Shown here: piece after piece, positions 1 to 64,000 of the stretch
How positions within the stretch are numbered: the first letter of the stretch is position 1
How the letters are laid out: each line of letters begins with the position of its first letter
From: Thermobrachium celere DSM 8682
Lineage (GTDB): Bacteria > Bacillota > Clostridia > Clostridiales > Caloramatoraceae
Reading direction: 5' to 3'
Assembly (NCBI RefSeq): GCF_000430995.1
Contig: NZ_HF952018.1
Span: 89,070 to 153,069, forward strand
Length of the DNA: 64,000 bases
The notes under the pieces: model-generated
Database searches by the model: none
Told to the model about the DNA's origin: nothing
Seen by the model: the letters and a program-made list of their open reading frames with translations, nothing else
Translations under genes and position numbers: made by a program

Positions 1-751
1 CTTTTTGTATACGCTTTCTAACTGCTTCTACAGCCCACATAGCATGTCTAATATAATGGAATTTATCAATTACAATAATGGCATTTTTAAAGTAAGTTTT
101 AGCTAAATCAATATAAGGTTGCCACATATCACAAATAAAATATTGGACGCTATCGCGGTTTTTAATTTTTTTAAAGTAGTCCGATAGGACGTGTAAATGT
201 CTATCTTTAATAACATCGATAATTTTTCTATTAACAGGGTCAACGATACAACAGTGATATTTAGAACCTCCAGAATTACCTTTAAATTCGTCAATAGCTA
301 TAATTTCAGGTAAAGTAGTAGCAGAAGGATAGGAGACATTATTAAAAATGCGCTTTATAGTATCAACAGACAAATTAACTCTTTTAGCTAAACTTGACAT
401 ACTATAAGTATTAGTAAGCTCTGTTATAACGTACATAGATAAAAGATTAGTGATTCTATAATAACGTGGCAAGAATTCAATATGCTCATAAAATCTTTTA
501 CCACAAATATTACAACGATACCTACGCTTTTTAATAACGAGAACAGTAGGTTTTAAGAATAGAGGAATGTGTTTAACACGTTGTGTTCTATAATCATGAA
601 CTCTACGAGTTTGAGAATGACAACAAGGGCAAGTATGAGGTTTCTTCTTCATTTCTAAATAAATCTCAATGCAATTATCTATATTAAGTATTTTTGTTAC
701 AATAACATCTTTAAAACCGAGTAGGTTTTTGATAAAATTATTATTGTGCAC
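1..751 (-). CDS. ISL3-family transposase, N-terminal 250 residues (partial)
   Basis: The reading frame is open from a GTG at 751-749 to the window edge, so the C-terminal part is missing (family members are usually about 400 residues or more). The start is chosen because AAGGAGG lies 10 bases upstream. Visible parts are an N-terminal zinc-finger (CPCC from residue 41, then CNIC about 40 residues later), a helix-turn-helix region that includes the SMSSLAKRVNLSVDTIKR stretch, and the start of the DDE catalytic domain with IDEFKG (Asp154) and CDMWQPY (Asp208). These are ISL3 hallmarks. No internal stop or frameshift is seen in the visible part, so the element could be active. Its role is DNA transposition; nothing ties it to the genes downstream. 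Confidence 0.9.
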   Translation of the reverse strand, partial: MHNNNFIKNLLGFKDVIVTKILNIDNCIEIYLEMKKKPHTCPCCHSQTRRVHDYRTQRVKHIPLFLKPTVLVIKKRRYRCNICGKRFYEHIEFLPRYYRITNLLSMYVITELTNTYSMSSLAKRVNLSVDTIKRIFNNVSYPSATTLPEIIAIDEFKGNSGGSKYHCCIVDPVNRKIIDVIKDRHLHVLSDYFKKIKNRDSVQYFICDMWQPYIDLAKTYFKNAIIVIDKFHYIRHAMWAVEAVRKRIQK

Positions 752-820
752 TTGTTGGATGCCTCCTTTCAGGTAATATGTTGTTGTATGTAATTTATTA
801 TATCAGGCATCTAAACAGGT

Positions 821-861
821 GCATATTTTTTTGTAAAAAAATATGCTGGGGCTACGCCCCA
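821..861. terminator. Two adjacent perfect hairpins at the insertion-sequence edge
   Basis: Stem one pairs 821-832 with 835-846 (12 bp, GT loop); stem two pairs 847-852 with 856-861 (TGGGGC/GCCCCA, TAC loop). Both are symmetric, so they would form on either strand. They could block read-through into or out of the transposase gene, or belong to the element's end. No long T-run follows stem two on the plus strand. Confidence 0.45.
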
Positions 862-974
862 ACATTTATTATAGAACCTGATTTTAATATCTGTTATTAG
901 ATATAATTGTAGACTTTTGCTTGTTTGTATGATAAAATTAAAATTACCTATAAAAATTGAAGGAGGAAAGAATA

Positions 975-1727
975 ATGCCAAGAAAAAAGGCTAAGATTGA
1001 TATATCGCTACATCCAGAGGTTGAAAATAGAGTTTCAAATGTGACAAAAGAATATTATAAAAAAGAACTTGAATCATTAGATCCAATAAATGAGGGAGAG
1101 GTAAATATTCATACATCATATATTTATTTAAATGGTGATGAAGTAGAAGCAAGTGTTATAATTAGAAATGGGCTTCAGAATACAATAAACTTTGATAAGC
1201 TTCCTATTATGATAACAGATGAGGATAATAATATTTATTTTAGAGGAACATTTGAAGCTACAGATATTGGGGACATTCCACCTCTTTCAGCACGACCATG
1301 GAAATTTTATATTAAGCTAGAGGATATGTTTATAAAGGACATAAATGAAAAGAAACTTATGGTTAAGTTTGATACTGAAAGGCTGCAAGCTCAGGTAAAT
1401 GATCCAAATAGAATTGATTTAATATTACCTAGTGATATAAATAAGGATGAAAGGGATGCAATTGTAGAATTTATACAGAAAATGCCACCTCTAGAAGAAA
1501 AAACTGTTGATCTGGATGTATTCAGCGAGGCATACAGCAGTGAAAAGGAAACATTATATTTAACATATGTTGTAAGAAATGGAGCTTACCAAGATGTAAA
1601 GTTGGATTATCTACCATATAATTTTAATAAAAACGGAGAAAATAAACAGATTAAATTAGAATGGGATGGCATAGTAATTCCAAAAAGAAGTATAAGAGTT
1701 TTTAAATTTGAAGTCAAAGGAATTTAA
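975..1727 (+). CDS. SLAP domain-containing protein
   Basis: A 250-residue soluble protein with no signal peptide or membrane segment. It matches the SLAP-domain family seen in Firmicutes, where a domain of about 110 residues is duplicated: here one copy covers roughly residues 35-130 (IRNGLQNTINFDKLP, then IPPLSARPWKF) and a second, weaker copy residues 170-250 (VVRNGAYQDVKLDYLP, ending IPKRSIRVFKFEV). ATG 975 is chosen over TTG 957 because AAGGAGGA sits just upstream of it. In bacilli such proteins occur with accessory Sec and S-layer genes, but nothing of that kind is nearby, so the function is open. It is transcribed alone, with a terminator after it. Confidence 0.8.
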   Translation: MPRKKAKIDISLHPEVENRVSNVTKEYYKKELESLDPINEGEVNIHTSYIYLNGDEVEASVIIRNGLQNTINFDKLPIMITDEDNNIYFRGTFEATDIGDIPPLSARPWKFYIKLEDMFIKDINEKKLMVKFDTERLQAQVNDPNRIDLILPSDINKDERDAIVEFIQKMPPLEEKTVDLDVFSEAYSSEKETLYLTYVVRNGAYQDVKLDYLPYNFNKNGENKQIKLEWDGIVIPKRSIRVFKFEVKGI

Positions 1728-1740
1728 GTTTTAAAAGTTG

Positions 1741-1775
1741 GGGCGGGTATTAAAAATACCTGTCCTTATTGTTTT
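1741..1775 (+). terminator. Intrinsic terminator after the SLAP gene
   Basis: An 11-bp stem (1741-1751 with 1755-1765, two G-U pairs in RNA) with an AAA loop is followed by TTATTGTTTT. Confidence 0.8.
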
Positions 1776-1814
1776 AATTAAATCAAATAGTAAATTTAAG
1801 AAGGGAGGTGGGCT

Positions 1815-3371
1815 GTGCCTATGAGATTAAATTTAAAGCAAAAGATAGTTAGTTTTTTAATTGTTATAATGGTTCTTTTTCAGCTTAATGTTTTTGCAGA
1901 AGCACAACTTGAAGAAGTAAAAGAAATAATTAAGAATTATTATGTGGAAAATGTGGATGATTCAAAGTTAAATGTGAACTCTGTGGAGGAGTTAATAAAT
2001 AATTTAAATGATCCCTATACTGCTTATTTTACAAAGGATGAATTTGATTCATTTATTGGTTCTATTAATCAAAGTTATGTAGGGGTTGGAATAGTTGTTG
2101 AAAAGTGTGAAGAAGGTATTTTAATTACTTCTGTTTTAGATAATTCTTCTGCTAAGCAGGCAGGTATTTTGCCAGGAGATGTTATTGTTGAAATTAATGG
2201 TCTGTCTATAGTTGATAGATCATTAGAAGATGCAATATCATTAATACGTGGTGAAGAAGGAACATATGTAAATTTAAAAGTAAAAAGAGATAACCAAATA
2301 TTAAGTTTTAATTTAAAAAGATTAAAAATTGAATTGGCTACAGTAAAGGGATCATTAATAGATGGACATGTAGGATATATAAATTTAATGTCCTTTGGGG
2401 AAAATACGAATAGTGAGTTTTTAAGTGTTTATAATAATTTAAAATCTAAAGGAGCAGATTTTTTTATTTTAGATGTTAGAAATAATGGTGGAGGCTTTTT
2501 ATATACAGCAGTAGAAATTTTGTCTAATTTTATTGGTAGTAATACATGTGTTGTTTTAAAAGATAAATACGGCTTTCAAACAAAAGTAAAAAATGATGTT
2601 GTACCAAGTAGATTAATAAATGAGAGATTTATTTTATTAACAAATGGAAACTCAGCAAGTGCTTCAGAAATACTTGCGGCAGCTTTAAAGGATTATAATA
2701 AAGCATTGATAATAGGAAATAGAACCTTTGGCAAAGGAACAGCCCAAAGTTTTTTCGTATTATCCAATGGAGATATATTGAAGTTAACAACACAAAAATT
2801 TTACTCACCAAATGGAAATGAAATTAATAAGATTGGAGTTTTACCACATATAAGGATATACGAAGACATAGATAAGGTTGCATTAATGCTTACTGAAAGA
2901 GAACCAGTTGCTGATAAAACAAATTATGTTAAGTTAGTTATTAATGGTAAAATGTATTATATAAATTTAAAAAATGACACTTACTTTAACAAATTAATTA
3001 GCTCAATAAATAATTGTGAAATGTACATTGGGGTAAAAAATTATTGGGTTAAAAGGGATTTGAATTATTATAAACAAAAAGAGAATGCCTTTGTTGAAGT
3101 AAAAAGAGATATTAATAATAAGATTAAAGAAATAGAAAAATACCATACTGTTGATGCAGCAAAAAAGAGTAATTTTAATACAAAATATGGATATGTTGCT
3201 GTATCTAAATTAAATTTTAGACAAATTCCTAAGCTAAAAGGTAAAGTATTATTTGTACTAAATAAAGGAACTAAATTTGAAATATTAGAGAGCTCAATGG
3301 GTTGGTATAAAATAAAATACAATAATAGAATTGCTTATGTTTATGGTAAATATATAAAATTAACTAAATAG
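1815..3371 (+). CDS. Secreted S41 carboxy-terminal processing peptidase with PDZ and SH3b domains
   Basis: 518 residues. An N-terminal hydrophobic segment (about 9-28) directs export or anchors it. A PDZ domain covers about 85-165 (GVGIVV, GILPGDVIVEING). The S41 protease core follows, with the Ser/Lys dyad visible as Ser282 in NSASASE and Lys307 in TFGKGTAQ, the usual 25 residues apart. The C-terminal 65 residues form a bacterial SH3-like domain (LNFRQIP to YVYGKYIKL), which probably binds cell wall. Family members cut the C-termini of exported proteins; some act in sporulation signalling. GTG 1815 is favoured because GGGAGG lies 6-7 bases before it; ATG 1821 is the alternative. It is a single-gene unit closed by a hairpin. 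Confidence 0.9.
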   Translation: MPMRLNLKQKIVSFLIVIMVLFQLNVFAEAQLEEVKEIIKNYYVENVDDSKLNVNSVEELINNLNDPYTAYFTKDEFDSFIGSINQSYVGVGIVVEKCEEGILITSVLDNSSAKQAGILPGDVIVEINGLSIVDRSLEDAISLIRGEEGTYVNLKVKRDNQILSFNLKRLKIELATVKGSLIDGHVGYINLMSFGENTNSEFLSVYNNLKSKGADFFILDVRNNGGGFLYTAVEILSNFIGSNTCVVLKDKYGFQTKVKNDVVPSRLINERFILLTNGNSASASEILAAALKDYNKALIIGNRTFGKGTAQSFFVLSNGDILKLTTQKFYSPNGNEINKIGVLPHIRIYEDIDKVALMLTEREPVADKTNYVKLVINGKMYYINLKNDTYFNKLISSINNCEMYIGVKNYWVKRDLNYYKQKENAFVEVKRDINNKIKEIEKYHTVDAAKKSNFNTKYGYVAVSKLNFRQIPKLKGKVLFVLNKGTKFEILESSMGWYKIKYNNRIAYVYGKYIKLTK

Positions 3372-3400
3372 GGTGGTTTTATAAAACCACCCTTATTTTA
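3371..3400. terminator. Bidirectional terminator between the S41 peptidase gene and kce
   Basis: A 10-bp perfect stem (GGGTGGTTTT/AAAACCACCC, AT loop, 3371-3392) is followed by TTATTTTA on the plus strand and preceded by A-rich sequence that serves the minus strand. The two genes converge on it and the kce stop codon abuts it. Confidence 0.8.
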
Positions 3401-4208
3401 TGTTTAGTATTCTTCTTGCCTCTTGAGGTGTTGCAATTTCACGACCTAATTCCTTTGCTATTCTTACAACCCTTTCTACTAGTTGTGCATTTGATTTTGC
3501 AAGTTCACCTTTATTATAATATATATTATCTTCAAGTCCAACTCTTACATGTCCACCAAGAAGTATAGCATATACGGCCATAGGAAGTTGGTATCTACCA
3601 ATACCTGCAACAGTCCATGTTGAGCCTTCTGGAAGAGATCTTACCATATATGTTAAACTGTCTATATCGGCAGGCATACCAGATGGAACACCTAAAACAA
3701 AGTCAAAATGAAGAGGAGCTTCTAAAAGTCCCATTTTTAGAAGTCTTTTTGCATTTTCAACCATACCTCTGTCAAATACCTCTATTTCAGGTTTTACGTT
3801 AAATTCCTTCATTTTCTTTGCAAAGTTAATTAAAGAAGGAAAGCTGTTAACGAATACCTCATCACCAAAATTAATTGTACCTGCATCAAGTGTTGCCATT
3901 TCAGGCCTTAATTCTACAGGTGCAAGTCTTTCATCATCACTCATTCCAACAGCACCGCCTGTTGTAACTTGAAGTATTGCATCAGGACATTTTTCTCTTA
4001 TTGCATCTAATATTACCTTAAATCTTTCTTTGCTTTGAGTTGGAGTTCCATCGTCTTCTCTAACGTGAATATGTAAAATTGATGCACCAGCCTTATATGC
4101 TTCATAGGCTGATTGAGCCATCTCTTCAACTGTATATGGAACAGCTGGATTTTGCTCCTTTGTAACTTCTGCACCTGTTAGTGCACATGTTATAATAAGC
4201 TTTTCCAT
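3393..4208 (-). CDS. kce: 3-keto-5-aminohexanoate cleavage enzyme (BKACE family)
   Basis: 271 residues, a Zn-dependent TIM-barrel enzyme that condenses 3-keto-5-aminohexanoate with acetyl-CoA to give acetoacetate and 3-aminobutyryl-CoA in lysine fermentation. With ATG 4208 as start, the metal-binding HIH motif falls at His46/His48 and the active-site Glu at residue 14, the same numbers as in the characterised enzyme; the third metal ligand is probably Glu226 in VRVGLEDN. This start also gives a good spacing of 8 bases from GGGGG, while ATG 4214 is only 2 bases from it. It follows kal, whose stop codon overlaps the upstream ATG. BKACE relatives act on other beta-keto acids, but the neighbouring kal supports this substrate. 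Confidence 0.88.
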   Translation of the reverse strand: MEKLIITCALTGAEVTKEQNPAVPYTVEEMAQSAYEAYKAGASILHIHVREDDGTPTQSKERFKVILDAIREKCPDAILQVTTGGAVGMSDDERLAPVELRPEMATLDAGTINFGDEVFVNSFPSLINFAKKMKEFNVKPEIEVFDRGMVENAKRLLKMGLLEAPLHFDFVLGVPSGMPADIDSLTYMVRSLPEGSTWTVAGIGRYQLPMAVYAILLGGHVRVGLEDNIYYNKGELAKSNAQLVERVVRIAKELGREIATPQEARRILNIK

Positions 4209-4213
4209 TCCCA

Positions 4214-4618
4214 TTACCCCCTATTAAATCTTTGTTTATCCTTTGGAACAACGCAAGTTCCAGATGCTCTACAAACAACGATAGGCTCTTCTAGTACATC
4301 ACATGCAGAATCATTTCCAGGAATATTTGCAGAAGTTATAACTTTTCTAGCTTCAAATTTCATCTTTCTTGATGTGTTTCCAACCTCAACAATTTCACCA
4401 ATAGCTTCAATATAATCTCCAGCATAAACAGGAGCTAAGAATTCAACGCTGTCGTAGGCTCTGAAAAGCCCTTCGTCTCCGTCATGGCGAATTAAAAGTT
4501 CAGTTGCTACATCTCCAAATAGTTGAAGCATTTTTGCTCCATCTACTAAGTTTCCTGCATAATGTGCATCGTGGCTAGACATTCTTACCCTAATTACAAC
4601 CTTTTCACCAATTGGCAT
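4214..4618 (-). CDS. kal: 3-aminobutyryl-CoA ammonia-lyase
   Basis: 134 residues with a hot-dog fold, matching the small ammonia-lyase that turns 3-aminobutyryl-CoA into crotonyl-CoA plus ammonia, the step directly after Kce. Typical features are [17 protein letters not shown] near the N-terminus and [15 protein letters not shown] in the middle. AGGGGGT lies 6 bases before the ATG. The gene is first in a two-gene minus-strand operon with kce. The earlier lysine-pathway genes (aminomutases, kdd) and the CoA-transferase are not in the window. Confidence 0.88.
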
Positions 4619-4767
4619 AGTATTACCCCCTTAAATGTTTTCATAATATTTATATTCTTCAAAAAATATATAAATCCTTTTAAAATATAATTGACAAAAA
4701 AATAATTTTTTCGACAAGAAGGAATTTTAACTTAAGTGAAGAATATATGAATATGGAGGTGAAGGGG

Positions 4768-5163
4768 ATGATTATGGATTCTTCCATAAAGGCGGCGGTT
4801 AAATGTAGTGAATGTGGTAAATATACAAGCTTCCATATAAATTTGTTTGAAGCAAAAAGGCCGACGAGTAAAAGATGTAATTGTGGTAATGTTGTTTTTA
4901 AGGTTAGTGCTAATAAGGGAGAAGTTGATATAGATATTCCATGTATTGCATGTGGTGAAGTACATAGATATAAGTATAAAATAAAGGATTTGATAGACAA
5001 ACAGGCTAATATACTTGCTTGCCCTATTTGTGGTATGGAAATTGCATTTTTAGGGAAAGAATATTTTGTAGATGATATGGTTAATAGGTACATGGAGGAT
5101 ATGCTTGAGCTATTAACTCATCTTGGAGTTATAGATAAAACAAAAAGATGGGTGATAAAATAA
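4768..5163 (+). CDS. Zinc-ribbon protein of unknown function
   Basis: About 131 residues. Four Cys pairs are visible: CSEC, CNC, CIAC and CPIC, which suggests two zinc ribbons. The C-terminal third is helical and charged (DDMVNRYMEDMLELL). No catalytic motif was recognised. ATG 4768 is chosen because GGAGGTG lies 6 bases upstream; ATG 4774 is possible, and the earlier ATG at 4747 lies upstream of that site. The gene ends 18 bases before the transaldolase start, so both are probably co-transcribed. The arrangement hints at a role linked to sugar-phosphate metabolism or its regulation, but that is a guess from position only. Confidence 0.7.
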   Translation: MIMDSSIKAAVKCSECGKYTSFHINLFEAKRPTSKRCNCGNVVFKVSANKGEVDIDIPCIACGEVHRYKYKIKDLIDKQANILACPICGMEIAFLGKEYFVDDMVNRYMEDMLELLTHLGVIDKTKRWVIK

Positions 5164-5181
5164 TAAATGGGGAGTGATTAT

Positions 5182-5829
5182 ATGAAGCTTTTTATTGACA
5201 CTGCCAATGTAAATGAAATAAGAGAGGCAGAAAAATTAGGTATAATTTGTGGAGTTACTACTAATCCTTCACTTATTGCAAAGGAAGGAAGAGACTTTGT
5301 TGAAGTTGTAAAGGAGATTACTGAAATTGTTGATGGTCCTATAAGTGCTGAGGTTATAAGCCTTGATGCAGATGGGATGATTAAAGAAGCAAGGGAACTT
5401 ACTAAAATTCACAAAAATATAGTAATTAAAATACCTATGACACTTGAGGGATTAAAGGCAGTTAAGGTTCTCTCAAAAGAGGGAATAAAAACAAATGTAA
5501 CATTAATATTTTCATCAGCACAGGCACTACTTGCAGCAAAGGCTGGTGCAACATATGTAAGCCCATTTGTAGGTAGACTAGATGATGTAGGACATAATGG
5601 TATGAATCTTATTGAAGAGATTGTAAGGATATTTGACAACTATGGTATTGAGACAGAAATAATAGCTGCAAGCATTAGACATCCAATGCATGTTGTAGAA
5701 GCTGCTTTAGCAGGTGCACATATTGCAACAGTTCCTTATAAGGTACTTGTTCAAATGGCTAAACATCCTATGACAGATATAGGAATAGAAAAGTTCTTAA
5801 AGGATTGGGAAACAGTACCAAAGAAATGA
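5182..5829 (+). CDS. tal: Transaldolase, small (TalC/MipB-type) subclass
   Basis: 215 residues, a single TIM barrel. The Schiff-base lysine is Lys83 in VIKIPM. Two residues separate transaldolases from fructose-6-phosphate aldolases in this family: here Glu57 (SAEVIS) replaces the aldolase Gln, and SPFVGR carries Phe instead of the aldolase Tyr. Both indicate true transaldolase activity (sedoheptulose 7-phosphate + glyceraldehyde 3-phosphate to erythrose 4-phosphate + fructose 6-phosphate). ATG 5182 is preceded by GGGGAGTG. It follows the zinc-ribbon gene and is closed by a strong terminator, after which two fructose bisphosphatase genes follow. Confidence 0.9.
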
Positions 5830-5838
5830 TTTAAATTT

Positions 5839-5884
5839 AAATCCAGCTAAAAGTTATCTTTTAGCTGGATTTTTAACTTTTTTG
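5839..5884 (+). terminator. Intrinsic terminator after the transaldolase gene
   Basis: A perfect 15-bp stem pairs 5839-5853 with 5858-5872 (TTAT loop), followed by TTTAACTTTTTT. Confidence 0.92.
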
Positions 5885-5907
5885 ATAAGTTTAAAGCAAA
5901 ATATGGT

Positions 5908-5954
5908 AAATGTCACATTTCACATGGGTGGCACTTATTTAGTATAGCACATTA
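5908..5954 (+). promoter_or_regulatory. Upstream element A of the first glpX gene
   Basis: A 29-base block at 5908-5936 (containing CATTTCAC and TGGGTGGCACTT) is repeated with only 2 mismatches upstream of the second glpX gene at 7156-7184. TAGCACATTA (5945-5954) also has a counterpart there (7209-7220). The block lies about 45 bp upstream of the -35 box and contains an imperfect dyad, TGTCAC and GTGGCA. It is read as a shared binding site for an unknown regulator. Confidence 0.6.
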
Positions 5955-5981
5955 AATAAATATAATTTAACAAAAATATAT

Positions 5982-6011
5982 TTGACAAACAATTAACAGG
6001 AAGAGTATAAT
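5982..6011 (+). promoter_or_regulatory. Sigma-A promoter of the first glpX gene
   Basis: TTGACA (5982-5987) and TATAAT (6006-6011) are both perfect consensus boxes, separated by 18 bases. Confidence 0.85.
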
Positions 6012-6061
6012 AAAAAATGTTATTACAGAAACAAATAGTATATCACATTAGGAGGAATATT

Positions 6062-7015
6062 ATGAACACAGATTTGGCACTGGGGCTTGTTAGAGTAACA
6101 GAAACTGCTGCAATAAATGCATCAAAGTACATGGGGCGTGGAGATAAGAATGCAGCAGATGAAGCAGCTGTAGAAGGTATGAGGAGGATGTTTGATGCTC
6201 TTCCAATAAGAGGAACAGTTGTAATTGGTGAAGGAGAAATGGATGAAGCGCCAATGCTTTATATAGGAGAAGTGTTAGGAAGTGGAGATTATGAAGTTGA
6301 TATAGCAGTTGATCCCCTTGATGGTACAAGCTTTGTGGCAAAGGGAATGCCAAATGCACTTGCAGTTGTTGCAATAGCAGAAAAGGGTTCACTTTTACAT
6401 GCACCTGATATGTATATGGAAAAGCTTGTAGTAGGACCTAAGGCAAGGGGAGTAGTATCACTAGATGTGCCTTTGAGTGAAAATATAAAGAATGTAGCTA
6501 AGGCTTTAAAAAAGGATGTTTCAAATGTTACCGTTGTAATTCAAGATAGACCAAGACATCAACACTTGATGGAAGAGGTAAGAAGGGTTAATGCAAGATT
6601 AAAGCTATTTAGCGATGGTGATATACAAGAGGCCCTTGCAACTTGTTTTGAGGAGAGCGGTGTTGATATTATGATAGGAATAGGTGGGGCACCAGAAGGA
6701 GTTATAACTGCAGCGGCTGTAAAATGTGTTGGAGGAGATTTTCAGGGAAGACTTTGTCCAATGAATGAGGAAGAAAAACAAAGATGTTTTAATATGGGTA
6801 TAAAGGATTTAAGTAGGGTTATGCAGCTTGATGATATAGTAAAATCAGATGAAGTGTATTTTGCAGCAACAGGAGTTTCAGATGGAAATCTGCTTAAGGG
6901 TGTTGTCTTTTTAGGCAAAGATAGGGCAAAAACAAGTTCTATAGTAATGAGGGCAAAGACAGGAACTATAAGATATATAAATGCTATACACAATTTAAGT
7001 AGGAGAGGATATTAA
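6062..7015 (+). CDS. glpX: Class II fructose-1,6-bisphosphatase, paralogue 1
   Basis: 317 residues. It hydrolyses fructose 1,6-bisphosphate for gluconeogenesis; some relatives also accept sedoheptulose 1,7-bisphosphate. Metal-binding and catalytic residues are in place: Glu57 in GEGEMDEAPML, Asp84, Asp87 and Thr89 in VDPLDGT, and GGAPEG further on. AGGAGG precedes ATG 6062. It differs from paralogue 2 by a loop three residues shorter before VDIAVDPLDGT and by Ser-Phe in place of Asn-Leu after DGT. It is transcribed alone from a consensus promoter with a shared upstream element. Which paralogue is the main bisphosphatase cannot be told. Confidence 0.93.
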   Translation: MNTDLALGLVRVTETAAINASKYMGRGDKNAADEAAVEGMRRMFDALPIRGTVVIGEGEMDEAPMLYIGEVLGSGDYEVDIAVDPLDGTSFVAKGMPNALAVVAIAEKGSLLHAPDMYMEKLVVGPKARGVVSLDVPLSENIKNVAKALKKDVSNVTVVIQDRPRHQHLMEEVRRVNARLKLFSDGDIQEALATCFEESGVDIMIGIGGAPEGVITAAAVKCVGGDFQGRLCPMNEEEKQRCFNMGIKDLSRVMQLDDIVKSDEVYFAATGVSDGNLLKGVVFLGKDRAKTSSIVMRAKTGTIRYINAIHNLSRRGY

Positions 7016-7089
7016 TTATATTTTATGTTAAAAATATTTTCTAGATTTTATTTTTTAAAAGTAAATGATAATTAAATTATAGGTAGAAT

Positions 7090-7116
7090 AGGAGCCTTTG
7101 TGCTCCTTTTGTTTTG
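7090..7116 (+). terminator. Short terminator after the first glpX gene
   Basis: A 6-bp stem (AGGAGC/GCTCCT, 7090-7107) is followed by TTTGTTTTG. It is weaker than the others in this region. Confidence 0.6.
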
Positions 7117-7155
7117 CTTGCAATTACAAAATAAAATTTTATGGGAATAGTTGGA

Positions 7156-7220
7156 AAATGTCGCATTTCACTTGGGTGGCACTTTATTAATTTATTTAAC
7201 AAATAATGTAGCACATATTA
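7156..7220 (+). promoter_or_regulatory. Upstream element A of the second glpX gene
   Basis: The 29-base block at 7156-7184 is 27/29 identical to 5908-5936. TAGCACATATTA follows at 7209. The surrounding intergenic sequence is otherwise different, so selection rather than a recent duplication seems to keep the block. Confidence 0.6.
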
Positions 7221-7240
7221 TAATTATGATATATTATATA

Positions 7241-7270
7241 TTGACTTTGAATACATAAAGTGTATATAAT
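7241..7270 (+). promoter_or_regulatory. Sigma-A promoter of the second glpX gene
   Basis: TTGACT (7241-7246) and TATAAT (7265-7270) are separated by 18 bases, the same spacing as in the first glpX promoter. The expected leader is only about 25 bases long. Confidence 0.8.
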
Positions 7271-7300
7271 ATAGATAGCATTTTGGAATGGGGGAGTAGT

Positions 7301-8272
7301 ATGGATATCGATTTAGCATTATCTTATGTTAGAGTTACAGAGGCTGCAGCAATAAATGCCTCAAAGCTATTAGGAAGAGGAGACAAGAACGCTGCAGATG
7401 ATGCTGCTGTTCAAGCTATGAGGAAGATGTTTGATTTAATACCTATAAAGGGTACAGTTGTAATAGGTGAAGGTGAAATGGATGAGGCTCCAATGCTCTA
7501 TATTGGAGAAGAAGTGGGAATAAGAGATGGAGAATGTGTAGAGGTTGATATTGCAGTTGATCCGCTAGATGGTACTAACCTTGTTGCAAAGGGACTTCCT
7601 AATGCATTATCTGTTCTTGCTGTTGCACCAAAGGGTGGACTTTTACATGCACCTGATATGTATATGGAGAAAATAGCAGTAGGAAGAAGAGCAAAGGGAG
7701 TTGTATGCTTGGATGCTCCACTTGAAGAGAATATAAGAAATGTTGCAAAGGCATTGAATAAAAAGGTAGAAGATGTAACTGTTATTATGTTAGATAGAGA
7801 AAGACACTTTGGGCTTATGGAAAAGGTAAGAAAAGTAGGGGCAAGAATGAAACTTATAACAGATGGAGATATAGCAGCAGCTATTGCCACAGGCTTTGAG
7901 GATACAGGAATTGATATTATGGTAGGAACAGGTGGTGCACCAGAAGGTGTTATTGCTGCAGCGGCTTTAAAGTGTTTAGGAGGAGATTTTCAAGGTAGGT
8001 TGTGTGTAACTAATGAAGAAGAAAGGGCAAGATGTAAACAGATGGGAATAGATGATTTAAATAGGATACTTTATATAGACGATATAGTTAAGGCAGATGA
8101 TGTATATTTTGCAGCAACAGGAGTTTCAGATGGTGATCTTTTAAAGGGAGTTTTATACTTAAGTAAAGATAAGGTAAAAACTCAGTCGGTTGTAATGAGA
8201 TCAAAAACAGGAACAGTAAGATTTATAAATGCTATACATAATTTAAAAAAGGTACAAACAAATCACGTTTAG
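7301..8272 (+). CDS. glpX: Class II fructose-1,6-bisphosphatase, paralogue 2
   Basis: 323 residues, clearly homologous to the gene before it and with the same catalytic residues (Glu57; Asp87, Asp90 and Thr92 in VDPLDGT). It carries the longer loop GIRDGECVEVDIA before the phosphatase motif and DGTNLVAKG after it. ATG 7301 is preceded by GGGGGAG at 5-6 bases; TTG 7283 lacks a site. Its stop codon lies inside the left arm of the terminator. Two full-length GlpX proteins side by side point to a tandem duplication with later divergence, perhaps with one copy acting on sedoheptulose bisphosphate; this is inference. Confidence 0.93.
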   Translation: MDIDLALSYVRVTEAAAINASKLLGRGDKNAADDAAVQAMRKMFDLIPIKGTVVIGEGEMDEAPMLYIGEEVGIRDGECVEVDIAVDPLDGTNLVAKGLPNALSVLAVAPKGGLLHAPDMYMEKIAVGRRAKGVVCLDAPLEENIRNVAKALNKKVEDVTVIMLDRERHFGLMEKVRKVGARMKLITDGDIAAAIATGFEDTGIDIMVGTGGAPEGVIAAAALKCLGGDFQGRLCVTNEEERARCKQMGIDDLNRILYIDDIVKADDVYFAATGVSDGDLLKGVLYLSKDKVKTQSVVMRSKTGTVRFINAIHNLKKVQTNHV

Positions 8273-8303
8273 GTGTATTTCACCTTAACGTGATTTTTAT
8301 TTA
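8260..8303 (+). terminator. Intrinsic terminator after the second glpX gene
   Basis: A 16-position stem with one T-T mismatch pairs 8260-8275 with 8281-8296 and is followed by TTTATTT. The stop codon TAG (8270-8272) is inside the stem. Confidence 0.88.
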
Positions 8304-8490
8304 GTTATTATTATTTAAGAAATATCAGTTATACTTTACATTTTAAATACAGAGTATTAAAATAGAAGTAGTCGAGTCTCATATTCTGTTCCATTCGTAT
8401 ATTTCCCCAGCATAACCACAAAAACAAAATAGTTTAATTTATTATAGAGTTTCAGTATCCTTGTCTTATGTAAAATTATGGAGGTGTAGT

Positions 8491-9876
8491 ATGAATTTTG
8501 AAGAGTTAAAAGGGAAGACGCTTGAGGAATTAAGGCAAATAGCAAAGGATTATGACATAAAGTCTGTCTCAAAGTATAGAAAGAGTGAATTAATTGAAGA
8601 GATACTTAAAATAGAGGAAGAAAAGAGCAAAGCAAAGGGCGAAGAGATTATTTTACCAGAGATAGAGGATGAAAAGATTGATGATATAAGGGATGAAGAG
8701 ATAAAACTACATGATATTGATGCAGAGAAACGTGAAAAGATTCAGGAGCTTCTACAGGATGCAGATACAGTTGAAGGAGTATTTGAACTGGTTGAAAACC
8801 AGCAATATGGATTTTTAAGGCTTGATAATTATCAACAAGGTCCAAGAGATATATATGTTTCACCCTCACAGATTAGAAGATTTAATATTAAAACTGGAGA
8901 TTTAATTAAAGGAAAAGCAAGGTTCCCAAAGGAGACTGAAAAGTATAAGGCACTTATATATCTTCAAGAAATAAATGGTATGCCTCCAGAGAAGGTACAG
9001 GGAAGAAAAAGCTTTGAAACTTTAACTCCAATTTACCCCAATAGAAGATTAAGCCTTGAGGTTTCAAGCGGAGATTTAGCAACAAGATTGATAGACATAT
9101 TAGCACCAATAGGAAGAGGGCAAAGAGGCCTTATAGTTGCACCTCCAAAGGCAGGTAAAACGGTTCTTTTAAAGAAGATTGCAAATGCAATAACAACAAA
9201 TCACCCAGACGTTGAGCTTATAGTTCTTTTAATTGATGAAAGACCAGAAGAAGTAACTGACATGCAAAGATCTATAAAGGGTGAAGTTGTTTATTCAACA
9301 TTTGATAATGAACCAGAAAATCATACAAGAGTTGCTGAGCTTGTATTAGAGAGGGCAAAAAGACTTGTTGAATTAAAAAAGGATGTTGTTATTCTTCTTG
9401 ATAGTATCACACGACTTGCAAGAGCGTATAATCTTACAATTAATCCAACTGGAAGAACACTATCTGGAGGTCTTGATCCAGGGGCACTAATTCAACCTAA
9501 GAAATTCTTTGGTGCAGCAAGAAACATAGAAGAAGGTGGAAGTTTAACTATACTTGCAACTGCACTTGTTGAAACAGGAAGCCGTATGGACGATGTTATA
9601 TTTGAGGAGTTTAAGGGAACAGGTAACATGGAAGTACATCTTGATAGAAAGCTTCAGGAGAGAAGGATATTCCCAGCAATAGATATTTACAAGTCAGGTA
9701 CAAGAAGAGAAGATCTATTACTAAATGATGAAGAAAAGGCAGCAGTTCTTGCTATAAGAAGGCTTCTTGCAAATGAAACAACTCAAGAGGCTACAGAAAA
9801 ACTATTAAATGCAATAGCAAGAACAAGGACGAATAAGGAATTTGTTCAAATGGCTGCAAAAGTTTTAAAGGATTAA
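8491..9876 (+). CDS. rho: Transcription termination factor Rho
   Basis: 461 residues. A SAP-like Rho N-domain covers residues 5-40 ([11 protein letters not shown]). An acidic, charged insertion follows (about 43-90), then the RNA-binding cold-shock-like domain (YGFLR at about 106-110) and the hexameric RNA-helicase core, with Walker A APPKAGKT (217-224), the Walker B region [16 protein letters not shown], and the Q- and R-loop region that includes [23 protein letters not shown] precedes ATG 8491. About 190 bases before the gene contain no recognisable promoter or leader structure. rpmE follows from its own promoter, an order common in Firmicutes. Confidence 0.97.
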
Positions 9877-9884
9877 TTTTAATG

Positions 9885-9913
9885 TTGAAAATTAATCATA
9901 AATATGATATAAT
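9885..9913 (+). promoter_or_regulatory. Sigma-A promoter of rpmE
   Basis: TTGAAA (9885-9890), 17-base spacer, TATAAT (9908-9913). It lies directly after the rho stop codon. Confidence 0.75.
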
Positions 9914-9986
9914 CTAAAAAGTTGACGGAAGGTACTACATAAAGCATATATATTTATGTTAAGAAACTAAGAAAGAGGTGAAATAC

Positions 9987-10199
9987 ATGAGAGACATCCA
10001 TCCAAACTACAACCATGATGCAGTTGTAAAGTGTGCATGTGGTAACACATTCACAACTGGATCAGTAAAGAAGGAATTAAGAGTTGAAATCTGTTCAAAG
10101 TGCCACCCATTCTTCTCAGGTAAGCAAAAGATGATAGTTGAATCAGGCGGAAGAATGGATAAGTTCATGAAGAAGTACAATCTAAAGATTGAAGAATAA
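9987..10199 (+). CDS. rpmE: 50S ribosomal protein L31, zinc-binding form
   Basis: 70 residues. It has the zinc-binding cysteines of the C+ form of L31 (CACG near residue 16 and CSKCHPF near residue 37). The start is ATG 9987 with AAAGAGGTG just upstream. L31 sits on the large subunit at the intersubunit bridge; the zinc form is usually the one replaced by a zinc-free paralogue under zinc limitation, and no such paralogue is in the window. It is a single-gene unit with its own promoter and a compact terminator. Confidence 0.96.
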
Positions 10200-10207
10200 T
10201 TATTTTC

Positions 10208-10229
10208 GACCGGCATGCCGGTCTTTTTT
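10208..10229 (+). terminator. Intrinsic terminator after rpmE
   Basis: The perfect palindrome GACCGGCATGCCGGTC (10208-10223) is followed by TTTTTT. Confidence 0.9.
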
Positions 10230-10253
10230 CATATACTAGGATGGAGGGATAAT

Positions 10254-10832
10254 ATGTACGGCCCAAAGGATCATGGATATATTGAGGTTATAGTTGGTCC
10301 AATGTACAGTGGGAAAAGTGAAGAGCTTATAAGAAGAATAAAAAGAGCAAAAATTGCAAAGCAAAATGTGGTTGTATTTAAACCAGTTATAGATGATAGA
10401 TATAGTAAAACTTGCGTAGTTTCACACACAGGAATAAAGGAAGAAGCAATATGTATATCAAAATCAGAAGAAATATTTAATTATGTAAAGGATACAACAG
10501 ATGTTGTAGCAATTGATGAAGTTCAATTTTTTGATGAAAAGATAGTTGATGTATGTAAAAAGCTTGCTGATAAGGGCAAAAGGGTAATTTGTGCTGGTCT
10601 TGATATGGATTTTAGAGGAGAACCCTTTGGGCCTATTCCAAAGCTTCTTGCAATAGCAGAGTTTGTTGATAAGATACATGCAATATGTGTTGTTTGTGGA
10701 AATCCTGCAACAAGAACTCAAAGATTAATAAATGGAAAGCCAGCAAGATACAGTGACCCTATAATTTTAGTTGGTGCAACTGAAGCATATGAAGCAAGAT
10801 GTAGAAAGTGCCATATAGTTCCTAAGGAGTGA
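10254..10832 (+). CDS. tdk: Thymidine kinase (type II)
   Basis: 192 residues. It phosphorylates thymidine to dTMP in the salvage pathway. The P-loop GPMYSGKS spans residues 15-22, the acidic DEVQFF motif follows, and a structural zinc site is formed by CVVC and CRKC in the C-terminal lasso domain. ATG 10254 has GGAGGG upstream; an in-frame ATG at 10215 lies inside the rpmE terminator and is rejected. It overlaps nothing and is followed 4 bases later by a DUF3006 gene, so the two are co-transcribed. Confidence 0.96.
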
Positions 10833-10836
10833 TATG

Positions 10837-11049
10837 ATGAAGGGTGTTGTAGATCGAATTGAGGGGAATATGGTTGTAGTTGTATTAGATGATGAGCAGG
10901 TAGTAGAAATTAACATTGATGATTTTGAGGATAAAGTAAAAGAGGGGGATGTAGTATTTAAAAGATGCTTAAAATGGGCTGTGGATTATAAGGAGACTGA
11001 GAAGAGGAAAGAGACAGTAGAAAAGTATTTGGATCTATTTGAAGAGTGA
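10837..11049 (+). CDS. DUF3006 domain-containing protein
   Basis: 70 residues, acidic, no membrane segment. The pattern GVVDRIEGNMVVVVLDDEQ followed by an IDDF and EGDVV stretch is that of the small DUF3006 proteins found across Clostridia, whose function is unknown. ATG 10837 is 7 bases from AAGGAG; ATG 10834 is only 4 bases away and less likely. It is the second gene of a unit with tdk and is closed by a strong terminator. Confidence 0.8.
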   Translation: MKGVVDRIEGNMVVVVLDDEQVVEINIDDFEDKVKEGDVVFKRCLKWAVDYKETEKRKETVEKYLDLFEE

Positions 11050-11055
11050 TTAAAG

Positions 11056-11105
11056 AGCTGTTAAAGGATTAAAAAATGAATCCTTTAACAGCTTTTGATT
11101 TTTTT
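11056..11105 (+). terminator. Intrinsic terminator after the tdk unit
   Basis: A perfect 15-bp stem pairs 11056-11070 with 11079-11093, followed by TTTGATTTTTTT. Confidence 0.92.
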
Positions 11106-11117
11106 GTAAATTGATTG

Positions 11118-11167
11118 TTAACGCTATCTTTACAATATTTAACATGGTATTAATGTGAAGATAATAT
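11118..11167 (+). promoter_or_regulatory. Candidate Pho box and promoter of phoA
   Basis: TTAACG (11118), TTTACA (11129) and TTAACA (11139) recur at about 11- and 10-bp steps, matching the TT(A/T/C)A(C/T)A repeats bound by PhoP/PhoB-type regulators. A -10-like GATAAT/TAATAT follows at 11160-11167 with no clear -35, as expected for an activator-dependent promoter. The downstream genes are all phosphate-scavenging. Confidence 0.6.
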
Positions 11168-11262
11168 AGAACAAATACAATTACCAATGATGGTAATCAT
11201 TCTTTGTTGTACCTATTTATAAAATTCATTTCAAGAAAATAGAAAAATAAGGGGGTTTAAGG

Positions 11263-13110
11263 ATGAACAGTAAATCTAAAAAGGCAATCAACCTGTTATT
11301 GTCGCTTGTACTTTCATTATCTGTTCTAGTAAGTCCTATTACTGAACTTAATGCAAGTGCAGCAGGAACCACAACAAAGAAAGTTACAACTGTTACACAA
11401 AAAAGTACGGTACATAAGAGAACTGGAGCTAAAGTAACAAAGAGAAAGGTTACAAAGAAGGTAGTAAAAAATGTAAAGAAGCAGCCAGTAGTTAAAAAGC
11501 CGGTACAAAAAAATAATAATGTAAAACCAGTAGTTCAAGAAGTAAGAAAGGCCAAAAATGTGATCTTTTTACTTGGTGACGGTATGGGAATATCACATAC
11601 TACACTTGCAAGATGGTATAAGGGTTCAAACTTAGCAATGGATGAAATAGCAGCAGGAGTAATAAGAACTTATAGTGCAGAATCAATAATAACTGACTCA
11701 GCTCCAGCTGCGACAGCATTTGCAACAGGTATTAAATCAAATGATAAGCTTATAGGTGTTTACCCTGAAAAGATTGAATTACCTAATAAAAAGACAGTAG
11801 ATGAAAAGGATGCATATAAGCCAATAGCAACTATATTAGAGGCAGCAAAAATAAAGGGAAAGGCAACTGGAATAGTTTCAACTTCACAGGTACAACATGC
11901 ATCACCAGCAGGGTTTACTGCACATGTTCCACACAGAGAATTATATTATGATATAGCAATGCAACAAGTATATCAAGGATTAGATGTTGTTTTTGGTGGA
12001 GGAAAACAATATTTAGTTCCAGGTGGAGAAAAGTATAATATTCCTGAAGAAAAGGGTAGAAAAGATGGTAATGATCTAATTGCAGAGCTAAAGAAGATGG
12101 GTTATGCGGTGGTTGAAGATACAAAGTCTATGAAGGAGACAAAGGCTAATAAGGTTTGGGGTCTTTTTGCAGATGATGCAATGGATCATGATTTAGATAG
12201 AGATCCTGCAAAGCAACCAAGCTTAGCAGAAATGACTAAAAAGGCTATAGACATACTTTCAAAGGATAAAGATGGTTTCTTCCTATTTGTAGAAGGAAGT
12301 GAAATTGACTGGGCATCACATGCAAATGACCCAGTAGGTGTAGCAACTGAAGTTATAGCATTTGACAACGCTGTAAAAGTAGCACTTGATTTTGCAAAAT
12401 CAAACAAGGATACATTAGTAATTGTGGTTTCAGATCATGATAATGGTGGACTTTCAATAGGAAGCAAGAAGACAGATAGCACATATCCATCATTACCTTT
12501 AGCAGATTTAATAAATCCACTAAAGAAGGCTAAGGTTACAGGAAAGGGAATTGAAAAACTATTTAATGAAGATAAGAGCAATATTGCTGAAGTTATGAAG
12601 GATTACTTTGGAATCGAAGATTTAACAGCAGAAGAAATAGAAGCTATAAAGAAGGCTCCAGCAGGAAAGGTACAGTCTGTAGTAGGACCAATTATAAGTT
12701 CAAGATCAACAATAGGCTGGACAACTACAGGTCACACTGGAAATGATGTTGTATTCTATGCATATGGTCCTCATGCACCAAAGGGAACATTAGAAAACTA
12801 TCAATTTGCAAAGATTATGGCAGATGCGATGGGAATTGATTTAGAAGACGTAAATACGGAGTTATTCATAGACCTAGAGGAAGGTTTACAATATATACCA
12901 GGAGCAGAGGCAGATTTAGACATAACAGATATGGCAAACCCAGTAGTTGAAATAACTAAAGGAAAGATAAAAGCTGAGCTTCCAGTAAATACAAATATTC
13001 TAAAGATAAATGGAAAAGTTTACAGATTAAATGGATTAACAATTCTATCAAAGTCAGAAAGAATATATGTACCACTACAAGCTCTAGATATTATTTATGA
13101 TGCTAAATAA
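11263..13110 (+). CDS. phoA: Secreted alkaline phosphatase with basic linker
   Basis: 615 residues. A signal peptide (about 1-34, ending ASAAG) is followed by a Lys/Thr/Val-rich linker (36-92) with some 18 Lys/Arg and no Asp or Glu. The alkaline phosphatase domain starts near residue 98 (NVIFLLGDGMG, metal ligand Asp106; nucleophile Ser146 in TDSAPAATA) and includes the late TTTGHTG metal site. The C-terminal 40 residues (ILKINGKVYRLNGL, then YVPLQAL) resemble the start of a copper-amine-oxidase-N-like wall domain, cut short. It releases phosphate from organic esters outside the cell. GGGGGT precedes the ATG. A Pho-box-like promoter and downstream pst genes suggest induction by phosphate starvation. 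Confidence 0.92.
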   Translation: MNSKSKKAINLLLSLVLSLSVLVSPITELNASAAGTTTKKVTTVTQKSTVHKRTGAKVTKRKVTKKVVKNVKKQPVVKKPVQKNNNVKPVVQEVRKAKNVIFLLGDGMGISHTTLARWYKGSNLAMDEIAAGVIRTYSAESIITDSAPAATAFATGIKSNDKLIGVYPEKIELPNKKTVDEKDAYKPIATILEAAKIKGKATGIVSTSQVQHASPAGFTAHVPHRELYYDIAMQQVYQGLDVVFGGGKQYLVPGGEKYNIPEEKGRKDGNDLIAELKKMGYAVVEDTKSMKETKANKVWGLFADDAMDHDLDRDPAKQPSLAEMTKKAIDILSKDKDGFFLFVEGSEIDWASHANDPVGVATEVIAFDNAVKVALDFAKSNKDTLVIVVSDHDNGGLSIGSKKTDSTYPSLPLADLINPLKKAKVTGKGIEKLFNEDKSNIAEVMKDYFGIEDLTAEEIEAIKKAPAGKVQSVVGPIISSRSTIGWTTTGHTGNDVVFYAYGPHAPKGTLENYQFAKIMADAMGIDLEDVNTELFIDLEEGLQYIPGAEADLDITDMANPVVEITKGKIKAELPVNTNILKINGKVYRLNGLTILSKSERIYVPLQALDIIYDAK

Positions 13111-13112
13111 TA

Positions 13113-13131
13113 AAGGGGGCATGTCCCCCTT
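13113..13131 (+). other. Hairpin between phoA and pstS
   Basis: A 7-bp stem AAGGGGG/CCCCCTT with a CATGT loop and no T-run after it. It probably protects or separates mRNA ends rather than terminating transcription. Confidence 0.5.
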
Positions 13132-13156
13132 ACTAAAAAAAGGGAGGTATATAAGT

Positions 13157-14077
13157 ATGAAAAAGATGAAAAGACTTCTTTCAGCTGTATTAGCAGCAAT
13201 GACATTAACAGTATCAGTTCCATTTGTTAAGGCTGATGCAAAAACATATTCAGGTACAATTAAGTGTTCTGGTTCAACAGCGCTTTTACCTATAGTAAAG
13301 CAAGCAGCAGAAGATTTTATGAAGGCAAATCCAAAGGTTTCTATTCAAGTTACAGGTGGAGGTTCAGGAACAGGAATAAAGAATGTTCAAGATGGCGTTG
13401 TTGATATTGGTAATTCAGACGTATTTGCACCAGAAGGAAGTGGTCTTGTTGATCATCAGATAGCAGTTATTCCATTCCTTTTTATAGTAAATCCAAGTGT
13501 TCAAGTTAATAACCTTACTAAGCAACAATTAGCAGATATTTTTTCAGGTAAGATTACAAACTGGAAGGAAGTTGGAGGAAATGACCAAAAGATAACTGTA
13601 ATAATGCGTCAAGCATCTTCAGGTACAAGAATGACAGTACAACAACTTGTTATGGGTTCAGAACAGTTTACAACAAATGCAATCGTTCAAGACAGTAATG
13701 GTTCAGTTAAAGCAACAGTAGCTAGAACTCCAGGTGCTATTGGATATGTTGATTTAGCTTATGTTGATAAGACAGTTAAGGCATTAAAGTATGAAGGTGT
13801 TGACTGTACATTAGATAATGTAAAGAACGGAAAGTATAAGCTTGTATCAATAGGACATATGTATACAAAAGGACAACCTTCAGAGCTTGTTAAGGCATTT
13901 ATAAACTATGTACAAAGTTCTACTTTCCAAAATAGAGTTTTACCATTCTACAAGTTTGCACCAGTTAATACAAGCATAACAAAGCAAGTAAGCAAAATAA
14001 AACTTACAACTTCAACTAATAAGGCTACAAATGTTAAACCAAGTTCAGCTTTAAGAAAAAGCACAAAGAGAAAGTAA
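13157..14077 (+). CDS. pstS: Phosphate-binding protein of the Pst importer
   Basis: 306 residues. A signal peptide (about 1-27) without a lipobox cysteine is followed by the phosphate-binding fold, with CSGSTALLPI, GGGSGTGI and RQASSGTR lining the ligand site. The last ~40 residues are rich in Lys, Ser and Thr with no acidic residue. Most Gram-positive PstS proteins are lipoproteins, so the lack of a lipobox is unusual; the basic tail may hold the protein at the anionic wall. GGGAGG precedes ATG 13157. It lies between phoA and pstC, with a hairpin on each side that would favour higher PstS output than the permeases. Confidence 0.93.
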   Translation: MKKMKRLLSAVLAAMTLTVSVPFVKADAKTYSGTIKCSGSTALLPIVKQAAEDFMKANPKVSIQVTGGGSGTGIKNVQDGVVDIGNSDVFAPEGSGLVDHQIAVIPFLFIVNPSVQVNNLTKQQLADIFSGKITNWKEVGGNDQKITVIMRQASSGTRMTVQQLVMGSEQFTTNAIVQDSNGSVKATVARTPGAIGYVDLAYVDKTVKALKYEGVDCTLDNVKNGKYKLVSIGHMYTKGQPSELVKAFINYVQSSTFQNRVLPFYKFAPVNTSITKQVSKIKLTTSTNKATNVKPSSALRKSTKRK

Positions 14078-14081
14078 AATT

Positions 14082-14116
14082 AAAATAATCACCAGTTCAT
14101 CTGGTGATTATTTTTA
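14082..14116 (+). terminator. Terminator or attenuator between pstS and pstC
   Basis: A perfect 14-bp stem pairs 14082-14095 with 14101-14114 (loop TTCAT). The T-run is short, so partial read-through into pstC is likely. Confidence 0.75.
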
Positions 14117-14132
14117 GGATGGGGAGATGAAG

Positions 14133-15044
14133 ATGGAGCAGTCAGCAAGATATGTTGTAAGAAGAAAGGAAAGAACTAGTATAGTAAACTCAATAGTAGA
14201 CAATTCAATGAAATATCTTTTGCTATTATGTGCCCTTTTAACAGTTTTTATAGTAGCTTCAATTATAGTGTATGTTTCAAAAAATGGAATTAATGTTTTT
14301 AAAGAAATAACAGTAGAGGGCTTTTTTACGAGTGATTATTGGTCACCTGATGAAGGAGAATTTGGTATTTTAGCCTTTTGGAGAGGAACACTTATTTTAA
14401 CATTACTTGCAATAACAATAGGTGGAGCTTTAGGAGTTTTATGTGCTATATATATGAGTAAATTTGCCCCTAAAAAAATAAGGGAAGTTATGAAGTTTGC
14501 TATTGATATATTTGTTGGAATTCCATCTGTGGTATATGGTTTTATTGGTCTTACTGTTATTGTACCTCTAATTCGTGAAGTTTTCCCAGATAGCACAGGG
14601 TTTGGATTTTTACCTGCGGCAATAATTTTATCAATAATGATACTTCCAACAGTTATAAGTATATCAGAGGCAAGCATTTCATCTGTTGATAAATCCTATG
14701 AAGAAGCATCTTATGCTTTAGGTGCAACTAAGGTCCAAACTGTTTTTAGTGTTGTTCTTCCAAGTGCATTACCAGGGATAATTACTGCTATTATACTTGC
14801 AATGGCAAGAGCACTAGGAGAAACAATGGCAGTTCAGATGGTTATCGGAAATACTCCACAGGTTGTAAATTCACTGCTTGAACCTACTATAACATTAACA
14901 ACAGGTATTGTTATGGATATGGGAAGCTGTGAGTTTGGAAGTACATGGAGTAATGCATTATTTATGATGGCAACGGTACTTCTTATGGTATCAATCTTAT
15001 TAATTTTAATAATACGCCTAATTCAGAGGAGGCAAGTGAGTTGA
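14133..15044 (+). CDS. pstC: Phosphate ABC transporter permease PstC
   Basis: 303 residues, inner-membrane permease with about six helices and the EAA loop EEASYALGATKVQTVFSVVLPSA that docks to the ATPase. With PstA it forms the channel that takes phosphate from PstS. ATG 14133 lies 6 bases after GGGGAG; ATG 14127 directly abuts it and is rejected. The stop codon overlaps the pstA start. No pstB follows, so the ATPase must come from another locus. Confidence 0.95.
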   Translation: MEQSARYVVRRKERTSIVNSIVDNSMKYLLLLCALLTVFIVASIIVYVSKNGINVFKEITVEGFFTSDYWSPDEGEFGILAFWRGTLILTLLAITIGGALGVLCAIYMSKFAPKKIREVMKFAIDIFVGIPSVVYGFIGLTVIVPLIREVFPDSTGFGFLPAAIILSIMILPTVISISEASISSVDKSYEEASYALGATKVQTVFSVVLPSALPGIITAIILAMARALGETMAVQMVIGNTPQVVNSLLEPTITLTTGIVMDMGSCEFGSTWSNALFMMATVLLMVSILLILIIRLIQRRQVS

Positions 15045-15901
15045 TGTTTGTAAAGATTAAGGATATGATAGTAACACTAATATTAAAATTAGCAGCAGTA
15101 TTAGTTGTAGGAATACTGGTTTGGTTTTTGTATATGGTTTTAGCACAGGGATTACCTGTATTAAATAAGGAATTTTTACTTGGTATGCCAAAAGAAATGG
15201 AGGAAGGTGGAGGTATAGGACCAGAGCTCTTTAACACATTTTACATTTTAGTACTTTCTTTGATATTTACAATTCCTGTTGGAATTGGTGCAGGGATATA
15301 TTTGGCAGAATATGCAAAGGATAATATAATAACTAGAATGATAAGATTGAGCATTGAAACTCTAGCATCTGTGCCTTCTATAGTTTTTGGTCTTTTTGGT
15401 ATGGTTATATTTGTTATTAAATTTAAATTTGGTTTTAGTATTTTAGGTGGAGCTTTAACATTATCAATAGTAAATTTACCTGTTGTTGTAAGTGTAACTG
15501 AAACTGCACTAAGAGAAGTACCTCAAACGTATAAAGAGGCGAGTTTAGCACTAGGAACAACAAAATGGCAAACTATTATGTCCATAATGTTGCCAACAGC
15601 CTTTCATAAGATAATAAATGGTATAAAATTAGCTGTTGGTAGGGCAATTGGTGAATCTGCAGTTTTAATATTTACAGCAGGTACTAGTATATCAAGAAAC
15701 TATCCAGAGTTTAATCCCCTTTCATCAGGAGAAACATTATCTGTACATTTATGGTATGTTAAATCCATAGGATTAGTACCAGATGCAGAGAGAATAGCTG
15801 CAGGTTCATCTGCTGTTTTAATAATTCTGGTTTTAGTAATAAATGTATTTATGAACTTTTATGAGAAGAGATTGAGATTAAAATTTTTGGGAGTAAAATA
15901 A
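15044..15901 (+). CDS. pstA: Phosphate ABC transporter permease PstA
   Basis: 285 residues, about six membrane helices, with the EAA loop KEASLALGTTKWQTIMSIMLPTA. ATG 15044 overlaps the pstC stop; TTG 15041 is a possible alternative with better spacing from AGGAGG (15026-15031). It pairs with PstC in the membrane. The next gene, 66 bases on, is a SPOCS-domain gene and not pstB or phoU, which normally end this operon. Confidence 0.95.
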   Translation: MFVKIKDMIVTLILKLAAVLVVGILVWFLYMVLAQGLPVLNKEFLLGMPKEMEEGGGIGPELFNTFYILVLSLIFTIPVGIGAGIYLAEYAKDNIITRMIRLSIETLASVPSIVFGLFGMVIFVIKFKFGFSILGGALTLSIVNLPVVVSVTETALREVPQTYKEASLALGTTKWQTIMSIMLPTAFHKIINGIKLAVGRAIGESAVLIFTAGTSISRNYPEFNPLSSGETLSVHLWYVKSIGLVPDAERIAAGSSAVLIILVLVINVFMNFYEKRLRLKFLGVK

Positions 15902-15911
15902 ATTTATCAGA

Positions 15912-15938
15912 ACATTCGACAAAATCTGGCATAATATG
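15912..15938 (+). promoter_or_regulatory. Candidate sporulation (sigma-K/E-like) promoter of SPOCS gene 1
   Basis: AC (15912-15913), 16 bases, CATAATATG (15930-15938). This is one mismatch from the sigma-K pattern AC-N16/17-CATANNNTA. The second SPOCS gene has the same arrangement. Confidence 0.45.
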
Positions 15939-15967
15939 GAGTAGGAAAAATAAGAGGGGGCCATAAT

Positions 15968-16768
15968 ATGCCAGATATTAGAAATAATAATGTTACTATT
16001 GATGTAAAACCTGAAGAAGCAAGGGGAACTTGTAATCCAACACAACCTCAACAGACAATTGAAGTGACAAAATCAGATACTAAATGTTTGTGCAAAAACT
16101 ATCAGTATGGAAGAAAGAAATACGTTAAAATACCAGTAGTTTTAGCAGAATTTACAGTTCAAATAGATACAGAAGTAGATATAACTCTTCCAGAGGATGC
16201 AATAGATATAAAGTTTATAGATAAAAATGTATATCTAACTCAATGCCACTTAATTCCAGGAACAAACAAGGTATATCTTGCAGGTTTTGTAAGAAAGAAT
16301 ATTGTATATTCAACCTTAGGAGGAGTTGCAGGAAAAGGTATTGCAGGAGATATTAGACATGCAACATTGAATGTTCCATTTGATTGCGTAACAGAAGTAT
16401 GTTTTGAAAAGTATCCAAAAATATATTCAACTCCTCCAAAAAAGGAAGTAGAATTCCTAGATTGCAAAAAATGTGGTAAGAATGATAAAGAAGATAACTA
16501 TAAACATGTAGAAGTATTTAATGAAAGAGTATACTGCGAATTAGAGAATGCTTATATCTATGAAACAGATATTAAGCTTGACTCTAGACCAGTTAGGGGA
16601 TTTGAAACTGAAGAAGTATTTAGAAAGATAAAAGAAAAAATGGTTATCTATATTACAATTAAGCTTCTCCAAAATCAACAGGTATGCTGGGATGGATATA
16701 AGGCATTAGATGATGAAGAGGAACCAAGATTTGATGAACTAAAGGTTGAATTTGAAGATGCTAAGTAA
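15968..16768 (+). CDS. SPOCS domain-containing protein 1
   Basis: 266 residues, no signal peptide. One SPOCS (DUF3794) domain covers about 55-160: KIPVVLAEFTVQIDTEV, CHLIPGTNKVYLAGFV and NVPFDCVTEV. Cysteines are frequent (CLC, CKKC). In Clostridia, SPOCS domains occur in spore-envelope morphogenetic proteins such as SipL, but this protein has no LysM or peptidoglycan-binding domain. GAGGGGG precedes the ATG. It converges with a second SPOCS gene across a shared terminator, and both have sporulation-type promoter sequences, so a role in the spore coat or in its assembly is likely. Confidence 0.85.
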   Translation: MPDIRNNNVTIDVKPEEARGTCNPTQPQQTIEVTKSDTKCLCKNYQYGRKKYVKIPVVLAEFTVQIDTEVDITLPEDAIDIKFIDKNVYLTQCHLIPGTNKVYLAGFVRKNIVYSTLGGVAGKGIAGDIRHATLNVPFDCVTEVCFEKYPKIYSTPPKKEVEFLDCKKCGKNDKEDNYKHVEVFNERVYCELENAYIYETDIKLDSRPVRGFETEEVFRKIKEKMVIYITIKLLQNQQVCWDGYKALDDEEEPRFDELKVEFEDAK

Positions 16769-16770
16769 TG

Positions 16771-16808
16771 AAATATGGCTTAAGGTGTTATCACCTTAAG
16801 CCATATTT
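16771..16808. terminator. Bidirectional terminator between the SPOCS genes
   Basis: A perfect 17-bp stem pairs 16771-16787 with 16792-16808 (TTAT loop), ending in T-runs on both strands. It serves both convergent genes. Confidence 0.93.
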
Positions 16809-17579
16809 TTATCCTAAACAATCCTTTTGAATACACACAACTTGATTTTGCATAAGCCTTAGATGAAGATTGAGAACTATTTTTTCCTTCATCCTATAGA
16901 AGCAGTCCTGTCCCTTTATATTTTCAACAGGTACTATATCTTCACGACACATCAGTTCATTTATTTTATATTTAATTATTTCACATACGATGTTTTGGTT
17001 GAAATATCCTTTATCCTCACATACAAAGTGGTATTCAAGGGGGATAAACTTTTGTTCCTTATTAGCTTTTATCTCAGGTGGATTTATATAGCTTATTTCA
17101 GTTGTGCATTCAAATGGAACGATGTATGTTAAATATCTAATATTACCACTTGAGCCCTTTGAGTTTTGACATCTTGCAGAAGCATATTCTAATACCTTTT
17201 TGATAACTCCGCGTATAAAAACCTTTTTAGTTCCAGGTATTAATTTACATTCTTTAAGCTGAAGTGTTTTTTTAGATGCCTTTATGCATACAACAGGCTC
17301 ACAAAATCTAACAGAATTTTCAAGCTGTAGGCATATCTTAAATTGGCTTATAACAACAGGTACATTAATATATTTTACATCATTACAGCAGGGTTCTTCA
17401 GGATCATTTTTGCATTCAGGAATATTTTTTGAGCTAATAAGTATTGAATCGCAATCATCTTGACTGCCTCTAGATAGTTCGTCACTTTCTATTTGTTCTG
17501 TATCCTCTAATATATCTACTGTTAAATTAGGCTCTTCTTTAACATTTAATTCTTCATTCTTCTTGGATTTGCTGCTCAT
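16809..17579 (-). CDS. SPOCS domain-containing protein 2
   Basis: 256 residues. The first 70 are acidic and probably disordered (EELNVKEEPNLT and following). The SPOCS domain then follows the plan of the convergent neighbour: NVPVVISQFKICLQLENSV, CKLIPGTKKVFIRGVI and VPFECTTEISY. The two proteins are clearly paralogues that differ in their N-terminal parts. The C-terminus carries another conserved stretch, MKEKIVLNLHLRLMQNQ, matched by MVIYITIKLLQNQQ in protein 1. Expression during sporulation is suggested by the promoter. The exact role in the spore is not known. Confidence 0.85.
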   Translation of the reverse strand: MSSKSKKNEELNVKEEPNLTVDILEDTEQIESDELSRGSQDDCDSILISSKNIPECKNDPEEPCCNDVKYINVPVVISQFKICLQLENSVRFCEPVVCIKASKKTLQLKECKLIPGTKKVFIRGVIKKVLEYASARCQNSKGSSGNIRYLTYIVPFECTTEISYINPPEIKANKEQKFIPLEYHFVCEDKGYFNQNIVCEIIKYKINELMCREDIVPVENIKGQDCFYRMKEKIVLNLHLRLMQNQVVCIQKDCLG

Positions 17580-17606
17580 TTAACCACCCTAAATTAAACT
17601 TCATTT

Positions 17607-17634
17607 TATATTATGTTTATTAAAAAAGAATGGT
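17607..17634 (-). promoter_or_regulatory. Candidate sporulation (sigma-K-like) promoter of SPOCS gene 2
   Basis: On the minus strand: AC (17634-17633), 17 bases, CATAATATA (17615-17607), an exact match to AC-N16/17-CATANNNTA. Confidence 0.5.
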
Positions 17635-17691
17635 TACTAAATATTTTAGTTGATGTATAATTTTAGTAGAGTAGTTTTTGGAGGGGATTAA

Positions 17692-19647
17692 ATGAAGTTT
17701 AAAGCAGTATGTCCAAGGGATTGTTATGGAGGATGCTCCTTGATTTTAGAGGTTGAGGCAGGAAGGATTGTAAAGATTGAAGGAGATAAAGAAAATAGGG
17801 CAACAGAAGGCATAATATGTAGAAAAGGTTTTGAATATATAAGTAGAAATTATGGTAGAAATAGGCTAAAGAAGGCATTAAAGAGGGTTGGAGACAAGGG
17901 AAAAGGTGAGTTTAAGGAAATTAGCATAGAAGAGGCACTGGATGAAGTTGCAAAACGTATAATGGAGGTACAAGAAAAAGATCCTCTATCATTTTTATTC
18001 TACAAGGGTGCAGGTGAACTTGGAACAGCATCAAGGGTGTACAATAATTTCATAAATCAGCTTAAAGGATATACTTATGTTTATGGAGATCTATGTTCTG
18101 CTGCTGGCCTTGAGGCTCTAAAGTTAACCTATGGGAGTGTAGAACATAATGCACCATGGGATTTAGAAAAATCAAAGCTAATAGTTATATGGGGTAAAAA
18201 TCCAGCCAATACAAATATACAGGAGTTAGTACATATAAAAAGGGCAAAGGAGAAGGGAGCAAAGGTTGTTTTAATAGATATAAGAAGAAGTGAGACAGCA
18301 AAATATGCAGATTTAGTTATAACACCTGAAGTTGGGACTGATTTGGCTCTTGCAATGGCAATACACAACTACATAATACAAAATAACAAATATGATGTGA
18401 ATTTTGTTAATAATTATACATATGGATTTAATGAATTTAAACTGGAGGTACAAAAATACAGCTTAGAATATGCACAAGAGGTAACAAAGGTTCCAAAGGA
18501 AAAGATAGTAGAAGTTGCAGAGTTAATTTCAAATATAAAGCCCTTTACATTAATCTGTGGGTTTGGTATACAAAGACAAATACAAGGAGGCCAAACAGTA
18601 CGAGCTCTTTCACTCCTACCTGCACTTGTTGGAAGTGTTGGAATTGAAGGTGGAGGTTTTAGATATTCAAATCATACAAGGCCAAGGCTAAACCTAAAGA
18701 CAATTAAGCCAATTAAAAATACTAGAGGAATAAATGTGGTGAATATGGGACAAGCAATAAAAGATAAGGGTATAAAGTGTATGCTTATTCAGGCAGCAAA
18801 CCCTGTTATGTCAAACCCAAACTCAAATGCCTTAAGGGAGGCACTTAAGGAAATTGAATTTTTAGTATGTATTGACACAGTGGTTTCAGAAACAGCAAAA
18901 TATGCAGATATAATATTGCCTGCGGCAGCAACATTTGAATACTATGATGTTTTAAGATCGTATTGGCATCCATACATTATGCTTCATGAAAAAGTAGTTG
19001 AGCCACTAGGAGATTCAATACATGAGAGCAGAATATATAGAGAACTTGCAGATAGAATGGGGCTTAATAAAGATTTAATTCCTGAAAACAATTTAGAATT
19101 TATAGAGGAAGTGCTTAAGTATTCAAAAATAAATGTGAGTATTGATACATTAAGAAAAGGTCCATATTTAACAGAGGATTATTGTGAAGTTGTATATAAA
19201 GATTTAAAGTTTAACACTCCATCTGGAAAGATAGAATTTAAGGTAGATGGAATGAAAAAGTGGGGAGAAAATGAATTGCCAATCTATAAAGAGTTTGATG
19301 AAGTAGGGCCCTTTAAATTAATTTCTATTCATAGTAGAGATGTGACAAATTCACAATATTTGAATATACCATCAATATTAGATACTATGGAGGAGCCCTA
19401 TGCCTATATAAACAAAGATGATGCAGATAGGTTAGGTATAAATCATGGTGAAAAAATGATTATATTTAATAGTTTATCAAGTATAACTTTAAGGGCAAAG
19501 ACTACCTATGATGTTAGAAGGGAACATGTAGTTGTACCATTTGGACAAAATATAGATTTAAATTCTTTAATAGAAGGCAGAAATACAGACATTGGACTGT
19601 GTACAGCATTTCATAACATAGGTGTTAATATAAAAAAGTTTGAATAG
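17692..19647 (+). CDS. Molybdopterin-dependent oxidoreductase with [4Fe-4S] cluster
   Basis: 651 residues, DMSO-reductase superfamily. The N-terminal cluster site is Cys7, Cys11, Cys15 and Cys43. Cys135 in GDLCSAAG is the probable Mo or W ligand. The bis-MGD binding regions (IVIWGKNPANTN, VLIDIRRSETAKYAD) and the C-terminal cofactor-binding domain are complete. No signal peptide, so it is cytoplasmic. No iron-sulfur or membrane partner subunit lies nearby, so its electron donor and substrate are unknown; related single-subunit proteins are often mis-named formate dehydrogenase or dimethyl sulfoxide reductase. The asparaginase gene follows after 11 bases, probably in the same transcript. Confidence 0.88.
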   Translation: MKFKAVCPRDCYGGCSLILEVEAGRIVKIEGDKENRATEGIICRKGFEYISRNYGRNRLKKALKRVGDKGKGEFKEISIEEALDEVAKRIMEVQEKDPLSFLFYKGAGELGTASRVYNNFINQLKGYTYVYGDLCSAAGLEALKLTYGSVEHNAPWDLEKSKLIVIWGKNPANTNIQELVHIKRAKEKGAKVVLIDIRRSETAKYADLVITPEVGTDLALAMAIHNYIIQNNKYDVNFVNNYTYGFNEFKLEVQKYSLEYAQEVTKVPKEKIVEVAELISNIKPFTLICGFGIQRQIQGGQTVRALSLLPALVGSVGIEGGGFRYSNHTRPRLNLKTIKPIKNTRGINVVNMGQAIKDKGIKCMLIQAANPVMSNPNSNALREALKEIEFLVCIDTVVSETAKYADIILPAAATFEYYDVLRSYWHPYIMLHEKVVEPLGDSIHESRIYRELADRMGLNKDLIPENNLEFIEEVLKYSKINVSIDTLRKGPYLTEDYCEVVYKDLKFNTPSGKIEFKVDGMKKWGENELPIYKEFDEVGPFKLISIHSRDVTNSQYLNIPSILDTMEEPYAYINKDDADRLGINHGEKMIIFNSLSSITLRAKTTYDVRREHVVVPFGQNIDLNSLIEGRNTDIGLCTAFHNIGVNIKKFE

Positions 19648-19658
19648 GGGGTAATTTA

Positions 19659-20666
19659 ATGTCAGAGATATTTGTTGAGGTGACAAGAGGGCCATTAGTT
19701 GAATGTATTCATAGAGGAGATGCTGTTGTTGTAGATTATAGGGGTAGGGTTTTAGCCTATTCTGGTGATGCTTATAAAGTAACGTATATACGTTCAGCAG
19801 CAAAGCCAATACAGACAATGAATGTTATATTATCTGGTGCTGCAGATAAGTTTAAGTTTACAGATAAAGAATTGGCAATAATGTGTGCATCTCACTATGG
19901 AGAAGATTTTCATGTTAAAACCTTAAGTGAGATGCTAAATAAGATAAATATAAAAAAAGAAGCGCTTTTATGTGGAGAAACCTATTCGATAAATCAAGCC
20001 TATAGACAAAAGCAGCTAAAGGAAAATCATCAGATTACTACTTTAAATTGCGATTGTTCAGGAAAACATATAGGAGTTATTGCAACCTGTCTTCATAAAG
20101 GATATGGCCTTATAGATTACAACACAAAGGAACACCCAGTTCAAAGGGATACATTGGAAGTTGTTGCAAATGTTTGTGATATCGATAAGGAAAAGATAAT
20201 ATTAGGCGTTGACGGATGCAGTGTACCTGTATTTGGAATGCCACTTTACAATATGGCATTAGGCTATGCAAGAATGGTTACTGGATATGGCCTAAATGAT
20301 GATTATAAAGCTGCAGCAGAAAGGATATATAATTCTATGGTATCATATCCTGAAATGGTAGCAGGTACTAATGGTTTTTGTACAGAGCTTATGAAGGCAG
20401 CAGATGGCAAATTGATAGGGAAGCTTGGGGCAGAGGCTGTATACTGCATTGGTGTTAAGGATTTAGGAATAGGTATTGCAGTTAAAATAGAGGATGGAAA
20501 CTATAGAGCTCTTTATCCTGCAGTTATGAAGATATTAGAGGATATGAAAATATTAAATTATTCCGAAATAAGTAGGTTATCAAACTTCAAAAACCCACCA
20601 AATCTAAATAATAAAGGTGTTAAGGTTGGAGAGATTAGAGCAGTTGTGGATTTAAAAAAATTATAA
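19659..20666 (+). CDS. L-asparaginase, ReAV (Rhizobium etli) type
   Basis: 335 residues, asparaginase II family (PF06089 type), unrelated in fold to the E. coli enzymes. Residues of the ReAV active site all have counterparts: Ser46 and Lys49 (RSAAKP), Ser78 (CASHYGE), Cys133 and Lys136 (CDCSGKH), Cys187 (VDGCSVP) and Cys241 (NGFCTEL). The spacing matches ReAV (48, 51, 80, 135, 138, 189, 249) with an offset of 2 up to Cys187. It would release ammonia from asparagine in the cytoplasm. It ends just before the cobalamin riboswitch and is probably co-transcribed with the oxidoreductase gene. Confidence 0.88.
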   Translation: MSEIFVEVTRGPLVECIHRGDAVVVDYRGRVLAYSGDAYKVTYIRSAAKPIQTMNVILSGAADKFKFTDKELAIMCASHYGEDFHVKTLSEMLNKINIKKEALLCGETYSINQAYRQKQLKENHQITTLNCDCSGKHIGVIATCLHKGYGLIDYNTKEHPVQRDTLEVVANVCDIDKEKIILGVDGCSVPVFGMPLYNMALGYARMVTGYGLNDDYKAAAERIYNSMVSYPEMVAGTNGFCTELMKAADGKLIGKLGAEAVYCIGVKDLGIGIAVKIEDGNYRALYPAVMKILEDMKILNYSEISRLSNFKNPPNLNNKGVKVGEIRAVVDLKKL

Positions 20667-20693
20667 ATAAAAAATAAAAATTTCTAAAAATTG

Positions 20694-20721
20694 TTGAAAA
20701 AATATGAAAGCATAGTATAAA
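20694..20721 (+). promoter_or_regulatory. Promoter of the cobalamin operon leader
   Basis: TTGAAA (20694-20699), 16-base spacer, TATAAA (20716-20721), followed by the riboswitch. Confidence 0.6.
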
Positions 20722-20744
20722 ATAATATTGAAAAGTGAATATAT

Positions 20745-20935
20745 GCGTCAAAGGTGCTATTTAATAGCTTAATAGGGAAAGTGGTGAAAATCCACTGCAG
20801 CCCCCGCTACTGTAGACGGAGACGAATCCTAACCACTGGGAAACTGGGAAGGTAGGAGGAGGATGACCCGTGAGCCAGGAGACCTGCCTTTGATGTGCTA
20901 ATCCTTCGGAGGGAAGGGAATGGCAAAGCGTAAAC
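20745..20935 (+). ncRNA. Cobalamin riboswitch
   Basis: The conserved core is present: the AAAGGTGC start, GGGAAAGTGGTGAAAATCCAC, GCAGCCCCCGCTACTG, the GGAGACGAATCC segment, a long variable arm, GTGAGCCAGGAGACCTGCC (the B12 box) and the closing segment near 20895-20935. It precedes terminators and the whole cobalamin operon, so adenosylcobalamin binding should promote termination. Confidence 0.95.
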
Positions 20936-20938
20936 GAT

Positions 20939-20967
20939 AGCCTGCCCTTTTGCAGGCTTTTTTATTT
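20939..20967 (+). terminator. Riboswitch terminator 1
   Basis: Stem AGCCTGC/GCAGGCT (20939-20945 with 20952-20958) followed by TTTTTTATTT. It lies immediately after the aptamer. Confidence 0.88.
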
Positions 20968-21010
20968 GGTAAGTCCATACATTATATGGGATTTATTAGT
21001 ATTAAAAATA

Positions 21011-21043
21011 AAAGCTTCCATTTCCTTGGAGGCTTTTTTATTT
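21011..21043 (+). terminator. Riboswitch terminator 2
   Basis: Stem AAAGCTTCC/GGAGGCTTT (one G-U pair, 21011-21019 with 21028-21036), then TTTT-A-TTTT. It lies 24 bases before the cobT start. Confidence 0.75.
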
Positions 21044-21066
21044 TACATAGATTAAGGAGGACTAAT

Positions 21067-22146
21067 ATGGAACTTTTAAAAAGCAGTTTGCACCAAATAA
21101 AACCATTATATGAAGACAAAATTCAAGAGGCTTGGCAGAGGATTGATAATTTAACAAAACCTATAGGGAGCCTTGGAACTATAGAGAAAATAGCAGCAAA
21201 GATATCAGGAATAACAGGAAATTTAGTTAATGATTTTAGGAAAAACATTGTGATTATGTGTGCAGATAATGGTGTTGTAGAAGAAGGAGTAAGTGCATGT
21301 CCTAAGGAAATCACAAAAATAGTTACACAGAATTTTACAAGAGGAATAACGGGTGTATGTGTATTTGCTGATATGGTACAGGCTGATTTAACGGTAGTAG
21401 ACATTGGAGTAGATGCAGAATTTAATAACCCTAAAATTATAAACAAAAAGATTATGTGGGGTACTAAAAACATGGCAAAGGAACCAGCTATGGAGTATAA
21501 GGAGGCAGTAAGGGCAATTGAAGTTGGTATAGAGATTGTGGATGAGCTTGTAAAAAAGGGGTACAACCTTATAGGAACAGGAGAGATGGGTATAGGAAAT
21601 ACAACAACATCAGCAGCAGTTTTATGTGCACTATCAAACCTTGAGGCTGAGGTTGTTGTTGGAAAAGGAGCTGGACTAACAGATGAACAGCATAAACACA
21701 AAATAGAAGTTGTAAAAAAGGCACTTTACATAAACAGACCAAATACTAAAGACCCAATTGATGTTTTATCTAAGGTTGGAGGGCTTGATATAGCAGGTTT
21801 ATGTGGTTGTTTTATAGGTGCAGCTAAAAATAGAGTGCCAATTGTAATAGATGGATTTATATCCTCAGCAGCAGCCCTATGTGCAGTTAGATTAAATCCA
21901 CTTATAAAAGACTATATTTTTCCATCTCATTTATCAGCAGAACCTGGTGCAAGATATATGATGAAGGAGATAGGACTTGAACCTATGGTTAATTTAAATA
22001 TGAGATTAGGTGAGGGTTCGGGCTGTCCATTTGCCTTTTTTATAATAGAAGCTTCTCAAAAGATGATGAGGGATATGGGAAGTTTTGAGGATGCAAATAT
22101 AGTAAATGATTTTCTTATAGATATAAGAGAGGAGAAGGCAATATGA
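21067..22146 (+). CDS. cobT: Nicotinate-nucleotide-dimethylbenzimidazole phosphoribosyltransferase
   Basis: 359 residues. It transfers phosphoribose from nicotinate mononucleotide to the lower-ligand base to give alpha-ribazole phosphate. Typical motifs are LTKPIGSLG at the N-terminus, GTGEMGIGNTT for the substrate loop, and HLSAEPGA with the catalytic Glu near the end. AAGGAGG precedes ATG 21067; the longer in-frame start at 20950 lies in the riboswitch terminator and is rejected. First gene of the operon; its stop overlaps the cobU start. Confidence 0.96.
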   Translation: MELLKSSLHQIKPLYEDKIQEAWQRIDNLTKPIGSLGTIEKIAAKISGITGNLVNDFRKNIVIMCADNGVVEEGVSACPKEITKIVTQNFTRGITGVCVFADMVQADLTVVDIGVDAEFNNPKIINKKIMWGTKNMAKEPAMEYKEAVRAIEVGIEIVDELVKKGYNLIGTGEMGIGNTTTSAAVLCALSNLEAEVVVGKGAGLTDEQHKHKIEVVKKALYINRPNTKDPIDVLSKVGGLDIAGLCGCFIGAAKNRVPIVIDGFISSAAALCAVRLNPLIKDYIFPSHLSAEPGARYMMKEIGLEPMVNLNMRLGEGSGCPFAFFIIEASQKMMRDMGSFEDANIVNDFLIDIREEKAI

Positions 22147-22679
22147 TAACGCTTATAACAGGTGGGGTAAGGTCTGGTAAGAGCAGTTTTGCAGAAGGAA
22201 TGTTTAGTGGTAAGGAGGATGTTGTTTATATAGCAACGGCAGTTGTAGAGGATGAGGAGATGAAGGAGAGGGTAAGGCTGCATAGATTAAGAAGACCAGA
22301 TATTTGGAGGACCTTTGAGGGATATAAGGGTTTAAAGTATGCAGTAGGAGATGAAAAAAACTATCTTTTAGACTGTGTAACTAATTTGATTTCAAATATT
22401 ATGTTTGAAAGGACGGCAGGGCTTGAGTATATAGATGATATAGCAAAAAAGGATGTGGAGGATGCAGTAATAGATGAGTTAAATAGACTAACTGAAGAAG
22501 TAAGAAAAAAAGAGGGTAACTTAGTCTTAGTTACAAATGAGGTTGGGTATTCTATAGTTCCAGAAAACAATGTGGCAAGAGCCTTTAGAGATATACAGGG
22601 AAGAGTAAATGTTAGACTTGGCAGCCTATGTGATGAAGTTTATTTAGTAGTATGTGGTATTCCAATTAAAATAAAATGA
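22143..22679 (+). CDS. cobU: Adenosylcobinamide kinase / GTP:adenosylcobinamide-phosphate guanylyltransferase
   Basis: 178 residues. It phosphorylates cobinamide and then transfers GMP to give GDP-cobinamide. The P-loop GGVRSGKS covers residues 7-14, and His47 in VRLHRLRRP corresponds to the guanylylated histidine. VTNEVGYSIVP is a further family motif. It overlaps cobT by ATGA and cobS by the same kind of junction, so translation is probably coupled along the three genes. Confidence 0.96.
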   Translation: MITLITGGVRSGKSSFAEGMFSGKEDVVYIATAVVEDEEMKERVRLHRLRRPDIWRTFEGYKGLKYAVGDEKNYLLDCVTNLISNIMFERTAGLEYIDDIAKKDVEDAVIDELNRLTEEVRKKEGNLVLVTNEVGYSIVPENNVARAFRDIQGRVNVRLGSLCDEVYLVVCGIPIKIK

Positions 22680-23410
22680 TTAAATCTTTAATATTAACTC
22701 TTCAGTTTTTAACAAGGCTGCCAATACCAGTTTCAACAGAAGTTGATAAAAAGACTTTAGCAAGAGGAACCTTTTTCTATCCCTATATAGGTGTACTTAT
22801 AGGCTCATTGAGCTATATTTCTTATTATTTGCTATATAGAGTGGATAATCAAATAGCAGCACTTTTTATAGTTTTATCCATAATAGCAATAACAGGAGGG
22901 TTTCATCTTGATGGTTTATCCGACACCTGTGATGGTTTTTTCTCCTCAAGAAGTAGAGAAAGAATAATTGAAATAATGAAGGACTCAAGGGTAGGAGTGT
23001 TTGGAGTTATTGCAGTTGTATTTGATATTTTAATAAAGTTCATAGTTCTATCTAAAATTTCATATAAATATATGTTTTTTACCCTTATATTTTCTCTTGC
23101 CTTTGCAAGATTAACTGCTGCCTTTATGTTTACCTTTGGTAAAAGTGCAAAGAAGGAAGGCCTAGGTGCACAAATCACACAAAACAGGTCTGAATTTTAC
23201 TATATTTTGTCAGTATCAAGCTTTATGCCTATTGCATTTTGGTTTTTAGGTTATGTTTCACTATATATATTTTTTATTGATTTAGCCTTTGCAATACTTT
23301 TGATGTTAAAGTCCTATAATACGATAGATGGATTAACAGGGGATATTTATGGTGCCTGTATAGAAATATGTGAGATAATAGGCTTTTTTATAATGTTTTT
23401 AAAGTTTTGA
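22676..23410 (+). CDS. cobS: Adenosylcobinamide-GDP ribazoletransferase (cobalamin synthase)
   Basis: 244 residues, an integral membrane protein with about six helices. It joins GDP-cobinamide and alpha-ribazole (or its phosphate). The motifs LTRLPIP near the N-terminus, GGFHLDGLSDTCDGFFS with metal-binding acids, and KDSRVGVFG are all present. The ATG overlaps the cobU stop. The cobT-cobU-cobS-cobC order groups the complete nucleotide-loop assembly branch. Confidence 0.95.
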   Translation: MIKSLILTLQFLTRLPIPVSTEVDKKTLARGTFFYPYIGVLIGSLSYISYYLLYRVDNQIAALFIVLSIIAITGGFHLDGLSDTCDGFFSSRSRERIIEIMKDSRVGVFGVIAVVFDILIKFIVLSKISYKYMFFTLIFSLAFARLTAAFMFTFGKSAKKEGLGAQITQNRSEFYYILSVSSFMPIAFWFLGYVSLYIFFIDLAFAILLMLKSYNTIDGLTGDIYGACIEICEIIGFFIMFLKF

Positions 23411-23418
23411 GGTGAGAT

Positions 23419-23991
23419 ATGCTTAATTTGTATCTTTTAAGGCACGGAAGTGTAGAGGGAAATGAGCTAAAAAAGTATATAGGAAGAAAGGATGAGGAAT
23501 TATCGGAGCTTGGGCATAAACAGGCAGAAGAAATAAGTAAAAAAAATAACGTTAAATTTAAAAGAATAATATCAAGTCCCCTTAAAAGATGTAGGCAGAC
23601 AGCAGCCTATTTTGGGGATTTTGAAGTTGATGAAAGGCTCTTTGAACTAAATTTTGGCATATTTGAGGATAAAGACTATACACAAATCCAAAGGGAGTTT
23701 AAAGATGAATATGATGTTTGGTGTAGGGATTATAAAAACTATAAGATTCCACAGGGTGAGAGCCTTATGGAGCTTTTTAGAAGGGTAGAAGAGTTTTTAC
23801 AGGATATAAAAAAGGAAGAGGGAGATATTTTGGTTGTAACCTCGGGTGGAGTAATACGTTGTATTCTGTCTTTAGTATTTGATAGCTATGACTATTTTTA
23901 TAAATTTCAAGTTGAGAATTGTAGTATGTCTATAATAACAACCTATGATGGTTGTTATTGGTATATAAAAAGATTAAATGGAGGGGTTTAA
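23419..23991 (+). CDS. cobC: Alpha-ribazole phosphatase (histidine phosphatase family)
   Basis: 190 residues. The RHG motif places the phospho-accepting His at residue 9; further motifs are SSPLKRCRQTA and the late SGGVIR. It removes phosphate from alpha-ribazole 5'-phosphate or cobalamin 5'-phosphate. The histidine phosphatase family is broad, and the assignment rests on the position between cobS and cbiM. GAGGTGAG precedes the ATG. Confidence 0.88.
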   Translation: MLNLYLLRHGSVEGNELKKYIGRKDEELSELGHKQAEEISKKNNVKFKRIISSPLKRCRQTAAYFGDFEVDERLFELNFGIFEDKDYTQIQREFKDEYDVWCRDYKNYKIPQGESLMELFRRVEEFLQDIKKEEGDILVVTSGGVIRCILSLVFDSYDYFYKFQVENCSMSIITTYDGCYWYIKRLNGGV

Positions 23992-24693
23992 ATGAAAAAT
24001 AAAAAACTTATTCTTTTTCTTATTTTAATTTTGTTACCTAAATGTGCCTATGCAATGCACATAGGAGAAGGATTTTTGCCACCCTTTTGGGCAGCTCTCT
24101 ACTACATATTAATGCTTCCATTTGTAATAAAGGGTGCAATTAAAATTAAAAGGGCAGACAATAAGGATGTAAAGATGTTAATGGCACTCTCTGGAGCCTT
24201 TATATTTCTTTTATCAGCCTTAAAACTTCCATCTGTTACAGGTTCTTGTTCTCATCCTACAGGAACTGGACTTGCAGCAATATTATTTGGCCCCTTTGTA
24301 ACATCATTTTTGTCTATGATAGTTCTTATATTTCAAGCATTGCTTTTAGCCCACGGTGGGATAACGACCCTTGGTGCAAATACCTTTTCAATGGGAGTTG
24401 TAGGTCCCTTTGTAGCATTTATAATTTATAAATTCTTAAAAAATAAAAATAAAAGTTTAGCAGTATTTTTAGCAGCATTCTTTGGAGATTTTACAACCTA
24501 TATTATTACATCTATACAGCTTGCACTTGCCTTTAATAAGGCAGGTTTTATAGGTGCATTCATAAAATTTGTTTCAATATTTGCAATAACACAAATTCCA
24601 CTTGCAATAATGGAGGGAATACTGACAGTTGTAATTTTTGAATATATAGAAAGACACTCATCAGAAGAGATGAAGATTTTGGAGGTGAAATAA
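23992..24693 (+). CDS. cbiM: Cobalt ECF transporter substrate-binding component CbiM
   Basis: 233 residues. A signal peptide (1-21, ending AYA) would expose MHIGEGFLP, the N-terminal metal-coordinating sequence with the essential His, as in other CbiM proteins. Several membrane helices follow, with [18 protein letters not shown]. It is the cobalt-selective core of an energy-coupling-factor transporter. cbiN and cbiQ overlap behind it, but no cbiO ATPase gene follows. Confidence 0.95.
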
Positions 24694-24968
24694 TGAAGAG
24701 AAGGAATATATTTTTACTTTCCCTTTGTGCTCTTTTGGTTGTTATATCTCTTTTCATAGGCTCAAGGGGAGGTGAATTTGGAGGAGCAGATGATTTGATT
24801 GAAGAGAAGATTGTTGAGATAGATGGCAATTATAAGCCTTGGTTTAGTTCAATATGGGAACCACCTTCAGGAGAAATTGAAAGCCTTTTATTTGCTCTAC
24901 AGGCAGGACTTGGTGCATATTTTATAGGTTATTATGTAGGAAGGAAGAAGAATGTTAAAGAGTGTTGA
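24693..24968 (+). CDS. cbiN: Cobalt transporter auxiliary protein CbiN
   Basis: 91 residues with two membrane helices (about 5-22 and 64-82) around a short extracytoplasmic part (GGEFGGADD, YKPWFSSIWEPPSGEIESLLFALQ). CbiN helps load cobalt into CbiM and is specific to cobalt systems. The start overlaps the cbiM stop by one base. Confidence 0.93.
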   Translation: MKRRNIFLLSLCALLVVISLFIGSRGGEFGGADDLIEEKIVEIDGNYKPWFSSIWEPPSGEIESLLFALQAGLGAYFIGYYVGRKKNVKEC

Positions 24969-25638
24969 TATGTACTCAAGAAATAGCAGTGCCAGATACA
25001 TACATCCAGTGGAGAAGTTTATATTTTGTGTATTTTCTATTGTAATAATAAGCTCCTGTGAAAATATAAAAGTAATGTTTCTAAACTTAATTTTTATGAT
25101 ACTTCTTCACCTTTATTTTAAAACTCCAAAAAAATTAGTATTTAAATATATTTTAGGAATAATAGTTTTTTCTATTGTATCTGGTGCTGTTTATTCCTTT
25201 GAAATGGGAATAGATTTTTTTAGGGTTATTCTTTTAAGAAGCTTTTTATCCTCCTTAATATTAACTTTGTTTATTTTTACCACTCCTATTGATGATATTT
25301 TAGGATGTTTAAAAAGGGTTTCAATTTTAAAGGACACAGCAGAAATTATGGAGATGATGTTTAGGTTTTTATTTGTTCTTGAGGATGAAATGATGCTTAT
25401 AAATAAATCAATGAAGTCAAGATGTGGTTTCTTAGGTATAAAGGCAAAGATAGAGGATACAGGTAGGCTCTCTGCGGTTCTTTTTATAAATACCTTAAAG
25501 AGATACAAAGAAATAAAGGATGCATTAAATACAAGATGCTATATAGGTAGAAGCTCAAATTTGAGGAATTTTAGTTTTAGTTTTAAAAGATTAGCCTTAA
25601 TACTTATATATTTATCTTTTTTGTTACTTTTATCTTAA
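24952..25638 (+). CDS. cbiQ: Energy-coupling-factor transmembrane protein CbiQ
   Basis: 228 residues, four to six membrane helices. The coupling region that contacts the ATPase is visible near the middle (MKSRCGFLG) and late (DALNTRCYIG), the usual Ala-Arg-Gly-type motifs with Cys substitutions. ATG 24952 is preceded by GGAAGGAAGAAG and overlaps cbiN by 17 bases; ATG 24970, just after the cbiN stop, is possible. CbiQ needs the ATPase CbiO, which is absent here. Confidence 0.92.
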   Translation: MLKSVDMYSRNSSARYIHPVEKFIFCVFSIVIISSCENIKVMFLNLIFMILLHLYFKTPKKLVFKYILGIIVFSIVSGAVYSFEMGIDFFRVILLRSFLSSLILTLFIFTTPIDDILGCLKRVSILKDTAEIMEMMFRFLFVLEDEMMLINKSMKSRCGFLGIKAKIEDTGRLSAVLFINTLKRYKEIKDALNTRCYIGRSSNLRNFSFSFKRLALILIYLSFLLLLS

Positions 25639-25658
25639 TAAGTTTTAGGAGTGATTTT

Positions 25659-27083
25659 ATGAAGATAATGATTCAGGGAACATCATCATCCTGTGGTAAA
25701 AGTTTAACAGCTGCAGCACTATGTAGGATATTTTATAAGGATGGATATAGTGTTTGTCCCTTTAAGTCTCAAAATATGTCCCTCAATTCCTTTGTAACAA
25801 TAGAAGGATATGAGATGGGAAGGGCTCAGGCTCTTCAGGCCTTTGCTGCAAATATTGAACCTAAGGTTTATATGAATCCCATTTTATTAAAGCCTACAAC
25901 AGACCACAAAAGTCAAGTCATTTTTATGGGAAAACCAATTTCTAATATGGGAGCAAAGGAGTATTTTGATTTTAAACCACGTTTAAAGAACAAAGTATAT
26001 GAAATTTATAAAGAGATTGAAGATAAGTATGATGTGGTTGTTATAGAGGGGGCTGGAAGTCCTGCAGAGATTAACTTAAAGAAAGATGATTTTGTAAATA
26101 TGGGTATGGCAGAGTTGGCAGATAGCAATGTAATACTTGTGGCAGATATAGATAGAGGAGGAGTATTTGCCCAAATATATGGTACATATATGCTTCTTAA
26201 TAAGAAGGAGAGAAGAAGAATAAAGGGAGTTATTATAAATAAATTTCGAGGAGATAAATCACTGCTCGAGCCTGGAATAAAGATGCTAGAGGAGCTTATA
26301 CCAGTTAAGGTTATTGGTGTCGTACCATATTTTGAGTTTAACTTAGATGATGAGGATAGTGCATCAGGTTTTAAAAACTTTTTAAGAGAAGGAATAAATG
26401 TAGCTGTAGTTAGGCTACCTAAAATATCAAATTTTACTGATTTTGATGCCTTTAAGTTTGAGGAGGATGTAACGTTAAAATTCATATCAAGACCAGAGGA
26501 GATGGCAGGTTCTGATATGGTTATTATTCCAGGAAGTAAAAATACAATATCTGATTTAAGATGGCTAAAGCAAAAGGGGTTTGAACAAGCAATAAAAAAT
26601 TTTGATGGAATTGTATTTGGTATATGTGGTGGATACCAAATGATGGGAAAAGAGCTAGTCGATGAAGAAGGAGTAGAAGTCCAAAAGGGAGAATATGAGG
26701 ATGGACTTGGTATATTTGAAACAAAAACAGTATTTTTAAAGGAAAAGAGACTTGAGAGAGTAGAAGGCACAGCCTTTTCCAATAGAGTTTATGGATATGA
26801 AATACATATGGGATTAACAGTAAATAATAAAAATCCCTTTGTATATTTAAAAGATAGGTTAGATGGAGATTATAAAGAAGACAGATTTTATGGAACCTAT
26901 GTTCACGGAATTTTTGATTCAGGAGAGTTTAGAAGTTATATATTAAACAAAATAAGAAGAAAAAAGGGATTAGAGGAAAAAAGTTCGTTAGATTTAAATG
27001 AGATAAGAAGCAGGGAGCTTGATAGGCTTGAGGAAATCTTCAGGGAAAATGTTGATATTGAGTATATATATAGTCTACTATGA
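25659..27083 (+). CDS. cbiP: Cobyric acid synthase
   Basis: 474 residues. It amidates positions b, d, e and g of adenosylcobyrinic acid a,c-diamide with glutamine and ATP. The N-terminal ATPase domain starts IQGTSSSCGKSL and has FKSQNMSLN; the C-terminal class I glutamine amidotransferase domain has the nucleophile in FGICGGYQMMG and the catalytic His in YGTYVHGIFD. AGGAGTG precedes the ATG. It is slightly shorter than many homologues. The stop overlaps cbiB. Confidence 0.95.
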   Translation: MKIMIQGTSSSCGKSLTAAALCRIFYKDGYSVCPFKSQNMSLNSFVTIEGYEMGRAQALQAFAANIEPKVYMNPILLKPTTDHKSQVIFMGKPISNMGAKEYFDFKPRLKNKVYEIYKEIEDKYDVVVIEGAGSPAEINLKKDDFVNMGMAELADSNVILVADIDRGGVFAQIYGTYMLLNKKERRRIKGVIINKFRGDKSLLEPGIKMLEELIPVKVIGVVPYFEFNLDDEDSASGFKNFLREGINVAVVRLPKISNFTDFDAFKFEEDVTLKFISRPEEMAGSDMVIIPGSKNTISDLRWLKQKGFEQAIKNFDGIVFGICGGYQMMGKELVDEEGVEVQKGEYEDGLGIFETKTVFLKEKRLERVEGTAFSNRVYGYEIHMGLTVNNKNPFVYLKDRLDGDYKEDRFYGTYVHGIFDSGEFRSYILNKIRRKKGLEEKSSLDLNEIRSRELDRLEEIFRENVDIEYIYSLL

Positions 27084-28006
27084 TGGATTTAATACTTGCA
27101 TTTGTATTAGATTTAATTTTAGGTGACCCAGAAGATGTTCCTCATCCTGTGAAGTTAATGGGAAAGATTATATCCATAGAGGAGAAGGTTTCAAGAAGGC
27201 TTTTTAAAGGAAATATGCTCTATTTTGCAGGTTTTTTGATTGTATTTTTTAACGTAATAATTGCCTTTTTTATACCTCTTTATATTTTAAATTTATTAAA
27301 ACCATATAAAGTAATCTATCACATAGTAAATACTTACCTACTCTATACTACAATTGCAGCAAGATGCCTCTCAGATGAAGCAAATAAGGTTTATAATGCT
27401 TTAAAGGAATCTTTAGAAAGTGCAAGACTTAGACTTTCATATATTGTTGGACGTGATACTAAAAATTTAAAGGAAGAAGAAATTGTACGTGCAACAGTAG
27501 AAACTGTAGCAGAAAATACTTCAGATGGAGTAATAGCACCTCTTTTTTATGCAAGCATATATGGGGCACCACTAGCCCTTTGTTATAAGATGATAAATAC
27601 AATGGATTCTATGCTTGGATATAAAAATGAGAGATTTAAAAGGATAGGATTTTTTCCTGCAAAAACTGATGATATAGCAAACTTTATTCCTGCAAGGTTA
27701 ACAGGGCTACTTATGGTCTTATCCAACCCTAAATATATAAAAAGGTCCTTTAGGATTATGATTAGGGATAGAAAAAATCATAAAAGTCCAAACTGTGCAT
27801 ATCCAGAGGGAGCAGCTGCAGGAATACTTGGAGTTCAACTTGGAGGGAGTAATTATTATTTTGGTGAACTTGTTGAAAAACCAACTATAGGGGATAGGTT
27901 AAGGCCACTTCAGAGGGATGACGTAAAGAAAAGTATAGTGATTATGTATAAAACAGAGATTTTATATATAGTCTTATTTACAGTAGTTTGGTGGTGTTTA
28001 AGATGA
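27080..28006 (+). CDS. cbiB: Adenosylcobinamide-phosphate synthase (membrane)
   Basis: 308 residues with several membrane helices. It attaches aminopropanol phosphate to cobyric acid. Family motifs are LDLILGDPEDVPHPVKLMG at the start, ARCLSDEA, GRDTKNL, ATVETVAENTSDGVIAPLFY and the late YPEGAAAGILGVQLGG. ATG overlaps the cbiP stop, and the cobD start overlaps its own stop. The neighbours CobD and PduX make its aminopropanol phosphate substrate. Confidence 0.95.
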   Translation: MMDLILAFVLDLILGDPEDVPHPVKLMGKIISIEEKVSRRLFKGNMLYFAGFLIVFFNVIIAFFIPLYILNLLKPYKVIYHIVNTYLLYTTIAARCLSDEANKVYNALKESLESARLRLSYIVGRDTKNLKEEEIVRATVETVAENTSDGVIAPLFYASIYGAPLALCYKMINTMDSMLGYKNERFKRIGFFPAKTDDIANFIPARLTGLLMVLSNPKYIKRSFRIMIRDRKNHKSPNCAYPEGAAAGILGVQLGGSNYYFGELVEKPTIGDRLRPLQRDDVKKSIVIMYKTEILYIVLFTVVWWCLR

Positions 28007-29013
28007 GGCACGGAGGATGTATATATCAATTTAATAAAGAAAGGATAATAGATTTTTCAAGTAATATAAATCCAATGAGATATGATATAAACATTGATTT
28101 TAAAGATGCATATATTTATCCAGACTTAGAATATAGAGAATTAAAGGAGGCAGTAGCAGAATATTTAGGATGCAAAAAAGAAAATGTTGTTTTAGGAAAT
28201 GGCGCTGTAGAGATTATAGATGCCTTTATTTGTGCATTTAAAAGGATTGTTGTATGTATTCCTTGCTTTAGTGAATACATAGAAAGGGCAGTTATTAGAG
28301 AAAAGGATATTTTAAAGATACCACTTGATGAAAATTTTAATGTTGATGTAAATAGGTTTAAGGATTTAAAGAGAGGAGACCTATTAATTCTTGGAAACCC
28401 TAATAATCCAACTGGTTTGAGGATACCAAAAGATATTCTTTTAGAAATATATGAAATCTGTACTAAAAGAGATGTTTTTCTTCTTTTAGATGAGGCCTTT
28501 TATGAGTTTTCTTGCGACTATGACAGTATAGAGCTTTTAAAAGATAAGAGCAATGTGGCAATAATAAGGGCTGCTACAAAGTTCTTTTCTCTTCCTGGTA
28601 TAAGACTTGGATATGCTTATGTTTCGATAGATATTAAAGAAAAGATAGATAAATTACTTCTTCCTTGGAATGTAAATTCCTTTGCAAATGCATTGGCACT
28701 TAAATTCTTAAGAGATAGAGAGTATTTAAGAGTTTCTAAAGAGTATATTGAAAAAGAGAGAAGATATATGCTTATGGAGTTACGGAGCATTGAGAATATA
28801 GTTGCATATAATACGCATTCAAATTTTATATTGATAAAGCTATTAAAACACAATGAAGAGGAAATTTTTAGAAGAATGTTAGAAAAAGGGATATTAATAA
28901 GAAAGTGTTCAAGTTTTGAGGGATTAGATGAAAGGTATATAAGAATTGCCATAAAGGATAGAGAGAAGAATGATATTTTTTTAAAGGCATTTAGGGAGGC
29001 AATATATGATTAG
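28003..29013 (+). CDS. cobD: L-threonine-O-3-phosphate decarboxylase
   Basis: 336 residues, class I/II PLP-dependent aminotransferase fold. It decarboxylates threonine phosphate to (R)-1-amino-2-propanol phosphate. MRHGG and FSSNINP at the N-terminus and the substrate loop GNPNNPTG are typical, and the PLP lysine is in RAATKFFSLPG. ATG 28003 overlaps the cbiB stop and matches the usual family start; an upstream in-frame TTG is less likely. Distinguished from histidinol-phosphate aminotransferase mainly by the operon. Confidence 0.92.
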   Translation: MRHGGCIYQFNKERIIDFSSNINPMRYDINIDFKDAYIYPDLEYRELKEAVAEYLGCKKENVVLGNGAVEIIDAFICAFKRIVVCIPCFSEYIERAVIREKDILKIPLDENFNVDVNRFKDLKRGDLLILGNPNNPTGLRIPKDILLEIYEICTKRDVFLLLDEAFYEFSCDYDSIELLKDKSNVAIIRAATKFFSLPGIRLGYAYVSIDIKEKIDKLLLPWNVNSFANALALKFLRDREYLRVSKEYIEKERRYMLMELRSIENIVAYNTHSNFILIKLLKHNEEEIFRRMLEKGILIRKCSSFEGLDERYIRIAIKDREKNDIFLKAFREAIYD

Positions 29014-29848
29014 TGCTGTAGCCTATGGCAGTTTAGGAGAGGTTCTGCAGGGAAACTATAATGGAGTTGATGTTCTTTGTTCTTTTCCAGTAAATCTTTA
29101 TACAAGAGTCTATCTTTTAAAGCAAGATGGTTATATAGATGATAATATAAAGACCTATTCTTTTATAAAAGAAATTTCAAAAATATGGAAAATAGAATTA
29201 AATTATAAAGTCTCAATAGAGTCTAATATACCCAAGATGAAGGGGTTTGCAAGCAGTACAGCAGATATACTTGCAGCCTATCTAGCACTTATAAAGGAAC
29301 ATAGAAGGCAATTTGACATAGATGAATTTGTAAAGGCATCAATAAATGTAGAACCAACTGACAGTATAATCTTTAGTAATGCTACATTGTTTGATTATAA
29401 AACGGGTAATTTTAGGATGAGTCTTGGAGAATATTTTAAATTCTACTGTATTTGTTTTGAGGGGAAAGAGGGTGTAGATACCTTGAGATTCAATAGGGAA
29501 GTAAAGGTGCCTTTAGAAAGGGTTGATGATTTAGTCCCTATTTTAAAGGAGGCAGTAAAGGAAAAATCAACGGAGAAGTTATCCTATGTTTCAACAGAGA
29601 GTATAAAGAGAAATCAAAGGCGGCTCTCCTATACTTATTTAGATGATATTTTAAAACTATGTAGATGCTGCGATGGTTATGGTATTATAGGTGCCCATAG
29701 CGGTAATATGCTATCAATTATTTATGATGATAGGGAAAAGAGGGATTTTTATTTAAAGAGGATTTCATCTAATATAAAATTTTATCCCCTTGAAACACTT
29801 GGAAAGGATGAACTATATGAAAGCATTAATGATATCAGCATTAAATAG
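29006..29848 (+). CDS. pduX: L-threonine kinase, PduX-like (GHMP family)
   Basis: 280 residues. It makes L-threonine phosphate, the CobD substrate. The GHMP pattern is complete: the N-terminal GSLGEVLQG, the ATP-binding PKMKGFASSTAD and the C-terminal GAHSGNMLS. GHMP kinases vary in substrate, but the position between cobD and cbiA makes threonine kinase the best call. It overlaps cobD by 8 bases and cbiA by 32. Confidence 0.9.
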   Translation: MISAVAYGSLGEVLQGNYNGVDVLCSFPVNLYTRVYLLKQDGYIDDNIKTYSFIKEISKIWKIELNYKVSIESNIPKMKGFASSTADILAAYLALIKEHRRQFDIDEFVKASINVEPTDSIIFSNATLFDYKTGNFRMSLGEYFKFYCICFEGKEGVDTLRFNREVKVPLERVDDLVPILKEAVKEKSTEKLSYVSTESIKRNQRRLSYTYLDDILKLCRCCDGYGIIGAHSGNMLSIIYDDREKRDFYLKRISSNIKFYPLETLGKDELYESINDISIK

Positions 29849-31130
29849 TGGTAGTGGAAAAACTCTTTTTACAGCAGGACTTATAAAACTTTTATCAGAT
29901 TTAGGATTTGATATTCTTCCTGTAAAGGTAGGCCCAGATTATATAGATACACAATATCTTTCTCAAGCTGCAGGTTGTATGGCTCAAAACATTGATTTTC
30001 ACCTTCAAGGGAGAGAAGGGGCAAAGGAGTGCCTATTTATTGAGAAAAAAGACTATGCAGTAATTGAGGGGGCTATGGGATATTTTGATGGTATATATAA
30101 TACCTATACTAATTCAAGTTTTGATATTTCAAGGGAGTTAAATATAAATGTTATTCTTTTATATACACCAAAGGGCGAGATGTTCTCTATGATACCAAAG
30201 ATTAAGGGAGCAGTTGATTTTTCAGGAGGAAGAATAAAGGGGATTATCTTAAATAAAACCAGTAAGAAGATTTATGACCTAATAAAACCAAAGTTAGAGG
30301 AATATGTTGGAATTAGAGTTTTAGGATTTATAGAGGATGATGAGGGGTTAGTAGTAAAATCAAGACACCTTGGCTTAGTTCAAAGTGGGGAGGTCTACAA
30401 TTCTTCTTTAATTATAGAAAAGATGGCAAATAAAATTAGGGAAAATATAGATTTAGATTATTTAATTAGCCTTTTTAATGATGTTTTATATAAAACAAAT
30501 TTGGAATTTAAAAAAAGAAGGATAGATGTTTGTATTTTAAGGGATATAGCCTTTTCCTTTTACTATAGAGAAAATATTTTGTTTTTAGAAAAATGTTGTA
30601 ATGTACAATATGTATCTCCTTTAAGGGATTATTGTATTCCAAAATGTGATTTTTTATATATAGGTGGTGGATATCCAGAGGTTTTTAAGTCAGAGCTTGC
30701 AATAAATAAAACTATGAAGAAAGCAATTAAAGAATATGCAGAAAGTGGTGGATACATATATGCAGAATGTGGAGGTCTTATGTATTTAACTAAAGAGATA
30801 GAGGGAGAAGAGATGGTTGGAGTATTTAATGGAAGGGCTAGGATGACAAATAAGCTACAAAACTTTGGATATGTGGATATGTGTTTAAACGAAGAATTTT
30901 TAATTGGAGATAAATATGATAAGTTTACAGGACATGAATTCCACAGGTCAATTATAGATATAGAAGATAAAAGATATGTCGAGGTAAAAAAAACAATGGG
31001 AGAAGCTACATGGAAGTGTGGTTATAGGTATAAAAATGTTTGTGCTATGTATCCACACATAAGCTTTGTTGGAAATATAGAGGGTTTTAATAAAATGTTA
31101 GACAAGATAGAAGGGAGTAAAGAAGTATGA
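29817..31130 (+). CDS. cbiA: Cobyrinate a,c-diamide synthase
   Basis: 437 residues. It amidates the a and c side chains of cobyrinate. The N-terminal P-loop-like ISALNSGSGKT, GPDYIDTQYL and the C-terminal glutaminase domain (IGGGYPEVF, the nucleophile in YAECGGLMYL) are intact. ATG 29817, about 9 bases after GGAAAGG, is chosen over two upstream starts because the family begins at MKALMISA. The start lies inside the pduX frame. Confidence 0.95.
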   Translation: MKALMISALNSGSGKTLFTAGLIKLLSDLGFDILPVKVGPDYIDTQYLSQAAGCMAQNIDFHLQGREGAKECLFIEKKDYAVIEGAMGYFDGIYNTYTNSSFDISRELNINVILLYTPKGEMFSMIPKIKGAVDFSGGRIKGIILNKTSKKIYDLIKPKLEEYVGIRVLGFIEDDEGLVVKSRHLGLVQSGEVYNSSLIIEKMANKIRENIDLDYLISLFNDVLYKTNLEFKKRRIDVCILRDIAFSFYYRENILFLEKCCNVQYVSPLRDYCIPKCDFLYIGGGYPEVFKSELAINKTMKKAIKEYAESGGYIYAECGGLMYLTKEIEGEEMVGVFNGRARMTNKLQNFGYVDMCLNEEFLIGDKYDKFTGHEFHRSIIDIEDKRYVEVKKTMGEATWKCGYRYKNVCAMYPHISFVGNIEGFNKMLDKIEGSKEV

Positions 31131-31492
31131 AGGCGATTTTGTTAGTAGGACATGGAAGTAGAGCAAAGGAGGCAAAGGAGGTTTTTATAAAAGTATCAAG
31201 GGAGCTTTCTAATAGGATAGATAAAAAAGTTTATATAGCCTTTATGGAAAATGCTAATCCAAGTATTGAGGATGCCTTTTTGAAGATGAAGGAGGAAGGA
31301 ATAGAGGAGGTAGACGTACTTCCATACTTCTTATTTGAGGGAATACATATTAAGGAGGACATACCAGATATATTAAGGAATATGAAGGATGAGTTTGATA
31401 TTGAAATAGTTTTTAAAAGACCGATTGAGTATCATAGTTTAATTGTTGATATATTGATAGACAGATTAAAGGGGGAAGGAATTTGTATTTGA
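31127..31492 (+). CDS. cbiX: Sirohydrochlorin cobaltochelatase, short form (CbiX-S)
   Basis: 121 residues, half the size of class II chelatases such as long CbiX, so it should act as a homodimer. It inserts Co2+ into sirohydrochlorin, the entry into the anaerobic cobalamin route. The metal-binding His pair is seen in LLVGHGSR (His9) and LFEGIHIKED. Start and stop overlap cbiA and cbiC. No CbiK is present. Confidence 0.92.
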   Translation: MKAILLVGHGSRAKEAKEVFIKVSRELSNRIDKKVYIAFMENANPSIEDAFLKMKEEGIEEVDVLPYFLFEGIHIKEDIPDILRNMKDEFDIEIVFKRPIEYHSLIVDILIDRLKGEGICI

Positions 31493-32094
31493 AAAATCCA
31501 ACTGAGATAGAGAAAAAAAGTTTTGAAATAATAGGCGGAAATTTAAAGGGACTTTTTAAAGATAAGGAATTAAAAGTTGTTATGAGGATGATACATACAA
31601 CAGGAGACTATGACTATGAAAATATTGTAGTTTTTAAAAATAATCCAGTAGAGAGTGGGCTTCAAACACTAAAGAAGGGAACAAAGATATTTACAGATAC
31701 AAGGATGGCCTATTCTGGCATAAACAAAAGAAAATTAAAGGAGCTATCTTGTGAGATTGATTGTTTTATAGATAGTGAAGAAACGTTTAAAAGAGCAAAG
31801 GAAGAGGATATAACACGTTCAATGGCTTCAGTTGACATAGCAGTGGGTTTAGGCTATGAAGTTTTTGTTATAGGAAATGCTCCAACTGCACTTTTTAGGT
31901 TGATTGAACATATAAATAAAGGAAATATAAAACCTAATCTTGTAATTGGGGTTCCAGTTGGTTTTGTTGGGGCAGAGGAATCAAAGGAAGAACTTAGAAA
32001 AGTTGAAGTACCTCAGATTACGACGGTAGGTACAAAGGGTGGAAGTAATGTTGCTGCAGCTATATTAAATTCAATTATATATATGGTGGGATAG
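31483..32094 (+). CDS. cbiC: Cobalt-precorrin-8 methylmutase
   Basis: 203 residues. It moves the C11 methyl group to C12 to form cobyrinate. The catalytic His lies in [11 protein letters not shown], and [10 protein letters not shown] and [10 protein letters not shown] are family motifs. The start codon is unusual: either TTG 31483 (7 bases from GGGGG) or TTG 31489 (8 bases from AAGGA); no ATG fits. It overlaps the cbiX end. Confidence 0.94.
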
Positions 32095-32095
32095 T

Positions 32096-33160
32096 ATGTT
32101 TGAGTTTGTCTATGGGAAAAGATTAAGATGTGGATATACAACAGGAAGCTGTGCACAGGCAGCAACTTTAGGATGTATATACCTTTTAAAGGGAATTAAA
32201 CTTGATGAGGTTAAGATAGAAACAAAATCAGGAGTAAAACTTAATATAAATTTATATGGACATAGAATTGATGATGGATGGGCAACCTGCTATGCAATTA
32301 AGGATGCAGGTGATGATATGGATGTTACAGATGGAATGAAGATATATGTAAAGTTAAAGGAGAGGGATGATGATAAGGTTTTAATAGATGGTGGAGTTGG
32401 AATAGGAAGATTTGTTGAGGATACCCCCTATGGTAAAAAGGGAGAGGCAGCAATAAACAAAATTCCAAGAGAGATGATTGAAAAGGTGATAAGAAAGTTT
32501 TTAAGGGGAGCAGATGTCTTGGTTTATGCTCCAGATGGAGAGAAAATTGCAAAAAAAACCTTCAATAGCAGATTGAAAATAGAAGGTGGAATTTCTATTC
32601 TTGGAACAACAGGAATAGTAAAGCCTATGTCAAATGAGGCACTTTTAAAGACAATTTTTATGGAATTAGAAATAAAAAGAAAAACAGGGGATGAAATTGT
32701 TTTGTGTTTTGGAAATCATGGAGAGGAGTTTGCTTTAAAAAAAGGATTAGGAGAAGGTGTAATTATATCTAATTTTGTAGGTGAATCGTTGCAGTATGCG
32801 AAAATATTAGGATTTAAAAGGGTAACATTGGTGGGACATGTTGGCAAATTATGCAAAGTAAGTATAGGTGCCTTTAATACCCATAGCCACATATCAGATT
32901 TGAGGATGGAGTCCTTTGTGTATTATCTTGCTAAAAATCATATTGATTATGAGGTAATTGATAAAGTAGATAAAATGACAACAGCTGAGGAGGTTGTGTG
33001 TTTTTTAGTGGATAATGGGTATAACTTTGTTATTTTGGATATGTTAAATGGAGCAATTTTTAAGATAAAGAGACTTTTAGGGGATGATTTTAATATAAGG
33101 ATTGTAATGTATACATTTAGAGGTGATGTATTTGATAGTTGTTGGGATAGGACCAGGTAA
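32096..33160 (+). CDS. cbiD: Cobalt-precorrin-5B C1-methyltransferase
   Basis: 354 residues. It methylates C1 of cobalt-precorrin-5B and is unrelated to the other methyltransferases of the pathway. It is found only in the anaerobic route. Recognisable parts are LRCGYTTGSCAQAAT at the N-terminus, GGVGIGRFVEDTPYGKKGEAAIN, and TGIVKPMSNEAL. ATG 32096 follows the cbiC stop directly; the end overlaps cbiE by 35 bases. Confidence 0.95.
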   Translation: MFEFVYGKRLRCGYTTGSCAQAATLGCIYLLKGIKLDEVKIETKSGVKLNINLYGHRIDDGWATCYAIKDAGDDMDVTDGMKIYVKLKERDDDKVLIDGGVGIGRFVEDTPYGKKGEAAINKIPREMIEKVIRKFLRGADVLVYAPDGEKIAKKTFNSRLKIEGGISILGTTGIVKPMSNEALLKTIFMELEIKRKTGDEIVLCFGNHGEEFALKKGLGEGVIISNFVGESLQYAKILGFKRVTLVGHVGKLCKVSIGAFNTHSHISDLRMESFVYYLAKNHIDYEVIDKVDKMTTAEEVVCFLVDNGYNFVILDMLNGAIFKIKRLLGDDFNIRIVMYTFRGDVFDSCWDRTR

Positions 33161-33695
33161 TCTAAGGTATGCAAGTCTTGAGGCAGTTGAAAGGATTAAA
33201 AATTCAAATAAGGTTGTAGCATTTAAAAGGGTTGCAAAGGATTTGGAAGAGATATGTACACCTATTATTATAAAATCATTAGATGAACTTTTAAATTATA
33301 AGGATGCTTGTTTTGTAGCATCGGGAGACCCCTGTCTTTATGGTGTTTTAGAGTATCTTATAAAAAACAACATAGAGGTAGAGGAGGTTGTTTCATCTAT
33401 TTCATCTGTTCAGTATATGTTTTCTAAAATAAAAAGAAGCTGGTCAAATGCAAAAATCATAAGTCTTCACGGCAGAGATTTTGAGGATATAAATTCAGGT
33501 GTGTATGCAATTTTTACCGATAGAATTAATTCACCTAGTTCTATTTCTAAAAAACTATTTGAAATGGGTAAAAGGGGACGAATTTTTGTAGGATACAACC
33601 TATCTTACCCTGATGAGAAAATAGTAGAGGGAAAAATTGGAGATTGCTTTAGAGAATTTTCAGATTTAAGTGTGGTGATTTGTTATGTGGATTAG
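33126..33695 (+). CDS. cbiE: Cobalt-precorrin-7 C5-methyltransferase
   Basis: 189 residues, SAM-dependent class III (tetrapyrrole) methyltransferase with VVGIGPGNLRYAS at the N-terminus and VASGDPCLYG in the middle. It methylates C5. ATG 33126 follows GAGGTG; the start overlaps cbiD by 35 bases. CbiE and CbiT are separate here, unlike the fused CobL of the aerobic route; the two frames overlap by 11 bases. Confidence 0.93.
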   Translation: MYLIVVGIGPGNLRYASLEAVERIKNSNKVVAFKRVAKDLEEICTPIIIKSLDELLNYKDACFVASGDPCLYGVLEYLIKNNIEVEEVVSSISSVQYMFSKIKRSWSNAKIISLHGRDFEDINSGVYAIFTDRINSPSSISKKLFEMGKRGRIFVGYNLSYPDEKIVEGKIGDCFREFSDLSVVICYVD

Positions 33696-34215
33696 GGATG
33701 AAGAGTTTATTCGTTCAAGGGTGCCTATGACTAAGTTTGAAACAAGAGTAGTATCTTTAGCACTCCTTGATATTAAAGAGGGAGATGTTCTTTTAGACAT
33801 AGGTGCAGGTACAGGAAGTATTTCAATACAGGCAAGTAAATTAGGTGCAAAGGTTATTTCAATAGAAAAGGATATGGAGGCTATAGATATTATTAAAAGG
33901 AATATAGAAAAGTTTAATGTTGATATAAGGGTAATAAACAAAAGAGCAGAGGAGGTTATTTTAGATTTAGATTTTGATAAATGTTTTATAGGTGGAACAG
34001 ATGGAAATATAGAAGAAATATTAAACCTTGTAGATAGGAGGCTAAAAAGGGGAGGTATAATAGTAGCTAATTTTATTACAAACAAGTATATCAAAATGCT
34101 TGAAGGTTTAGGTAATTATAATTTAGAAGTTAAGCTTATAAATATAGCAAATTTTGATGGAATTATGTTTAGAGCAAATAATCCTGTGTTTATTGTAAAG
34201 GCGGTGAAAAGTTGA
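33685..34215 (+). CDS. cbiT: Cobalt-precorrin-6B C15-methyltransferase (decarboxylating)
   Basis: 176 residues, class I Rossmann methyltransferase. The SAM site is LLDIGAGTGSISIQA followed by VISIEKD. It methylates C15 and decarboxylates the C12 acetate. The N-terminal RDEEFIRSRVPMTK is typical for CbiT. It overlaps cbiE upstream and cbiL downstream. Confidence 0.95.
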   Translation: MWIRDEEFIRSRVPMTKFETRVVSLALLDIKEGDVLLDIGAGTGSISIQASKLGAKVISIEKDMEAIDIIKRNIEKFNVDIRVINKRAEEVILDLDFDKCFIGGTDGNIEEILNLVDRRLKRGGIIVANFITNKYIKMLEGLGNYNLEVKLINIANFDGIMFRANNPVFIVKAVKS

Positions 34216-34856
34216 AACTTATAGGAATTGGAGTAGGGCCTGGAGATTTTGAACTTTTGACTCTAAAGGCAGTTAAAGAAATAGAAGGGGCAGCGTATAT
34301 ATTTATTCCTGAATCAAAGGGTAAGTCTATTGCCTATGAGATAGCAAAACCTATTTTAAAAAATAGGCAAAATATTGTTTTTCTTGATATTCCAATGGGA
34401 TGTAGTAGGGATGTATATAGAAGCTGTGCACAAAGGATAATGGAGGTTTCTAGGGATAAAACATCAGTATTTTTGACATTAGGTGACCCAAATGTTTACA
34501 GTACTTTTACCTATACAGCAGAGGAGATAAAAAAAATGGGTGGTGAGGCTTATACAATATCTGGAATACCATCCTTTATTGCTGCTTCATCTGCTATAGG
34601 AGTCCCTCTCTTAAAAAAGGGTGAAAAAATGATTGTTTGTGACTCGGTTGAAGGACTTTCATTAGAAAATATTGATACGGTAGTTGTTTTAAAAACAGTA
34701 GATAAAGAGAAAATATTAGATTTTTTTGAAGAGAGGGGATTTAAATATTTTTATATAAGAAGATGCACTCAAAAAGATGAGTTGATTTTAACAAATAGGC
34801 AAGAAATATTAATGGATACAGACTATCTTTCAATGATTGTGGCAAGAAGGAGATGA
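34212..34856 (+). CDS. cbiL: Cobalt-factor II C20-methyltransferase
   Basis: 214 residues, class III methyltransferase with IGVGPGDFELLTLKA at the N-terminus and LTLGDPNVYSTFTYT in the middle. It makes the first methylation after cobalt insertion. The start is TTG 34212, which overlaps the cbiT stop and has GGCGGTG upstream; there is no suitable ATG. The ring methyltransferases L, F, G and H then follow in order. Confidence 0.94.
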   Translation: MKLIGIGVGPGDFELLTLKAVKEIEGAAYIFIPESKGKSIAYEIAKPILKNRQNIVFLDIPMGCSRDVYRSCAQRIMEVSRDKTSVFLTLGDPNVYSTFTYTAEEIKKMGGEAYTISGIPSFIAASSAIGVPLLKKGEKMIVCDSVEGLSLENIDTVVVLKTVDKEKILDFFEERGFKYFYIRRCTQKDELILTNRQEILMDTDYLSMIVARRR

Positions 34857-34860
34857 TTTT

Positions 34861-35613
34861 ATGGTTTATTTTATAGGTGCAGGACCTGGAGATGTAGATT
34901 TAATTACAGTAAAGGGTAGAAAACTTTTACAAGAGGCAGATGTAGTTGTATATGCAGGTTCTTTAGTTTCCACAGAACATTTAAACTTCTGTAAAGAAGA
35001 TGTTGAATTTTATGATAGTTCATCTATGAATTTAGATGAAATAACTCAGGTTATATATAACGCTTATAAAAAGGGTAAAAAGGTTGTTAGGCTTCATACA
35101 GGAGATCCTACTATATATGGTGCTATACTTGAGCAGATGAGGGAACTTGATAAGTTGAATATTCCCTATGAGGTTGTTCCAGGGGTATCCTCCTTTACTG
35201 CAAGCTGTGCAAGGATAAAGAGGGAGTTTACAGTTCCTGATGTTACTCAAACAGTTATCCTAACAAGAATTTCAGGTAGAACCTATGTACCAGAAGAGGA
35301 GGATTTAGAAGGTTTAGCAGCTCACAAATCTTCAATGGCAATATTTTTATCTGTACACGATATAGATAGGGTTGTTGAAAAATTAAAAAGAGGTTATAAA
35401 GATGAAAATGTACCCTGTGCAGTTGTATATAAGGCAACTTGGCAGGATGAGAAGGTCATTATTGGAACATTAAAGGATATTGCAGAAAAAGTTAAGGAGA
35501 AAAACATAAAAAAGACTGCCCAGATATTGGTGGGATATTTTTTAGATGACTGTGGTACCTATAGCAAATTATATGACAAAAAATTTAGTCACGAATTTAG
35601 GGATGCACTATGA
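34861..35613 (+). CDS. cbiF: Cobalt-precorrin-4 C11-methyltransferase
   Basis: 250 residues, class III methyltransferase. Motifs are FIGAGPGDVDLITVKG, VVYAGSLV, LHTGDPTIYGA and VPGVSSFTA. It methylates C11 after ring contraction. ATG 34861 has AAGGAG 9 bases upstream; the longer in-frame start at 34837 lies within cbiL and lacks a site. Confidence 0.95.
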   Translation: MVYFIGAGPGDVDLITVKGRKLLQEADVVVYAGSLVSTEHLNFCKEDVEFYDSSSMNLDEITQVIYNAYKKGKKVVRLHTGDPTIYGAILEQMRELDKLNIPYEVVPGVSSFTASCARIKREFTVPDVTQTVILTRISGRTYVPEEEDLEGLAAHKSSMAIFLSVHDIDRVVEKLKRGYKDENVPCAVVYKATWQDEKVIIGTLKDIAEKVKEKNIKKTAQILVGYFLDDCGTYSKLYDKKFSHEFRDAL

Positions 35614-36554
35614 TTAGCATTATATATTTTACAAGCTATGGAGAGAAGATTGCCTATAGATTAAAGGATTATTTTAATGAAGTTTGTTTATATAATAAAA
35701 GCACCTATAGAGATAATTTAAAAGAAATATTTAAAAATTCAAGGGCTGTAATTTTTATATCCTCAACAGGAATAGCTGTAAGATTAGTAGCTAAATTTTT
35801 AAAATCAAAGTATGAAGACCCTGCAGTAATTGTAATAGATGATGGGGCAAATTTTGTAATAAGCCTACTTTCTGGGCATATAGGCGGTGCTAATGAACTT
35901 TGTAAAAATGTAGCAAATATATTGAAGGCAACACCAGTTATAACAACTTCAACAGATATACATAATATTGATTCAGTTGATGTATTTGCAAAGAAAAAAG
36001 GTATGGTTATTGAAAATAAGGAAAGTTTAAAGCTCATTTCCTCGGCAATGATAGAGGAAGAAAAGATAGATTTGATTAAGGATGTAGAAGTTGAATATGA
36101 TTATATAAATAAATGTAAGGATGCAGATATTGCTCTTTATATAACCTATAAAATGGTTAAAGATAAAAGGCCACATTTAATATTAAGGCCTAAGGTTTTA
36201 AATGTTGGAATTGGTTTAAAAAGAGGAATAAGCATTGATACCCTTTATGACGTGCTCAACACAGCCTTTATAAAAAATGATTTAAGTATAAATTCTATAA
36301 AACAGATTGCAAGTTTTGAACTTAAGAAGGAGGAAGAAGCACTTTGGGGGCTTAAAGAAAGATTAAAGGTACCTCTTATTTTCTTTACAAAAGATGAGAT
36401 AAATAGGATAGATTGTGAAAGAGATGATTTTGTATATAAAAGCGTAGGTGTTAATGCTGTTTCAGAACCCTGTGCAAGGCTACTTGGAGGTAGACTTATC
36501 GTAAAGAAGTTTAAAAAGGATGGAATAACAATATCAGTTTGTCTGGAGGAGTAG
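35610..36554 (+). CDS. cbiG: Cobalt-precorrin-5A hydrolase
   Basis: 314 residues. It opens the delta-lactone and releases C20 as acetaldehyde, a step unique to the anaerobic route. The N-terminal domain shows VIFISSTGIAVRLVA and SLLSGHIGGAN; the C-terminal CbiG domain starts near LNVGIGLKRG and ends SVCLEE. ATG overlaps the cbiF stop. Confidence 0.94.
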   Translation: MISIIYFTSYGEKIAYRLKDYFNEVCLYNKSTYRDNLKEIFKNSRAVIFISSTGIAVRLVAKFLKSKYEDPAVIVIDDGANFVISLLSGHIGGANELCKNVANILKATPVITTSTDIHNIDSVDVFAKKKGMVIENKESLKLISSAMIEEEKIDLIKDVEVEYDYINKCKDADIALYITYKMVKDKRPHLILRPKVLNVGIGLKRGISIDTLYDVLNTAFIKNDLSINSIKQIASFELKKEEEALWGLKERLKVPLIFFTKDEINRIDCERDDFVYKSVGVNAVSEPCARLLGGRLIVKKFKKDGITISVCLEE

Positions 36555-36555
36555 T

Positions 36556-37275
36556 ATGGGAAAAATTTATGTAGTTTCAATTTCATCTGGCAATATTTTA
36601 GATATGTCTAAGAGGGCTATGGATGCAATTAAAGACTCTGATATAGTTGTTGGATATACAGGATATATAAGCCTAATAGAAGAGTTAATAAGGGAAAAGG
36701 AAGTTTATTCAAATTCTATGAAGGGGGAAATAGAAAGGTGTAAATATGCTATAAACAAGGCAAGAGAAGGTAAAAGGGTTTCGATTATAAGTTCAGGTGA
36801 TGCATGTCTTTATGGTATGGCAGGGCCAATATATGAGATGGCAGATGGTGTAGAAGTTGAATATATACCAGGTATAACAGCTGCTTTTTTGGCAGCTTCT
36901 CAACTTGGTGCACCAATAATGCATGATATGTGTACAATTAGCTTAAGTGACCTATTAACTCCCTTTGATGTAATAGAGAGGCGAATTAAATTAGCTGCAG
37001 AGGCTGACTTTGTGATTGCACTATATAATCCTAAAAGTTTAGGAAGGATTAATCATCTTGAATATGCTATGAATATTATTAGGCTCTATAGAAGGGATAG
37101 TACTCCAGTTGGTATTGTTAAAAATGCCCTACGACAAAATCAAGAGGTTATCATTTCAAACATAAGGAATATGAATTATGATTTCATTGATATGTCAACT
37201 GTAATTATAGTAGGAAATAGCCAAACCTATATAAAAAATGGATATATGATAACACCAAGGGGGTACAGGTTTTGA
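36556..37275 (+). CDS. cbiH: Cobalt-factor III C17-methyltransferase (ring contraction)
   Basis: 239 residues, class III methyltransferase. It methylates C17 and contracts the ring. Most motifs are normal (VVGYTGYISLI, ISSGDACLYGMAG, VEYIPGITAA, LYNPKSLGR), but the N-terminal glycine-rich loop, GIGPG in the other methyltransferases of this operon, reads SISSG here. This loop contacts the substrate and SAM, so the change deserves attention; the rest of the protein looks intact and the gene is in an otherwise functional operon. Confidence 0.92.
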   Translation: MGKIYVVSISSGNILDMSKRAMDAIKDSDIVVGYTGYISLIEELIREKEVYSNSMKGEIERCKYAINKAREGKRVSIISSGDACLYGMAGPIYEMADGVEVEYIPGITAAFLAASQLGAPIMHDMCTISLSDLLTPFDVIERRIKLAAEADFVIALYNPKSLGRINHLEYAMNIIRLYRRDSTPVGIVKNALRQNQEVIISNIRNMNYDFIDMSTVIIVGNSQTYIKNGYMITPRGYRF

Positions 37276-37997
37276 TATGGATTATAGGTGGAACATCTGA
37301 AACGAGAATATTGCTTGAAGGGATAGAAAGGGATTATATATTAACGGTTGCTACATTAGATGGGAAAAGAGAATATGAAAAGTATAATCCTATTGTTTTA
37401 AGGCTTGGGTTTGAGGATATGCTTGATTTTATAGAAAAAAACAAGATAGATGTTGTTGTTGATATTTCACATCCCTATGCCAAAAATGTAAGCAAAAATG
37501 CAAAGGAGGCCTGTAGGGTTAAAAATATACCTTATTTAAGATACGAAAGAGACAGGGTTGATTTGAAGGGATGCATTGTTTTTAGGGATTATTATGAATG
37601 TAATAATTTTATAAAAACAAAGAAGGGAACCTTTTTGTTTACAATAGGTTCTAAGAATATTCATATATTTGAGAAGGATAGAGGAGATAGAAGGTATATA
37701 TATAGGATTTTACCTTCTGTTGAAGGAATAAATGAATGTATGAAACAAAACATTGAACTTGATAGAATAATTGCAATAAAGGGCCCCTTTTCTGTGGAGT
37801 TTAATATGGCAATTTTGAAGGAATATAAGGCTGATTATATAATTATGAAAAATAGTGGAGTGCTAGGTGGCACGATTGAAAAGATAAGGGCAGCACAAAA
37901 TTTAGGTGTTATTCCACTTGTTATTGATAGGGAGGAGGCTATTGGTCTTAATATTGAAGATATATTGAAAATAATAAATAAGGGGGCGATTATATGA
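37272..37997 (+). CDS. cbiJ: Cobalt-precorrin-6A reductase
   Basis: 241 residues. It reduces cobalt-precorrin-6A with a nicotinamide cofactor. The N-terminal IWIIGGTSETR is the dinucleotide-binding loop and VVDISHPYAKNVSKNA is highly typical. The start is TTG 37272, overlapping the cbiH stop, with AGGGGG 8 bases upstream. It overlaps hemA by ATGA. Confidence 0.93.
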   Translation: MIWIIGGTSETRILLEGIERDYILTVATLDGKREYEKYNPIVLRLGFEDMLDFIEKNKIDVVVDISHPYAKNVSKNAKEACRVKNIPYLRYERDRVDLKGCIVFRDYYECNNFIKTKKGTFLFTIGSKNIHIFEKDRGDRRYIYRILPSVEGINECMKQNIELDRIIAIKGPFSVEFNMAILKEYKADYIIMKNSGVLGGTIEKIRAAQNLGVIPLVIDREEAIGLNIEDILKIINKGAII

Positions 37998-39163
37998 TTT
38001 ATATGATTGGAATTTCTAAGGATGTTCCCCTTGATATAAGACAGAAATTGTCCTTTACAAAAAGTAGGCATAAAGAAATTCTTTTTAATATTAAACAAAT
38101 TGTAGATGGCTGTGTTTTACTTTTAACCTGTAATAGAACTGAAGTTTACATAGAGGGTGAAAAGAAGATAGACGAGATAATAGAAGTTTTAGGTTTTAAT
38201 GATTTTAAAGAAATCCTTTTTATAAAAGAAGAAAAGGAGTGTGTATTACATCTATTAAATGTAGCCTGTGGTTTTGATTCAAAGATATTAGGCGAAGAAC
38301 AAATATTAGGTCAGATAAGGGATGCATTGACTTTATCGGAGGAATTGAAGACGGTTAGTGGTACATTAAAGAGGTTGTTTGATGTGGCACTATCCTGTGG
38401 TAAGGAGTTTAGAACAAAAAGTAGCTTAAATAGATATCCTGTATCATCTTCTTCAATTGTGGTTAATTATTGTAAAAAACAAGGATTAAGAAGGTATATG
38501 CTACTTGGTTTTGGTGATGTAAATAAACTTACAGCAAAATATATTCTTTCATCAAACTTTGATGTTTTATATATTGCAGTAAGGGATATTGAAAAGGTTG
38601 ATATAGAGGATAGTAGGGTAAACATAATAAATTTCAAGGATAAAGATAAATACATAAAGGATGTTGAAGGTATTATTGCAGCAACTTCTGCACCTCATAT
38701 TGTTTTAAAAAAAGAAGAGTTAAAGGAGTTTAGAGGATATATATTTGATTTAGCAGTTCCAAGGGATGTTGAAGATGTGAGTGATATAAAGGATATAGTT
38801 TATTTTGATATAGATACTATAACATCAATAAACGATGAAAATAAAGATAAAAGAAAAAGAGTGATGGAGGAAAATAGATTTATTATAGACAAACATCTAG
38901 AGGAATTTATGAATTATCTTAATACAAGGTGTCTTTCTGATGTAATAAAAAAGCTTCAAAATAGTTCAGATAGGGTTTATAAAAGGAGACTAAAGACGTA
39001 CTTAAATAAATATCCAAAATGTGATTTTGAGACATTGGAAGTTTTATTTAAAAGTACTTCTGATGCCTATGTAAATAGAGCTATAGAGGTGCTAAAACAA
39101 GAATATCTAGAGGGAAGAGGAGAAGAATGTTTAAGGATAGTGGAGAAGATATTTATGATTTAA
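37994..39163 (+). CDS. hemA: Glutamyl-tRNA reductase
   Basis: 389 residues. It reduces glutamyl-tRNA to glutamate 1-semialdehyde with NADPH. The catalytic Cys46 sits in LLTCNRTEVY; LGEEQILGQIRDA and the NADPH-domain loop LGFGDVNKL follow, and the C-terminal dimerisation helices are present though short. It overlaps cbiJ and the next gene. Its presence inside the riboswitch-controlled run links tetrapyrrole supply to cobalamin demand. Confidence 0.95.
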   Translation: MIYMIGISKDVPLDIRQKLSFTKSRHKEILFNIKQIVDGCVLLLTCNRTEVYIEGEKKIDEIIEVLGFNDFKEILFIKEEKECVLHLLNVACGFDSKILGEEQILGQIRDALTLSEELKTVSGTLKRLFDVALSCGKEFRTKSSLNRYPVSSSSIVVNYCKKQGLRRYMLLGFGDVNKLTAKYILSSNFDVLYIAVRDIEKVDIEDSRVNIINFKDKDKYIKDVEGIIAATSAPHIVLKKEELKEFRGYIFDLAVPRDVEDVSDIKDIVYFDIDTITSINDENKDKRKRVMEENRFIIDKHLEEFMNYLNTRCLSDVIKKLQNSSDRVYKRRLKTYLNKYPKCDFETLEVLFKSTSDAYVNRAIEVLKQEYLEGRGEECLRIVEKIFMI

Positions 39164-39750
39164 ATTCAGGTTTTTTGGGAATTTATGTAGATAGGATAAG
39201 GGTTTTAATAGTAGGTGGTGGAAGGGTTGGATATTTAAAGGCCAAAGGACTTTTAAATCAAGGAATTATACCAGATGTTATGTCAAGGGATTTTATTGAT
39301 GATTTTAACAGATTAAATATAAATTTGATTAAAGATGAAGCTACTATAGATTTATTGAGTAAATATCATTTTATAGTGGTTGCGGTTAAGGAATATAAAG
39401 ATTTAAAAAATATGCTTGATAAACTAAACAAGCTATATATTATATGTTCAGATAAAGAAGAGGGAAATAGTTTTATGCCTGCTATTTCCAAAAATAAAGG
39501 TTTTACTATGGCCATTACATCAAACGGAAGTCCAAAGGGAGCAGTTTTTTTAAGGGATAAGCTTCTTAAAATTGCGTTTAGGTATGAAGATTTTTTATAT
39601 GATATGAGGAAGATACGAGAAGAGGTTAAAAAAAGAGAAGATAAGGAAAAAATACTTGATTTTATATATAGCGATGATTTTTATTTTTTTTATCTAAAGA
39701 AGAAACATAAATTGGTTTTAAATATGTTCTTTGGAGGTTTTTATGATTAG
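39127..39750 (+). CDS. Precorrin-2 dehydrogenase (Met8/CysG-B family, dehydrogenase only)
   Basis: 207 residues. It oxidises precorrin-2 to sirohydrochlorin with NAD+. The Rossmann loop VLIVGGGRVGYLKAKGLL and the later TSNGSPKGAVFLRDKL are typical. The N-terminus is extended by about 20 residues and overlaps hemA by 37 bases; the start is supported by GAAGAGGAG upstream. Metal insertion is probably done by CbiX. The product can go to cobalamin, or to siroheme if a ferrochelatase exists elsewhere. Confidence 0.92.
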   Translation: MFKDSGEDIYDLNSGFLGIYVDRIRVLIVGGGRVGYLKAKGLLNQGIIPDVMSRDFIDDFNRLNINLIKDEATIDLLSKYHFIVVAVKEYKDLKNMLDKLNKLYIICSDKEEGNSFMPAISKNKGFTMAITSNGSPKGAVFLRDKLLKIAFRYEDFLYDMRKIREEVKKREDKEKILDFIYSDDFYFFYLKKKHKLVLNMFFGGFYD

Positions 39751-40606
39751 AGTAGCAACAAGAAAAAGTACACTTGCACAAGTTCAGGCAGATACAATAA
39801 TTGATTTGATAAAAGAAAAGTTAAATATAGAGGCAAAAAAGGTTTTATATACTACAAAGGGTGATATGATACTTGATAAAACTTTAGATAAAGTTGGTGG
39901 AAAGGGACTTTTTACAAAGGATATAGAATATGCACTTTTAAAGGGAGAGGCAGATTGTGCAGTACATAGTATGAAGGATGTCCCCTTTGATTTAGGAGAG
40001 GAATTTCAAATAATTGCAACACCCGTTAGAGAGGATGCAAGGGATGCCTTTGTTTCAATAAGTGGACAAAGTTTTTATGAACTTAGAAAGGGAGCAAGAA
40101 TAGGTACAAGCAGTAGAAGAAGAGCTATGCAGCTTTTAAGTTTAAGAGGAGATTTAGAGATTGTACCAATAAGAGGGAATGTAGAAACAAGAATAAAAAA
40201 GATAGAGGAGGAAGAACTAGATGGAGTAGTCCTTGCGGCTGCAGGACTTAAGAGGCTAAATCTTGATGCAATAATTACTGATTATTTTGATGTAGATGAG
40301 TTTATTCCAGCAGCAAACCAAGGAATTTTAGGTGTTGAAATTTTGAGGAATAGCTCATACAAAGAAACATTATCAAAGATAGATAATGAGGATGTTCATT
40401 TTTGTTGTAGGGTAGAAAAATATATAATGAAGCTATTAAATGGAGGGTGCCATAGTGCCTCTTGTGCCTATGCAAGATTAGAAAAAGATAGAATCTATAT
40501 TGTTGCTGCAAATGAAGTTTCAGGAGTTTTAAAAAAGAGTAGTATTGAGGGACATAAGGATGATTATATGAACTTATGTAATAGATTAGTCCAAAAAATA
40601 TCTTAG
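39743..40606 (+). CDS. hemC: Porphobilinogen deaminase (hydroxymethylbilane synthase)
   Basis: 287 residues. It joins four porphobilinogens. The N-terminal VATRKSTLAQVQAD, the core GGKGLFTKDIE and HSMKDVP, and GTSSRRRAMQL are standard; the dipyrromethane cofactor Cys is in LNGGCHS. ATG 39743 follows GGAGG at 39733 and overlaps the previous stop. Slightly shorter than average (about 310 residues). Confidence 0.96.
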   Translation: MIRVATRKSTLAQVQADTIIDLIKEKLNIEAKKVLYTTKGDMILDKTLDKVGGKGLFTKDIEYALLKGEADCAVHSMKDVPFDLGEEFQIIATPVREDARDAFVSISGQSFYELRKGARIGTSSRRRAMQLLSLRGDLEIVPIRGNVETRIKKIEEEELDGVVLAAAGLKRLNLDAIITDYFDVDEFIPAANQGILGVEILRNSSYKETLSKIDNEDVHFCCRVEKYIMKLLNGGCHSASCAYARLEKDRIYIVAANEVSGVLKKSSIEGHKDDYMNLCNRLVQKIS

Positions 40607-40615
40607 GAGGATATT

Positions 40616-42076
40616 ATGGGAAAGGTTTATTTAATAGGTGCAGGACCTGGAGATGAGGAATTATTAACATTAAAGGCAGTTAATAAAATTAAAGAGGCTG
40701 ATGTAATTTTGTATGATAATCTTATAAATACTAATATATTAAGTTATGCAAAGGATGGTGCTAAATTAGTCTTTTGCGGTAAAAGGGCAGGTAAACACTA
40801 TAAAACTCAAGAGGAAATAAATGATTTAATAGTAGAGTATGCAAAAAAAGGATTGAGGGTTGTTAGACTTAAAGGTGGTGACCCATATATTTTTGGTAGA
40901 GGAGGAGAAGAGGTCCTAAGGCTATTTAGAGAGGATATAGATTTTGAAGTAGTATCTGGAGTTACATCTGCTATTTCTGCTCTAAATTATGCAGGTATCC
41001 CAGCTACCTATAGGGGAATAGCACAATCTTTTCATATTTTAACTGCAAGAAGTGAGAAGGAACTTAAATTAGATTTTAGTATTATTTCAAAGTTAGAAGG
41101 GACATTGGTGTTCTTAATGGGATTTAGGGAGATAGATATGATTTGCAAAAAATTAATTGAAAATGGTAAGTCAAAAGAGACTCCCTGTGCTGTTATAGAG
41201 AGTGGTACAACAAGTAGACAGAGGGTATGTTGTGGTGTGCTTAATGATATAACAGATAAAATTAAAGAACAAAATATTGGAACTCCTGCAATATTTGTAG
41301 TTGGAGATGTTGTAAGGTTTAGGGACAAACTTAATTGGTATGAAAAAAAACCTCTGTTTGGTAAAAGAGTATGTATAACTCGCCCAAAGAAACAGATGAG
41401 TGAACTTAAAAACAAGATATTAGAACTTGGTGGAGAGGTTTTAGAACTCCCTACAATCAAAATAATAAAGATAGAGGGAGCTTTAGATAGATATATAGAT
41501 AAATTAGATAAATATAATTTTGTTATTTTTACAAGTGTAAATGGTGTTGATATTTTCTTTGATGATTTAATTGAAAGAGAAATTGATATACGAACTATTA
41601 AAGCAAAGGTATATGCAATAGGTGAAAAAACTAAGGAGCAATTAAAAAGAAGAGGTATTGTTGCAGCCTGTGGAGATGAATATACTCAAGAGGGTTTATT
41701 TGAAAAGATTAGGTTAGAAGTAAAGAAGGGCGATAAAGTATTAATTCCAAGAGCAAAGGGAGCAAGAGATTTTTTAATAGATGCATTAAAAAATATTGGA
41801 GTTGAAGTAGATGAAGTTTGTATTTATGAGTCAGGTTTAGAAATAGAGAGAGCGCATGTAGATTGTGATATATATACCTTTGCAAGTCCTTCAACAGTTA
41901 AAAATTTTATAAAACTATATGGTAAAGATGTTTTAAAAAATAAAAAAATAGTTGCAATTGGCCCTATAACAAGGGATGAACTTAGAAGAGAAGGATTTTC
42001 TGCAGAAATACCAAGAAAATATACGGTAGACGGAATAATAGAGACTATTTTAGGAGGTTATGAGGATGATTTATAG
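40616..42076 (+). CDS. cobA-hemD: Uroporphyrinogen-III C-methyltransferase / uroporphyrinogen-III synthase fusion
   Basis: 486 residues. The first ~245 form a SUMT domain ([34 protein letters not shown]) that makes precorrin-2. The rest, from [13 protein letters not shown] on, is a uroporphyrinogen-III synthase domain ([38 protein letters not shown]). The fusion, common in Clostridia, channels uroporphyrinogen III straight to the corrin/siroheme branch; no hemE-like heme branch gene is present nearby. AGGAGG precedes the ATG. Confidence 0.96.
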
Positions 42077-43031
42077 AACAAGAAGAACAAGAATAAATGA
42101 AAACATAAGGTCAATAGTTAGGGAGACGGTTTTAAATATTGAAGACTTGATTTATCCAATATTTGTTGTTGAAGGTGAAGGTATAAAAGAGGAGATACCT
42201 TCGCTGGAGGGAAATTTTAGATATTCTGTAGACAAGCTAGATGAAATAATAAAGGAGATAGAAGAGCTAGGTATAAGGGGAGTATTGATATTTGGAGTTC
42301 CAAAGTATAAAGATGAGTTTGGAACTTCAGCCTATGTTGAAGATGGTATAGTTCAGAAGGCAGTTAGAAGAATTAAAGAAATTTCAAATTTATTTGTAAT
42401 AACTGATGTATGTATGTGTCAATATACAAGTCACGGACATTGTGGAATTATTAAAAATGAGTATGTTGATAACGATTCTACCTTAGAATATATAGCAAAG
42501 ATAGCACTCTCCCACGCAAAGGCAGGAGCTGATATGGTTGCACCTTCTGATATGATGGATGGAAGGGTAAAGGCCATTAGATCATTACTAGATGAAAATG
42601 GTTTTAAAAATGTTGGTATTATGTCCTATTCTGCAAAATATGCATCAAGCTTCTATGGTCCCTTTAGAGAAGCTGCAGATTCAAAACCACAGTTTGGAGA
42701 TAGAAGGAGCTATCAGATGGATTATGGCAATATAAGGGAGGCTATGAGGGAAATAGAATATGATATAGAAGAAGGAGCTGATATTGTTATGGTAAAGCCA
42801 GCCCTTTCTTATCTTGATGTTATAAGATGGACAAGGGATAGGTTTAACCATCCAATAGCAGCCTATAATGTTAGTGGAGAGTATGCAATGGTAAAGGCTG
42901 CAGCAAAAATGGGATATATTGATGAGGAAAAGATAGTTTTTGAAATATTAACGTCTATTAAAAGAGCGGGAGCCGACATTATAATAACCTATCATGCACT
43001 TGATGTAGCAAGAAGATTAAAGAGTAGATAG
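42066..43031 (+). CDS. hemB: Delta-aminolevulinic acid dehydratase (porphobilinogen synthase)
   Basis: 321 residues. It condenses two ALA molecules. The zinc-binding cysteine cluster [14 protein letters not shown] marks the zinc-dependent class. The Schiff-base lysines lie in [15 protein letters not shown] and in [13 protein letters not shown] 42066 is 8 bases from AGGAGG; ATG 42060 is only 2 bases away and is rejected. The start overlaps the end of cobA-hemD. Confidence 0.96.
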
Positions 43032-43041
43032 GAGGATTATT

Positions 43042-44307
43042 ATGCATAACTTAGATATATTTAATGAATCTAAAAGGTATATGCCAGGTGGGGTTAACAG
43101 TCCAGTTAGAGCCTTTACAGGTTTTAATATAAATCCGCCAGTTATAAAAAGTGGTAAAGGTGCTTACATATATGATGAAGAAGGCAAAAAATATATTGAT
43201 TTTGTTTTAGCTTGGGGACCTATGATTTTAGGACACAGCGATGAGGAGGTCGTAGAGGAAGCTATTAAAACATTAAGGGAGGCTCAAGCCTTTGGTGCAC
43301 CTACCTATCTAGAGTTGGAGCTTGCTAAACTAATTTGTGATACCTATGGAATAGATATGATTAGAATGGTAAATTCAGGTACAGAAGCTACAATGAGCGC
43401 TATAAAGCTGGCACGAGGATATACAAATCGAGATAAGGTGGTTAAATTTTCTGGGTGCTATCACGGACATTTTGATGGTTTTTTAGTTGCAGCAGGTTCA
43501 GGTGTTATGACTGAAAATATACCAGGAAGCGCAGGGGTTCCAAAGGATAGCATTAAAAATACTATAATTGCAAATTACAATGATATAGACAGTGTAAAGG
43601 AAATTTTTGAAAAGTTAGGAGAGGATATTGCTTGTGTAATTGTTGAGCCTGTTGCAGGTAATATGGGGGTTGTTCCAGCAACAAGGGAGTTTTTAGAGTT
43701 TTTAAGAGAGGTAACAAAAAAGTATGGTTCACTTCTTATATTTGATGAGGTCATGACGGGATTTAGGGTTGCACTTGGAGGTGCGAAGGAAGTCTATGGC
43801 ATAGAACCAGATTTGGTTACCTTTGCAAAGATAATTGGAGGAGGACTCCCCTGTGGAGCCTATGGTGGAAAGAAAGAAATTATGGAGATGCTATCTCCAA
43901 TAGGTCCTGTTTATCAGGCTGGAACAATGTCAGGGAATCCAGTTGTAATGTCCATGGGAGTTGCTACATTAAGAAAGTTAATAAACAATAAATATTATTA
44001 TGAACAGCTTGAACTTCTATCAAGTTATATGCAGAGGGAGATAGAATTAATATTAAATAATAGGGGTATTTCTTTTGTTATAAATAGATGTGCTTCAATG
44101 ATGACTGTTTTCTTTACTGAAGATACCACTATAAAAAACTATGAAGATGCAAAAAGATGCAATGTAGATTTCTACAGAAGATATGCTGAACATATGATTA
44201 CAAATGGAATTTATATATCCCCATCCCAGTTTGAAGCTATGTTTTTATCGGTTAAGCATACTAAGGAGGACATAGATAGGTTTTTAGATGTATTAAGAAG
44301 GTTCTAA
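43042..44307 (+). CDS. hemL: Glutamate-1-semialdehyde 2,1-aminomutase
   Basis: 421 residues, PLP-dependent class III aminotransferase fold. It converts glutamate semialdehyde to ALA. Motifs are [36 protein letters not shown] and the PLP lysine in [23 protein letters not shown]-like sequence precedes the ATG. It is the last gene of the run; its stop codon lies inside the terminator stem. Confidence 0.96.
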
Positions 44308-44339
44308 TAAGGTGAAATGCCTTATTAGAACCTTTGCTA
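44300..44339 (+). terminator. Terminator of the cobalamin/tetrapyrrole run
   Basis: A perfect 13-bp stem pairs 44300-44312 with 44320-44332 (loop TGAAATG). The following T-run is short (TTTGCT), but no further gene continues for 130 bases. Confidence 0.75.
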
Positions 44340-44471
44340 TATAGCTAAAGATGTTATAAAATCTTTTTATTTTTTTGTTTTATAGACATTTATATTTATG
44401 TTTGATATAAATATATATAAGGATTTTATTTTGTAATTTATAAATTAATTTTAAAAATCTGGAGGTTTAAA

Positions 44472-45362
44472 ATGCAGGTTGGTGGACAAGCAGTAATAGA
44501 GGGCGTAATGATGAGGGCAAAGGATAAAATGGCAGTTGCAGTGAGAAGGCCAGATGGTGAGATAGAGGTTAATGTTGAAAACATAGAACCCTTATATAAA
44601 AAATATAAAATACTTTCTCTTCCATTTATACGTGGGGCTGCTGCTATGATTGAATCTTTAGTAGTAGGAATAAAAACTCTTCAATATTCAGCTTCCTTCT
44701 ATGAAGAGGAAGAGGATAAGAGTAGGTTTGAAAAATACCTTGATGAAAAGTTTAAGGGAAAATCGGAAAATATAATAATGAGCCTAACACTTTTCACATC
44801 CTTTGCCTTTGCAATATTTTTATTTGTGCTTTTGCCTACATTTGCAGCTAACTTTTTTAAAACAAAAATACAGAATAGTATATATATAAATCTGTTTGAA
44901 GGCCTGTTGAGGCTAATAATATTTCTAATATATATCTATCTAATTAGCAAAATGGAGGATATAAGAAGGGTTTTTGAATACCATGGTGCAGAACATAAAA
45001 GTGTCTTTTGCTATGAGGCAGGATTACCTCTTACTGTTGAGAATGTTTCAAAGTTTTCAACCCTTCATCCAAGGTGTGGAACAAACTTCCTTTTAATAGT
45101 TATGTTAATAAGTATATTTATTTTTAGCTTTTTTGGATGGCCTAATATTGTTGTTAGAATAGTTTCAAGGATAATTTTAATACCTGTTGTTGCAGGCATA
45201 TCCTATGAGATAATAAAGTGGCTTGGAAAATCAAACACAGGCTTATCAAGGGCTCTTGCATATCCAGGGCTTATGCTCCAAAAACTTACAACAAGAGAGC
45301 CAGATGAAAAGCAAATAGAGGTGGCAATAGCTGCATTAAAAGCTGCTATAGGGGAGGAATAA
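44472..45362 (+). CDS. DUF1385 family membrane protein
   Basis: 296 residues, with four or five membrane helices from about residue 100 on. The N-terminal QVGGQAVIEGVMMRAKDK and the EYHGAEHKSVFCYEAGLPLTVENV, STLHPRCGTNFL and GLSRALAYPGLMLQKLTTREPDEKQ segments are highly typical of the YqhQ-like DUF1385 family. Its function is not established; in Clostridia it often sits before prmC and prfA, as here. GGAGG precedes the ATG. It is followed 2 bases later by prmC. Confidence 0.9.
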   Translation: MQVGGQAVIEGVMMRAKDKMAVAVRRPDGEIEVNVENIEPLYKKYKILSLPFIRGAAAMIESLVVGIKTLQYSASFYEEEEDKSRFEKYLDEKFKGKSENIIMSLTLFTSFAFAIFLFVLLPTFAANFFKTKIQNSIYINLFEGLLRLIIFLIYIYLISKMEDIRRVFEYHGAEHKSVFCYEAGLPLTVENVSKFSTLHPRCGTNFLLIVMLISIFIFSFFGWPNIVVRIVSRIILIPVVAGISYEIIKWLGKSNTGLSRALAYPGLMLQKLTTREPDEKQIEVAIAALKAAIGEE

Positions 45363-45363
45363 T

Positions 45364-46206
45364 ATGACTATTTTAGAGGCAATAAGATATGGAATAGAAA
45401 ATATAAGTTCAGATACACCTCAGCTTGATGCTGAGGTTCTTTTAAGCCATGCATTAGGAAAAGATAGATTATATTTAATAATCCATAGAGATGATGAGCT
45501 AGATATAGATGTATTAGATAAGTATAAAGTATATATAGAGAGAAGAAGTAAGGGAGAACCCGTTGCCTATATAATAAACAAAAGGGAATTCTATGGATAT
45601 GAATTCTATGTTGAAAAGGGGGTTTTAATACCACGTCCAGATACAGAGATACTTGTTGAGGAGGTTATAAAAAGAAGCAGAGAATTAAAAAATCCTATAA
45701 TAGTAGATGTTGGATGTGGAAGTGGTGCAATTTCTATTACATTAGCAAAGGAAATAGAAGGAAGCACAGTTTATGCGCTAGATTTGATGGAGACACCTAT
45801 AAAGGTTACAAAAATAAATGCTAAAAGGCTTGGGGTAGAAGATAGGGTGAAAGTTTTAAAAAGTGATGTTTTTGAAAGCTTACCAAAGGAATTAGAAGGT
45901 AATGTTGATATTGTGGTTTCAAATCCTCCATATATAAAGGATGAGGTAATCCCTACATTAATGGTAGATGTAAAGGATTATGAACCATATGAAGCACTAT
46001 CTGGTGGAGAGGATGGGCTTAAATTTTACAGAAGGATTTCTAATGATGCATTGAGATTTCTAAAAAAGGATGGTTTAATTGCCTTTGAAATAGGTTATGA
46101 TCAAAGGGATGATTTATTTAATATACTTTCAAAGGATTATAAAGATATAGAATGCATAAAGGATTTGGCAGGACTTGATAGGGTTATAGTTGCAAGGAGG
46201 GGGTAG
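45364..46206 (+). CDS. prmC: Peptide chain release factor glutamine methyltransferase
   Basis: 280 residues. It methylates the Gln of the GGQ motif in release factors. The SAM-binding VDVGCGSGAISITLA and the substrate-binding VVSNPPYI (NPPY motif) are present, with the N-terminal helical domain that binds the factor. GGGGAGGAAT precedes the ATG. Its substrate gene prfA lies two genes further on. Confidence 0.95.
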   Translation: MTILEAIRYGIENISSDTPQLDAEVLLSHALGKDRLYLIIHRDDELDIDVLDKYKVYIERRSKGEPVAYIINKREFYGYEFYVEKGVLIPRPDTEILVEEVIKRSRELKNPIIVDVGCGSGAISITLAKEIEGSTVYALDLMETPIKVTKINAKRLGVEDRVKVLKSDVFESLPKELEGNVDIVVSNPPYIKDEVIPTLMVDVKDYEPYEALSGGEDGLKFYRRISNDALRFLKKDGLIAFEIGYDQRDDLFNILSKDYKDIECIKDLAGLDRVIVARRG

Positions 46207-46207
46207 A

Positions 46208-46738
46208 ATGTTATTTGAGCTTTTTATGTCCTTTGCAAAAATAGGGGCCTTTACATTAGGCGGAGGCTATGCAATGGTTCCTCTAATTCAAGAGGAGGTT
46301 GTTGAGAAAAAGAAATGGATAGATAGGGAAGAGTTTTTAGATATACTTGCAGTTTCTCAATCTACCCCTGGAGCACTTGCTATTAATATGTCTGTATATA
46401 TAGGATATAGACTTAGGGGAGTTTTAGGTTCTATATTTGCTGCCCTTGGTTGTGTCCTCCCATCCTTTTTATCTATTATATTTATTGCAGCGTTTCTTAC
46501 AAATTTCCTAGATTATAAATATGTAAAAAAATTCTTTCAAGGTGCAGGACCTGCAGTTGCAGCACTAATTTTATATTCGGCAGCAAAGATAGGAAAGACA
46601 AAAAAATTTAAGTGGTACTATTACATTATAACTATTCTTACAGTAATACTAATGTTTTTTAAAGTTGATCCTATTATAATAATTTTATCTTCTGCTGTTT
46701 TAGGGATATTTATAAGGGGGGAGAAGGATGGCGTTTAG
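46208..46738 (+). CDS. Chromate transporter family protein, first half
   Basis: 176 residues with about five membrane helices. GAFTLGGGYAMVPLIQEEVV, DILAVSQSTPGALAIN and the central PSFLSIIF match one CHR domain. Here the two domains of the classic ChrA are separate genes, this one and the overlapping next gene, which form a short-chain pair. ATG 46208 lies 6-10 bases after AAGGAGGGGG. The substrate in anaerobes is unclear; sulfate or another oxyanion is possible. Confidence 0.9.
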   Translation: MLFELFMSFAKIGAFTLGGGYAMVPLIQEEVVEKKKWIDREEFLDILAVSQSTPGALAINMSVYIGYRLRGVLGSIFAALGCVLPSFLSIIFIAAFLTNFLDYKYVKKFFQGAGPAVAALILYSAAKIGKTKKFKWYYYIITILTVILMFFKVDPIIIILSSAVLGIFIRGEKDGV

Positions 46739-47240
46739 GCTATTTTTAATATTTTTTAAGATAGGTGCCTTTTCAATAGGTGGAGGATATGCTATGCTTC
46801 CCTTTATTGAAAGGGAATTTATAGGAAGAGGATTTTTGACTATGAAGGAGTTTTCAGATATTCTTGCCATATCCCAAATGACTCCTGGACCTATTGCAAT
46901 AAATTCTGCAACATTTATAGGTTATAAAATGGCTGGAGTTTTTGGAAGTATAATGGCAACACTTGGTGTAGTTTCTCCCTCCTTTATTATGATTTTAGTT
47001 ATAGCAGCTTTTCTTAAGAAGTTCTACGAAAAGGAAGGTGTAAAAAGGGCCTTTAATGGGATAAGGCCAGCAGTTCTTGGACTTTTAATATATGCTTCTT
47101 TTTCAATATTTAGGAGCAATGTAACAAGTATAAAGGATGTAGTTTTATATGTTTTATCTCTTATTCTTCTTATGTATTTTAAACTGGACACAATTTTAGT
47201 CTTAATACTTTGTGGAATAGCTGGAATATTTTTATTTTAA
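46728..47240 (+). CDS. Chromate transporter family protein, second half
   Basis: 170 residues, about five membrane helices, homologous to the gene before it (GAFSIGGGYAMLPFIEREF, DILAISQMTPGPIAIN). It overlaps that gene by 11 bases, which fits coupled translation of a heterodimer. Short-chain CHR pairs are thought to insert with opposite topology. Nothing in the neighbourhood indicates chromate resistance. Confidence 0.9.
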   Translation: MAFRLFLIFFKIGAFSIGGGYAMLPFIEREFIGRGFLTMKEFSDILAISQMTPGPIAINSATFIGYKMAGVFGSIMATLGVVSPSFIMILVIAAFLKKFYEKEGVKRAFNGIRPAVLGLLIYASFSIFRSNVTSIKDVVLYVLSLILLMYFKLDTILVLILCGIAGIFLF

Positions 47241-47325
47241 TAATATTTTTGTTGCATGAGGTAAAATTCATTGTTAAAATAAATTAGGTATATTATAAAT
47301 TATACTAAAGTATGGAGTGATAACT

Positions 47326-48399
47326 ATGTTGCATAAATTAGATTTTATTGAAGAAAAATATGAAGAGTTATCTAAAAAGATAGCAGACCCAGAGGTTATA
47401 GCCGACAATACTCTATTTCAAAAGCTTTGTAAAGAACACAGTTCAATGGAACCAATTGTTTTAAAGTATAGGGAATATAAGGATATTCAAAAGAGGCTTA
47501 AAGAAGATAAGGAAATGCTTCAAGAGGGCGGCCTAGATGACGAAATGGAACAACTTGTTAAAGAAGAGATAAAGGAACTTGAGGACAAGATTGAAGTTGT
47601 TGAGAAGGAATTAAAAATACTTCTACTTCCAAAGGATCCTAATGATGATAAGAACGTTATAATGGAAATTAGAGCAGGTGCAGGTGGAGAAGAGGCGGCA
47701 CTATTTGCTGGTGATCTATTTAGAATGTACACAAGATATGCAGAAAGACATAACTTTAAAGTAGAAGTTATGTCAGCAAATGAAACGGGAATAGGTGGAT
47801 ATAAGGAAGTTATATTCATGATAAAAGGACAGGGTGCCTACAGCAGATTAAAATATGAAAGTGGGGTACACCGTGTTCAAAGAGTTCCACAAACAGAATC
47901 AGGTGGAAGAATTCATACATCAACTGCAACAGTTGCAGTTTTACCAGAAGTTGAGGATGTTGAAGTTGAAATCAATCCAAATGATTTAAGAATTGATGTG
48001 TATCGTTCATCTGGACATGGTGGACAAAACGTTAACACAACTGACTCAGCAGTTAGAATTACACACCTTCCAACTGGTATAGTTGTAACTTGTCAAGATG
48101 AAAAGTCTCAGATAAAAAACAGAGAAAAGGCGATGAAGGTTTTAAGAGCAAGACTTTATGAGATGGAACTACAAAAGCAGCAGAGCCAAATTGCTGAGGA
48201 AAGAAAGAGCCAAGTTGGAACAGGAGAGAGAAGTGAAAAGATAAGAACTTATAACTTCCCACAAAGTAGAATTACAGACCACAGAATAGGACTTACAATA
48301 TATAAATTTGATGCATTCTTAGATGGAGAAATAGATGAAATGATTGATGCATTAATTACAAATGATCAAGCAGAAAAACTAAAGGCTGCAGGAGAATAG
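47326..48399 (+). CDS. prfA: Peptide chain release factor 1
   Basis: 357 residues. It reads UAA and UAG. The PxT motif is PQT (188-190) and the GGQ motif spans 232-234 in [24 protein letters not shown] is at 118-124. ATG 47326 follows GGAGTG; the in-frame GTG 47317 overlaps the site and is rejected. A possible promoter TTGTTA-N17-TATAAA lies at 47271-47299. prmC lies nearby. Confidence 0.96.
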
Positions 48400-48430
48400 G
48401 CATGCTAATTAGCATGCCCAAATTTTTAAT
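48399..48430 (+). terminator. Palindromic terminator after prfA
   Basis: GGCATGCTAA/TTAGCATGCC is a 20-base perfect palindrome (48399-48418), followed by CAAATTTTTAATTT. The T-run is offset, so efficiency is uncertain. Confidence 0.6.
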
Positions 48431-48444
48431 TTAGGGGTGAAACA

Positions 48445-48822
48445 ATGAAAAGATACATGGCAAATAGAGCTTTGTATATGATTTTTCCCTTATTCGTACT
48501 TTCAGTAATATTTTCATATATTTTAGTTCTTTATAGAAGAAGTTATATGTACATAAATTATATAAATATAGGCTTTGATTTACTTGTACTACTTTTTTAT
48601 TTAAGAAGATTTTGTTTGGAGATCAGTATGGACAGCAAAGGAATAAATTTCAAAGGAGCTTTATTTAGGAGAAGGGTGTATAATGAGGATTATATAGGTT
48701 TAGTTCAATCTAACTTTCTAACAGTTGTAAAAACAAAGGCAGGAAGTTTCTATATACTTACCACCAAAAATGGACGAAATATATTAAAGGATATGTTTAA
48801 AACTATTAATAAAGGGGAATGA
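48445..48822 (+). CDS. Small membrane protein with PH-like tail, unknown
   Basis: 125 residues. Two membrane helices (about 11-29 and 37-53) are followed by a beta-rich segment (EISMDSKGINFKGALFRRRVYNEDYIGL, then TKAGSFYILTTKNGR) that resembles a bacterial PH-like fold of short type; this is a judgement by pattern only. No known function. GGGGTGAAAC precedes the ATG. A second protein with the same two-helix plus cytoplasmic domain layout follows, so the two may form one system. Confidence 0.7.
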   Translation: MKRYMANRALYMIFPLFVLSVIFSYILVLYRRSYMYINYINIGFDLLVLLFYLRRFCLEISMDSKGINFKGALFRRRVYNEDYIGLVQSNFLTVVKTKAGSFYILTTKNGRNILKDMFKTINKGE

Positions 48823-48847
48823 CTGCCAATAGAGGGGTGGTAAGTAA

Positions 48848-49459
48848 ATGAAAATAAAGAAGAAGCTAGCAAAGGAAAGGTCAAAGCTAAAACGAAGCGT
48901 GTTTTTTTCAATATTGCTTATGGTTATTATGTTATATCTTGTGCTTGTTTTAGATGATCAAGGTTATTTTGTGGGTTTAGAGAGGACACTTATATATGCC
49001 AATTTATATATAATTGAATTTCTTTTTATAGTTTATATGTTTAGGCTCTACATTGAATCAACCTTTGATGTAATATTTAAGCAGGATAGAATAAAAATAA
49101 TTAAGTTTTTTAGCCAAAGTGTAAACATCCCCTTTGATAATATAGTTTTTGTTGATGTTATTGAAAAATATCAGGATGATTTCTATATTTTAATTTTGCT
49201 TGATAAAATGAAGCGTTCAAAGTCCCTAATTTTATTTGATAAACAATTTGCATTAAATCATAATGAATATTTAAAGAGTTATAAAGAGGCTTCGACAATC
49301 TATGGCAGAGAAAAATTCTATTGTTATATAATAAAGCTTGGAGGAGCAAAAAAGTATTTTTATCTTTATAAGCTTTATAAGACGTGTTATAGAGCAGAAT
49401 TTACTGATACAGCTATAAAATATATAAAAAGAGTTATAGAAGAATACAACCTTTCATAG
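48848..49459 (+). CDS. Membrane protein of unknown function
   Basis: 203 residues. A basic N-terminus is followed by two membrane helices (about 17-36 and 47-65). The cytoplasmic part again starts with a beta-rich stretch (DRIKIIKFFSQSVNIPFDNIVFVDVIEKYQDDFYILILL), resembling the PH-like part of the previous protein, and ends with a helical, Lys/Tyr-rich tail. Not recognised as a named family. GGGGTGGTAAGTAA precedes the ATG; it lies 25 bases after the previous gene. Confidence 0.65.
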   Translation: MKIKKKLAKERSKLKRSVFFSILLMVIMLYLVLVLDDQGYFVGLERTLIYANLYIIEFLFIVYMFRLYIESTFDVIFKQDRIKIIKFFSQSVNIPFDNIVFVDVIEKYQDDFYILILLDKMKRSKSLILFDKQFALNHNEYLKSYKEASTIYGREKFYCYIIKLGGAKKYFYLYKLYKTCYRAEFTDTAIKYIKRVIEEYNLS

Positions 49460-49491
49460 AATTAATAGGAAGAATTTTAAGGAGAGGTTGT

Positions 49492-50223
49492 ATGGATTCT
49501 AGGCTACATATTACTCTGTTTGCAACATTATGTTGTATGTTTGGTACTTCCTTTGGAGGACTTCTTACTGTATTATTTAGAAAGACAAATAATATTATAA
49601 TGTCTGCCATTATGGGAATAGCAGGTGGTTTAATGCTTTCGGTGGTTACATTTGATTTGATACCTGAGGCTATACAAATGGCAGGTTTTAATGTAGTTCT
49701 TTTAGGAATAATTTTGGGAGTGCTATTTATTTCTATACTAGATATGTTACTACCCTATAGTAAGTTTATTAAAAGGTATGGTAAGGGTATAAAAATAGCA
49801 CTTCTTCTTGCTTTAGGACTTGCTGCACATAATTTTCCAGAAGGACTTGCAATAGGTTCAGGATTTAGAGGAAGCAAAAGTTTAGGATATGAAATAGCAT
49901 TTGTTATTGCGATGCATGATATTCCAGAGGGAGCAGCTGTTGCAGCCCCTTTACTAAATTCAAGTTTGTCAAAATTTAAGATAATATTATTTACAGCATT
50001 AACAGCAATACCAACAGCCTTAGGTGCTTATATTGGAGCCTATATTGGAGAGATTGAAAAAAACTTTATAGCTTTATCATTAGGTTTTGCGTCAGGAACT
50101 ATGCTGTACATTGTAGTAGGAGAATTGATACCAGAGAGTAAAGAGAATTACAGAGGAATACTATCAACTTTATCAATTATAATAGGATTTATAATAGGTT
50201 TTATATTAATTACCATAATTTAA
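49492..50223 (+). CDS. ZIP family metal transporter
   Basis: 243 residues, eight membrane helices. The metal-binding helices IV and V show HNFPEGLAIGSGF and HDIPEGAAVAAPL, the signature of ZIP transporters for Zn2+ or related ions. The first helix carries FGTSFGGLLTVLF. AGGAGAGG precedes the ATG. The last base of the stop codon is shared with a possible upstream start of the next gene. Confidence 0.93.
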   Translation: MDSRLHITLFATLCCMFGTSFGGLLTVLFRKTNNIIMSAIMGIAGGLMLSVVTFDLIPEAIQMAGFNVVLLGIILGVLFISILDMLLPYSKFIKRYGKGIKIALLLALGLAAHNFPEGLAIGSGFRGSKSLGYEIAFVIAMHDIPEGAAVAAPLLNSSLSKFKIILFTALTAIPTALGAYIGAYIGEIEKNFIALSLGFASGTMLYIVVGELIPESKENYRGILSTLSIIIGFIIGFILITII

Positions 50224-50237
50224 TGGAGGCGAATGCT

Positions 50238-51281
50238 TTGGATACAAAGGTTTATTATTTGGATGAACATCAGGATGAAAAGATAAGGGAGGCAGCTGAG
50301 GTTATAAAAAGAGGTGGGTTAGTTGTTTTCCCAACAGAGACAGTATATGGGCTCGGAGCAAATGCATTAGATGAAGAAGCTTGTAGAAAAATATTTATAG
50401 CAAAGGGGAGACCTCAGGATAATCCTCTAATTGTGCATGTTGCAGATTTTGATATATCAGACTATGTAGAATATATACCTGAAAATGCAAAGAAAATTAT
50501 GGAAAATTTTTGGCCAGGTCCTATCACTATGGTTTTAAAAAAGAGTAGTAAAATTCCTATGCTTGTTACAGCAAATTTAGATAGTGTCGCAATTAGAATG
50601 CCTTCTAATAAAGTTGCAAGAAAGCTTATCGAATATTCAGGTGTTCCAATAGCGGCACCAAGTGCCAATATATCAGGAAGACCTAGTCCAACTACAATCG
50701 AACATGCTATAGAAGATTTAATGGGTAGGGTTGACATGATAATTGGAGGAGAAAAATGTGAGTTTGGACTTGAATCCACTGTAGTTGAGGTTTTAAATGA
50801 TAAGGTGACAATATTAAGACCGGGTGCTATTACAAAGGATATGCTTGAGGATATAGGGCTTACAGTAGATATAGATCCAGCTATATTAAAGAGGCCAGAT
50901 GAAAATTTAAAACCAAAGTCACCAGGAATGAAATATAGACATTATGCTCCAAAGGCAGAAATGACAATAGTAACAGGAAGAATTGATAGAGCTGTTGACT
51001 ATATAAACTATAAGATAAAGGAAATGAAGAGCAAGGGTAAAGTTGTAGGAGTTCTTGCAACTGAAGAAACAAAGCAGCTTTATGAAGGTGGATATATTAT
51101 TTCAGTAGGAAGTAGAAACAAATTAGGGCTAATTGCAGCAAATCTATTTGACACATTAAGAGAATTTGATAAAATAAATGTAGATTATATATATGCAGAA
51201 GGGTTTGAAGAAGAAGGATTAGGACTTGCTATTATGAATAGAATGAAAAAGGCTGCATCATATAATATAATAAATGTGTAG
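50238..51281 (+). CDS. ywlC: L-threonylcarbamoyladenylate synthase (Sua5/YwlC)
   Basis: 347 residues. It forms threonylcarbamoyl-AMP for tRNA t6A modification. The YrdC domain (GGLVVFPTETVYGLGANA, KGRPQDNPLIVH, APSANISGRPSPT) is followed by a Sua5 C-terminal domain (from about residue 230, with SPGMKYRHYAPKAEM). TTG 50238 is favoured because GGAGG lies 8 bases upstream, while ATG 50223 has no site. The order ywlC-ywlE-rpiB-upp is common in Firmicutes. Confidence 0.93.
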   Translation: MDTKVYYLDEHQDEKIREAAEVIKRGGLVVFPTETVYGLGANALDEEACRKIFIAKGRPQDNPLIVHVADFDISDYVEYIPENAKKIMENFWPGPITMVLKKSSKIPMLVTANLDSVAIRMPSNKVARKLIEYSGVPIAAPSANISGRPSPTTIEHAIEDLMGRVDMIIGGEKCEFGLESTVVEVLNDKVTILRPGAITKDMLEDIGLTVDIDPAILKRPDENLKPKSPGMKYRHYAPKAEMTIVTGRIDRAVDYINYKIKEMKSKGKVVGVLATEETKQLYEGGYIISVGSRNKLGLIAANLFDTLREFDKINVDYIYAEGFEEEGLGLAIMNRMKKAASYNIINV

Positions 51282-51290
51282 GAGGTACGT

Positions 51291-51737
51291 ATGAAGTTAC
51301 TATTTGTGTGCACTGGTAATACATGTAGAAGCTGTATGGCTGAGGGTATTGCAAAGAAGAAGGCAGAAGAACTAAATATGAATATAGAAATATCATCTGC
51401 TGGTATTTACGCAACAAATGGTGCCTCTTGCTCTTTAAATGCAGCGCTTGTTATGGAAGAAATGGGGATAAATATAAGAAATCACCTTTCAAGACAACTT
51501 ACGCATGAACTTTTAGAAAATTCAGATTTAGTTCTTACTATGACCAGGGCACATAAAGATATGATACTTTCATACTATCCTTCATTTTCAAACAAGGTGT
51601 ATACTCTTTTTGAATATATTGGGAAAAGTGGCGATATTGTAGACCCATTTGGTGGAGATATTGAAACTTATAGGGCTTGTGCTAATGAAATTAAACAAGC
51701 CATAGACATTTTATTCGATAAATTAAAGGAAAGTTAA
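51291..51737 (+). CDS. ywlE: Protein-arginine phosphatase (YwlE type)
   Basis: 148 residues, low-molecular-weight phosphatase fold. The P-loop is CTGNTCRS (Cys7 nucleophile, Arg13), with Thr at the position that selects for phospho-arginine in YwlE, where tyrosine phosphatases have Ile. The acid-loop Asp is in VDPFGGD. No arginine kinase gene mcsB is in the window. GGAGGT precedes the ATG. Confidence 0.9.
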   Translation: MKLLFVCTGNTCRSCMAEGIAKKKAEELNMNIEISSAGIYATNGASCSLNAALVMEEMGINIRNHLSRQLTHELLENSDLVLTMTRAHKDMILSYYPSFSNKVYTLFEYIGKSGDIVDPFGGDIETYRACANEIKQAIDILFDKLKES

Positions 51738-51767
51738 GGCTTTCTAGCCTTTTACTTTCCTTTTTTG
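51736..51767 (+). terminator. Terminator after ywlE
   Basis: Stem AAGGCT/AGCCTT (51736-51741 with 51746-51751, loop TTCT) with weaker outer pairs, then a T-rich tract with TTTTTT at 51761-51766. It overlaps the ywlE stop codon. Confidence 0.65.
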
Positions 51768-51798
51768 TTATATAATTTTTGAAAAAGGAGGAATACCA

Positions 51799-52900
<1,102 letters not shown>

Positions 52901-52908
52901 GTGCACAT

Positions 52909-53355
52909 ATGAGACCAAGCTGGGATGAATATTTTATGGAAATTGCAAATACGGTTAAAAAGCGTTCGACTTGTTTAAGAAGGCAGGTTGGAGCAGTAAT
53001 AGTAAAGGATAATAGAATACTTACGACAGGGTACAACGGTGTTCCACCTAAGATGAGACATTGTCTTGATATTGGATGCTTAAGGCAAGAGCTTAATATA
53101 CCTTCAGGTCAAAGGCATGAACTTTGTAGAGCTTTACATGCCGAGCAAAATGCCATAATACAAGCAGCAAAGTATGGCATATCCATAGAGGGTGCAACCA
53201 TTTATGTAACAGCACAGCCATGTATTATATGTGCAAAGCAGATTATAGCATCTGGAATAAAGAAAATAGTTTTTTCAGGAGATTATCCAGATGAGTTTTC
53301 ACTTGAGATGATAAAGGAATCAGGAATAGAAATAGTTAGATTTAATCAGCTGTAA
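52909..53355 (+). CDS. comEB: dCMP deaminase (ComEB family)
   Basis: 148 residues. It deaminates dCMP to dUMP for thymidylate synthesis. The zinc site is HAEQNAI and PCIICAKQ, with the Glu of HAE as proton shuttle; an extra cysteine/His set ([14 protein letters not shown]) binds a second zinc, as in other family members. The start at 52909 has AGGTG upstream. Despite the name there is no other competence gene here. Confidence 0.95.
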
Positions 53356-53386
53356 AACGATTTAGTTTTACAGCTGATTTTATTAT
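53344..53386 (+). terminator. Terminator after comEB
   Basis: A perfect 15-bp stem pairs 53344-53358 with 53365-53379 (loop GATTTA), followed by TTATTATTT. The comEB stop codon is inside the stem. Confidence 0.88.
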
Positions 53387-53410
53387 TTAACAAAATTCAT
53401 GGATTTTTAA

Positions 53411-53439
53411 TTATTAAATTTATAAATTTGTGGTAAAAT
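53411..53439 (+). promoter_or_regulatory. Promoter of the wecA-wecB unit
   Basis: TTATTA (53411-53416), 17 bases, TAAAAT (53434-53439) with TGG just before it, an extended -10. Confidence 0.5.
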
Positions 53440-53474
53440 GTTTATGGTATGTTAAATATGAGGAGTGTATACAA

Positions 53475-54500
53475 ATGAAATATTTATACATGTTCATACT
53501 TGCAGCGTTATTATCCTTTATTTTAACTCCACTTGCCAAGAAAATTGCCTATAGATTGAAGGCTATAGATGTACCAAAGGATGATAGAAGGTTACATAAA
53601 AAACCAATCCCTAGATTAGGAGGACTTGCAATTTTTTTATCCTTTTTAATAGTATCAATATGTTATGTTGGAAGACAAGAAGATTTGGATGGTATATTAA
53701 TAGGTGCAACCATAATTGTTATTATGGGAATTATAGATGATAAAAAGGAGCTCAAACCAAAGGTAAAGCTTATTTTTCAAATATTGGCCAGCTTAATTTT
53801 AATAGCATTTGGAATAAAGGTTAATTATATAACAATACCACTGCTACCTGGAACAGGATCCTTTTATGTTGGGTGGCTTGGGATACCAATAACAGTACTT
53901 TGGGTTGTTGGAATAACAAATGCTGTAAATCTAATTGATGGTTTAGATGGATTAGCCTGTGGCGTATGTAGTATAGCTGCACTTTCTCTTTTTGGAGTGT
54001 CAATGATAAGTGGAAGGGTGACGGCAGGAATTTTATCCTTAATATTATCAGGAGCTTGTTTAGGATTTTTATATTACAACTTCAATCCTGCAAGTATTTT
54101 CATGGGAGATACTGGTTCGCAGTTTTTAGGCTTCACTCTTGCAGCTATTTCCATACAAGGTGCTATAAAGTCAGCAGCTGCTGTTGCTGTGGCAGTTCCT
54201 ATATTGGCACTTGGATTACCTATATATGATACATTATTTGCTATGATTAGGAGAAAGATAAATAATAGACCTATAATGGAAGCTGATAAGGGACACCTAC
54301 ATCATAGACTCCTTGCATTAGGATATAGTCAAAGACAGGTAGCAATAATTTTATACATAGTAAGTGGTATATTTGGAGTAACATCAATTTTAGCAATGTC
54401 AGTATCAACTAAAAAATCGTATTTAATTTTGATGATAGTTTGTACACTTGTATTGGCCTTTGCAACTGAACTAGGATTACTAAAAAAGACGAAGAGGTGA
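53475..54500 (+). CDS. Undecaprenyl-phosphate N-acetylglucosaminyl-1-phosphate transferase (TagO/WecA type)
   Basis: 341 residues, about ten membrane helices, MraY-like family. It starts a cell-envelope polymer by moving GlcNAc-1-P to undecaprenyl phosphate. Motifs: KKPIPRLGGLAIFL, the acidic GIIDDKKEL, NAVNLIDGLDGLACG, FMGDTGSQFLGF and GHLHHRLL, the last typical of WecA/TagO rather than MraY. AGGAGTG precedes ATG 53475. With wecB it suggests teichoic acid or other polysaccharide synthesis. Confidence 0.93.
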   Translation: MKYLYMFILAALLSFILTPLAKKIAYRLKAIDVPKDDRRLHKKPIPRLGGLAIFLSFLIVSICYVGRQEDLDGILIGATIIVIMGIIDDKKELKPKVKLIFQILASLILIAFGIKVNYITIPLLPGTGSFYVGWLGIPITVLWVVGITNAVNLIDGLDGLACGVCSIAALSLFGVSMISGRVTAGILSLILSGACLGFLYYNFNPASIFMGDTGSQFLGFTLAAISIQGAIKSAAAVAVAVPILALGLPIYDTLFAMIRRKINNRPIMEADKGHLHHRLLALGYSQRQVAIILYIVSGIFGVTSILAMSVSTKKSYLILMIVCTLVLAFATELGLLKKTKR

Positions 54501-54504
54501 TTAA

Positions 54505-55656
54505 ATGTTAAAGGTAATGACTATATTTGGAACAAGACCAGAGGCAATAAAAATGGCACCACTTGTTAAAGAACTAGAGAAAAGAGAAAATATTGAATCA
54601 ATTGTTTGTGTAACAGCACAGCACAGACAGATGCTAGATCAAGTTTTAGAGCTTTTTGAAATCACTCCTGATTATGATTTAAATATAATGAAGGAGAGGC
54701 AAAGTTTAACATCAATTACAACAGGTGTACTTGAGGGATTAGATGAACTATTTAAGACAGTAAAGCCTGATATAGTTTTAGTACATGGAGATACAACTAC
54801 TACTTTTGCAGGAAGCCTTGCAGCATTCTATAACAAGATTAAAATTGGACATGTTGAAGCTGGACTTAGAACCTTTGATAAGTATTTTCCTTTCCCAGAG
54901 GAAATTAATAGAAAGCTAACTGGTGCTTTAGCAGACTTACATTTTGCACCAACTCCAAGATCAAAACAAAATTTATTAAATGAAGGAGTAAAAGAAGAGG
55001 ATATATTTATAACAGGTAACACAGTAATAGATGCATTAGAGGAAACTGTATGTGAAGACTATGTATTTGAAAATGAAGTATTAAACAACATAGATTTTAA
55101 AAATAGAAAAGTTATTATGGTTACTGCTCATAGAAGAGAAAATTGGGGTGAACCTTTAGAAAACATATGCAGAGCTTTTAAAAGGCTTGTAGAGACATAT
55201 AAAGATGTTGAAATTGTATATTTAGTACATTTAAACCCAGTCGTAAGAGAGACAGTATACAGCATTTTAGATGGTGTTGAGAGGGTACATTTACTTCCTC
55301 CACTTGATACAAAGGAAACACATAATTTAATGAATAGATGTTATATGGTTATGACAGACTCAGGAGGACTTCAGGAAGAGGCACCACACCTTGGAAAACC
55401 AGTTTTAGTTTTAAGGGATGTAACTGAACGTCCAGAGGCTGTTGAAGCAGGAACTGTTAAGGTTATAGGTACAGATGAAGAAAAAGTATTTAATGAAGCA
55501 GCTTTATTAATTGAAGATAGTTCTGCATATAAGAATATGGCAAATGCAGTTAATCCATATGGAGATGGTCATGCTTCAAGAAGAATAGTAGATGCAATAC
55601 TTTATTATTTTGGATTAAAAGAAGATAGACCAGATGAGTTTATAATACACAAATAG
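54505..55656 (+). CDS. wecB: UDP-N-acetylglucosamine 2-epimerase (non-hydrolysing)
   Basis: 383 residues. It interconverts UDP-GlcNAc and UDP-ManNAc. GTRPEAIKMAPL at the N-terminus, HGDTTTTFAGSLAAF, HVEAGLRTFD, TAHRRENWGEP and the late MTDSGGLQEEAPHLGKPVLVLRD are typical. AGAGGTG precedes the ATG; it is 4 bases after the transferase gene, whose product would start a ManNAc-containing linkage unit. Confidence 0.95.
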   Translation: MLKVMTIFGTRPEAIKMAPLVKELEKRENIESIVCVTAQHRQMLDQVLELFEITPDYDLNIMKERQSLTSITTGVLEGLDELFKTVKPDIVLVHGDTTTTFAGSLAAFYNKIKIGHVEAGLRTFDKYFPFPEEINRKLTGALADLHFAPTPRSKQNLLNEGVKEEDIFITGNTVIDALEETVCEDYVFENEVLNNIDFKNRKVIMVTAHRRENWGEPLENICRAFKRLVETYKDVEIVYLVHLNPVVRETVYSILDGVERVHLLPPLDTKETHNLMNRCYMVMTDSGGLQEEAPHLGKPVLVLRDVTERPEAVEAGTVKVIGTDEEKVFNEAALLIEDSSAYKNMANAVNPYGDGHASRRIVDAILYYFGLKEDRPDEFIIHK

Positions 55657-55682
55657 TTAATTATTTAGCAAATATATACAAT

Positions 55683-55740
55683 ACCCCTATTAATGTGCTA
55701 TAATATTTCAAGAATATTTGCACAAATAGGGGGTTTTTTT
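55683..55740 (+). promoter_or_regulatory. Nested dyad spanning wecB terminator, thiolase promoter and ribosome binding site
   Basis: Three nested inverted repeats centre near 55709: CCCCTATT (55684-55691) with AATAGGGG (55725-55732), TGTGC (55694-55698) with GCACA (55720-55724), and AATATT (55702-55707) with AATATT (55713-55718). TTTTTTT follows at 55734-55740, so read-through RNA from wecB would form a terminator. Inside lies TGCTATAAT, an extended -10 (55696-55704). The right arm holds AGGGGG, the ribosome binding site of the next gene. Confidence 0.65.
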
Positions 55741-56928
55741 ATGAGAGAGGTTTATATAGTTGGAGCCTGTAGAACACCTATAGGAAGTTTTTTAGGCAGC
55801 TTGAAGGATTTAGATGCAACAAAGTTAGGTAGTATAGTGGTTAAAGAGGCAATAAGAAGAGCAAATATTAATAAAGATGACATAAGTGAAGTTATAATGG
55901 GTAATGTACTACAAGCAGGGTTAGGTCAAAATCCTGCAAGGCAATCTGCGATATATGCAGGTTTAAATATTGAAATACCTTCAATGACAATAAATAAAGT
56001 TTGTGGTTCAGGACTTAGAGCAGTAAGTTTAGCAGCACAGACAATTATGACAGGGGATAATGAAGTTGTTGTTGCAGGTGGTATGGAAAGCATGTCAAAT
56101 GCACCATATCTTGTGAAAGGATTAAGACAGGGATTGAAAATGGGAAGTCAAGAGTTAATAGATTCAATGATTTTTGATGGCTTAACTGATATCTACAATG
56201 GATATCATATGGGTATTACAGCAGAGAATTTAGTAGAAATGTATGGTATAACAAGAGAAGAGCAGGATAGATTTGCAGAGGAGTCACAAAGAAGGGCAGC
56301 AAAAGCAAGAAGAGAAGGAAAGTTTAAAGATGAAATAGTGGAGGTTGAAATACCTCAGAAAAAAGGAGATCCAATTATATTTAGTGAAGATGAGTATATA
56401 AAGGAAGATACTACTTATGAGAAGTTAAGTAAACTTAAGCCAGCCTTTAAAAAGGATGGAACAGTTACAGCAGGAAATTCATCAGGTATTAATGATGGAG
56501 CTGCGGCTTTAGTACTTGCAAGTTATGAATACGTTAAAAAGAACAATTTAAAACCTATAGCAAGGATAGTCTCCTATGCTTCAAGTGGTGTAGATCCTAA
56601 AATTATGGGTATAGGTCCAGTTCCTGCTACAAAACTTGCTTTAAAGAAGGCTGGTCTTAATATAGAGGATATTGATTTAGTTGAAGCAAATGAGGCCTTT
56701 GCTGCACAGGCTCTATCAGTACTTAAGGAATTAAAATTTGATCCAGCAATAGTTAATGTAAATGGAGGAGCTATTGCATTAGGTCATCCAATAGGTGCAT
56801 CAGGGGCTAGAATATTAGTAACGCTTTTATATGAAATGGTTAGGAGAAAATCAAAGTATGGTCTTGCAACACTATGCATAGGTGGTGGAATGGGAACAGC
56901 ATTAATTGTAGAAAACTGCGAGATTTAG
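55741..56928 (+). CDS. thlA: Acetyl-CoA C-acetyltransferase (thiolase)
   Basis: 395 residues. It condenses two acetyl-CoA to acetoacetyl-CoA or runs in reverse. The acyl-enzyme Cys88 is in [20 protein letters not shown] holds the catalytic His and CIGGGMGTA the second Cys. The start is ATG 55741, 7 bases after AGGGGG. It stands alone, not with crt/hbd/bcd. It would also serve lysine fermentation, since Kce and the CoA-transferase step produce acetoacetate or acetoacetyl-CoA. Confidence 0.95.
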
Positions 56929-57002
56929 AGAATAAATAAGAAAAAATAGGGTTAAATTGGGCTGTATAGTCTAATTTAACTCTATATAATTTAAAAAAAA
57001 CA

Positions 57003-57030
57003 TTGAATTTTATTTTTTAAGTGATAAAAT
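57003..57030 (+). promoter_or_regulatory. Promoter of the structured RNA unit
   Basis: TTGAAT (57003-57008), 16 bases, TAAAAT (57025-57030) with TGA before it (extended -10). Transcription would begin near 57037, just ahead of the first stem. Confidence 0.55.
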
Positions 57031-57036
57031 AAATTT

Positions 57037-57155
57037 CGTTAAGGTCATCTGACAGCCAAGCTTGGAGGTCGGGTGGTCTTGAAAAAAGAGGCAGACATTT
57101 ACTTATCAAGGGTAAGTGTAGGCCGGTACCAAAATGATTGGTACCGGCCTTTTTG
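57037..57155 (+). ncRNA. Unidentified structured RNA, riboswitch-like or small RNA
   Basis: About 119 bases that can fold into three hairpins. Stem 1 pairs 57043-57053 with 57068-57078 (11 pairs, several G-U) and encloses CCAAGCTTGG (57056-57065). Stem 2 pairs CATTTAC (57096-57102) with GTAAGTG (57112-57118), extended by GGC (57090-57092) with GCC (57122-57124). Stem 3 is the terminator. The GGC-GCC pairing competes with the terminator stem, as in riboswitches. It does not match cobalamin, TPP, SAM, purine, glycine or c-di-GMP cores known to me. No protein is encoded. Confidence 0.6.
57121..57155 (+). terminator. Terminator of the structured RNA unit
   Basis: A perfect 10-bp stem GGCCGGTACC/GGTACCGGCC (57121-57130 with 57140-57149), 9-base loop, then TTTTT. 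Much more GC-rich than its surroundings. Confidence 0.92.
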
Positions 57156-57202
57156 TTTTAGTTTTCTGACAAATTTAAAAATTTAAAAATTGTACAGTTT
57201 GA

Positions 57203-57288
57203 TTGACAGCCTAAGGCGATGAGATTATGATATATTTGAATATTATGATATTACGATATTTTGACTTTATGTATTAAAAAGATAAAAC
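57203..57288 (+). promoter_or_regulatory. Tandem promoters of the atp operon
   Basis: P1: TTGACA (57203-57208), 17 bases, TATGAT (57226-57231). P2: TTGACT (57261-57266), 16 bases, TAAAAC (57283-57288). Both lie downstream of the structured RNA terminator, so the operon need not depend on read-through. Confidence 0.6.
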
Positions 57289-57327
57289 TTTAGAAACTAA
57301 GATAAAAGACCTTTTTGGTGGTGCCCT

Positions 57328-57699
57328 ATGGTTGATGAATTTATTTTTAGCTTCATTTTAATAAAACTTAAATTTTCTTTTTATATATTTTTATTATTTA
57401 TAATTTTATTATTTGTTTTAGGAAATAAAATGTTTTTATCTTATACCTTAGGATATTTAATAGGAGTTGCCAATTTCATTGTTCTATCATTATCAACAAA
57501 CTATATCATAAAAAAAGAAATTAAATACCCTAAGTTAACACAATTTCTATTTTTTACATTAAGAATTATTGTAGTTTCTTTGATTCTTGCAGAGGCAGTA
57601 TCAAAGGGACATAATGTTTTTACTTTGTTTTTAGGTTTTATGGTATTAAATATATCTATAAAGTTAAGTGCTTATTTAGAGTGTAGAAGGGAGGGATAG
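57328..57699 (+). CDS. atpI: ATP synthase I-like protein
   Basis: 123 residues with four membrane helices and a basic middle loop. AtpI helps assemble the c-ring. The sequence is poorly conserved, and the call rests on size, topology and its position as first gene of the operon. The ribosome binding site is weak (GGTGGTG), which fits low expression. It is 1 base from atpB. Confidence 0.8.
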   Translation: MVDEFIFSFILIKLKFSFYIFLLFIILLFVLGNKMFLSYTLGYLIGVANFIVLSLSTNYIIKKEIKYPKLTQFLFFTLRIIVVSLILAEAVSKGHNVFTLFLGFMVLNISIKLSAYLECRREG

Positions 57700-57700
57700 C

Positions 57701-58672
<972 letters not shown>

Positions 58673-58674
<2 letters not shown>

Positions 58675-58706
58675 ACTTAAGTGCTCTGCACTTAAGTTTT
58701 ATTTTA
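58673..58706 (+). terminator. Hairpin between atpE and atpF
   Basis: A perfect 12-bp stem pairs 58673-58684 with 58688-58699 (loop TCT), then TATTTT. It overlaps the atpE stop codon. It is probably a partial terminator or mRNA stabiliser, as the operon continues. Confidence 0.65.
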
Positions 58707-58742
58707 AAACAGGTCCTTGGCTTATAGCTTGGAGGTGAAGGT

Positions 58743-59222
58743 ATGGAGATTAACTTATGGACAGTTGTGATAACAATATTTAATGTTGTTATTTTATATA
58801 TATTTTTAAAGAAAAAACTGTTTATTCCAGTTACAACATTTATGGAGAATAGAACAAATACAATTGAAAATAATATAAAGTCTTCAATAAATAAAAAGAA
58901 GGAAGCAGAGGAACTTAAAAAAGAGTATGAAAACAAATTAAAGGAATTAAATGAACAAGGTAAAAGAATAGTTGAAGAGTATAAAAATAAAGCATTAAAT
59001 ATTCATGATGAAATAATAGCACAGGCAAAAAAGGAAGCCGATTTTATAAGACAAAAAGCAAGAGAAGATGCAGAACTTGAAATGGAAAGAGCTCAGGATG
59101 AAATTAAAAAGCAGATTGTTTCATTAGCACTTTTAGTGGCAGCAAAGGCAATAGAAAGGGAACTTGATGAGGAAAAACATCATGCACTAATAAAGGAATT
59201 TATAAATAGGGTAGGTGCATAA
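58743..59222 (+). CDS. atpF: ATP synthase subunit b
   Basis: 159 residues. One N-terminal membrane helix (about 6-22) is followed by a long charged coiled coil (Lys/Glu-rich, about 35-130). It forms the peripheral stalk together with delta. GGAGGTG precedes the ATG. Confidence 0.94.
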   Translation: MEINLWTVVITIFNVVILYIFLKKKLFIPVTTFMENRTNTIENNIKSSINKKKEAEELKKEYENKLKELNEQGKRIVEEYKNKALNIHDEIIAQAKKEADFIRQKAREDAELEMERAQDEIKKQIVSLALLVAAKAIERELDEEKHHALIKEFINRVGA

Positions 59223-59223
59223 T

Positions 59224-59775
59224 ATGCATGAATTAGTGGCAGCAAAGTATGCTGAGGCTCTTTTGGAGGAGTCAATTAATACAGGGAACCTTAAGGAGTG
59301 TGTTGATGATCTTGATAAGTTCTGCAAACTTCTTAATGATAACAAAGAATTTTATGATTTCTTAGTACATCCAGAAATTAAGGATGATGAGAAGATAAAT
59401 GTAATAAATAATTCATTAAGAGGAAAAACTCCAGAGGAACTTATAAAGACTATTATTCTTCTTATAACACATGATAGAATTGAAGACATATTTTTAGTCA
59501 ATGAAGAGTTAAAATCGAGATATTATGAACACATTGGTGTTAAATTTGCTCAAGTTAAGACGGCAGTTGAGCTTACTGATGAGGAAATAGAGCTTTTAAA
59601 GAATAAGTTGAAAGATAAATACAACTGTGAAGTGATTATTGAAAATATAGTGGATAAATCGATAATAGGTGGAGTATATTTAAAGGTTTCAGATGAAACA
59701 ATTGATGAAACAATTAAGGGGAGACTTGAAAGGATTAAAAGACAACTTTTAAAGAAGGATGAGGTGATAATATGA
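59224..59775 (+). CDS. atpH: ATP synthase subunit delta
   Basis: 183 residues. It ties the peripheral stalk to the F1 head. Typical are [13 protein letters not shown] at the N-terminus and the C-terminal [19 protein letters not shown] segment. ATG 59224 lies 1 base after the atpF stop, with GGTAGGTG upstream; the in-frame GTG 59215 is rejected. It overlaps atpA by 4 bases. Confidence 0.94.
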
Positions 59776-61277
59776 GTATAAGACCGGATGAAATAACAAG
59801 GATATTAAAAAGGCAACTTGAGGAGTATGAAAATAAATTTGAGATAGAGGATACTGGAACAATAGTTCAAATAGGTGATGATATAGCAAGAATATATGGA
59901 CTTAATAACTGTATGGCTGGTGAACTATTAGAGTTTCCAAATGGTGTATATGGTATGGCATTAAACCTTGAGGAGTCAAATGTTGGTGCTGTTTTATTTG
60001 GTAGTCAGCAGGGAATAAAGGAAGGAGATGTTGTAAAAAGAACAGGAAGAGTAGTTGAGGTGCCTGTGGGTGAAGCATTAATAGGTAGAGTAGTTAATGC
60101 TTTGGGAGAGCCAATTGATGGGAAAGGACCAATTAAAACAAATAAAACAAGACCAGTTGAGGTTGTTGCTCCAGGAGTTATATATAGAAAGTCAGTTAAA
60201 GAGCCAATGCAAACAGGTATTAAAGCTATAGATTCAATGGTTCCAATAGGAAAAGGACAAAGAGAGCTTATAATTGGAGACAGACAAACAGGAAAAACCG
60301 CAATTGCAATAGATGCAATAATTAATCAAAAAGGTAAAAATGTTATATGTATATATGTTGCAATAGGACAAAAACAATCAACAGTTGCTCATATTGTAAA
60401 TACCCTACAACAATTTGGTGCAATGGATTATACAATAGTTGTATCTGCCTCAGCTTCAGATACAGCACCACTTCAATTCTTAGCCCCATATGCAGGTTGT
60501 GCTATGGGAGAAGAGTTTATGTACAATGGAAGAGATGTTTTGATTGTATATGATGACCTATCAAAACATGCTGTGGCATATAGAACTATGTCACTACTTT
60601 TAAGAAGACCACCAGGACGTGAAGCATATCCTGGAGATGTGTTTTATTTACATTCAAGGCTTCTTGAAAGAGCAGCTAAGCTTTCAGATGAATTAGGTGG
60701 AGGTTCAATGACTGCACTACCTATAATTGAAACACTTGCAGGTGATGTAACTGCTTATATACCAACAAATGTAATATCCATTACAGATGGACAGATATTC
60801 CTTGAGGCAGATCTATTCTTTTCAGGGGTGAGACCAGCTATAAATCCTGGTATTTCTGTATCACGTGTTGGAGGTTCTGCACAAATTAAAGCTATGAAGC
60901 AGGTTGCAGGAATGCTGAGAATAGAACTTGCTCAATATAGAGAACTTGCCGCCTTTGCACAGTTTGGTTCTGATCTTGATAAAGAGTCAAGAGCTAGAAT
61001 TGAAAAGGGACAAAGACTAGTTGAAATTTTAAAGCAGGATCAGTATTCTCCTATGCCTGTAGAGGAACAAATAGCTATTCTATATGCAGCTATAAATAAT
61101 TACTTAAATGATATACCTGTTGAAGAAGTTAGAAGATTTGAAAAGGAATATTTAGAGTTTATGAGGACTCATAAAAGAGAAGTATTAAGTGCCATAGTTG
61201 ATAAGAAGGAGTTAACAGATGAAATCAAAAAGATGCTAGATGATGCTATCAATGAGTTTAAGGGTACATTTAAATAA
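59772..61277 (+). CDS. atpA: ATP synthase subunit alpha
   Basis: 501 residues. The non-catalytic nucleotide-binding subunit of F1. The P-loop GDRQTGKT lies near residue 169, and the signature [17 protein letters not shown] later on. The C-terminal helical domain is complete. The ATG overlaps the atpH stop; GAGGTG lies upstream. Confidence 0.97.
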
Positions 61278-61300
61278 TATACCCTTCTGGAGGTGTTTAT

Positions 61301-63551
<2,251 letters not shown>

Positions 63552-63562
63552 GAGGTGATGTT

Positions 63563-63973
63563 ATGGCTAAATTTAGCCTAGAGATAGTTACACCTGATAG
63601 AAAGTTTTTTAAAGGTGAAGTTGAATCTTTAACAGTAACCAGTTTAGTAGGTAAAATGCAGTTTTTAGCAAATCATACTCCATATGTTGCTGCATTGTTA
63701 CCTGACGTTATAAAAATAAAACAAGATGGATTTAATAAATATGCCGTTATAGCAGGTGGGTTTATTGAATTTATAGATAATAAAGCTATAATAATGGCTG
63801 ATGCAGCAGAATGGCCAGAGGAAATTGATAGAGAAAGAGCAGAAGAGGAATTGGATAGGGCAAAGAAAAGGCTTGAAGCAAAGGGTGAGAACATAGATTA
63901 TATTAAGGCAAAACTAAAATTAATGAAGGCGACAGCTAGATTAAAGGCAAGTGAGATTGTAAACAAAAAATAG
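63563..63973 (+). CDS. atpC: ATP synthase subunit epsilon
   Basis: 136 residues. The N-terminal beta-sandwich (FSLEIVTPDRKFFKGEVESL, MQFLANHTPYVAALLPD) is followed by two C-terminal helices that can inhibit ATP hydrolysis. AGAGGTG precedes the ATG. It closes the atp operon; only 27 bases remain in the window, too few to see a terminator. Confidence 0.95.
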   Translation: MAKFSLEIVTPDRKFFKGEVESLTVTSLVGKMQFLANHTPYVAALLPDVIKIKQDGFNKYAVIAGGFIEFIDNKAIIMADAAEWPEEIDRERAEEELDRAKKRLEAKGENIDYIKAKLKLMKATARLKASEIVNKK

Positions 63974-64000
63974 CATAATTGTATAAAACCACTTTTTCAT

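Follow-up and report, generated by a model that had tools for sequence, protein, structure and literature searches.

The locus upstream of the ATP synthase genes

The window, by which we mean the whole stretch of 64,000 nucleotides of Thermobrachium celere DSM 8682 DNA that was analyzed, contains an F-type ATP synthase operon with atpI as its first gene. A sequence-only reading of this DNA had proposed a structured RNA of no identifiable family, equipped with its own promoter and terminator, in front of this operon. The extended -10 promoter, both stems and the terminator were found where they had been placed, and so was a separate atp promoter further downstream. The features of the locus are the following (window coordinates):

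57003-57030, + strand, promoter P1: TTGAAT (57003-57008), a 16-nt spacer and TAAAAT (57025-57030) preceded by TG, i.e. an extended -10 promoter; TGATAAAAT
57039-57082, + strand, stem 1: begins where the transcript is predicted to start; 18 consensus pairs
57053-57068, + strand, module 1 (C-AG-CC..GG-AG-G): a 2x2 AG/AG loop (57054-57055 / 57066-57067) beneath the CCAA/TTGG apex
57083-57089, + strand, A-rich linker: variable, of unconserved sequence and unequal length across the homologues
57090-57094, + strand, 5' half of module 2 (GGC-AG): unpaired in the terminated form, predicted to pair with 57120-57124 in the antiterminator form
57095-57119, + strand, stem 2 hairpin: 10 pairs
57120-57124, + strand, 3' half of module 2 (AG-GCC): the base of the terminator left arm and putative switch segment
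57120-57155, + strand, intrinsic terminator: 13-pair stem (57120-57150) followed by a T-rich tail
57203-57231, + strand, second promoter P2 (TTGACA-17-TATGAT): a strong site 3' of the terminator and before atpI
57328-57699, + strand, atpI: first gene of the ATP synthase operon

Stem 1 exceeds the 11 base pairs that had been assigned to it. In the window, 15 lower pairs are followed by the 2x2 AG/AG internal loop and the CCAA/TTGG pairs. When the window copy and a diverged copy from Fonticella tunisiensis (see below) were compared with Rfam at gathering and at permissive thresholds, no family was assigned; the permissive search of the region returned low scores alone, well under the family thresholds. 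An atp-associated or Caloramator motif is likewise not mentioned in the main texts of the consulted surveys of newly found structured bacterial RNAs. The sole Rfam match at gathering level in the 64-kb window is a cobalamin riboswitch at 20735-20905 (+ strand, 125 bits).

Structural conservation of the RNA

The minimum free energy of region 57037-57155 amounts to -54.5 kcal/mol as compared to -28.9 +/- 3.4 kcal/mol for dinucleotide-preserving shuffles (z -7.5), and none of 200 shuffles was equally stable. All statements on conservation are based on six sequences from two genera. In their alignment, which was fitted to a covariance model and is therefore biased toward the structure, both partners have changed in 15 of the 42 pairs, 95.2% of the cells are paired and the covariation score is 0.398. 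These pairing and covariation values were reached by none of 500 shuffles, and slid controls remained far below them. Covariation is strongest in stem 1, where 10 of 18 pairs have changed on both sides, while stem 2 mainly displays one-sided G-U changes (both sides changed in 1 of 10 pairs). The loop of stem 2 varies in sequence and length, the conserved bases being located in internal loops instead. Module 1, i.e. the AG/AG loop together with the flanking C-G and CC/GG pairs, is unchanged in all six sequences. In Fonticella the terminator is kept with two compensatory pairs, and the sequence of its left arm is retained.

G-U combinations occupy 36 cells of the six-sequence alignment versus a single cell with A-C. 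Thus, the element works as an RNA made from the + strand and not as a DNA palindrome. The sequence-only reading had made its proposal depend on the conservation of the stems in relatives, and there they are indeed kept and covary. Region 57037-57155 harbors a conserved, uncatalogued and narrowly distributed structured RNA.

Distribution and gene neighborhood

By nucleotide search, each of the five Caloramator genomes carries the RNA and none of 12 other genomes of the family does. The diverged copy of Fonticella tunisiensis, the nearest carrier outside Caloramator (names were assigned by protein-based matching), was recovered with a covariance model made from the five Caloramator sequences. 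A second model, comprising these five and the Fonticella copy, did not convincingly detect the RNA anywhere else among 218 genomes of the order and samples of 391 genomes from the class and 398 from the phylum, in searches run with stricter filters that may lose weak matches. Upon inspection, weak model matches in other genera (L023-L027, L032 and L117) turned out to be terminator-only or other chance matches devoid of the modules, and four marginal matches from the class (L081-L084), checked for the module alone, had none at the match site. Phage and plasmid collections contained no nucleotide match to the RNA, a search for AtpB in viral contigs was empty, and no RNA family reached its gathering score in the atpB regions (20 loci) of relatives. 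In Caloramator sp. mosi_1 (L012 / L058 / L062) the AtpB frame is interrupted by stops and falls into two overlapping pieces, which may reflect either a genuine lesion or a sequencing error.

In each of the six carriers the RNA is located directly 5' of atpI-atpB, and it was never met elsewhere. The upstream neighbor is a thiolase gene in the window and in G013, and a wecB-like epimerase gene in G012, G014, G015 and Fonticella. As the upstream neighbor varies and atpI-atpB is constant, the RNA goes with the atp genes and its adjacency to the thiolase gene is incidental; of the thlA-atpI setting described earlier, only the atpI side belongs to the conserved context.

Promoters and the origin of the transcript

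A P1 promoter of the AAGTGnTAAAAT type precedes atpI in 5 of 5 Caloramator genomes, in four genomes of another genus of the family, g2 (G001-G004), and in G008; the corresponding sequence of Fonticella is CTGATAAAAT. In g2 and G008, P1 is present at atpI, yet the RNA is absent. Most economically, P1 would be an old promoter that the family has used for atp, and the RNA an addition to its leader, either evolved there or acquired, in the lineage of Caloramator and Fonticella. At the g2 loci (L056, L057, L059 and L060) a conserved short hairpin (CCGATATC/GATATCGG) and, immediately 5' of atpI, a T-rich stretch lie downstream of the P1-type promoter. The CCGATATC hairpin is possibly a minimal attenuator or an mRNA-stabilizing hairpin.

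Judged by eye, a P2-like sequence is present in the Caloramator relatives. Between terminator and atpI of Fonticella there is no site comparable to P2, and the sole other promoter-like site in this interval is weak. Because P1 also precedes atpI in genera without the RNA and is the only strong promoter in Fonticella, the RNA is probably a leader of the atp operon rather than a free small RNA. On the other hand, the good P2 site in the window means that the P1 transcript of Caloramator could be a free RNA or could govern part of the atp expression.

Both a trans-acting small RNA and an added control layer had been considered from the sequence before. With P1 being the atp promoter shared by the family, the cis-acting leader is the likelier of the two. 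A stand-alone small RNA of about 120 nt, located in front of atp by chance and using the invariant GGCAGAC linker as a target-pairing seed, would agree with the self-contained unit of promoter and strong terminator, with the second atp promoter downstream and with the single-stranded state of the invariant bases in the terminated fold. We nevertheless consider it rather improbable, as P1 is a family-wide atp promoter that is there even without the RNA, Fonticella has no strong second promoter, the RNA has not been encountered apart from atpI, and the predicted antiterminator described below accounts for the invariant linker bases.

A predicted antiterminator and a duplicated module

The terminated fold leaves two invariant clusters unexplained: GCAG of the linker, which is the sole invariant run of linker bases in the six sequences (the rest of the linker is variable), and AGGC in the left arm of the terminator. 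When transcripts extending up to the left arm were folded, the minimum free energy structure was predicted to be an antiterminator in all six homologues. In this structure, GGC at 57090-57092 would pair with GCC at 57122-57124 and thereby extend stem 2 across a 2x2 AG/AG loop. The competition of the terminator left arm with the base of stem 2, which had been noticed in the window sequence alone, is thus predicted for each nascent homologue. With the right arm present, the terminated form is calculated to win by 3-7 kcal/mol in the six sequences in the absence of a factor, and the two folds are predicted to be mutually exclusive. The outer antiterminator pairs do not show covariation: two of them never vary and the third, outermost one is U-U in Fonticella.

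The AG/AG loop formed in the antiterminator has the same flanking C-G pair as the loop in stem 1, and both copies can be described by the general form C-AG-N-C / G-N'-AG-G. The second copy is split in the terminated fold. Among 776 comparable C-G-closed 2x2 loops of the window, 25 (about 3%) are AG/AG, and the duplication in one sequence is therefore no more than suggestive and could be due to chance. The persistence of the module in all six sequences is the stronger point.

The paired module has 100 sequence matches in the own genome. Those with a good inner helix beyond the atp locus were located in coding sequence, in an rRNA-like repeat or in a T-box leader, and a second regulated operon with the paired module in its leader was not found in this genome. 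At about 1420-1610 of L112 (G000:C32 near 744988), a T-box-like leader with GGGTGGTACCGCGGACAGACC and a terminator precedes a long ORF. The GCAGGCTGAAATTCAGTAGGC hairpin of this leader probably represents the S-turn of a T-box stem II that is similar to the AG/AG module by chance. A conserved leader ORF is absent from the six sequences, an ORF with Shine-Dalgarno sequence and start codon being present in the window and Fonticella alone.

It might also be envisaged that the locus contains a plain insulating terminator and an mRNA-stabilizing 5' hairpin without any regulation, and relatives lacking the RNA do have terminators or stable hairpins between P1 and atpI. This explanation appears unlikely to us, since it leaves the invariant AG/AG loops, the GCAG of the linker and the left arm retained in Fonticella unaccounted for.

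Comparison with known regulatory RNAs

Few RNA switches are known for the control of F-type ATP synthase operons. The left-arm sequence AGGCYGGTAYC loosely recalls the T-box sequence AGGGUGGNACC. Unlike in T-box leaders, UGGN is absent in five of the six sequences (the left arm has CGGU there), a specifier stem I is lacking, the leader ahead of the terminator is short (about 85 nt) and there is no Rfam match.

RAT hairpins contain internal loops and are found upstream of sugar genes. As with the RAT antiterminator of the BglG/LicT systems, which overlaps a terminator (PMC3369931), the putative atp antiterminator is a hairpin that overlaps its terminator and contains internal loops; RAT differs in being a single element of about 30 nt and, judged by eye, has no sequence match to the atp RNA.

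In the dual-hexaloop elements bound by ANTAR proteins (eut, nas, ami), the first copy is always folded and the second is mutually exclusive with the left side of the terminator (PMC3369931, PMC8934654). The atp RNA also has two copies of an element, the second of which is, by predicted folding only, exclusive with the terminator. However, the ANTAR elements are hexaloops with A1 and G4 on mini-hairpins, whereas here AG/AG internal loops are embedded in long stems, and the gene context is ATP synthase. A conserved pair of hexaloops with these A1 and G4 residues was not found in the six sequences. Attenuation by an ANTAR-type or another known antiterminator protein, as a special case of an attenuator, would follow the same logic, in which one element is constitutive and its duplicate overlaps the terminator (PMC3369931, PMC8934654), and one ANTAR protein gene is present in each of the six carriers. 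We judge it to be very unlikely, given that the defining A1/G4 hexaloops are missing, that ANTAR genes also score above the cut-off in five genomes of the family without the RNA, and that CAT_RBD proteins do not track the RNA (none was found in G014, a carrier). An example of these single ANTAR-domain protein genes is G000:C36:27114-27266.

Two of the residues that usually serve as Na+ ligands are presumably replaced in the c subunit (58420-58674), Q by T and S by A, which counts against an RNA that senses Na+. A riboswitch for Na+ (or Li+) is the least probable explanation that we considered: the Na+-I (DUF1646) class brought up by the sequence-only reading does precede some ATP synthase genes, acts via transcription termination and likewise has two helical domains ahead of the terminator (PMC9337991), but no Na+ or Li+ model matched either of the two diverged copies (window and Fonticella) up to an E-value of 10 in the permissive Rfam search, the conserved clusters of Na+-I occupy the loop of its helix P2 and the base of its helix P1 (PMC9337991), which differs from the placement of conserved nucleotides in the atp RNA with its unconserved stem 2 loop, and the description of Na+-I (PMC9337991) contains no duplicated module, of which the atp RNA has one.

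A model for attenuation of the atp transcript

Overall, the reading that we favor, with somewhat more confidence than doubt, is that the RNA is the 5' leader of the P1 atp transcript and acts as a transcription attenuator with a factor that recognizes the duplicated module. The order of promoter, leader, intrinsic terminator and gene is kept in the genomes bearing the RNA. By default, the hairpin at 57120-57150 would form and RNA polymerase would halt after about 120 nt. During synthesis of the left arm, the linker GGC and the GCC of the arm could pair across the AG/AG loop, extending stem 2 to the antiterminator, in which the C-AG-N-C / G-N'-AG-G module of the permanently folded stem 1 would occur again. 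This module might be recognized by a ligand or an RNA-binding protein, which would probably use stem 1 as its initial contact or loading site and, once bound, would stabilize the antiterminator so that the polymerase reads through into atpI-atpB. We infer that such a factor exists and that the RNA switches in vivo in this direction. Against the attenuator it can be held that Caloramator may not need P1 for expressing atp, since P2 is located after the terminator and could deliver atp mRNA without involving the switch, that the outer antiterminator pairs lack covariation, and that the terminator is predicted to be more stable by 3-7 kcal/mol without a factor.

More tentatively, the atp RNA might represent a new riboswitch class with two C-AG-N-C / G-N'-AG-G modules, the second one formed in the antiterminator only, by which a metabolite of the energy status or an ion would set the transcription of the F-type ATP synthase in thermophilic clostridia. 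This proposition is speculative, and a ligand other than Na+, be it a different ion or an energy-related compound, is possible.

As the RNA is short and has few predicted key bases, the hypothesis is directly testable. If true, it would add a recognition module, i.e. duplicated AG/AG internal loops, that is absent from the Rfam library searched. An RNA working in the way that is outlined here would link a signal to the expression of ATP synthase in thermophilic clostridia.
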